Positions 1 to 37,478 of a stretch of 37,478 nucleotides of DNA are shown here, piece after piece. Below the pieces are notes generated by a model. That model was not told the origin of the DNA. It worked only from the letters and a program-made list of their open reading frames with translations, and ran no database searches. Origin of the DNA: Bacillota bacterium (GTDB lineage: Bacteria > Bacillota > Limnochordia > Darwinibacteriales > DTU012); assembly GCA_012520795.1 (NCBI GenBank), contig JAAYNP010000061.1, positions 1 through 37,478 of the forward strand. The letters run 5' to 3'. Each line of letters begins with the position of its first letter. Within the stretch, counting starts at the first letter, position 1. Both the position numbers and the translations under genes were made by a program.

Positions 1-1990
1 CCTCTGAGACTGCTGGCGCAGTATTGCCCCAAATATTGCATTCATGAGAGGTGGTCCAACCCCGCGCCGGTTTACCTCTGTCTGTCACAAAATAGCGCTG
101 GGCTGTAATTCTACCTCTGGGAACAAGACTGTTGATAAAATCAACCAAAGGCAGATGACATTCACTCAGATTGGTGGGTTCCGCCAACCAGTAGTTCATC
201 TGGACATTGATATTAGTATGGTAGTCCGCAAACCAGGGAGGGTTTAATCCATCGGCCCAAATCCCCTGCAGATTAGCGGGCAAAGAGCCTGGCCTGGACG
301 AGGAGATCAAAAGATATCTGCCAAACTGGTAGTATAACAGTTCCAGAAACAAGTCTTCGCCAGGTGAATTCGGCTCCGTGGTCCGGCCGCCATATGCACT
401 TAACAACTTATCGGTTGGCCGCTGGGGAATTTCAATTCCCGCGAAGTTAAGCTTCATCCGATCAAACAAGGAACGGTAATCAGCAATATGCTCCGCCCTA
501 AGTTTGTCGTACCCTTTGGCAGCAGCAGCTTCAATGCGCTCATGCACAGCAACCAACGGGTCTTCGTCATTAAAATAGTCAAAACTGTCATCCATACACA
601 GCTGATAGTTGGTCCCTGCAGCCATGAGAATGAGAATTGAACTGGCATTTTCAACCACGATCCCATTATCTGCAGCATACATGGTGCCGCCATCAGGAAT
701 CACTTTTACCTGTTTGGCAAACCGCAAACCATGCTCATGATGATCAGCCGGGCGCCCTGTCATGGTGATAGTATCATTTTCTGCAGATATAACCGCCCTT
801 CTCTGGGGAGTTTCCACTGAAATCCGTTTCGAAAGTTTCCCCTCTTGATCCGCCGTCAGCATAACAGCCATGATATTGCTTGGATAGTTGATGAAATACT
901 CTCTTAAGTAACTTACACCATCCAAAACATATGCTGTACAGGCGACAGCCTGGTTCAGATCCAGGCTTCTGACATATTCACTGTAATCTTGACGCTGCAC
1001 AAGGGATTCACCTGACAATCCATACTCAAAGAGAGCAATCTGACAACCATCCGTATTTCTACGGCTGCGGTTTTCCAGTATTTCAAGTCTGTAATATTTG
1101 TAGCTGACTGTTTGAGGTAGTTTGAAAGTCTTCGTTTCATGCCTTCTGGAAAACATAACATTGGTTCTGCTGTCAAGCAGCACGAATTCTCTGTTATCGT
1201 TGGAGCCATAGAGCTTCCAGCTTCTTGGATCGCGGTTCTCCACATCATTTGCAGATGTCAACTGATAATAATCGATGGTTACCGGTTCCCGGTGCTCCAA
1301 AAGAAACCAGATTGGGAACGGATGATTATATCCCCAGTTCAGGCCTGCCGAAGAATACCACTTGGTGTCAATCCTGCCATCGATCAGCTTTCTGATCCCT
1401 TCGTTGGGATCGACAGTCCTGGCATTGGAGGTAATCATCACATAGGGCTGGTACACTAAATCTTCGATAATAATATCTCCCAAAGACTGGTAGGAGCCAT
1501 AGTGGGTCTTGTCACCCTTTAAGGAATTGATATGGTACCAAAACTCAGGGATCATCTCTGGATAATCCCTAGATACCACTTGCCCCGTAAGCGGATGGAT
1601 ATATGCCATCAAATTCTTGGCAAAATAATCCACATTCTCTTGCAGAAGCCTCCTCGCTGCTGCCAGATGTTCCCGCAACTCTTCAGGCGTCTTATCGCTG
1701 TGGCCTCCATCATAGTCGACATTGGCACCAGGCCCGCCCGACCACAGTGTCTTTTCGTTGATCTGGATCCGATCCCGTTCCACACCGCCAAACACCATGG
1801 CACCGATAAACCCGTTACCAAGCGGTAATGCTTCCGACTCCCAGACCGTGGCCGGCCGCTCATACCACAAAACCAATGGTGGCTGTTCAGCCGTAATTAG
1901 TGGCGCCTGTGCCACAGCCTCATTTCTATGCCCTGGCAATAATGCAACCGCAAGCACCGCCAAAAGCGTAATTTTTCTTCGGTTCAACAC
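1..1990 (-). CDS. GH95 family alpha-L-fucosidase / alpha-L-galactosidase with inserted discoidin domain (3' partial)
   Basis: The reading frame is open from a GTG at 1990 (GGAGGT six bases upstream) to the window edge, giving 663 visible codons; the C-terminus is missing. A signal peptide (about residues 1-29, ending AVAQA) implies export. The N-terminal GH95 beta-domain starts with LWYERPATVWESEALPLGNG and NEKTLWSGGPG. A discoidin (F5/8 type C, CBM32-like) domain is inserted at about residues 185-325, then the GH95 domain resumes. The (alpha/alpha)6 part begins around residue 540; N593 and N595 in HTNINVQMNYW match the two Asn that activate water in characterised GH95 enzymes. The general acid Glu and its partner Asp would lie beyond the edge. 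GH95 enzymes invert alpha-L-fucosides; some act on alpha-L-galactosides of corn xylan, which fits this cluster better. The substrate is inferred. Confidence 0.88.
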   Translation of the reverse strand, partial: MLNRRKITLLAVLAVALLPGHRNEAVAQAPLITAEQPPLVLWYERPATVWESEALPLGNGFIGAMVFGGVERDRIQINEKTLWSGGPGANVDYDGGHSDKTPEELREHLAAARRLLQENVDYFAKNLMAYIHPLTGQVVSRDYPEMIPEFWYHINSLKGDKTHYGSYQSLGDIIIEDLVYQPYVMITSNARTVDPNEGIRKLIDGRIDTKWYSSAGLNWGYNHPFPIWFLLEHREPVTIDYYQLTSANDVENRDPRSWKLYGSNDNREFVLLDSRTNVMFSRRHETKTFKLPQTVSYKYYRLEILENRSRRNTDGCQIALFEYGLSGESLVQRQDYSEYVRSLDLNQAVACTAYVLDGVSYLREYFINYPSNIMAVMLTADQEGKLSKRISVETPQRRAVISAENDTITMTGRPADHHEHGLRFAKQVKVIPDGGTMYAADNGIVVENASSILILMAAGTNYQLCMDDSFDYFNDEDPLVAVHERIEAAAAKGYDKLRAEHIADYRSLFDRMKLNFAGIEIPQRPTDKLLSAYGGRTTEPNSPGEDLFLELLYYQFGRYLLISSSRPGSLPANLQGIWADGLNPPWFADYHTNINVQMNYWLAEPTNLSECHLPLVDFINSLVPRGRITAQRYFVTDRGKPARGWTTSHECNIWGNTAPAVSE

Positions 1991-2037
1991 GGTAAAACCT
2001 CCGTTTCACCCCTCTAAGTAAAAATGTAGGCCGACAT

Positions 2038-3561
2038 CTACTTATTGCGCTTAAAATACTGCTCCACCAAGAATTCCATTAGTTCACCCGGTTCCTCCTT
2101 GACATACTCCGGCTGGTCTCTGAATACCATCGCATATGGTTCCTCAGGAGTATAGCAAGCCCAGTGAGGCATCTCTGCTCCGGTGCTGTCTTTACCATTG
2201 GGATCGCCACTTTTTATGAAATTTGCCCAATAGTTGCACATCTGGCGTGCCAGATCATAGTGTTTGCCAACAAAAGGCCGCCAGCACTTGGCCAGAGTCT
2301 CAAAGAAGAACCACAAATCCACTGAATGGAATGTTCCTGGATTATCCCAGCCTGGGATTTCTGCGTCAAAATTGTAATAATACAGGGGAGTGTTCGCACA
2401 GGTATCGGCATTGGCCTTGCCTGCAAGGCGGATGGCATACTCAATACCATTAACCGAAGCCCGGTTCCTGATTTCGTCGATGGTGCCGGAGTCAAAACGA
2501 ACCAGCTTCAGGAATTGCTCAGCATCCTCGCCAAACATTTCAGCAGCCATCTGCTGGAGTTCTTCTTTGGATTCTACCATAGGCCTGGCCATAAATTCCG
2601 ACGATGTGTGGCCCAGCATTACCGGAACGTTGAGCCTTTTGTTCTGCAAGAAAAGATCAAAACTATTGCCAGTACAAAATTGATGATCGATTACAGTACC
2701 CCAGAATCCTCTGTATTCCAGGGCTTTGGCCATGATGTATTCCGCATCCAGCTGGCGAGCTTCTGCCAATGAGGAAACACCTAAGAATTCGAAAAACTTG
2801 ACTCCCTCTTGCTCAGCAGCAGCTAAAGCCCGCCCCCGTCTGGGGCCGCGGACATGGGGATATACAGGTGCGAACATACCACTCTGAATGATTGCTTTTT
2901 GGCACAATCCTTCATTCCGGGGGGAGGTCAACTGGCTTAACACACTCCCTCCGCCAGCTGACTGGCCGCCAATAGTAATATTGGCCGGATCACCGCCAAA
3001 AGCAGCAATATTACGCTGCACCCAGCGTGTGGCAAATTGTTGGTCAAGATTACCAAAATTGGCTGGGGCATGGGGTGCTTCCTTAGTGATTTCCGGATGG
3101 CACAGAAAACCGAAAACATTAAGACGGTAGTTGATTGTCACCACAACTATACCTCTGCGGGCTATCCGTTCTCCATCAAACTCCATTTCCGATGGATAGC
3201 CAACCTGGAGGCCCCCTCCAAAATACCACACAAAGACCGGCAGTCGTTCATCAGGGCTTTTGGCCGGTGTCCAGACGTTAAGGTACAAACAGTCTTCGCT
3301 CATAGGTTGATCTGGATCCACATGCCATTCTCTGCTGTAAATGTTATCTTTGTCCACACCCGGCCTGGCCTGCATGGCTATTGGAGCCCACTGAAAGGCT
3401 TCCAGCACTCCATCCCAGTCTTTTGCCGGTTGAGGTGCCCGCCAGCGATTCTCACCAACAGGGGGCGCAGCAAATGGGATCCCTTTGAAGCTAGTGATCC
3501 GCGGATCCGCTGCTGGTAAACCTCGTACTACACCATTCTCGATCTTAACCTCTCTTAGCAC
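2038..3561 (-). CDS. Type-B carboxylesterase (PF00135 family), cytoplasmic
   Basis: This 507-residue alpha/beta-hydrolase belongs to the carboxylesterase type-B family. The nucleophile elbow is GGQSAGGGS (Ser201), the acid is Glu322 in HTSSEFMARP, and the His is His412 in GTFHSVDLW. EDCLYLNVWTP and NYRLNVFGFL are family signatures. The oxyanion-hole motif reads YFGGGL instead of the usual HGGGF. I chose the GTG at 3561 because AAAGGAG lies just upstream and because it leaves 37 bases after the previous stop. An ATG at 3612 would overlap the upstream gene and has no ribosome site. No signal peptide is visible, so it probably acts inside the cell. A role in removing acetyl or other acyl groups from imported xylo-oligosaccharides is inferred from the neighbours; the family is broad. 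Confidence 0.9.
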   Translation of the reverse strand: MLREVKIENGVVRGLPAADPRITSFKGIPFAAPPVGENRWRAPQPAKDWDGVLEAFQWAPIAMQARPGVDKDNIYSREWHVDPDQPMSEDCLYLNVWTPAKSPDERLPVFVWYFGGGLQVGYPSEMEFDGERIARRGIVVVTINYRLNVFGFLCHPEITKEAPHAPANFGNLDQQFATRWVQRNIAAFGGDPANITIGGQSAGGGSVLSQLTSPRNEGLCQKAIIQSGMFAPVYPHVRGPRRGRALAAAEQEGVKFFEFLGVSSLAEARQLDAEYIMAKALEYRGFWGTVIDHQFCTGNSFDLFLQNKRLNVPVMLGHTSSEFMARPMVESKEELQQMAAEMFGEDAEQFLKLVRFDSGTIDEIRNRASVNGIEYAIRLAGKANADTCANTPLYYYNFDAEIPGWDNPGTFHSVDLWFFFETLAKCWRPFVGKHYDLARQMCNYWANFIKSGDPNGKDSTGAEMPHWACYTPEEPYAMVFRDQPEYVKEEPGELMEFLVEQYFKRNK

Positions 3562-3598
3562 TGAGCCTTCTCCTTTCCATTGGCTTTGGGCAGCGGCT

Positions 3599-6717
<3,119 letters not shown>

Positions 6718-6740
6718 TATCCGTCTCCCTCCCTCAGTGT

Positions 6741-7661
6741 TTAACCAACAATTCCAGTCCTTTCAATGCTCTCAATAAAGTATCTCTGCAGGAAGACATA
6801 GAGGATCAACAACGGCAGGATGAACAAAAACATGCCTGTATTATTCACAATGGTCTTAAACTCATCACTTATACTCCAATGGTATTTACCAATCAAATTA
6901 CGCAGGCTAAACGGGAGCAAATTTAAGCCGCCCCTCATAAAGATGGAGGTATAGAAGATGTCATTCCACTGCCATACAAAGGAGAACAAGAAGATTACCA
7001 GCAGAATCGAGCCGGCACCAGGCAGCATGATCCGCCAAAAGGTCCTAAACTGCCCTGCACCATCGATATAGGCTGACTCCTCCAGAGCTTTTGGCATCCC
7101 CCGGAAATGCTGCCGGGCAATAAAGATAAACAGACCGTTTTTGGCGCCAGTTCCAGTCAAAGCAGTTAACAAGAAGGGCCAGTATGTCCCAATAAGATCA
7201 AAGCCTCCCCCTTTTAACAAGCCAAATAAATCAAAGTAACGGAAATTAAGAAACAGGGGAATGGTAATCATTTGCGGTGGGACTACTAGAGTGAAAACGA
7301 CCAAAGCAAAGATCAAACCTCTACCTCTGAACTCGAAGCGCCCCAGCCCATAACCGATTATCGTGCAAGAGAGCAGCTGGGAGAGACTGATCACCAGAGA
7401 AAACACCAATGAATTTAGAGCAGCCCGGAAATAATCCATATTACGGATGATTTCCATGTAATGCTTGGCAATGCGAGTTAGACTTAGATTGCGGGGCACC
7501 CATTGTACGGTAGGATCAAAGATATCCTTTTCCGTCATGATCGTAGTGGAAAGCTTAATAAACACAGGATTGATAATGAGAAAACAAAGGCCGATTAGCA
7601 AGACACCTCGCACAATACTCCACGAATAACTGGCAATCCTCCTCTTAAGCATCACGCTCAT
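6741..7661 (-). CDS. Carbohydrate ABC transporter permease, MalG-type (CUT1)
   Basis: This is an inner-membrane permease of about 306 residues with six predicted membrane segments. The EAA loop that contacts the ATPase lies at residues 195-214 (EESAYIDGAGQFRTFWRIML). It is the second permease of a CUT1 oligosaccharide importer and ends in the usual QRYFIESI..GIVG region of MalG-like proteins. I chose the ATG at 7661, behind GAAAGG. A longer frame from 7712 would overlap the previous gene and lacks a ribosome site. Only 31 bases separate it from the upstream permease, so the two are co-translated. No ATPase gene is in the window; many Bacillota use one shared MsmX-type ATPase for several sugar importers. 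The substrate is inferred to be (arabino)xylo-oligosaccharides. Confidence 0.93.
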   Translation of the reverse strand: MSVMLKRRIASYSWSIVRGVLLIGLCFLIINPVFIKLSTTIMTEKDIFDPTVQWVPRNLSLTRIAKHYMEIIRNMDYFRAALNSLVFSLVISLSQLLSCTIIGYGLGRFEFRGRGLIFALVVFTLVVPPQMITIPLFLNFRYFDLFGLLKGGGFDLIGTYWPFLLTALTGTGAKNGLFIFIARQHFRGMPKALEESAYIDGAGQFRTFWRIMLPGAGSILLVIFLFSFVWQWNDIFYTSIFMRGGLNLLPFSLRNLIGKYHWSISDEFKTIVNNTGMFLFILPLLILYVFLQRYFIESIERTGIVG

Positions 7662-7692
7662 GTTCATCAACCTTTCATTCGTTTTTGCGCTA

Positions 7693-8586
7693 CTATTCCA
7701 TATAAAATACATTCCGTTCGATCACAAAACCCACGACTAGTAAAATCAAGCCTATAGCAACAAAGTACATTAAGCTCATGGCCACACTCACTCCGAAAAT
7801 CCCCCTGCCCCATGTTAAATCTGAGATGTATTGAACCAGATTATTACCGGGAGCAGTGAAGGAATATACCGTAATGAAAATCACATTGGTCAAAAACAAA
7901 GGTGAGATTAAAGGGAAGGTAATTTTCCAGAATGTCTCCCATCCAGTGGCGCCTTCAATCTTGGCGCACTCATACAGATGGACTGGAACGGACTGCAAAC
8001 CAGCCAGGAAAATCAGGATTGGAATAGCAGAATACTCAATGAGCTGCGGAAGGTTGCTGGCGGCTGCGATTACGTACCCGATAATCCCTTTGGGCAGGCT
8101 CATGTCCAGGAAAAAGTCCCGCATTGTGGCAGTCGACAGCATAATGTTTCCCCGGTCCCTTGTGGTCAGGTACATCAAATCCTCAACTTCCAGTTGGTGC
8201 AGGACACCGGCAGTTAGAATCACCGGCAGGAAAAATATAGCTCGAACCAGAGTCCGGCCTTTGAATTCCTGATTCAAGATACTGGCTATAAAGAAACTGA
8301 ACATGATCACTGAAGGAATATTCACCAATATCCCCAAAACAGTTTCGGTAAAGTATTGGTTGAAATTTGGATCGACCGTCACCGCATACTTGAAATTCTG
8401 CAGGCCAACATACTTTAACTCATAACCTTCCGTAGTGAAGATCAGCTCGCTTACACTAAAGCGAAAGGACTGCAGCATTGGTGCCAGGAAAAAGAATATG
8501 AAACCAATGATAAACGGTGCCACCCATAGATATCCAGCCAAGCTTCGCTTTTGCCTCAACGTCAGCTTAAACAAAGGCCTCTTCAT
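7693..8586 (-). CDS. Carbohydrate ABC transporter permease, UgpA/LplB-type (CUT1)
   Basis: This 297-residue membrane protein opens with the typical first helix LAGYLWVAPFIIGFIFFFLA and carries the EAA loop at about residues 206-225 (ECAKIEGATGWETFWKITFP). It forms the permease pair with the next gene. The ATG at 8586 overlaps the last base of the upstream TAA stop (TAATG) and has GGAGGAGG upstream, so its translation is coupled to the DUF5696 gene. A loop of roughly 45 residues (about 130-175) between membrane segments is longer than in MalF-type proteins of similar length. The tight coupling to DUF5696 suggests that the DUF5696 protein works with this transporter. Confidence 0.93.
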   Translation of the reverse strand: MKRPLFKLTLRQKRSLAGYLWVAPFIIGFIFFFLAPMLQSFRFSVSELIFTTEGYELKYVGLQNFKYAVTVDPNFNQYFTETVLGILVNIPSVIMFSFFIASILNQEFKGRTLVRAIFFLPVILTAGVLHQLEVEDLMYLTTRDRGNIMLSTATMRDFFLDMSLPKGIIGYVIAAASNLPQLIEYSAIPILIFLAGLQSVPVHLYECAKIEGATGWETFWKITFPLISPLFLTNVIFITVYSFTAPGNNLVQYISDLTWGRGIFGVSVAMSLMYFVAIGLILLVVGFVIERNVFYME

Positions 8587-11399
8587 TATCGGTCCTCCTC
8601 CAGCAAGCAATATCCCTGTGCAGCTATGGTCACGCCTTCTAATTCAACAGGGTAGTGATTGTAATTCACTATGATAGAGATGCCGTTATCAAAGGTACTC
8701 TTGGCCACTCCATCCTGAATAAGCTGGTGTTCCACTAATCTGTGGCCATAGATCTTTTGATAGATCGGATAATATTCCTCGTAGTATTCGAGTACTGTGT
8801 CCCGCCACTGTTCGTAATTGAATGACAGGAACTGATCATATTTCGTTCCTTTAATCACTTGCGACTCCGCTGCAGCCAGCACAAAATAGGGTAAAGCTCC
8901 CGCTTCCAGACTCTTAAGCATATAGGAACCGCGATCTGCAACCTGATTGACCGGATCACCGGCATAGGTAAGATATCCACTCACAACCATCTGAAAGAAT
9001 GGAATTCTGGCATCAACAATATCAAGATCGCTATCCTCCAATGGCATATTTACTATGGTGGATGTGTAAGGCAAACAGTAGAGGTTCCCTTTTTCCACCA
9101 GAATCGAGTATTCCTGAGCAATGCCATTCATGAGATCGGCTGTGATTTCCGCCGCTTGCTGCCTGTCAACGAACAATCCTTTAGTTCTATTGAAATCAGA
9201 ATTCAACTGCGACCCTAATTGACCAAGGGAGATGCCTTTACTTCCGAAACGATTGAAATCCTCAACGAAGCTCTTAACTAAGCCAGGCAGCACTCTTGGT
9301 GAGACCAAATATGCCGATTCATCAGACCTGGCTGCAAATGTAGCCAAGTGATAGCTGTTGATCTGCGCTGGAAGGCGGTTGAGCCTGCGAGCCGCATCCC
9401 TAGTGGAACTAAAGCCGTCAAACAGCCGATTACGATATACATTTAGAAATCCCACATCAGGGTACACAACTCCGTTGTTCTCCTGAACATGATCAATCAA
9501 TTCCTCGAATTCAGTCTCGGTACCAAGGTTCCTTTCAATAACAGCTCTGCGGGGGTAGACATGTTCCAAGCCGCCCTTTAACCACCCTCGATAACGGATA
9601 TGGATGTTTTCAATCCCCATACCGCTTAGGTCATCAAAGATATCCTTGGCCTCAGCAAAAGTAGTTGCCGGATAGGCAACGGTGCGGGGAATCCCCCAAT
9701 GAACCTCAACCCGTGGAAAGGCACCGATCAGTTCCACCAGCAGAGGTGGTTGTTTTTGTGCAGCCGTTTTCAAAACTCCGGTTTTAATCAGGTATTCTTG
9801 ATATCGCCGGGCCATGCCGGAGTAATTGGCATCTTCGCCAACAAAAAACAGATAGCGGACTTGAACCTTACCCTTAAACATTTCAGGTTGATAAACATCC
9901 AGCTGGCCGCCGTGCTCTAAATTAATACTCCCAGACTTGATAATGTTGAAACGGGGGAAAATACGGTTAAAATCATCGCGCTTGCCTGAAACATCTGCTC
10001 TCAAGTGGGCGATGGAGTCCCCTCGTTCAATAATACCTAAGTAAGCCTGATCGCCTTTTTTCAACCCGAAAACTGGCAGATGGATCTGCTGCCCATACGT
10101 GGTTATATAGCTCAGGGGATCTTCTGAATTGTCGCGGCCGTAAACACCCTGGTTATAAGTGGGTGTCCAGGTTTTGCCATTGTTGAGGTAAATCAGGGCT
10201 CCAGAACCGTCCGGAATCAGAATATAACCCTCATCCTCCAGCCCAGCAGCTGAAAAGTATGGCAAAATCTCCACAAACAGAATTGGAAAAGTATGCTCTA
10301 CCCCGGCAAAGTCCACAACATCAATGGGATATTTGACATCATCAACGGGAACCGATACAAGCAGACTATCCTGATCCAGCTGATATTCTACAGCCACTTC
10401 AAAGATCTCAAGATTGGGAACGCTCGGATTGATGTTGTTCGCTATATGATCGTCTGTAGCATCCAACGGACTGTACCCTGTACTTTCCACAACTTCACTC
10501 AACCTGTTAACCACAGCCCGAGGAACACTCTTTCGTAAATAAGTATCATGATCTACCAGCTGTTCAACATCTGCAAAGGTTATATACTGGATCCCCGACA
10601 GATCCGCCCGGTTGTCGAGGATTGTATTGATCAAGTGCCAGGTAATATCTTCCGTATCCCAAAGCAAACTTTGACTCAATTTATCGATATTAGATTCGAG
10701 CTTCTTTTTTTGCGCCAGTAATGCCTCGTCCTCAGATCCGGATTGACTTATTCGTAGCTCCAATTCCTGCAGCTCACTCTTTAATGCTTCTACTTCTGCC
10801 TGTAATTCCAGAAAATCGTCTTCCAAAATCTCCAGAGTATATTCTCCAAAGATCTCTTCCGAAGGTAATCCCATAATATCGGGATGTTCTTCACCTTCGT
10901 CCAGTTTTCTCAATCTAATCAAATAATAGTATGATCGTATGGTGTCCCGATCCTTGTTACCTAGCTTATTTAGGATCAGTTCTTCTAACCTGTCTCTGGA
11001 AATCAACTGTGGTAAATAATCACCGGGTGTCCATTTTTCCACAAACTGATAGTCGATCCTCACACCATTATCAATGGGACTGATCTCAAATCTTTCAAAC
11101 GAATTGCTATAGGTGTAATTATCCTTGGTCACCCTGCCCGGGTCATGAACAAGGTTAATTTGTGAGCGCTGCATCGGTTGAGTGACACCAGGCCCCACGG
11201 GATTACTTAACCACACCCTGCCGGTTTCTTTGCACTGCACCGCTATAGAAGTATCCTCTTTATTGAAATACAAAACGAGATATTGGTTTTCCGCCACTAT
11301 TTCTTTGCCCTCGAGCCCGGTAGCGGCTATTGCTATTGATTCGCTGCAAATGCTAATGGCGACGATTAGTAATAACAGCAGCATTAGGTGCTTTTTCAC
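8586..11399 (-). CDS. DUF5696 domain protein, exported
   Basis: This is a 937-residue protein with a cleavable signal peptide (about residues 1-26, IAIAA-TG). After a beta-rich N-terminal region it has a charged coiled coil at about residues 190-245 (repeated E/L/K heptads). A large C-terminal half follows with TIM-barrel-like segments (for example HIRYRGWLKGG, YPDVGFLNVY) and a last beta-sandwich. I recognise the DUF5696 family, which is often found beside CUT1 permeases in Bacillota; no function has been shown to my knowledge. The fold resembles catalytic glycosidase barrels, so it may be an oligosaccharide-binding protein or an unassigned glycosidase, but I cannot name catalytic residues. 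The start is GTG behind GGGGGT. It overlaps the downstream permease start by one base. Confidence 0.78.
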   Translation of the reverse strand: MKKHLMLLLLLIVAISICSESIAIAATGLEGKEIVAENQYLVLYFNKEDTSIAVQCKETGRVWLSNPVGPGVTQPMQRSQINLVHDPGRVTKDNYTYSNSFERFEISPIDNGVRIDYQFVEKWTPGDYLPQLISRDRLEELILNKLGNKDRDTIRSYYYLIRLRKLDEGEEHPDIMGLPSEEIFGEYTLEILEDDFLELQAEVEALKSELQELELRISQSGSEDEALLAQKKKLESNIDKLSQSLLWDTEDITWHLINTILDNRADLSGIQYITFADVEQLVDHDTYLRKSVPRAVVNRLSEVVESTGYSPLDATDDHIANNINPSVPNLEIFEVAVEYQLDQDSLLVSVPVDDVKYPIDVVDFAGVEHTFPILFVEILPYFSAAGLEDEGYILIPDGSGALIYLNNGKTWTPTYNQGVYGRDNSEDPLSYITTYGQQIHLPVFGLKKGDQAYLGIIERGDSIAHLRADVSGKRDDFNRIFPRFNIIKSGSINLEHGGQLDVYQPEMFKGKVQVRYLFFVGEDANYSGMARRYQEYLIKTGVLKTAAQKQPPLLVELIGAFPRVEVHWGIPRTVAYPATTFAEAKDIFDDLSGMGIENIHIRYRGWLKGGLEHVYPRRAVIERNLGTETEFEELIDHVQENNGVVYPDVGFLNVYRNRLFDGFSSTRDAARRLNRLPAQINSYHLATFAARSDESAYLVSPRVLPGLVKSFVEDFNRFGSKGISLGQLGSQLNSDFNRTKGLFVDRQQAAEITADLMNGIAQEYSILVEKGNLYCLPYTSTIVNMPLEDSDLDIVDARIPFFQMVVSGYLTYAGDPVNQVADRGSYMLKSLEAGALPYFVLAAAESQVIKGTKYDQFLSFNYEQWRDTVLEYYEEYYPIYQKIYGHRLVEHQLIQDGVAKSTFDNGISIIVNYNHYPVELEGVTIAAQGYCLLEEDR

Positions 11400-11426
11400 T
11401 TCAAGACCCCCTTGTCAGCATGTGGC

Positions 11427-13550
11427 CTAAACCCTATAGACAATTTCATTGTATAAATCTAAAACGAACAAGACCAGACGATCGATGATCATGAAGAACA
11501 GCAGCCAGATAAAGGCTACCAATTGAATACCCACGATGATGATAATGATGGTCAAGATCGCTTTCGCAACAGTATAGTCATGAGTCATCACTGTACCTAT
11601 GAACAGCAGGCACAGAGACCAAATGATGGCAATACTTAGGAACAAATAATAGAAGTAACCTTCTTCGGCAGCCATAAAATTGCTGAGGATTGTAATCGGA
11701 ATCAAAATTATAACCAATGGTGTCAGAGCATAGGCCGAATAGATGAAAATATCTTTAAAATTTCCCTTGCCATCAGTCAGTGTAGTAAATCCCCAGTTTA
11801 CGACACACCACAGCATGAAGGTAGCAAGAACAGTCAGCAATTGGCGAACCAAATTGACAGAACTAAAGTCACGAGTGTTGAAAACAAAACCAGTATAGAA
11901 GGTATTAATCAGTAAACTGATGAGCACCAGAATCAAAATAATGATGGCACTTGTAACAGTACCGCGTTTTTCATGCTTCAAGTCCCAAAATCCGTCAAAC
12001 GGATGGAACAGGATGTAAATACCGTACCAAACCTCTCTGAGTCTCTCATTAATTGCTTTGACAGCCCTGTTGTCTATTTCCAGAGCAGCACTGATTTGCG
12101 CTTTTGCTTTGGCGAACAGCTGTAGCTTACCAAGAATCCAAATAATCAGCAGAAATATCAGTATGCCTGTAATAACTTTATTGAGATTTTTCCGCAGCAC
12201 TTCCTGGCGATGATACACAAAAGCCTTTGAATAATAATCGCGATCCTGTCCCAGCCGGAAATAAGTCATGGCATTTACGAAGTCCTCTTGCATTAAGTAG
12301 TTTCTGCCAATACCCACATAGGCCATTTCGTAGTTGGCATCCAGGCTTAGAACTTGGCGCCAGACTTCTGCTGACTCGTCATAATCACCATTCTCATAAT
12401 ACTCAATAGCAAGATGAATAGCTTGCGCATATTCTGTAGGGCGGAAGACAGTGATCGTGTTCTTACCTCTGTCACCGACGAAGATCTTATCACCAAAACT
12501 GTCAATCGCTGAAGGCCGATTGAACATACCCTGATGTCCTCCCGGGCCACCAAAAACGTAGAGCAGGTTACCATAACTGTCATAAGTAAATACGCGTCCC
12601 CGCTTACTGTCGAGGGCACTGTAGATGCCGTCAAAACGATAAGCTATATCAATCAGTGTTGACGGGCCGGAATACGGGTCCAAATTGAGGGGGAAATTGA
12701 TGTCACCAACCGGTGCGGTTTTTCCGGTACGCTGCAAGGTGTCTATACCAGCAGGGCTTAACCGCTTTATGGCTTCGGTTTCTTCCTCTGCCCCAGCAAC
12801 AGTTGTATATATGAATCCAGTCTCATCTATATCCAGTTTACTGAATTCGACCGGTATGAACAGCCTTCTCCTCGCTCTTTGCTCTTCCGTGGCGAGTTTA
12901 TACCAGAACACTTCCACCCATGAAGGTGTAACTTTCGGTGCACCGATAAAACCAAGAAACTTGCCATCGGTGGTGAATTCCATAATTCCGTCATAAATAC
13001 CGGCTGATATTACATAAAGTTTTTTCCCCACCCCCTGGCCCAGGCTGCGGGGACGGAAACGAAACCCTTCAACGAACACTCCAAGTTCCTGTATTTCTTT
13101 CGGATCGAACAATATGATCCGGATCAGAGTTTTGTTTTGGTCCAAGACGACTATCCGCTGATTGCCTGTATCAGCAATATAAATAATCCCCTCATCATTG
13201 ACAAACACGCTTTCAGGGGAACTGATTTTTTCCTGGCCGTTTTCGGAGACAAAGCTGTCAATGATATCCAACACTTCTCCGTCCTGATTTACAACAACAA
13301 TCCTGTTTCTGCCAGAGTCGGCCACCCATATAGTGCCGTCGCCACTAATGTACAAGTCGCGCAGATCACTAACATAAGTGTTAAGGTCAATGATCTTATC
13401 TACAACGTATGGTTCCGGCGCAGAGCTCGCCTTTCCCCAGAAATCGTAGTTGTAGCTGCGATAGGGACTGGCATTGCTGTTTTCGCTGCCACATATGGAC
13501 AAGAGCGCTATCACCAAAAGGAACAGCAGTTTAATTCGCTTGTTTTTCAA
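11427..13550 (-). CDS. NHL beta-propeller / TPR / Yip1-like membrane protein
   Basis: This 707-residue protein starts with a TTG behind GGGGTGG. A signal peptide (about residues 1-28) leads into NHL-type propeller repeats (about 55-370) with recurring motifs such as IWVADSGRNRIVVV, IYIADTGNQRIVVL and IFVGDRGKNTITVF. A TPR-like pair follows (about 371-440). Membrane segments lie near 459-477, 531-553, 568-588, 607-630, 634-656 and 661-693; the block from about 505 to 695 looks like a Yip1 domain. The topology puts the propeller outside the cytoplasm. It lies 27 bases before the DUF5696 gene. Proteins of this layout occur next to DUF5696 and sugar permeases; the role is unknown. A sensor or assembly factor for the transporter or for polysaccharide capture is possible. 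Confidence 0.8.
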   Translation of the reverse strand: MKNKRIKLLFLLVIALLSICGSENSNASPYRSYNYDFWGKASSAPEPYVVDKIIDLNTYVSDLRDLYISGDGTIWVADSGRNRIVVVNQDGEVLDIIDSFVSENGQEKISSPESVFVNDEGIIYIADTGNQRIVVLDQNKTLIRIILFDPKEIQELGVFVEGFRFRPRSLGQGVGKKLYVISAGIYDGIMEFTTDGKFLGFIGAPKVTPSWVEVFWYKLATEEQRARRRLFIPVEFSKLDIDETGFIYTTVAGAEEETEAIKRLSPAGIDTLQRTGKTAPVGDINFPLNLDPYSGPSTLIDIAYRFDGIYSALDSKRGRVFTYDSYGNLLYVFGGPGGHQGMFNRPSAIDSFGDKIFVGDRGKNTITVFRPTEYAQAIHLAIEYYENGDYDESAEVWRQVLSLDANYEMAYVGIGRNYLMQEDFVNAMTYFRLGQDRDYYSKAFVYHRQEVLRKNLNKVITGILIFLLIIWILGKLQLFAKAKAQISAALEIDNRAVKAINERLREVWYGIYILFHPFDGFWDLKHEKRGTVTSAIIILILVLISLLINTFYTGFVFNTRDFSSVNLVRQLLTVLATFMLWCVVNWGFTTLTDGKGNFKDIFIYSAYALTPLVIILIPITILSNFMAAEEGYFYYLFLSIAIIWSLCLLFIGTVMTHDYTVAKAILTIIIIIVGIQLVAFIWLLFFMIIDRLVLFVLDLYNEIVYRV

Positions 13551-13643
13551 GGCTAATCCACCCCATATTCCTTAAGGCCAGAACAACTAGTGCGTTCTAA
13601 GCCGAGCTCGATTCAGACCCTCGTGTTCTTATGACGTTATATA

Positions 13644-13695
13644 TGCTATGGAAAACCTCCTGACAGCCAAAGCTGCAGGTAAGTTTTCCATAGCA
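13644..13695 (-). repeat. Long inverted repeat (hairpin) after the LamG gene
   Basis: Perfect 13-base arms at 13644-13656 (TGCTATGGAAAAC) and 13683-13695 enclose a 26-base loop. The loop itself can fold through CCTG.CAGC and GCTGCAGG. In the RNA the hairpin begins about 40 bases after the LamG gene stop. No T-run follows, so it is not a classical terminator. It shares the TGGAAAA/TTTTCCA core with the hairpin at 15098-15160. Confidence 0.7.
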
Positions 13696-13734
13696 GAGTT
13701 CAATATGCTCTCAAATCCAAAACGTCAATGTGCG

Positions 13735-15039
13735 TTATTTGTTCATCAGTTCGACAATCTCGTCAGCAGACAAAGCTACGTTGCTAATGTACAGCTCGTC
13801 AATCAAGCCATTAAAGAGCGGGTCTGGCCATTGACTCTTACCAACATAGTTCATAGCCGGTTTGAAGTCTTTGGGAACGATATTGATATTACCAGAAGCT
13901 TTAAGCTCACCATTAACATAGAGCTTGCCTACCCCACCGCCCAAAGTAACGGCGATATGGACCCATTCGTTCTTTGGCAAAATGTCAGTTTGAATCGTTT
14001 GCTCGCCGCTGCCTGAAGTGATGGCAAAACGTAGAGTGTTGGCGTTCGAAGCTGGTGTGATAAAGAAGTACTGAGAGGTGTTGTTACCGAAGTCTAAGAT
14101 CCGTTGCCAATGCACTCCTTCTCTCCAGAGTACCCAACAGGCTACGGTCATTTCTTCGGCATTTGCGATCGGATGCTCGGCAGGAACTTGAACGAATATA
14201 TTACCATCCAAGTTCAAAGCTTGGCCAACTACACCAGGCTCAAAAGTAACTTCACTTTCGCTGAACGCCGGGAATACACCCAGGGAGTCATCAAGGTTGC
14301 CTTCGAAGGAATACAGTGAAGGCCTTGCGATAAAGATTTTGCTGCCTGTAAACTTAGCCATGGCATCATCCAAAGCAACCAGAGCGGCGATCTGCCCTTC
14401 TTCGCCAGGAGCAAAATACTTGTCTGCAAGCTTAGCATTGGCAATGGCCAGTACTAGTGCCTCAATGGCCCTGTCAGGAAAATCAAAGAGTTTGTCATCA
14501 AGCTCGGCCTCTGTAGGTAGTTGACGCAGCAGCTCATATGCCTCTGCAACCTTCTTGCCAATTGTCGGCAGGTATTGGAATGCATCAACAGTGATCGCAG
14601 CAAATGTAGCGATTTCGCTCTTTGTGCCAGTTGGTTGGACCTTGATTGTGTGAACGCCTGCATCCAGGACTGCTTCAAACACAACAACCTGGTCTGCCCC
14701 TTCCTCAGCATAAAGATCGAGATTCGCAGCTACAAGTTCATCATCGATATAAACATTGGCCATTCCCCGGTTCGGCCCAACCGAGGCGATCCAGCGGATA
14801 GCTGATCCCTCAAAAGTGAAAGCCGCTTCATGGATGTCCCGATCGGAGTAAATCTCAACACCGTTGATAGCTTCCTTGTTATTGATTCTGCGCCAGTTTG
14901 TCAAACCTGAGCCATAATAGCTGACTTCGCTGGACGTTACATCTACAGTTACCCATCCAGCACTCCCTGACGCTAAACCAGTGCCTAGAAGCAAGCTTAA
15001 TATGATTAAGCTTAGAATCAGGATGGCTTTTCTAGTCAT
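13735..15039 (-). CDS. Secreted LamG (concanavalin-like) protein with FIVAR-like helical spacer
   Basis: This 434-residue protein has a signal peptide (about residues 1-26) and three parts. Residues 28-157 form a beta-sandwich of galactose-binding-like type, with FEGSAIRWIASVGPN, VYIDDE and GVHTIKV. Residues 160-233 are helical and look like a FIVAR spacer. Residues 238-434 form a LamG/concanavalin A-like domain, with SFEGNLDDSLG, WVHIAVTLGGGVGKLYVNGEL and GLIDELYIS. No catalytic motif is visible. Sitting between the solute-binding protein and the NHL/Yip1 protein, and flanked by two hairpins, it is likely a glycan-binding partner of the importer. The ATG is preceded by AAGGAGAG. Function is inferred from domains only. 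Confidence 0.83.
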   Translation of the reverse strand: MTRKAILILSLIILSLLLGTGLASGSAGWVTVDVTSSEVSYYGSGLTNWRRINNKEAINGVEIYSDRDIHEAAFTFEGSAIRWIASVGPNRGMANVYIDDELVAANLDLYAEEGADQVVVFEAVLDAGVHTIKVQPTGTKSEIATFAAITVDAFQYLPTIGKKVAEAYELLRQLPTEAELDDKLFDFPDRAIEALVLAIANAKLADKYFAPGEEGQIAALVALDDAMAKFTGSKIFIARPSLYSFEGNLDDSLGVFPAFSESEVTFEPGVVGQALNLDGNIFVQVPAEHPIANAEEMTVACWVLWREGVHWQRILDFGNNTSQYFFITPASNANTLRFAITSGSGEQTIQTDILPKNEWVHIAVTLGGGVGKLYVNGELKASGNINIVPKDFKPAMNYVGKSQWPDPLFNGLIDELYISNVALSADEIVELMNK

Positions 15040-15097
15040 TTTTCATCTCTCCTTCTGACTTGACGTATAAGGTGCCCTAAACATACAGTAGCTCTCG

Positions 15098-15160
15098 AGT
15101 TAGGCATGGAAAAACCCAAATGCTTTCCACACCTATCAGAAGTATTTTCCATGCCTAACT
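15098..15160 (-). repeat. Long inverted repeat (hairpin) after the solute-binding protein gene
   Basis: Perfect 16-base arms at 15098-15113 (AGTTAGGCATGGAAAA) and 15145-15160 enclose a 31-base loop. With a one-base bulge the stem extends three more pairs. In the RNA it starts about 17 bases after the solute-binding protein stop. No T-run follows. A 3'-stabilising or RNA-processing hairpin that raises the binding-protein level over downstream genes is a known arrangement in sugar ABC operons. Confidence 0.72.
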
Positions 15161-15177
15161 ACGACTCAATCACCGGT

Positions 15178-16578
15178 TTAGTATCTGAACAACTCATCAA
15201 AGAAGGCTTGGATCATTGGTGCGATTTCAGCAATGCCGGTTTCAGGAGGTTTCACACCGTTAACAACTATGTCTTCGATTGTCTGGGTGTATCCATCAAC
15301 AGCAAAGTACAGCTCAAATGGCCCCATTGCAGTTACATTTTCATTGAACCACATAATTGTATCGATAGTTTCCAGATCAGGTGCGTTAACTCCGATAACT
15401 TCACTCCAGTACATATCCTCAACTCTGCCAGCGGACCTGGCATTCATTGCCCTGCCATTGTAAACTGGGCCTTGTACAAATGGTTCTTGGTAACCTGTAA
15501 ATTCATAAAGATCGTGATACAGAGCAATCAAGCCTTTTGGATTCTTGGCTGTCAACGGCAGCACGCCAAAGCAAGTCAGCCGGTTCACAGCTACATGGTC
15601 TTCTGCCCTTGGCCCTTTTGGCAACGGCACATAACCGAAGTCAAAGTTGACTTGGTTGATGAAATGGTTTTCGTGTGTGCCATAGAGCTCACTCGGGATA
15701 TTGATGTTCATAGCGACCTGGCCATTTTGCCACGGGCCCCAAATACCATAATCCAAATAGACACCAAGGTCTACCAGTTCTCTGGCAAATTCTAATGCTT
15801 CGATTGCCGCAGGTTCATTCATGGTGAACAGCAGCCTTCCGCCTTCATACCGGACAGGCTGGCCGCCATTCATATAGACGAAGTACTCGATTGTTCCAGG
15901 ATCGGTCATGACTCCACGGGAAGTGTAGCCCCATTGATCAATAACCCCGTCACCGTCGGTATCGGCTGTAGCCTTGATTGCGATTTCCTTAAAGGCATCC
16001 CATGTCCACTGCCCGCTTTCATACAACTCATAAAGATCTGGCAAGCCTTCACGGGCAAAGAGTTCTTTGTTCCAATAAACTGCTTGAGTTTCCTGGAAGA
16101 ACTTGTCAGGGCCGCCCATCCAACCGCATTCAAAACCATAGACATCGCCGAAGAAAGCATTGTGCTGCGGCATTACCGCGCCAACGCCCCCTGGCAGTGC
16201 ATCGTAATAGCCTTGATCCAGGATGTCACCTACAGGCAGCAGCAAACCTTCGGCAGCTGCATAGTAAATCCATTGATTTTGCCCTTCAAAGAGAGTATAT
16301 GGTGCGCCTTCCATAACAGCAGTTGCCACGTTTTGGACAAATGCATTATGGTCTCCGCCTGGCCATCCAAAGGCAATGGTACAATTATACTTTTCTTCGA
16401 TAGCTGCTAAGTGAGCTGCTCCTCTGCCTTCGTTAAATGCTGAACCAGACCAGAACTCCACGATGGTGACAGTTTCTCCGCCGAAGTCATACTCATCTTC
16501 CAACCAGTGAGCTAGACCGACTGAAGTAACGGCCAGCACAAGAGTCAGTACAAGAATGAAACTCAAAACTCTTTTCAC
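15178..16578 (-). CDS. Extracellular sugar solute-binding protein of CUT1 ABC transporter
   Basis: This 466-residue binding protein has a hydrophobic signal segment (residues 1-23, ending SVGLA-HW) and a family-1 solute-binding fold. The lobe starts with ETVTIVEFWSGSAF, followed by AVYWNKELFAREGLPDL and a DTDGDGVIDQWG calcium-loop-like motif common in such proteins. It should capture xylan oligosaccharides for the permeases encoded further downstream. The GTG at 16578 is used because GGGAGGAG lies six bases upstream; an in-frame start at 16611 has no ribosome site. Unlike most binding proteins of single-membrane Bacillota it has no lipobox cysteine. It is separated from the permeases by three genes of the same uptake module. 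The substrate is inferred from context. Confidence 0.92.
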   Translation of the reverse strand: MKRVLSFILVLTLVLAVTSVGLAHWLEDEYDFGGETVTIVEFWSGSAFNEGRGAAHLAAIEEKYNCTIAFGWPGGDHNAFVQNVATAVMEGAPYTLFEGQNQWIYYAAAEGLLLPVGDILDQGYYDALPGGVGAVMPQHNAFFGDVYGFECGWMGGPDKFFQETQAVYWNKELFAREGLPDLYELYESGQWTWDAFKEIAIKATADTDGDGVIDQWGYTSRGVMTDPGTIEYFVYMNGGQPVRYEGGRLLFTMNEPAAIEALEFARELVDLGVYLDYGIWGPWQNGQVAMNINIPSELYGTHENHFINQVNFDFGYVPLPKGPRAEDHVAVNRLTCFGVLPLTAKNPKGLIALYHDLYEFTGYQEPFVQGPVYNGRAMNARSAGRVEDMYWSEVIGVNAPDLETIDTIMWFNENVTAMGPFELYFAVDGYTQTIEDIVVNGVKPPETGIAEIAPMIQAFFDELFRY

Positions 16579-16620
16579 GATGGTCTCCTCCCTTTGGTTT
16601 AATTTGGACACAATTAAACG

Positions 16621-16632
16621 TTAGTTGACTAA
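16621..16632. promoter_or_regulatory. Palindrome upstream of the solute-binding protein gene
   Basis: TTAGTTGACTAA has perfect five-base arms around a two-base centre and lies 42 bases before the GTG of the solute-binding protein. It resembles operators of FadR-type GntR regulators (TNGT..ACNA). It differs from the AAACCGGTTT operators elsewhere in the cluster. This is a single short site, so it is tentative. Confidence 0.3.
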
Positions 16633-16723
16633 TCGCTTTGCTTAAAATCTCCTCTCACTCACCGCCCCTTTCTGATTGAGATCAAACACAGCCGCCCCTC
16701 CAGGACCTATCCCAATGTGACAC

Positions 16724-18493
16724 CTACTCAGCTGGCAGGCCATAAAGCTCAAGCTCGTAGACAACCAGGTTTTGGTTAACTTCCAAAGATGTAGGCCGTG
16801 TCACAAATAACCTGACATATCGTGCCTTGATTAAATCAAGGTCCCTTTCCGTTGTACTGGCGGTGTTGTCTTCAACAACATCCACATCAGTCCAGTTGAT
16901 GCCATCTTCACTGACCTGTAATATGAAGTCGGCAGCATTAAAGGGGCTATGTGAAATCCTCGACAACGGGCCCGTTCCGTGTAACTTGCATACCCACCGA
17001 TACAACAGGTAAGGTTCCTGCAAGTCCACGCTGAGCCAATACGGAGGTGTTGCCCTAGGTGCCCAGCTGGTGTCAGCCGCTCCATCCACAGCCCTGTGGG
17101 CCCTTTCTGAAAGAACACTTGCTTCGACGGGTTTATTAAGGGCAATGTTCTGCGCAGAAATCGTGCGGATTGCGATCGCTTTGGCCTTATCAGGCCAATT
17201 TGCTCCATCAAACAGATCCGTACGGACGAAATGCCATGCATCTCCTGTCCGATCCTCTGATTCATAGAGGGACATCATATAACCTGTGCCTACTTCTATC
17301 CTGGCTACATCTGCCAGGGAGAAGCTCAAATCGGCTGCCTTGTACTCTCCCGGCTTCAATGTTCCGAAAATCTGTCCCGCGGCGTTCTTGAAGATCACAG
17401 CACCGGTATATTCTGCCTTGTTGACATACCAGGGCTTATCTGTGTCAACAACAGCCCAGAATGCTGGTTTCGGTTCATGATTCCGGTCAAAGAGCAGCGG
17501 GTCATCATCACCCCGCCATGAGGCATCGTCGGCAATGCCCCATAGGGTAACATTGGTGATCACATCGCTGTATTTTTTGAACAACTCGAAGACTTGCCGA
17601 TAACGTTCGGCCTGTTCTTCCTCTGTAAAGTCACCCATACCTATATCCATCTCAGTGATATGTATCTCTAATCCCAGTTCGGCATACATCTTGATCGACT
17701 GTTCAATATCAGCAAGGCTAGGCCCATCGACACCCCAGTGCCCTTGAATACCGATACCGTGAACGGGCACTCCTTCAGCTAGCAAATCTGTCAACAGTTT
17801 ATGTATGCGGCCTCGTTTATACGGGGCTACGGCATTATAGTCGTTATAGAACAACTTCGCATTTGGATTGACTTCATGCGCCTTGCGGAAGGCGATTTTA
17901 ATAAAATCCTCTCCGATGGTCCTAACCCAGGGAGACTCGGGGCGATGGATATAAGCAGCATTATCACTGACTGCTTCGTTGACCACATCCCAGCAATAGA
18001 CATCATCGCCGAAATGGGTCATTACCGCCTCTATGTGAGCTTCCATCCGGGAAATCACCAACTGGCGATCTTCATCAGTGATCTGATCTTTTTCGTAGAT
18101 CAACTGCCCATTCTTGTCGCGGAAAAACCAATCAGGAGTCTGTCCATGCCAGACCAACGTATGACCCCGCACTACCATGCCATGTTCTTTGGCAAAGGAA
18201 ACCAAATTGTCGGGTTCTCTGAAATTGAAAACTCCTTCCCGGGGCTGCAGATAATCTGGTTTCATGGCATTTTCTGCAGTCAGACTGCTTAACTGGCCCA
18301 GAATAATCTCTCTATGAGATATGAGAGTCTTCGGTGCCCAACTGGCTACTGATATGGCGCCGCCGATGTGGAAGTAATCCTTATAAATCTCCCGCAGCGA
18401 AGGAAGTACATAATTTTCAGCCAAAACACTGGATGAACTAAATACCAGGACGATTACCAAGAAGCAAACAGCTGCCAGATTTCTCTTCGTCAC
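16724..18493 (-). CDS. GH10 endo-beta-1,4-xylanase with crystallin-like and discoidin domains
   Basis: This secreted 589-residue xylanase has a signal peptide at residues 1-25. The GH10 (beta/alpha)8 barrel spans about 30-352, with the acid/base Glu173 in WDVVNEAV and the nucleophile Glu281 in HITEMDI. HTLVWHGQTPDWF and ENAMKPDYLQP are also characteristic. After the barrel, residues 362-445 look like a beta/gamma-crystallin Greek-key unit (LKPGEYKAADLSF, GYMMSLYESEDRTGD). Residues 448-587 form an F5/8 type C (CBM32-like) domain (NIALNKPVEASV, FILQVSEDGINW). It cleaves the xylan backbone outside the cell. The start is GTG with GGGGGGAG upstream. A LacI-type operator lies 88 bases upstream, so it probably heads its own transcript. 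Confidence 0.96.
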   Translation of the reverse strand: MTKRNLAAVCFLVIVLVFSSSSVLAENYVLPSLREIYKDYFHIGGAISVASWAPKTLISHREIILGQLSSLTAENAMKPDYLQPREGVFNFREPDNLVSFAKEHGMVVRGHTLVWHGQTPDWFFRDKNGQLIYEKDQITDEDRQLVISRMEAHIEAVMTHFGDDVYCWDVVNEAVSDNAAYIHRPESPWVRTIGEDFIKIAFRKAHEVNPNAKLFYNDYNAVAPYKRGRIHKLLTDLLAEGVPVHGIGIQGHWGVDGPSLADIEQSIKMYAELGLEIHITEMDIGMGDFTEEEQAERYRQVFELFKKYSDVITNVTLWGIADDASWRGDDDPLLFDRNHEPKPAFWAVVDTDKPWYVNKAEYTGAVIFKNAAGQIFGTLKPGEYKAADLSFSLADVARIEVGTGYMMSLYESEDRTGDAWHFVRTDLFDGANWPDKAKAIAIRTISAQNIALNKPVEASVLSERAHRAVDGAADTSWAPRATPPYWLSVDLQEPYLLYRWVCKLHGTGPLSRISHSPFNAADFILQVSEDGINWTDVDVVEDNTASTTERDLDLIKARYVRLFVTRPTSLEVNQNLVVYELELYGLPAE

Positions 18494-18580
18494 CTTTTCT
18501 CCCCCCGTGATTTCTTATTTACCAAACCGATCCTCCCAGCGGATACCTTGACAGCAATCACCATAGCTTATCGCTGTATC

Positions 18581-18592
18581 GAAACCGGTTTC
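18581..18592. promoter_or_regulatory. LacI-type operator upstream of GH10
   Basis: GAAACCGGTTTC is a perfect 12-base palindrome with the central CG typical of LacI-family operators. It lies 88 bases before the xylanase start. The same core occurs at 25319-25330 and 26560-26571, always between genes, which supports one shared regulator. Confidence 0.72.
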
Positions 18593-18715
18593 CTAGGGAA
18601 TAACAAATCTCTCAAGTTATTCACAGATCAATAATTCAACAGCCAACCACTATGATCCTTCTTTTTCTACCAAATTTATTTACTTTTTAATAACAATCAT
18701 TAACTGCTTTGGTGG

Positions 18716-18763
18716 CTGAGCACCCCTGATAACCAGGTCTTTAGAGCTACCAGGGGTGCCCAG
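18716..18763 (-). repeat. Inverted repeat (hairpin) in the GH10 upstream region
   Basis: Arms at 18716-18728 (CTGAGCACCCCTG) and 18751-18763 pair over 12 of 13 positions around a 22-base loop. No T-run follows on either strand, so a simple intrinsic terminator is unlikely. It may protect the 3' end of the upstream mRNA or act as an attenuator. Confidence 0.5.
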
Positions 18764-18893
18764 TACGAAACACCTCTGCAGCAGATGAACCACAAAGCGA
18801 TCACAAAGGGTATACTGCAAGCCACTCCCATACACAGCCGTTTGTGATTCAGGACGTAGAGTTTCGCTTTAAAGCAAGATGTGGTGATCCTGA

Positions 18894-19436
18894 TTAAAGC
18901 TTAATCGGTTTGTTGCCAACAATCTTGAAATCATCCATGTAGTAGGAAGCTTCTACATCGTCGATCTCAGGATAGAACTCGATGCGGTCCAGACCATCAA
19001 GGCTGAAGACAAAGTCCTTGATAACGACTTCTACCCAGTCGGTTGTGTTGACTTCGACGGGGTCACACAGCCGCTCATAGGAAGCATTGCCGGCTTTGTC
19101 TACCCGTACAGCTGTTATCCAGGCTGTTGAACCAGGTTTGGCCTCCATGGCTTTAATCCAGAGGCTGAAGGTATAGACTCCGCCTTCCTCCAGAATGTTG
19201 CTGACCTGGAAGATTGTGCCTTCCCAAATCTGGGTCCTGCCAAGGACTGCCAGGCTGAAGGGTTCACTGCGGAATTCTTCAGCAGCAATGTAGCGTACAG
19301 CTCCGCCCATAGGGCCCCATCCGGATTCGTGGCCATTGGAGAAATCAATAATTGCTTCATATTCAGCGTCAGCAGCCACAGCGGCAGCACTCAGGCACAG
19401 TACTAAACCAAAAACCAAAAACAGGCTTTTTCTCAT
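18894..19436 (-). CDS. Stand-alone secreted CBM4/9-like carbohydrate-binding protein
   Basis: This 180-residue protein consists of a signal peptide (residues 1-22, ending AVAA) and one beta-sandwich module of the CBM4/9/22 type (EAIIDFSNGHESGW, YTFSLWIKA, YMDDFKIV). No catalytic domain follows. The ATG at 19436 has GGGAGG seven bases upstream; an earlier in-frame start at 19544 would add a non-signal extension with no ribosome site. The gene sits between the GH5 and GH10 genes. Its likely job is binding xylan or xylan oligosaccharides outside the cell, as a substrate-disrupting or capture protein. The exact CBM family cannot be fixed by eye. Confidence 0.82.
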   Translation of the reverse strand: MRKSLFLVFGLVLCLSAAAVAADAEYEAIIDFSNGHESGWGPMGGAVRYIAAEEFRSEPFSLAVLGRTQIWEGTIFQVSNILEEGGVYTFSLWIKAMEAKPGSTAWITAVRVDKAGNASYERLCDPVEVNTTDWVEVVIKDFVFSLDGLDRIEFYPEIDDVEASYYMDDFKIVGNKPIKL

Positions 19437-19553
19437 GAGGAAACCTCCCATCGCATTGATTGTTATCCAACAAAAGGTGGGTGAGTGGCTTGCACCTTCA
19501 CACCTTATGATCAACCCCAGATATGGAATTGCTTGACAATTCACCCAAGCATA

Positions 19554-21221
19554 TCACTGGGATCCTGAGATAAACTCCATCCAATCGATCCCTGTGGTAT
19601 ACGGGCCGTTGCCGCCCTGGAATTCCAAAACTAATTCCTGCCTCCCCGGCTGGAGATCGATGGCTGTTGAGGCCAGGCACCAGTCAGCCCCGTCCTGAGC
19701 AGTATTATCTGTTGTGTGATCAAGTTTCACCACTGCCAGTACGTTCCCATCCTGGTTCTTTATGATTACTTCAGGATTACCTTGAGCACTGGCTTTGAAT
19801 CGGAACCTCATCATGTAACTCCCTGGCTCAGCAACATCCACCAGGTAGCTGACCCAATCACCAGGTTGGAAACTGCTCAAATGCCGCCCTGCCGGGTCAT
19901 CGGCATTGGAACTCACCTTGATCCCGAAGGCCATCAGCTCAAAACCTTCAGCTTCAATCCTGCCGGGGACAGGTTGGTAACCAAATGATCTGACGCTCAG
20001 CTCAGCCAGTTCCGGCATCCAATCAAAATAGGCCTGAGCACCTTCCCGATCCGCCAGTTCGCAGTCATAAGGCCTGCTGGAGTTGAGATCATCAAGCAGA
20101 TCGCCGATAAACCCAACCAGGTAAGAAACATTTCCTTGACTGTCCATGGCTTGCTTGATAGCCTTGCCGAAGTATTCGGTCCGGCCGTTTACCAAATTGC
20201 GGGGGTCATCAGGGAAAGGGGTCCAGAACATTTCCGTGATGATCATCGGCCAACGGTCTGCAGCCGGTTTGTACTGCCGGTTCCACAGATTCTGCACTCC
20301 CTTGACACTATCAAAGACACCGCCATAGGCAGGATAAAAATGGACCGCCACCCCGATGTTATCACCGGCGAAGGGATACATAGCCCACTGCTGAGGCGAA
20401 CCCTGCCATTCCAGTGTAGGTACCCAGATCACATTATTAGCCCCCGTACTGCGGATAACGTCAATAATCGGCTGCAGCCACTTGGTGAATGCCTCAAAAT
20501 AGACCTTGTTCTGCATACCCCATTGGTTGTTGCCCAGGGCTGATTCCACCAGGACAGGCTCATTCATCAGCTCAAACATAATATTGTCGGCGTTCTTTAC
20601 ACCTGGCGCGCCGGCAACCCGTTCCCAGAAGGTTAAAAGCCTTTCCTGCGTACCTTTGCCGGCATTCTTGGACATATCACCATCCACATTGACGATCATC
20701 GGTCCTGTGGCGCACAAGACTAGATAGATGCCCCTGCTTCTAAGGATATTGGCATAGGGGACCAGGAAATTATCGATCCAAGCATCAAACTGCGCGGGAT
20801 CCACTAAGCCTTCGGCACTGGACCAGCCGCCTACACCATCAAGGTTGAGGCGGACAAAGCTGCAGTGCCAGCCGTGATCCCTCCCGTAGCGCGGGCTGGG
20901 GTCACTCATCAGGGTGGCCACCTCTTCCAGGTAATCAAGGAAGTTCTGTACACCCGATCGTGTTAGAAGAGAACGCAGCCGCGTCCAGTCCCAGGGGTCG
21001 ATATACCACCGCCCGTTACCATTGAAGTAACTGGCTGTGGGCTGCATCCAGCCATGGAGTAAGACGGTGTTGCCTGCTGGATCCTTAAGCTGATTCCCAT
21101 CGACTCTCAGCGGCGGTGTAGGCCTAACGCCAACCCGCCCGCCCTCTGCAAAAACTGCTGCATTGGCAACAACTAACATTAGCGCAACTACTCCGATGGC
21201 AAACAAGACTTTTTTTGACAT
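19554..21221 (-). CDS. Secreted GH5 glycoside hydrolase with C-terminal CBM6-like module
   Basis: This 555-residue protein has a signal peptide (residues 1-25), a GH5 barrel at about 35-415 and a CBM6/35-type module at about 422-553 (IEAEGFELMAFGIKV, GDWVSYLVDV, GIDWMEF). Glu221 in MFELMNEP is the likely acid/base and Glu330 in IITEMFW the nucleophile. The early motif LHGWMQPTASYFNGNG and HFYPAYGG agree with GH5. The subfamily is not clear; GH5 includes endo-xylanases that need arabinose decorations (GH5_34), and that activity would fit here, but mannanase or glucanase activity is not excluded. ATG start with GGAGG six bases upstream; 49 bases follow the GH43 gene. Confidence 0.9.
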   Translation of the reverse strand: MSKKVLFAIGVVALMLVVANAAVFAEGGRVGVRPTPPLRVDGNQLKDPAGNTVLLHGWMQPTASYFNGNGRWYIDPWDWTRLRSLLTRSGVQNFLDYLEEVATLMSDPSPRYGRDHGWHCSFVRLNLDGVGGWSSAEGLVDPAQFDAWIDNFLVPYANILRSRGIYLVLCATGPMIVNVDGDMSKNAGKGTQERLLTFWERVAGAPGVKNADNIMFELMNEPVLVESALGNNQWGMQNKVYFEAFTKWLQPIIDVIRSTGANNVIWVPTLEWQGSPQQWAMYPFAGDNIGVAVHFYPAYGGVFDSVKGVQNLWNRQYKPAADRWPMIITEMFWTPFPDDPRNLVNGRTEYFGKAIKQAMDSQGNVSYLVGFIGDLLDDLNSSRPYDCELADREGAQAYFDWMPELAELSVRSFGYQPVPGRIEAEGFELMAFGIKVSSNADDPAGRHLSSFQPGDWVSYLVDVAEPGSYMMRFRFKASAQGNPEVIIKNQDGNVLAVVKLDHTTDNTAQDGADWCLASTAIDLQPGRQELVLEFQGGNGPYTTGIDWMEFISGSQ

Positions 21222-21270
21222 TGCAATCCTCCAAACTAACAGACATCAACGCAACAAAATACAACAGTAC

Positions 21271-22848
21271 TTATTTGTGGAACTGCCAGGCATCGAAGTC
21301 AAACCCTTCACCGGCAAAGACAAAGAACAGATCATTTACCCCGGTAATTGGCTGGATCAATTCCACCGTTACCTCCACGAAATCTTCCAAACTACCGGTG
21401 TCCGGTATCACTAAATAGCCGTAAGCCTGATTTTCCGGTTTGCCTGTCGTAATCTTAAGGGCATTGGAACCCGCTTCGGACGCAACCTTGACGGTGATCT
21501 TTCCGGCACCATCTGCACCGAAATCAACACCCGATAGGCCGATAAAGCTGCCGTGGCCCACGGCTACCACTGTATTAACCGGTCCATAGAGGGCACTTGG
21601 TTCGGTGCTTTGTTTTACGGTAATGCCCCCTGCCCAGGCAAAGGTTTCCGCCTCATGCAGCTGGTAAGGATCCAAGTGTTTCACCTGGTCAACGCCATCG
21701 TATGTGCCAGTGACCGGCATGATTCTGCCGTCCTCGGTGATGGTCAGCTTATCCACATGAGTTGCACGGTACCCAGCTTCGATACCCATGTAAGTTTCCA
21801 TTAATAGGGAATGGTAGAAAAGGTACCATTCGCCGTTGAACTCGATAATGCTGTGGTGGTTGTTCCCGCCGCGGCCAAAAAACGTTCCCGGGTTCTTAAA
21901 GATCGAACCTTGGTACTCCCACGGGCCCATGGGGTTCTTACTGGTCATGTAGGCGATTTCACCAGGATCATTGACAACATCGCCCTTAGCATGGCTCCTG
22001 TCGGCGAAATTCGTGCAGTAGGTGTAGTAATAAGTATCGCCCAGCTTAAAGGTAAATGCAGCTTCAAAAAACCATGGTGCCTGCACCAGCTGAGGAATCC
22101 CGGCCAGGCTGATCAGATCATCTCCCAGCTTTACTACCCGGCCAGTGTTGGGCATCTCATCCTGGCCGCGGGGGACACCTCCGCCGAAATAGAGATAGCC
22201 GTTGCCCTCATCATCCAGCACCACAGCGGGATCAAACAGCCACTCCACATTGGCATTGGCTGTCTCCCGGGAAACCAATGCCCTACCGATGGGATCCACA
22301 AAGGGCCCAACGGGGCTGTCGCTTAACAGGAGACCAATCCCATTGGCATTATTGGCAAAATAAAGGAAGAAACGGTTTTTGCCATCGACTTCCTTATAGA
22401 TAGCTGCGGGGGCCCAGGAATTGCCTGCCCAAGTGGCAAGGCCTCTCCCAACAGGACCTATCTCGATCCAGCCGTGATCCGTCCAATTGACCAGATCATC
22501 CGAAGATACAAGGCTGATAGAACGGATCAAGCCGTATTGGTTCTCAATCACAGTACCTTTTGGCGTCCGGAACAGTGCATCATTGGTGGCATACACATAT
22601 ACCCGGCCATCATATACCAAGGCATAGGGGTCAGCACCAAACCGATGGGGTAGAATTGGGTTATGCTTGCCAAGCGGTTTATAAGCCGGAGCAATTTCCA
22701 GGCCTGTAAACAAAGAAGCAAGATCGGCAACAACCGCAGAGTCTTCTCCAAGGCCTTGATCATTATCGGAATTCCCACTAAAAACAGACCCCACCAGGAA
22801 AACCATCAACAGCAGAACCAAAGCTGAACCAACACCAAACCGTTTCAT
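21271..22848 (-). CDS. Secreted GH43-CBM6, arabinoxylan arabinofuranohydrolase type
   Basis: This 525-residue protein starts at the ATG at 22848 (AGGAGGG six bases upstream), which exposes a signal peptide (residues 1-24); an in-frame start at 22974 would overlap the previous gene. The GH43 five-bladed propeller spans about 55-380. Likely catalytic residues are Asp73 (GADPYALV), Asp206 (WLFDPAVV) and Glu262 (WFFEAAFTF). A CBM6 module fills about 390-525 (HEAETFAWAGG to DFDAWQF). It resembles the second GH43 of the 1511-residue protein and Bacillus-type arabinoxylan arabinofuranohydrolases. The usual FESSGIH after the acid Glu is changed to FEAAFTF. It should remove arabinofuranose from xylan outside the cell; beta-xylosidase activity is the alternative. 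Confidence 0.92.
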   Translation of the reverse strand: MKRFGVGSALVLLLMVFLVGSVFSGNSDNDQGLGEDSAVVADLASLFTGLEIAPAYKPLGKHNPILPHRFGADPYALVYDGRVYVYATNDALFRTPKGTVIENQYGLIRSISLVSSDDLVNWTDHGWIEIGPVGRGLATWAGNSWAPAAIYKEVDGKNRFFLYFANNANGIGLLLSDSPVGPFVDPIGRALVSRETANANVEWLFDPAVVLDDEGNGYLYFGGGVPRGQDEMPNTGRVVKLGDDLISLAGIPQLVQAPWFFEAAFTFKLGDTYYYTYCTNFADRSHAKGDVVNDPGEIAYMTSKNPMGPWEYQGSIFKNPGTFFGRGGNNHHSIIEFNGEWYLFYHSLLMETYMGIEAGYRATHVDKLTITEDGRIMPVTGTYDGVDQVKHLDPYQLHEAETFAWAGGITVKQSTEPSALYGPVNTVVAVGHGSFIGLSGVDFGADGAGKITVKVASEAGSNALKITTGKPENQAYGYLVIPDTGSLEDFVEVTVELIQPITGVNDLFFVFAGEGFDFDAWQFHK

Positions 22849-22889
22849 AAGATCCCTCCTGTGATGATCTAGTTGCATTCCCAAACGTG

Positions 22890-22944
22890 GGATATCTAGC
22901 AGAGCCGGTTTAAGTGGTATGAACCAGCCTGAACCGGCATATCC
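22890..22944 (-). repeat. Nested inverted repeat between two GH43 genes
   Basis: Arms GCCGGTT (22904-22910) and AACCGGC (22932-22938) enclose an inner TGGT/ACCA pair, and outer GGATAT/ATATCC stretches can extend the stem. It lies within the 101-base gap just after the stop at 22950. No T-run follows. It may be an mRNA 3'-end hairpin. Confidence 0.45.
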
Positions 22945-22949
22945 AACAG

Positions 22950-25268
22950 CTATTGGGCAGGTTCGAACTGCCACCAGTTGATATTCAGCAGATACCCGCT
23001 GCCGCCTGTAAACTTAAGGTACAAGTCATGGACACCTCGGATATCATCAACAACAGCAGACCTGGTCACCCAGTTTTGCCAGCCGCCGGTGCCGCCAACG
23101 GTCAATAAACCAACGACAGTGCCGTTGGGGTTCCCCAGGCGGATTTCAATAGTCCCGCCGCTGGTGGCCGAAGCAACCCGGGCCATAAACCGCGCGGCTC
23201 CTTGCGGGAACTCCACGCTCTTGAACATGATCCAGTCGCCGTTTTCAATGTAGCCAACATTCAAACCGCCTTCGGTGCAATCTTCAGTCTGCACACCCGA
23301 CTGCAGCGAATAAAATTCAGCTTCGTTTTGGACATAAGGATTGCGGTTGGCCACCGCGATTGGAAGCTCAATGACAGCCGGCTCACCCATTTTACCTTGG
23401 AAACTGATAACCACATTGATCTCCCCGGCAGACCTGGCTGTAATTGTCCCTTTGCTGACCTGGGCTATCCCGGGATTGGGGTTGCGGTAAGTGGCGGTAT
23501 TTGTTACATCTTCCATCCGCCCATCAAGGTATTCAGCGGTGACCGTGAAGGTGGCACTAGTCCCCACATAGAGATCAAACGCTGTTTGATCGATGAACAG
23601 CTTTTTCACCGTGAACTCCCGTTCCAAGTTCCGAACCACTATAGGCAGCTGATCAACCAGGCCTCCGTAGCCAAATGTGATCACGGCATCGCCGTATCCA
23701 ATTCCCCGGGCTGTACCATCTGCAACAGCAACAATGCCATCTTGATCTACCGTCATGGTACATTCATGAGTGACATCCCGGCTGGACCCATCGGCATAAA
23801 CGGCGGTCACGGTGATCTTGGCTGTATTTCTGCTTTCTACAACATCAATCTTGTACTGATCAGCAGCGGCACTGATCGCCACAGGCTCAGCACTGTGTCC
23901 CGCCTTGGTGAACTGCCAGTAATTAAACTTGAAGAGCTCATCCTCATTGCCTTTGAAGACAAAGAACAGATCATGGACACCCCTGGCGCCGGAAACAACA
24001 GTGGTTTTTGTTGCCCAAACATCCCATCCACCGGTATAGGAAACCGGTAAGGTGCCAACAACCTCACCGTTGAGACTGTCCAAACGCAGTTCAATCACGC
24101 CGCCATTGGACCCGCTGGCTACCCGCGCTGAGAATGCGGCGGCTCCCTCAGGCCCGAAGTCAACATTCTTCACCTTGATATAATCGCCATTCTGCAGATC
24201 CCATACATTCATGCCACCTTCCAGGCACAGTTCGGTTTGCACACCGGAAGACCAGGCGATGGTTTCCGCCTCCACCTGGGTATAAGGGTCGAGGTTGGCA
24301 ATCGCTTGCGGCCCTTCTTTGGACATCCTGATGGTAGGGAACAACCCATCCTCAGTAAATTCAAACTCCTCAACACAAACAGAACGGGTAAAGCCGCTGC
24401 CGCCGGGCAGGGCACCATTATGATAAAAGAAATAAGTTCTGCCTTTGTAATCCACAATCCCCGGGTGATTAGTAAAACTGCGCCCTTCTGTGGGCATAAT
24501 CACTCTTCGGAATTTCCAGGGGCCTGTGGGGCTATCGCTGGTTGAATAGCAGATGTTTTCCGGGATCCCGCTGGCTGCATAAATCAAATAATAAATCCCG
24601 TTGCGTTTGTATAACCAGGGGCCTTCTTCGTACAACGTTGCCCGGTCGGGATCTCCATACCGTTTTCCGAAGCTTTCCTCTGTTAACGGCACTCTTACGA
24701 TGCCAACAGTCCGATCGTAGGACACCATATCTTCGTTGAGCTTGACATAATACAAATTGGGGTTACCCCAGTACAAATAGGCTTGGCCGTCATCGTCAAT
24801 GAATACAGTCGGGTCTATATCACCCCAGGCATGGGCTATTAACGGGCGCCCAATGGGATCTACAAAAGGCCCTGCAGGAGAATCGGCTACTGCGACTCCG
24901 ATGGTTGGCCTATTGAGCGTCTTGTGGGTTGCAGTAACATAGAAATAAAACTTGCCATCCCTCTCGATGCACTGGGCAGCCCAGGCATCACCTGGCTTAG
25001 CCCACACAAACTCTGTAGGGGCAAAGACAGCACCATGATCAGTCCAGTTCACCATATCGGTTGTAGAATACAATCTCCAATCATTCATGGTGTAGTATGT
25101 AGAACCAGGTTCATCGTGGCCTGTATAGACATACAGGATCCCATCATGCACCATCGGGGCAGGGTCCGAAGTATACACGGTCTGGACAATTGGATTGTCT
25201 GCAAAACACACCGGCATATAGGCTGCCAATAATGCCAGAACCGTAAACAAAACTGCCTTGAGTTTCAT
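22950..25268 (-). CDS. Secreted GH43-CBM6-Big-Big-CBM6 arabinoxylan-active enzyme
   Basis: This 772-residue protein has a signal peptide (residues 1-23) and a GH43 propeller (24-320) with Asp35 (TSDPAP), Asp152 (DIDPTV) and Glu215 (YEEGPW) as likely catalytic residues. CBM6 number one spans about 330-453. Two bacterial Ig-like (Big_2/Big_4-type) domains follow at about 455-545 and 550-640. CBM6 number two spans about 645-770, ending INWWQFEP. The GH43 part is closely related to the intracellular enzyme at 28266-29612 and to XynD-type arabinoxylan arabinofuranohydrolases. The Ig-like pair probably acts as a spacer between two xylan-binding modules. The ATG start has AGGAG upstream. A LacI-type operator lies 51 bases upstream of the start. 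Confidence 0.94.
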   Translation of the reverse strand: MKLKAVLFTVLALLAAYMPVCFADNPIVQTVYTSDPAPMVHDGILYVYTGHDEPGSTYYTMNDWRLYSTTDMVNWTDHGAVFAPTEFVWAKPGDAWAAQCIERDGKFYFYVTATHKTLNRPTIGVAVADSPAGPFVDPIGRPLIAHAWGDIDPTVFIDDDGQAYLYWGNPNLYYVKLNEDMVSYDRTVGIVRVPLTEESFGKRYGDPDRATLYEEGPWLYKRNGIYYLIYAASGIPENICYSTSDSPTGPWKFRRVIMPTEGRSFTNHPGIVDYKGRTYFFYHNGALPGGSGFTRSVCVEEFEFTEDGLFPTIRMSKEGPQAIANLDPYTQVEAETIAWSSGVQTELCLEGGMNVWDLQNGDYIKVKNVDFGPEGAAAFSARVASGSNGGVIELRLDSLNGEVVGTLPVSYTGGWDVWATKTTVVSGARGVHDLFFVFKGNEDELFKFNYWQFTKAGHSAEPVAISAAADQYKIDVVESRNTAKITVTAVYADGSSRDVTHECTMTVDQDGIVAVADGTARGIGYGDAVITFGYGGLVDQLPIVVRNLEREFTVKKLFIDQTAFDLYVGTSATFTVTAEYLDGRMEDVTNTATYRNPNPGIAQVSKGTITARSAGEINVVISFQGKMGEPAVIELPIAVANRNPYVQNEAEFYSLQSGVQTEDCTEGGLNVGYIENGDWIMFKSVEFPQGAARFMARVASATSGGTIEIRLGNPNGTVVGLLTVGGTGGWQNWVTRSAVVDDIRGVHDLYLKFTGGSGYLLNINWWQFEPAQ

Positions 25269-25291
25269 TGGCTTTTCTCCTAACCGATATT

Positions 25292-25320
25292 TCTATAGCC
25301 TTTTTAAGCCTGTTGTTCGA
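25292..25320 (-). promoter_or_regulatory. Candidate promoter for the GH43-CBM6-Big-Big-CBM6 gene
   Basis: A -10-like TATAGA (25297-25292) follows a weak -35-like TCGAAC (25320-25315) with a 17-base spacer. The -35 overlaps the operator at 25319-25330, as expected for repression. The -35 match is poor, so this is tentative. Confidence 0.35.
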
Positions 25321-25330
25321 AACCGGTTTA
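25319..25330. promoter_or_regulatory. LacI-type operator upstream of a GH43 gene
   Basis: GAAACCGGTTTA differs from the other two operators at the last base only. It lies in the 89-base gap between the lipoprotein and GH43 genes, 51 bases before the GH43 start, and overlaps a candidate -35 region. Confidence 0.7.
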
Positions 25331-25357
25331 TCCAAGATTGATCAGTAGCCTACCGTC

Positions 25358-26437
25358 CTAATCCCCGCTGCCTTCTTCCACTATGAACACCGATACAGCG
25401 TCTACATAGTAATCAAATAAGTCTTTGGCAGGATCAACTTCTGCAACCCAAGATGTCTCAATAAAGATACGGGGGTTCTCCATGGTAATCGGGAACACAC
25501 CAGCGTCCCCACGGTCAACTTCTGCAGGAATTACCAAGCTACCTTGAATTAATCCCCACTCACCCTTCTTGATTGTCCCAGAGCCTGCGATGACGATTTT
25601 CTGCCAGCCATCGCCATCCTGGAAGGAAAGGTTAAAGACGCGTTCGTCGGGTGCTCCTTCAGCATCATAGTATACCCATGCTGATACTTTAATCGTCTGC
25701 CCAACCTCCAGGACATCGGCGGGCAGATCTTGCCGTGGTCCGCTGCCGGTCTCTGTCCGGCTTGTCGCGAGCACACTATAGGTGCCATTATAGGCCTGAG
25801 CATCGGAAATCTGTACATCACTCGATTTCCCATGCCAATGATCTAAGCCAGACTCAAAGCCACCATTCTTGATAATACCAGGGTCATGGATCTCATATTC
25901 GGCAGTCAGTTCTTGTTTATGTGCCTCATTGACTCTATTAATGGCGACAACTTTGACAGTAGTTGTCTCTTCAATCTCAAACGGAGCTGTGTATTCTGTA
26001 CTCTCAGCTGTGGGGTCACTGCCATCAAGGGTGTAGTAGATTGCATAATCCCCTGCTATCGCTAACTCAACAGTAATTGCTTCTTCGTAATACCCTGAAG
26101 CCGGGTTGATGGTCAATTTAGGCCTACCGACTATGGTTACAGGCTTGTTGCTTGCTTTTTTGACGACTACAGGTTCAAATTCAAATCCTTCTTTAACTGC
26201 AGTAATCTCTGCTTCATCACCTGCCACAGCAGCCGACCATTTTCCATCTTCGCCGGTTGTCACCGTTACAGTTTTTTTGGCTTTAATTACCACGGTAACG
26301 CCGGCTAACGGATTATCCGCATCATCTGTCACATAACCCGATATTTTCCATTGTCCAAAACCAAAGCAGCCAATAAGCATGATCCCAGCAAGAACAAAAA
26401 GAAACACATTCCTCAAGTGCTTAAGCCTTCTCGGCAT
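25358..26437 (-). CDS. Carbohydrate-binding surface lipoprotein
   Basis: This 359-residue protein begins at the ATG at 26437 behind AAAGGAGG; the in-frame TTG at 26458 lies upstream of that ribosome site. A basic N-terminus and hydrophobic stretch lead to the lipobox MLIGC (Cys24), so it is lipid-anchored. Residues about 30-103 are a carboxypeptidase-regulatory-like fold (ISGYVTDDADNPLAGVTVV). Residues about 107-190 match the chitobiase C-terminal type (YYTLDGSDPTAES). Residues about 195-350 are a CBM4/9-like module (NGGFESGLDHW, FDYYVDAVSV) close to those in the 1511-residue protein. No enzyme domain is present. It is likely a cell-surface xylan-tethering protein. It is the first gene after the promoter and operator region at 26438-26743. 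Confidence 0.86.
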   Translation of the reverse strand: MPRRLKHLRNVFLFVLAGIMLIGCFGFGQWKISGYVTDDADNPLAGVTVVIKAKKTVTVTTGEDGKWSAAVAGDEAEITAVKEGFEFEPVVVKKASNKPVTIVGRPKLTINPASGYYEEAITVELAIAGDYAIYYTLDGSDPTAESTEYTAPFEIEETTTVKVVAINRVNEAHKQELTAEYEIHDPGIIKNGGFESGLDHWHGKSSDVQISDAQAYNGTYSVLATSRTETGSGPRQDLPADVLEVGQTIKVSAWVYYDAEGAPDERVFNLSFQDGDGWQKIVIAGSGTIKKGEWGLIQGSLVIPAEVDRGDAGVFPITMENPRIFIETSWVAEVDPAKDLFDYYVDAVSVFIVEEGSGD

Positions 26438-26559
26438 GCTCTTTCCTCCTTTGTTCAAAACAGCTTTTCAACTCTAAGCTACTGACAACATTGGAGTCTG
26501 CTGCATTTGATACCATCACTGTCTCTGATAGCGATCAAGTCGTGGTTCGGCCAGTCCGG

Positions 26560-26571
26560 GAAACCGGTTTC
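26560..26571. promoter_or_regulatory. LacI-type operator upstream of the lipoprotein gene
   Basis: GAAACCGGTTTC is a perfect palindrome identical to the site at 18581-18592. It begins 14 bases downstream of the -10-like CATAAT of the nearer candidate promoter, a position where a bound repressor would block transcription. Confidence 0.74.
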
Positions 26572-26585
26572 GTTACAACAGGCAA

Positions 26586-26616
26586 ATTATGTAATTTTCT
26601 CTGGTACTAACTTCAA
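26586..26616 (-). promoter_or_regulatory. Candidate promoter P1 for the lipoprotein gene
   Basis: TTGAAG (26616-26611) and CATAAT (26591-26586) are separated by 19 bases; TACATA two bases earlier gives a 17-base spacer. The operator lies just downstream, which supports the assignment. Confidence 0.5.
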
Positions 26617-26651
26617 CGCACACCTTTAAAATCCTGCTCGATAATTTATAT

Positions 26652-26681
26652 ATTTTATCTATCCCTAATATAGTTAATCAA
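26652..26681 (-). promoter_or_regulatory. Candidate promoter P2 for the lipoprotein gene
   Basis: TTGATT (26681-26676) and TAAAAT (26657-26652) are separated by 18 bases in an A/T-rich stretch. It lies upstream of P1 and has no operator of its own. Confidence 0.4.
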
Positions 26682-26743
26682 CATGCAACAATTGTATGCC
26701 CATCTCACCTCAAGCATGTACTGCTTTCAAACCCCTCCTCCAT

Positions 26744-28249
26744 CTATTTGATCCCATAGAAATCCAGGTCAAGGCCAATGTAGGTATCAGTCAGATCTTT
26801 AATCGGGATAACCTCCAGCATACAGACTTGGTTACCCGTTATGTCCAGATGAACCTCAAACTCACCATCCTTAGCCAATAGCTTTGCGTCTGTCTGCATC
26901 GGCTCGGCTGATGCCTGCAAGATTGCTACTTGCTCCTTGTTGAGGCTGCGGGGTTTACCAAGGTTGTTCCATGTCTGTAAGGGATTGCCATGATCGCCTC
27001 CCACCACTTGCTTCACCAGGATCGCTTGTTCACCAACGGCAGGCAGCAGCAAACGATACGACTGATCACTTAACTGGGTCTCGCTGGCACTGCTCTGCCA
27101 GTTCCAGCCGATGATCACATAGCGATCGCCCTTCTTGGTCACCAACAAGTTGTTATCACGGTAAAGCAGCTCATCGCCAGCTTTGGCAAAGAACTCAAAA
27201 GTATAGAAGGTTGGCTTTTTGATAGAGTGAAAGGCTACCAGGCCAAACCCGCCGTGGAACACAGCCTTGGGCACATCCATCTCTTCAAAAACGTCGCTGA
27301 AAGTCCAGTAGGAATAGGAGTCGGCATATTCCCCAGCCTCACTTAAGACCCGGGCAATATATGCAGCCTGGAAGGTGGTGTCGTGAATAGGGCAAACCGG
27401 GTTGTAAGAGCTGTTGAACTCTGTAATATGGAGCGGCATGTCCTTGGTTAATGGGTAATCGGCCATGATCGCCCTGGTCTCCTTCAGCTCTTCAATGGTG
27501 AATTCTGGGCCCCGCATGGTATGATAGGTGTAGTGGCCGCGCCATTCGGGGCTATTGGCACTATAGCAATGGCGGCTGATGAAGTCCAGCGGCGAACCGC
27601 TCTTGATACAATGTTCAATAAAACCTCTCAGCCACCTATCAGTCTGGACTCCGCAGATGGCCGGTCCACCGACTGGGATGCGAGGATCAACTTCTTTGAT
27701 GGCCTTGGCAGAGTAGTCATACAGCTTGAAGTACTCCTCCATTGTTCCGGCCCAGAAAGGAATATTCGGTTCGTTCCAAACCTCCACCGGCCAGGTGATC
27801 ACTTCCTTGCGGCCGTAGCGTTCCACCAGGTGCTCCATTGTTGTCTTCACCAGCTCAGCCCACTTTTCATACGACGAAGGAGGCGTCACATTTCCCTTCC
27901 AATAGAAAATCGACTGCTCCCCGGTCTTCAGCGCCTGGGGCATGAAGCCAAGCTCCAGGAAGGGGCGGATTTCCAGTTCCAGGTACATATCAACGATCCG
28001 GTCCAAATAGCTGAAGTTGTAGAATTCATGCTTGTTTTCACCTCTGCCAACTTCGCGGTAAATACCGACATCATCATGGAAGAGGCCGTGGCCGCGGATA
28101 TACTTAAACCTGATCTTCTCCTGTACCAACTTCAGGTGCTCGTAGTACTCCTTCTGCAGGGCCAATCCCATTCGTCCCGTGCCAACACAGTACAGGGCAT
28201 TGTTCTTGAAAGGCTGCCCGGTTTTGGCGACTCTAATCACCTTGGCCAA
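26744..28249 (-). CDS. xynB: GH39 beta-xylosidase, cytoplasmic
   Basis: This 501-residue enzyme has the GH39 barrel followed by a beta-sandwich, with no signal peptide. Acid/base Glu160 lies in VEVWNEPN and nucleophile Glu277 in HITEFNSSY; these residue numbers equal those of Thermoanaerobacterium saccharolyticum XynB, the reference GH39 beta-xylosidase. The length also matches. FKYIRGHGLFHDDVGIYRE is characteristic of the N-terminal barrel. It retains configuration and releases xylose from the non-reducing ends of xylo-oligosaccharides in the cytoplasm. The start is TTG, with GGGAGGAG nine bases upstream. Only 16 bases separate it from the signal-less GH43 upstream, so the two are co-transcribed and likely act on the same imported oligosaccharides. 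Confidence 0.96.
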   Translation of the reverse strand: MAKVIRVAKTGQPFKNNALYCVGTGRMGLALQKEYYEHLKLVQEKIRFKYIRGHGLFHDDVGIYREVGRGENKHEFYNFSYLDRIVDMYLELEIRPFLELGFMPQALKTGEQSIFYWKGNVTPPSSYEKWAELVKTTMEHLVERYGRKEVITWPVEVWNEPNIPFWAGTMEEYFKLYDYSAKAIKEVDPRIPVGGPAICGVQTDRWLRGFIEHCIKSGSPLDFISRHCYSANSPEWRGHYTYHTMRGPEFTIEELKETRAIMADYPLTKDMPLHITEFNSSYNPVCPIHDTTFQAAYIARVLSEAGEYADSYSYWTFSDVFEEMDVPKAVFHGGFGLVAFHSIKKPTFYTFEFFAKAGDELLYRDNNLLVTKKGDRYVIIGWNWQSSASETQLSDQSYRLLLPAVGEQAILVKQVVGGDHGNPLQTWNNLGKPRSLNKEQVAILQASAEPMQTDAKLLAKDGEFEVHLDITGNQVCMLEVIPIKDLTDTYIGLDLDFYGIK

Positions 28250-28265
28250 TGAGAATCACTCCTCC

Positions 28266-29612
28266 CTATTTGTTCGCCGGTTCAAACTGCCAGTAATCAA
28301 ACCTGAACAAATCCTCTTTAGCTTCACCCTTACCTTTAAAGACAAAGAACAGGTCATGAACCCCAGAGGCATTGCCGATGCCGGTACGACAAACTTGCCA
28401 GTTATCCAAACCACCAGTATTGGGCACCTCAAGCACCCCGATCAACTGCCCATCGGGGCGATCCAGGTACATTTCAATTACTCCGCCTTCTCTATCACTG
28501 GAAACACAGGCGCTAAACATGGCGGCGCCTTTGCCAAAATCCACACTCCGGACTTTGATATAGTCGTCATCGTCAATACAGCAGACGTTCATTCCCCCTT
28601 GGCTGCAGGGTTCAGTCCTAATCCCGAATGACCAGGCAATGGTTTCTGCTTCCTGCCGGATGTAGGGGTCAAGGTTTGCCACAGGCGAAACCCCTGTTGT
28701 AGTCATATTGAGGGCAGGGAATGTCCCGTCCGGGTTATAGGTGAACTCCTCGACGCAAACTGAACGGGTGAACCCGCTGCCGCCTGGCAGGGCGCCGTTG
28801 TGATAGAAAAAATAGGACCGCCCTTTGAAGTCACACACGCCTGGATGGTTGGTAAAGCTGGTCCCTTGTGTAGGCATAATAATCCCCCGGTAAGTCCAGG
28901 GCCCGGTAGGGGAATAGCTGGTGGAGTAGGCGATGTTCTCGGGAATGCCGCTGGCGGCGTAGACCATGTAATACAGGACGCCGCGTTTATAGAACCAGGG
29001 GCCTTCTTCATACAGTGTCGGCCGTTTTGGATCATCGCTGACTCTATGGCCGAATCCCTGAGGTGTCAGCGGTACCTGGACAATGCCAACCTCTTGATCA
29101 TAGGAAATCATGTCTTCGTTAAGCTTAACATACCACAAATAGGGATTACCCCAGTACAGATATGCCTGGCCGTCATCATCAATGAACACCGTCGGGTCGA
29201 TATCCCCCGTACCTGTTTCTACCAATGGATACCCCAAAGGATCCTTAAACGGCCCTGTGGGGCTGTCGGCTACCGCTACTCCCACAGCATTCCAACCGCC
29301 TTTTTTGCTGATGGGGACATAAAAGTAAAACTTGCCGTTCCTCTCCACGCACTGCCCTGCCCAAGCATCACCTCGGGACCATTCAAACTCCGTATAGTGC
29401 AAGATAGCGCCGTGATCGGTCCAGTTGACCATGTCGGCAGTGGAATAACAGCGCCAATCGTTCATGGTAAACCAGGTGGATCCATCTTCATCATGGCTGG
29501 TGTACAGGTAGAGGCGGCCATTGTAGACCATGGGGGCAGGATCCGCTGTGTAGTTGGTCTGGATGATCGGATTATTGTAATGATAGTTCTTTTTCATTTC
29601 TTCACGTGTCAT
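28266..29612 (-). CDS. GH43-CBM6 arabinofuranosidase/xylosidase without signal peptide
   Basis: This 448-residue enzyme starts at the ATG at 29612 (AAAGGAG eight bases upstream); the GTG at 29621 sits directly on that ribosome site. The GH43 propeller has Asp24 (YTADPAPM), Asp139 (DIDPTV) and Glu203 (YEEGPW) as likely catalytic residues. A CBM6 module fills about 319-448 (RQEAETIAWSFG to FDYWQFEP). It is a close paralogue of the first 450 residues of the secreted protein at 22950-25268, but its N-terminus (MTREEMKKNYHYNNP) is hydrophilic, so it should be cytoplasmic. The binding module is unusual for an intracellular enzyme. It likely removes arabinose from imported arabinoxylo-oligosaccharides before GH39 acts. 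Confidence 0.92.
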   Translation of the reverse strand: MTREEMKKNYHYNNPIIQTNYTADPAPMVYNGRLYLYTSHDEDGSTWFTMNDWRCYSTADMVNWTDHGAILHYTEFEWSRGDAWAGQCVERNGKFYFYVPISKKGGWNAVGVAVADSPTGPFKDPLGYPLVETGTGDIDPTVFIDDDGQAYLYWGNPYLWYVKLNEDMISYDQEVGIVQVPLTPQGFGHRVSDDPKRPTLYEEGPWFYKRGVLYYMVYAASGIPENIAYSTSYSPTGPWTYRGIIMPTQGTSFTNHPGVCDFKGRSYFFYHNGALPGGSGFTRSVCVEEFTYNPDGTFPALNMTTTGVSPVANLDPYIRQEAETIAWSFGIRTEPCSQGGMNVCCIDDDDYIKVRSVDFGKGAAMFSACVSSDREGGVIEMYLDRPDGQLIGVLEVPNTGGLDNWQVCRTGIGNASGVHDLFFVFKGKGEAKEDLFRFDYWQFEPANK

Positions 29613-29678
29613 GTTTGCCACTCCTTTTGCCGCAAATGCAGCCCTTATTGGGCAGGATGCCGGCTTCTGTAATAACTC

Positions 29679-32600
29679 TTATTTGAACTGCCAGTAATCG
29701 AAGTTGAACAGATTTTCCTTCACATCACCAGCAGCCTTGAACATGAAGAAGATGTTGTGAATACCGGTAACCCTCTCGACTTCGCACTGTACTAACTGCC
29801 AGTCCTGCATCCCGCCGGTCACCGGGACATCGAGGGTACCGATCACTGGGCCGATAGTGCTGTCGAGGCGGATCTCAATCTGACCACCTACATTTGCAGC
29901 CACGTTGGCCACAAAGACTGCAGGCCCATCGCTGCCGAAATCAGCTTTGGATACAGCCACCCAGTCACCATCATCAATGCCGGTCACATTCATGTTGATG
30001 CTCTCCACCATACCACCGGGAGCGGTACAGGATTCTGTGGTGATTCCTTTCTGCCAGGCAATTGTTTCCGCTTCCACCCTCTGGTATGGGTCAAGCGGCT
30101 TCACCTGGGATACTCCGTACCGGTCTGCTTGAACTGGCTTGATTAAATCATTGTCATAGTACTCTACTTTATTGAGATGAGGTGAACGGTATCCGTATCC
30201 TTCCCCATGCAGCGCTTTGCTTACTGTCTGGGCATGGTAAATGATGTACCATTCGCCCTCAAACTCAAAGATGGCATGATGATTGTTGCCGCCAACACCG
30301 AAGTAGTGATGAGGATTCTTCAGGATATTGTCCACATACTTGAACGGCCCCATCGGGCTGCCGCTGATCATGTAACCGATCTCGCCAGCCGGCGGTGCTC
30401 CTGAGCCTGCTGGTCGCGGCCCGAAGTTGGTGCAATAGGAGTAGTAGTAAGTGCCGTTGTACTTATGGATTCCCGAACTCTCGAACATATAAGGGGCATC
30501 AATGGTCACCGCTGAACCAACGGTGCTGATCATATCATCGCCTAGCTGAATTACCCTGGCAGTGCCTGGATTGGCATAATGCTCCTGGGTTGGATTGTTG
30601 CCGCCGGGAATTCCCCCACCGATGTAGAGATAGGCTTTGCCATCATCGTCAACCAGTACAGCGGGGTCAAACAACCAGACAACACCGGCAATCCCAGGAG
30701 TTGAGTGGGTCACCAGCGCCCGGCCTAGAGGATCTCTAAACGGCCCAATTGGAGAATCCGCTTCCAAAACGCCGATCCCCGACGCCGAATTGGAGAAATA
30801 GAGGAAGAATTTGTCCTGACCGTTGATCTGCTTGTATGCTGCCGCAGGCGCCCAGGATCCACCAGCCCACTTGGCAATTCCTTTGCCCTCATTTAGGCCG
30901 CGGGATCCGGCAACCGGGATATACCCATGATCGGTCCAGTTGACCAAATCGTCTGAGGACATCACAAATACTTTGTTGAGCATGCTGAAACTGTTCTCGA
31001 TAATCTTGCCGTTGTTATCATAAACGTAGTCATCACTGGAGAAGTAGGCATACACCCGGCCGTTGTAGACAATCGCATAGGGGTCAGCTCCCAGTTTGTA
31101 GTCCCGCAGAGGGTTGGCATACCCGGGGACCTTAACAAGAGCACCGGTGTCTAGTGGCCTAATCTCAATCGCGGCTACTGCCTGATTAACGTTATAAACC
31201 ACTTTTCCATCATCAACCGTAATATAATCGGTAGTTACCGATGCGGACTGGGATCCGGGCACGAAGCCTTCCAGCCTCAGTACCAAATTGGCAAACAGAT
31301 CAGAACCATTGTGGGCAAATGATACATTTTCGCCCTTGACTTCCAGCTTCAGCTGACTGTCGGCATAACTCCAACTGCACTCGCCAACGATATTATCTGT
31401 GTTGAATTCCACATCACCAACGGTGAAGTTGACCGGGATGGTAAAGGATGCGGAAATGGACTTATAACTACCTTCTGGCAGTGTTTCAATTAAAACAGGA
31501 ACCACGACCTCTGCATTGGCCACACCGATCACTTGACCAACCTCTCCCAACCTGGCCTGCAAAATCAGTGCTGATTCGTTTTTACCTGTCATTTTATCAC
31601 CCACCCTAAAGTAATCAAAATCTACATGGCCACCGGTTGTAACTGTTGCAAAATTAAACAGTGCAAAGCGGTAACCCATAAAATGAGGCATCGTATAGGA
31701 CATTCGCAGGGTATTTCCAATTGGTTCCCACTGATACCCGTCGAGACTGTAATAGAAGTATGCAAGATCTCTTTGGCTGCGGAAATCGCACTCAACCTTA
31801 AGATACACCCTGTTCTGGGTAATGGGGACGGTTTCCACCTCAACGGGAGTTCCTGAACTGGCATTAACCATTACAACGTATTTTGTCCTTCCTGACATTT
31901 TCACGCCTACAAACCCGTAGTTCTGCTGAAAGGCAGCAAGGCCGGCGTAATCCCCATGTTTCATGCTGCTGACGTCCACAGCCACTATTGCCGAACACTC
32001 GGGGCCAAAAGTGCGTTGAGTCAATGTGTTCCTTGCATCAAGCAGGCTCGTGCTTACACTACCGTTAGTCAACCGTAAATAGCCTGGGCGTTCAGTCAAA
32101 GACCAGAAGCGGTTGTCCGGATTGTGGTTCCACTGCCATGCCAAAGCCAGATTAGAGCCGTCGAAGTCATTTTCTCCGTAGACAATCTTCTCTTCCGGTG
32201 TGACATCCAGCACAGAAATCTCGTCTACATAAAAATCAAACAAATCACGGACCGGATCCTGTTCCGGCGTCCAGGATGTTTCGATAAATATCCGTGGCTC
32301 TCTGAGCTCCAAGTCCACTGGGATTGTGAAGACACCTTCAACAGTTCCCCATTCACCCTTAGTTATGGTACCGGAGCCCATAATCTCTATGGTTTGCCAG
32401 TCACCGTCCTGAAAACAGATATTGAACACCCGGGTTTCAGGAGCGGAAACAGCATCATACATTACCTTAGCCGACACCTGATAGGTCCTGCCGGGCATCA
32501 TCTTTCCAGTGAGGTATTGCTGGACGCCGGCGCCTGTGCCTGACCGCTTGGTTATCTGCACACTGCTGGTACCGCTGTAATAGACTTCGGTGCTGACGGA

Positions 32601-34214
32601 TAAATCAGCCGCATCGTGAACAGACCATGAACCTAAGCCAAGCTCAAAACCTCCATCTACTACCAGCTCTGGCACAGAAGTGTCAATCACCGATACATCG
32701 TCAATATAAAAATCCATCAAGTCGATTTCCGGATCAGGGCGGGGACTCCATGACGAACCGATGAAGATTCGCGGTTCGCTTAACACAGCTGTGTCAGGGA
32801 TTCTGTAAGTACCCCTGATTTCGCCCCATTGGCCTCTACCAACCACGCCGCTGCCCACGATTTTGACGCTTTGGTTTTCACCTGCCTGGAAATAGAGGGA
32901 AAAGCCTTTCACTCCCGGGGCTGTTTCAGCATCATACCGGACCTTGGCGGAAAACAAATATGTTTTCCCCGGTACCAATTTGCCGGTCAAATCCTGCAGC
33001 GCACCTGAATCCGCTGCTATTCGATTGGAGACCTGCATACTGGTTGTTCCGCTGTAGACGATTTCTTTAGACAAGGTAAGCTGCGCCGAATTATTGCCTG
33101 CCCATCCAGCCAGTCCGCTTTCAAACCCGCCGTTAACAACAATTTCTTTTCCTAATCCTTCCAATGGCTTGGCTTGCTCGGTGGTAACTCTGGCTGCCAC
33201 CACCGTATGGTATGCTCCCAATCTCTCGGAACGCTGGTTGAATTCATCGGAAGCAACAACCATGCTGGTGAAATCCAGAGGAAGGCCAGTATCTTTCGGC
33301 ACCTTGCCATTAATTCCAAAAACCGGCCAGCCATCTTCCCATGTAACTGGCACAAGGTAGGGAATCCTTCCTACCGCCCCCCGATCTCCAAACAAGATCG
33401 CATACCACTTGCCGTCTGGTGTATCCACAATCCCACCTTGAGCAATACCGGCATCAGCCAATACCACTTTCCCTTCGTACGGGCCGGTAATGTGGTCAGA
33501 TCGGAAACAGAGCTGTGTCCGCATCCCACCGCTGGGCCATGTGATCAGGAATATGTAATATTTGCCGTTAATCTTATAGATATGGGCCCCTTCTGCCGGA
33601 ACAATCACATTTGAACTGGCAACAGCACTGGCATTGGGAATAATCACCTGATTGATCCCGCCCCGCTTGATGGCAGCTGCGTCTTCAGTCAGCTCCAGCA
33701 GACGGATATCTCCAGCGCCGTGGGCCAGGTACACACGCCCATCATCATCAAAAAGCAGGGACATATCATGGGTAAAGTCAAGAACAAAACGTTCCCAAGG
33801 CCCGTTCTCAATATCATCGGTTTTGAAGATGAATGTTCTGCCGGCAGTTTGAGAGCTGAAGGCCACGTAGAAAAACCCGTCGTGATAACGCAGGCTGCTG
33901 GCCCACGAGCCTTTCCCGTACTCGTTCTTGCCATTGCTCAGCGTTTGGGCATCACTGCTGCCGAGGATATCATAAACATAGTTGACAATTTCCCAGTCCA
34001 CCAGGTTGGTCGATTTCATGATGGGAACACCCGGATTCATGTGCATGGTGGTACTGGTCATATAATACGTATCCCCTACTCTAATCACGCTGGGATCCGG
34101 GACATCGGCCCAGATGATTGGGTTTTCACCGGTAACAGCGATTTCTTGCGCTGCCGCTTGTACCCCATACCCCGTTAACATGAATAAAACTACTAACAGA
34201 ACTGCTCTCCGCAT
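29679..34214 (-). CDS. Secreted two-catalytic-domain GH43 protein with CBM4/9 pair, cohesin-like module and CBM6
   Basis: This 1511-residue protein has a signal peptide (1-22). GH43 number one (about 30-320) starts DVPDPSVIRVGDTYYM with likely Asp40, Asp150 and Glu208; it resembles GH43_12-type enzymes. Next come two CBM4/9-like modules (355-512 and 515-670), then a GH43-type C-terminal beta-sandwich (677-875; NLALAWQWNHNPDN). Residues about 882-1020 form a cohesin-like sandwich. GH43 number two (1030-1370) has Asp1044, Asp1183 and Glu1245 (FESSGIH) and resembles Bacillus arabinoxylan arabinofuranohydrolases. A CBM6 (1378-1511) closes the protein. It should strip different arabinose linkages from one chain. 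The ATG has GGAGGGGG upstream and follows GH115 by 40 bases. No dockerin or anchor is seen. Confidence 0.93.
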   Translation of the reverse strand: MRRAVLLVVLFMLTGYGVQAAAQEIAVTGENPIIWADVPDPSVIRVGDTYYMTSTTMHMNPGVPIMKSTNLVDWEIVNYVYDILGSSDAQTLSNGKNEYGKGSWASSLRYHDGFFYVAFSSQTAGRTFIFKTDDIENGPWERFVLDFTHDMSLLFDDDGRVYLAHGAGDIRLLELTEDAAAIKRGGINQVIIPNASAVASSNVIVPAEGAHIYKINGKYYIFLITWPSGGMRTQLCFRSDHITGPYEGKVVLADAGIAQGGIVDTPDGKWYAILFGDRGAVGRIPYLVPVTWEDGWPVFGINGKVPKDTGLPLDFTSMVVASDEFNQRSERLGAYHTVVAARVTTEQAKPLEGLGKEIVVNGGFESGLAGWAGNNSAQLTLSKEIVYSGTTSMQVSNRIAADSGALQDLTGKLVPGKTYLFSAKVRYDAETAPGVKGFSLYFQAGENQSVKIVGSGVVGRGQWGEIRGTYRIPDTAVLSEPRIFIGSSWSPRPDPEIDLMDFYIDDVSVIDTSVPELVVDGGFELGLGSWSVHDAADLSVSTEVYYSGTSSVQITKRSGTGAGVQQYLTGKMMPGRTYQVSAKVMYDAVSAPETRVFNICFQDGDWQTIEIMGSGTITKGEWGTVEGVFTIPVDLELREPRIFIETSWTPEQDPVRDLFDFYVDEISVLDVTPEEKIVYGENDFDGSNLALAWQWNHNPDNRFWSLTERPGYLRLTNGSVSTSLLDARNTLTQRTFGPECSAIVAVDVSSMKHGDYAGLAAFQQNYGFVGVKMSGRTKYVVMVNASSGTPVEVETVPITQNRVYLKVECDFRSQRDLAYFYYSLDGYQWEPIGNTLRMSYTMPHFMGYRFALFNFATVTTGGHVDFDYFRVGDKMTGKNESALILQARLGEVGQVIGVANAEVVVPVLIETLPEGSYKSISASFTIPVNFTVGDVEFNTDNIVGECSWSYADSQLKLEVKGENVSFAHNGSDLFANLVLRLEGFVPGSQSASVTTDYITVDDGKVVYNVNQAVAAIEIRPLDTGALVKVPGYANPLRDYKLGADPYAIVYNGRVYAYFSSDDYVYDNNGKIIENSFSMLNKVFVMSSDDLVNWTDHGYIPVAGSRGLNEGKGIAKWAGGSWAPAAAYKQINGQDKFFLYFSNSASGIGVLEADSPIGPFRDPLGRALVTHSTPGIAGVVWLFDPAVLVDDDGKAYLYIGGGIPGGNNPTQEHYANPGTARVIQLGDDMISTVGSAVTIDAPYMFESSGIHKYNGTYYYSYCTNFGPRPAGSGAPPAGEIGYMISGSPMGPFKYVDNILKNPHHYFGVGGNNHHAIFEFEGEWYIIYHAQTVSKALHGEGYGYRSPHLNKVEYYDNDLIKPVQADRYGVSQVKPLDPYQRVEAETIAWQKGITTESCTAPGGMVESINMNVTGIDDGDWVAVSKADFGSDGPAVFVANVAANVGGQIEIRLDSTIGPVIGTLDVPVTGGMQDWQLVQCEVERVTGIHNIFFMFKAAGDVKENLFNFDYWQFK

Positions 34215-34254
34215 CCAATTTCCCCCTCCCCCATACAGTAATCAATCTTGGCAG

Positions 34255-37200
34255 TTATTGCTGCTGCAAACCAATAACACTCAGCTCAGGAGTATTAGCC
34301 CTTCCTTCCCTGCTGGCAAAACGCACCAAACCTGCCCAGTGGCTGGTACTGTTTTCTATGCGAATAGTGATCTCTGGAGAACCTTGTTCCACATGCTGCT
34401 TCACCATCTGGGTCAAGTTGAACTCATACCAGACATCTGCTTGGTTGGAAACACTACGGGCAGTGATGAATGTGCCTCCCGTAACGGGAGCGTTTTCCCA
34501 TGTCAGATCCCACTCGGACCATTCCATTCCCGTTACGTCGTAAAGGGAAATCACTCGGTTTTCCAATTGGTCCACAAATTCCACATAGAGTCTGAGAATC
34601 GCCCGTTCCAGTGTGGCCAAATCACTGATATCAAACTTGATGAAGGCCACACGGGTCATGCCCTCATTATCCCGTTCCCACTTAACCTCCAGGTTCTCAC
34701 GGCTGCCGAAAATGGTTTCGCCATATGCACCGCCTCTGACAAAAGTATCAGCTGTGGGTTTTAAGATCCGGTGGTTGGGATCAATGATTATTGAGCCTTT
34801 GAACTTCTCCAGCGCTTCTGCCAAGCTATCAAACATAGCCGCCCGTTCTTCGGTCGCTGCAGCCTCATTGCGCAAAACAGCATCGGTAGCCCGGACTACA
34901 TCCAAAAGCTCCAACCTTGCTGCGGCAGGATACTCCTCATGGCTGGTACCAATTCTAGCCGTTGCCAGGAAGGACCGGGTCTCCGCCAGTAAATTCTCCA
35001 GCTCTGCGTAACCCTCTTTAAAGACGATTGCTGTTTGGAAATCATCAATTGTACTGCTAAGTGATTCCAAAGCAGCCAGACGCTGGGCAAACGCCGCCTG
35101 CCTATCCCCCAGCACCGACTTAATCTGCATCAGCTTTTCCCGCAGCTGATCCAGGTTTTCTTGACTGGTTTGCCTGTGATTTGCTCCCGCCGGAGTGTTG
35201 ACAAGCAAGTAGTGGCCATAATCATAGGCTCTTAACAGCTCAAGGTAGCCAGCCTTATCGGCACTGGATGCTGCACCTATATAGAAGCTCTCCGGAGGGC
35301 CGAGATAACTTGCCTTTACCCCACCGGTGTCAATGACAATCTTCTGAAGCACAACACCTGGATCCACCAGCCAAATCTTCAGTGTATGCAGCCCTGCATC
35401 CAGGCGATGCCTGCTGATGGTGGTCCGGACATTGTCCATCACACCTTTGCTCCACAGAGGCGAAGTATAAAAAGCATCGTTTTCTTTCGGGAAGGTGTCA
35501 ATAACTTGAATTGGCTGATCATCAAAGGCAATCCCGTAGCATAAGCCCCGCTGCCGGTTGAGATTATTAGTAGGAGCAGTATACACTGTCACTGTCACAT
35601 AGCCTGGAGTAGTGACATAGACTTCATATTCCAGACAAGGGGCATCCGGCGGAGTCCATACAGGACCCAAAGTCGGGAACACCTTCATAGAGGACAAGGT
35701 ACGGCCGTAGTTATCAATTTTATGCCACTGATAACCCTCAAAAGGAATACTACTGGCATAATGTTCTGCTTCGATAGAGATATAACCGTCACTTTCGATG
35801 AAAGTCCCTAAAGGTAAGTGAATAAATGCTTCCGGCTCCGGATTATCCACTCTCACCACCACAGTAATGGTCTTTCCAGCCCCGGTGATGGTAACCGCGC
35901 CTCGAATGTCCTCTCCCTTAGGGGCTTGATCCCAATCAATGTCTATCCAGATCTTGCTTTGAGGATCGATCATCTTGCTTTCATGGGTTACCGTAATCCA
36001 AGGATCACTAGGGATCACTTCTACCTCGAAAGGATCTGCCTTGAGATTAAAGATTTCCAGATAGTGGCGTTCTTTCGTAAAGACGCTAAAACCTGGTAAA
36101 GTGGTTACCACCGAATCAGGTGAAGTATAAGCACTTCTCACCCCTTCAACAGCGATCCCCATTTCCGAACCTGGTTCCACAGGAACCCGCTGCACTTCCG
36201 GCATGACATTAGCCGGCGGCGTCTCCCAGCCTTTTTGGCCAATATGGGCGTTGGACATAATCCCCCGCCACTTACCACCAGCGAGAGCTGTATTATAGTA
36301 ATGGGTGTCTGCCGCTTCATCCGCAAAGACTTGCTCAGCCAGATCCGCATAGAGATTGGCGCTAGCTCTGCCCTGCGCTGCGTAAAGGTTGTTCAAACCT
36401 GCATAGATGTTTACCTTAACCACATTCTTACTAGCCCGGGTTGGATAGAGCACCAACTGGTAAAACGCATCTCTTTTATGCTCAGGCAGGTTTTCATAAA
36501 TCTGTTCAGCGAGGATGCTGATCTCCTCAAATTCAGCCAGCACCCGCTCCGCTTCTTTGTAATTCAGCAGACTGTAGGTTTCCGGCTGCACATCCTCAGA
36601 TTTTTTCCTGCCGGTGAACTTGCGGTATGTATCGGTGATTCTGGCAATCTCAGCTGCATATTCCGGTCCAAATTCCCGCTCCGCCCACTCTAACGAGAAC
36701 TGATCCAGATTGTCCTTGTGCCATTTGTCAACATCATAGGCCAGTTCCAAAAAGAACTCGATGGCAATTTCATGCGGCTTCAAATCACCTACGTTGACAA
36801 TCCAGATTTGGTCCACGCCGTAATCATAAGCCATGCTCATCTGTTCCCAAATCTTATGATTGGGAGTGGAGTTGACCCAGCGGTATGATTTTGGCCCGCC
36901 AACATAATCAAAGTGATAGTACATACCAAAGCCGCCTGGGTGGTGCCGCTCCTCCCCCTGGGGCAGCATCCTGAGATTGCCGAAATTATCGTTAGCCAAA
37001 AGTATCGTGACATCATCAGGAACCTTAAGGCCTGCCTCATACAGATGCTGTACTTCTTTGTACAATGCCCATACCTGCGGAATGCTGTTGAGATCAGGGT
37101 TGACGATTTCTGCCAAAATCCTGCGCTGATCACCAATGATCTGCTCCATCGTTGCAGCCATCTCTTCCAGGGTACCGTCGTGCATCATGGGTTCGTCCCC

Positions 37201-37478
37201 ATCGCCCCGCATGCCGAGGGTGATCACTTTTTCATAATCTTTCGCCCACTTAACCCCTTCTTCCCAGAAATTGAGCAGATTCTCTCTGTTTGTGCTGAAA
37301 TTCCACTCGCCTTGGCCAAAGCGGCCCCACTCTCCCCAGGCCCGCATCATGGGTTCATGATGAGAAGTGCCGATCACAATTCCGTATTCATGAGCCAGTT
37401 GGGGGCTTAATGGATCATCCCGGAAAAAGCTTTTCGGGCTCCACATGGCAGGCCACAAAAAATTGCCCCGCAGGCGTA
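34255..37478 (-). CDS. GH115 xylan alpha-glucuronidase with C-terminal CBM96 (5' partial)
   Basis: The frame is open to the right edge; the first visible residues read RLRGNFLWPAMW, a GH115 motif, so the N-terminus is missing and no start or signal peptide can be judged. About 1073 codons are visible. The catalytic part (to about residue 400) has LAHEYGIVIGTSHHEPMMRA and GMRGDGDEPM. The GH115 C-terminal domain spans about 555-720 and includes SIEAEHYASS. A helical region of about 140 residues (740-880) comes next. The last 170 residues form a CBM96/DNRLRE domain (KPTADTFVRGG, FIKFDISDL, WSEWDLTWENAP). GH115 enzymes remove 4-O-methyl-D-glucuronate from internal and terminal xylose of xylan. 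It leads the 1511-residue GH43 gene by 40 bases. Confidence 0.95.
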   Translation of the reverse strand, partial: RLRGNFLWPAMWSPKSFFRDDPLSPQLAHEYGIVIGTSHHEPMMRAWGEWGRFGQGEWNFSTNRENLLNFWEEGVKWAKDYEKVITLGMRGDGDEPMMHDGTLEEMAATMEQIIGDQRRILAEIVNPDLNSIPQVWALYKEVQHLYEAGLKVPDDVTILLANDNFGNLRMLPQGEERHHPGGFGMYYHFDYVGGPKSYRWVNSTPNHKIWEQMSMAYDYGVDQIWIVNVGDLKPHEIAIEFFLELAYDVDKWHKDNLDQFSLEWAEREFGPEYAAEIARITDTYRKFTGRKKSEDVQPETYSLLNYKEAERVLAEFEEISILAEQIYENLPEHKRDAFYQLVLYPTRASKNVVKVNIYAGLNNLYAAQGRASANLYADLAEQVFADEAADTHYYNTALAGGKWRGIMSNAHIGQKGWETPPANVMPEVQRVPVEPGSEMGIAVEGVRSAYTSPDSVVTTLPGFSVFTKERHYLEIFNLKADPFEVEVIPSDPWITVTHESKMIDPQSKIWIDIDWDQAPKGEDIRGAVTITGAGKTITVVVRVDNPEPEAFIHLPLGTFIESDGYISIEAEHYASSIPFEGYQWHKIDNYGRTLSSMKVFPTLGPVWTPPDAPCLEYEVYVTTPGYVTVTVYTAPTNNLNRQRGLCYGIAFDDQPIQVIDTFPKENDAFYTSPLWSKGVMDNVRTTISRHRLDAGLHTLKIWLVDPGVVLQKIVIDTGGVKASYLGPPESFYIGAASSADKAGYLELLRAYDYGHYLLVNTPAGANHRQTSQENLDQLREKLMQIKSVLGDRQAAFAQRLAALESLSSTIDDFQTAIVFKEGYAELENLLAETRSFLATARIGTSHEEYPAAARLELLDVVRATDAVLRNEAAATEERAAMFDSLAEALEKFKGSIIIDPNHRILKPTADTFVRGGAYGETIFGSRENLEVKWERDNEGMTRVAFIKFDISDLATLERAILRLYVEFVDQLENRVISLYDVTGMEWSEWDLTWENAPVTGGTFITARSVSNQADVWYEFNLTQMVKQHVEQGSPEITIRIENSTSHWAGLVRFASREGRANTPELSVIGLQQQ

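Follow-up and report, generated by a model that had tools for sequence, protein, structure and literature searches.

Two uncharacterized envelope proteins encoded among the genes of a sugar importer may be working parts of that importer or may simply lie beside it, and this is the question raised by a locus in the DNA analyzed here, a stretch of 37,478 nucleotides from a Bacillota draft genome (referred to as the window). In this locus, an NHL-TPR-Yip1 protein and a DUF5696 protein are encoded, together with a LamG protein, between a solute-binding protein (SBP) and two permeases, P1 and P2. An ORF and Pfam check of the window placed all six ORFs, from SBP to P2, on the minus strand. From 5' to 3', the locus and its immediate neighbors are as follows:

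16724-18493, minus strand: GH10 xylanase with an F5/8 type C domain, directly upstream of the SBP gene (PF00331, E 2.4e-99)
15178-16611, minus strand: SBP (SBP_bac_1, Pfam E 8.5e-11), a variable partner of the core
13735-15039, minus strand: LamG protein, secreted and concanavalin A-like (Laminin_G_3, PF13385, E 5.9e-30), a local addition outside the conserved core
11427-13550, minus strand: NHL-TPR-Yip1 protein, 707 aa (Pfam Yip1 E 4e-16, plus NHL and TPR)
8586-11399, minus strand: DUF5696 protein, 937 aa, with a signal peptide (PF18952, E 2.3e-186)
7693-8586, minus strand: permease P1, CUT1 type, EAA loop YECAKIEGAT (BPD_transp_1, 24.7 bits against a cut-off of 26.4)
6741-7712, minus strand: permease P2, CUT1 type, EAA loop EESAYIDGAG (BPD_transp_1, E 2.4e-14)
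4795-6717, minus strand: right-handed beta-helix protein, directly downstream of P2 (PF13229, E 2.7e-15)

The SBP frame starts with GTG at 16611, and position 16578 is an alternative start. At the DUF5696/P1 junction, TAATG (GATAATGAAGAGG), the stop codon and the ATG have one base in common, just as an earlier note on this DNA had read it. According to Pfam, the module is surrounded in the window by a xylan-type cluster (GH10, GH5, several GH43, GH39, and GH115), which further contains a GH95 fragment, CBM6 and CBM4_9 domains, and two esterases. The earlier note had treated the six genes as one module. Its ORFs, strand, and order stand as described, but the unit that recurs consists of NHL-Yip1, DUF5696, P1, and P2 only, the position of the SBP being variable and LamG not being recurrent. 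LamG was considered as a module part and rejected: its one close homolog belongs to the near relative L030 (72% identity), L050 having a distant one (26%), and the gene is not repeated beside the other module copies of its own genome. The label "FIVAR-like" once given to this protein has no Pfam match behind it. Downstream of the module, proteins similar in size to the beta-helix protein of the window (636 to 654 aa) are encoded in the nearest relatives (loci L028 to L030), at least the one in L028 being a beta-helix protein.

Profile searches of the host genome, a draft of 2.37 Mb, gave 10 matches to DUF5696 and 10 to Yip1, and nine further regions were read around these matches. An NHL-TPR-Yip1 gene lies directly 5' of every DUF5696 gene having upstream sequence, P1 and P2 lie directly 3' of every one having downstream sequence, and the remaining DUF5696 and Yip1 copies sit at contig edges. 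Permeases of these modules account for 18 of the 44 BPD_transp_1 matches in the genome. As the P1 copies score among the lowest of these matches, P1 is a divergent permease; it exceeds the BPD_transp_1 cut-off when searched with its neighbors in frame. The surroundings of the core vary from copy to copy, with an SBP upstream, downstream, or not seen and with neighbors that include GH42, GHL6, pectate lyase, GH127, GH3, GH28, GH8, and GH31.

The same linkage was observed across the phylum. A family search found DUF5696 above the cut-off in 15 of 199 genomes, and matches to the NHL-Yip1 profile that extend over propeller and Yip1 alike occurred in the identical 15. At the loci selected by DUF5696, Yip1 comes before and P1-P2 after, save for two loci cut by contig ends. 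Of six weak hits to DUF5696 in the rest of the phylum, three were checked and turned out to be other barrels, namely, two alpha-amylases and one DUF6259 protein. In a reverse test, loci were picked by the NHL-Yip1 profile alone; the best 80 of 549 detected were taken, a sample that leans towards the relatives of the host since it holds the best matches to host genome profiles, and all 80 were titled as Bacillota of some kind. DUF5696 comes next after NHL-Yip1 in all 78 resolvable loci of these 80, followed by P1 (66 of 68 resolvable loci) and P2 (63 of 63), and the permeases retain their EAA loops. The start of P1 lies within 30 bases of the DUF5696 stop in 64 of 64 loci, with frames overlapping in 28, although the start nearest the stop was picked, which favors small distances.

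Some lineages depart from the window copy in detail. Several of them split NHL and Yip1 between two genes, as on the Butyrivibrio fibrisolvens plasmid pNP243, where the order is GH43, large SBP, pA, pB, NHL, YIP1, DUF5696, P1, P2, SBP, SBP. On a plasmid of Paenibacillus cellulosilyticus, a UgpC ATPase gene lies 5' of the cassette; this locus and some others adjoin flavin oxidoreductases rather than CAZymes, and elsewhere CAZymes for several different glycans adjoin the modules. Such an arrangement is far beyond chance, and what stays constant in it is a core of four genes, NHL-TPR-Yip1, DUF5696, P1, and P2, inherited together across distant Bacillota. The neighborhood comparison thus bore out, almost without exception, the proposal that DUF5696 and NHL-Yip1 genes accompany sugar permease genes and one another. 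A literature search (subscription journals being outside its scope) returned no mention of DUF5696 or of a Yip1 domain together with an NHL repeat, and none of the titles and abstracts retrieved for "YIP1 family protein" with "ABC transporter" dealt with this arrangement.

A description of six genes also leaves out a second permease pair, pA and pB, and a large SBP, which accompany the core in most relatives. The pair lies immediately 5' of NHL-Yip1 in 57 of the 73 loci having upstream sequence and is preceded by the large SBP in 48 of 48 resolvable loci; the latter protein comprises about 1,000 aa, its SBP domain following some 550 residues of other sequence. In a tree of 76 permeases, P2, pA, and pB each form one exclusive branch (SH-aLRT 99 to 100; 99 for P2), and the P1 clade, into which the window P1 falls, is broken by one row only, the "perm1" ORF found at locus L076, which clusters with a P1 of Paenibacillus and is probably a P1 in its own right. 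The branching order repeats across the permease clades. In 32 complete loci, pairwise distances among NHL-Yip1, DUF5696, P1, and P2 correlate with one another at r = 0.92 to 0.95, compared with 0.79 to 0.87 between the core and the large SBP, pA, and pB. Each of 500 half-samples kept this difference, as did a set of 22 less redundant loci. Correlated distances are a sign of co-divergence, not proof of contact, and joint inheritance of neighboring genes can also produce them; yet pA and pB, which are neighbors too, correlate less.

The AF2 model of NHL-TPR-Yip1 (mean pLDDT 78.6) consists of an N-terminal helix (signal), a propeller, TPR helices, a cytoplasmic stretch, and a multi-span helical Yip1 domain, with a long helix near residues 455 to 475 that is able to cross the membrane; Foldseek matched the propeller to NHL domains (E 1.6e-14). 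The natural topology suggested by this model would place the propeller and TPR outside and Yip1 in the membrane. For DUF5696 (mean pLDDT 81.7), the model combines a long helical hairpin insert with a beta-sandwich, a TIM barrel, and a C-terminal beta domain. Its best Foldseek matches were DagB (5opq, E 7e-31) and NagBb (5wzr, E 2.5e-28), followed by GH101 and GH36. The sequence profile likewise matched 5opq (E 3.7e-8) and 5wzn (E 4.4e-5), and HMM comparison with DagB gave a global match at 99.6% probability. The modeled fold is a GH129-like fold of three domains, and the earlier suggestion of a barrel-like protein proved apt in that the barrel is predicted to be of glycoside hydrolase type. 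In hmmscan, the window protein gave no match to PF11308 at E <= 0.1; GH129 enzymes (PF11308) were found in none of the 199 phylum genomes, where control families were likewise without a match, and none were found on plasmids. A lipobox-like motif occurs near the N terminus in 15 of 73 DUF5696 homologs, about a fifth.

As the propeller protein and DUF5696 are always encoded with one kind of importer in many plant fiber degraders among the Bacillota, they are probably undescribed working parts of that importer. We lean towards reading the core as one membrane assembly, in which a CUT1 ABC sugar importer is joined by two dedicated subunits and DUF5696 is mostly noncatalytic and glycan binding. 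P1 and P2 would form a CUT1-type sugar channel powered by a shared ATPase of the MalK/MsmX type encoded elsewhere. DUF5696 is exported, perhaps with a lipid anchor in some species; it would have its origin in a GH129/GH101 glycoside hydrolase fold, would most likely be largely noncatalytic, and may present oligosaccharide chains to P1-P2, either together with a classical SBP or in its place. NHL-TPR-Yip1 would anchor DUF5696 to the membrane, with the propeller and TPR exposed outside and the Yip1 helices alongside the permeases. The receptor could be a protein other than DUF5696, since in about half of the resolved loci a separate SBP adjoins P1-P2, although it is missing there in many relatives. 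In the window copy, the four proteins would form a complex that binds glycan and transports xylan oligosaccharides. We offer more tentatively, as a possibility we would not yet bet on, that these loci define an undescribed class of Bacillota ABC importer, with DUF5696 as a retired glycoside hydrolase serving as a permease-docked glycan receptor and the propeller-TPR-Yip1 protein as an obligatory membrane subunit, present about 10-fold in one 2.4-Mb genome as a polysaccharide uptake platform.

The match of DUF5696 to DagB and NagBb in fold and profile also speaks for a different reading, in which the protein has glycoside hydrolase or transglycosylase activity, founds a new family within the GH129/GH101 superfamily, and trims oligosaccharides at the mouth of the importer. 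Two acids, D735 (86%) and E832 (95%), are conserved in DUF5696, and D735 could be a catalytic acid; moreover, the catalytic acid set of DagB is itself partly unlike that of NagBb (PMC5698469). DagB activity, however, requires D486 (equivalent to NagBb D435), E517, E531, and D202 (PMC5698469). With the DagB sequence taken from the PDB alignment, only 36 of 104 DUF5696 sequences have Asp in the place of D486, the window protein having Gln there, and the residue matching E517 is Asn in 93 of 102, both by a distant alignment of low local confidence. The polysaccharide trimming envisaged in the earlier note is not supported, as conservation is missing at the positions of the GH129-like catalytic acids. 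Further, because one DUF5696 family adjoins many CAZyme sets, a generic role is favored over a single linkage specificity. We therefore regard an enzymatic DUF5696 as unlikely.

Slightly less credible, in our judgment, is that NHL-Yip1 and DUF5696 serve in envelope assembly or quality control, or act as sensors regulating the locus, and are not importer subunits. Assembly and signaling are frequent functions of TPR and propeller domains, and genes for a two-component system lie beside the Butyrivibrio copy. On the other hand, one dedicated paralog per importer, showing its tightest co-divergence with P1 and P2, goes beyond what a general factor would need, and Pfam recognized no signaling output domain in the NHL-Yip1 protein of the window. 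The frequency with which the large SBP, pA, and pB precede the core would suit yet another arrangement, a double importer in which P1-P2 and pA-pB are bridged by DUF5696 and NHL-Yip1, with the window copy being reduced. Most copies in the host genome, including that in the window, show none of these genes directly upstream (three have them), and pA/pB distances follow the core less closely, so that we consider this arrangement highly improbable.

Returning to an importer with two dedicated subunits, no ATPase gene is present within the window locus, and a single MalK-type ATPase (OB_MalK match) encoded elsewhere in the host genome would presumably drive P1-P2. Importers of Bacillus subtilis use a shared ATPase (PMC5730181, PMC7658222). 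The host had been taken to be Gram positive; its genes for an Omp85 protein with POTRA and for a ShlB-type protein make it very likely a diderm, and a search of its genome for LptD gave no match. Paenibacillus, which has a single membrane, carries the same cassette, and the module is therefore independent of an outer membrane. If the two proteins are importer subunits, then the type I sugar importer lineage of fiber-degrading Bacillota, carried by rumen and gut Clostridia, biogas organisms, and Paenibacillus, has two unrecognized parts. DUF5696 and the adjoining YIP1 and NHL genes could then be annotated with a function, predictions of glycan uptake in these Bacillota would become easier, and the conversion of a hydrolase fold into a transport receptor would stand as a clear example of exaptation.

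Among known systems, the module resembles the CUT1 (type I) ABC oligosaccharide importers, such as those for pectin and arabinan oligosaccharides in B. subtilis, in its two BPD_transp_1 permeases with EAA loops, its nearby SBP, and the location of the gene for a single MalK-type ATPase outside the locus. It differs from them in the constant linkage and co-divergence with NHL-TPR-Yip1 and DUF5696 and in the frequent second permease pair with its SBP of about 1,000 aa. Gram-positive PULs (gpPULs) similarly combine CAZymes with a CUT1 importer, and to our knowledge their usual descriptions include neither DUF5696 nor NHL-Yip1. The term gpPUL is in use for Firmicutes (PMC10318527). DUF5696 shares the predicted beta-sandwich, TIM barrel, and C-terminal beta domain with GH129-like DagB (5opq) and NagBb (5wzn) and, remotely, with GH101, but differs in showing no conservation at the positions of DagB D486 (NagBb D435) and E517 and in its added N-terminal helical insert. 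The comparison with the Sus systems (SusC/SusD) of Bacteroidota, drawn in the earlier note as that of a Gram-positive counterpart, holds loosely. The host is diderm in all likelihood, a TonB-dependent receptor (PF00593) was not found in its genome while controls were positive, and the module uses ABC permeases instead of a TonB-dependent channel and occurs in single-membrane Paenibacillus as well. What the two have in common is a paralogous transporter module that is repeated within a genome, each copy with a different set of CAZymes and thus with varied glycan enzymes as its neighbors.

The genes upstream of the module in the window constitute a glucuronoarabinoxylan set, and further genes follow the CUT1-type permease gene P2:

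18894-37476, all minus strand, upstream: GH5+CBM6, GH43 (four proteins), GH39, GH115 and CBM4_9 proteins
4795-6717, directly after P2: beta-helix protein
within 2-4774, downstream: GH95 fragment with an F5/8 type C domain
within 2-4774, downstream: carboxylesterase (COesterase)
within 2-4774, downstream: esterase similar to the portion of a xylanase fusion that is a feruloyl esterase

No signal peptide was evident in the beta-helix protein, and beta-helix was the commonest family among 66 flanking genes (5/66).

The NHL-TPR and Yip1 parts, fused in the window, are encoded by two separate genes in several lineages (L169:9768-11863 and genomes G103, G137, G066, G085, G142, and G022); this alternation is a natural fission/fusion that ties both parts together functionally.

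A ShlB-type two-partner-secretion outer-membrane protein is encoded in the window's own Bacillota genome (L138:1405-3000).

Another cassette copy in that genome (C66) and the one on a Paenibacillus cellulosilyticus plasmid form a deep subfamily (L170:5423-29695 and L015), in which P1, P2, and the second permease pair, pA and pB, each branch together in the permease tree. Because the plasmid cassette is adjoined by LLM-class flavin oxidoreductases rather than CAZymes, this subfamily may serve a substrate other than plant glycan.
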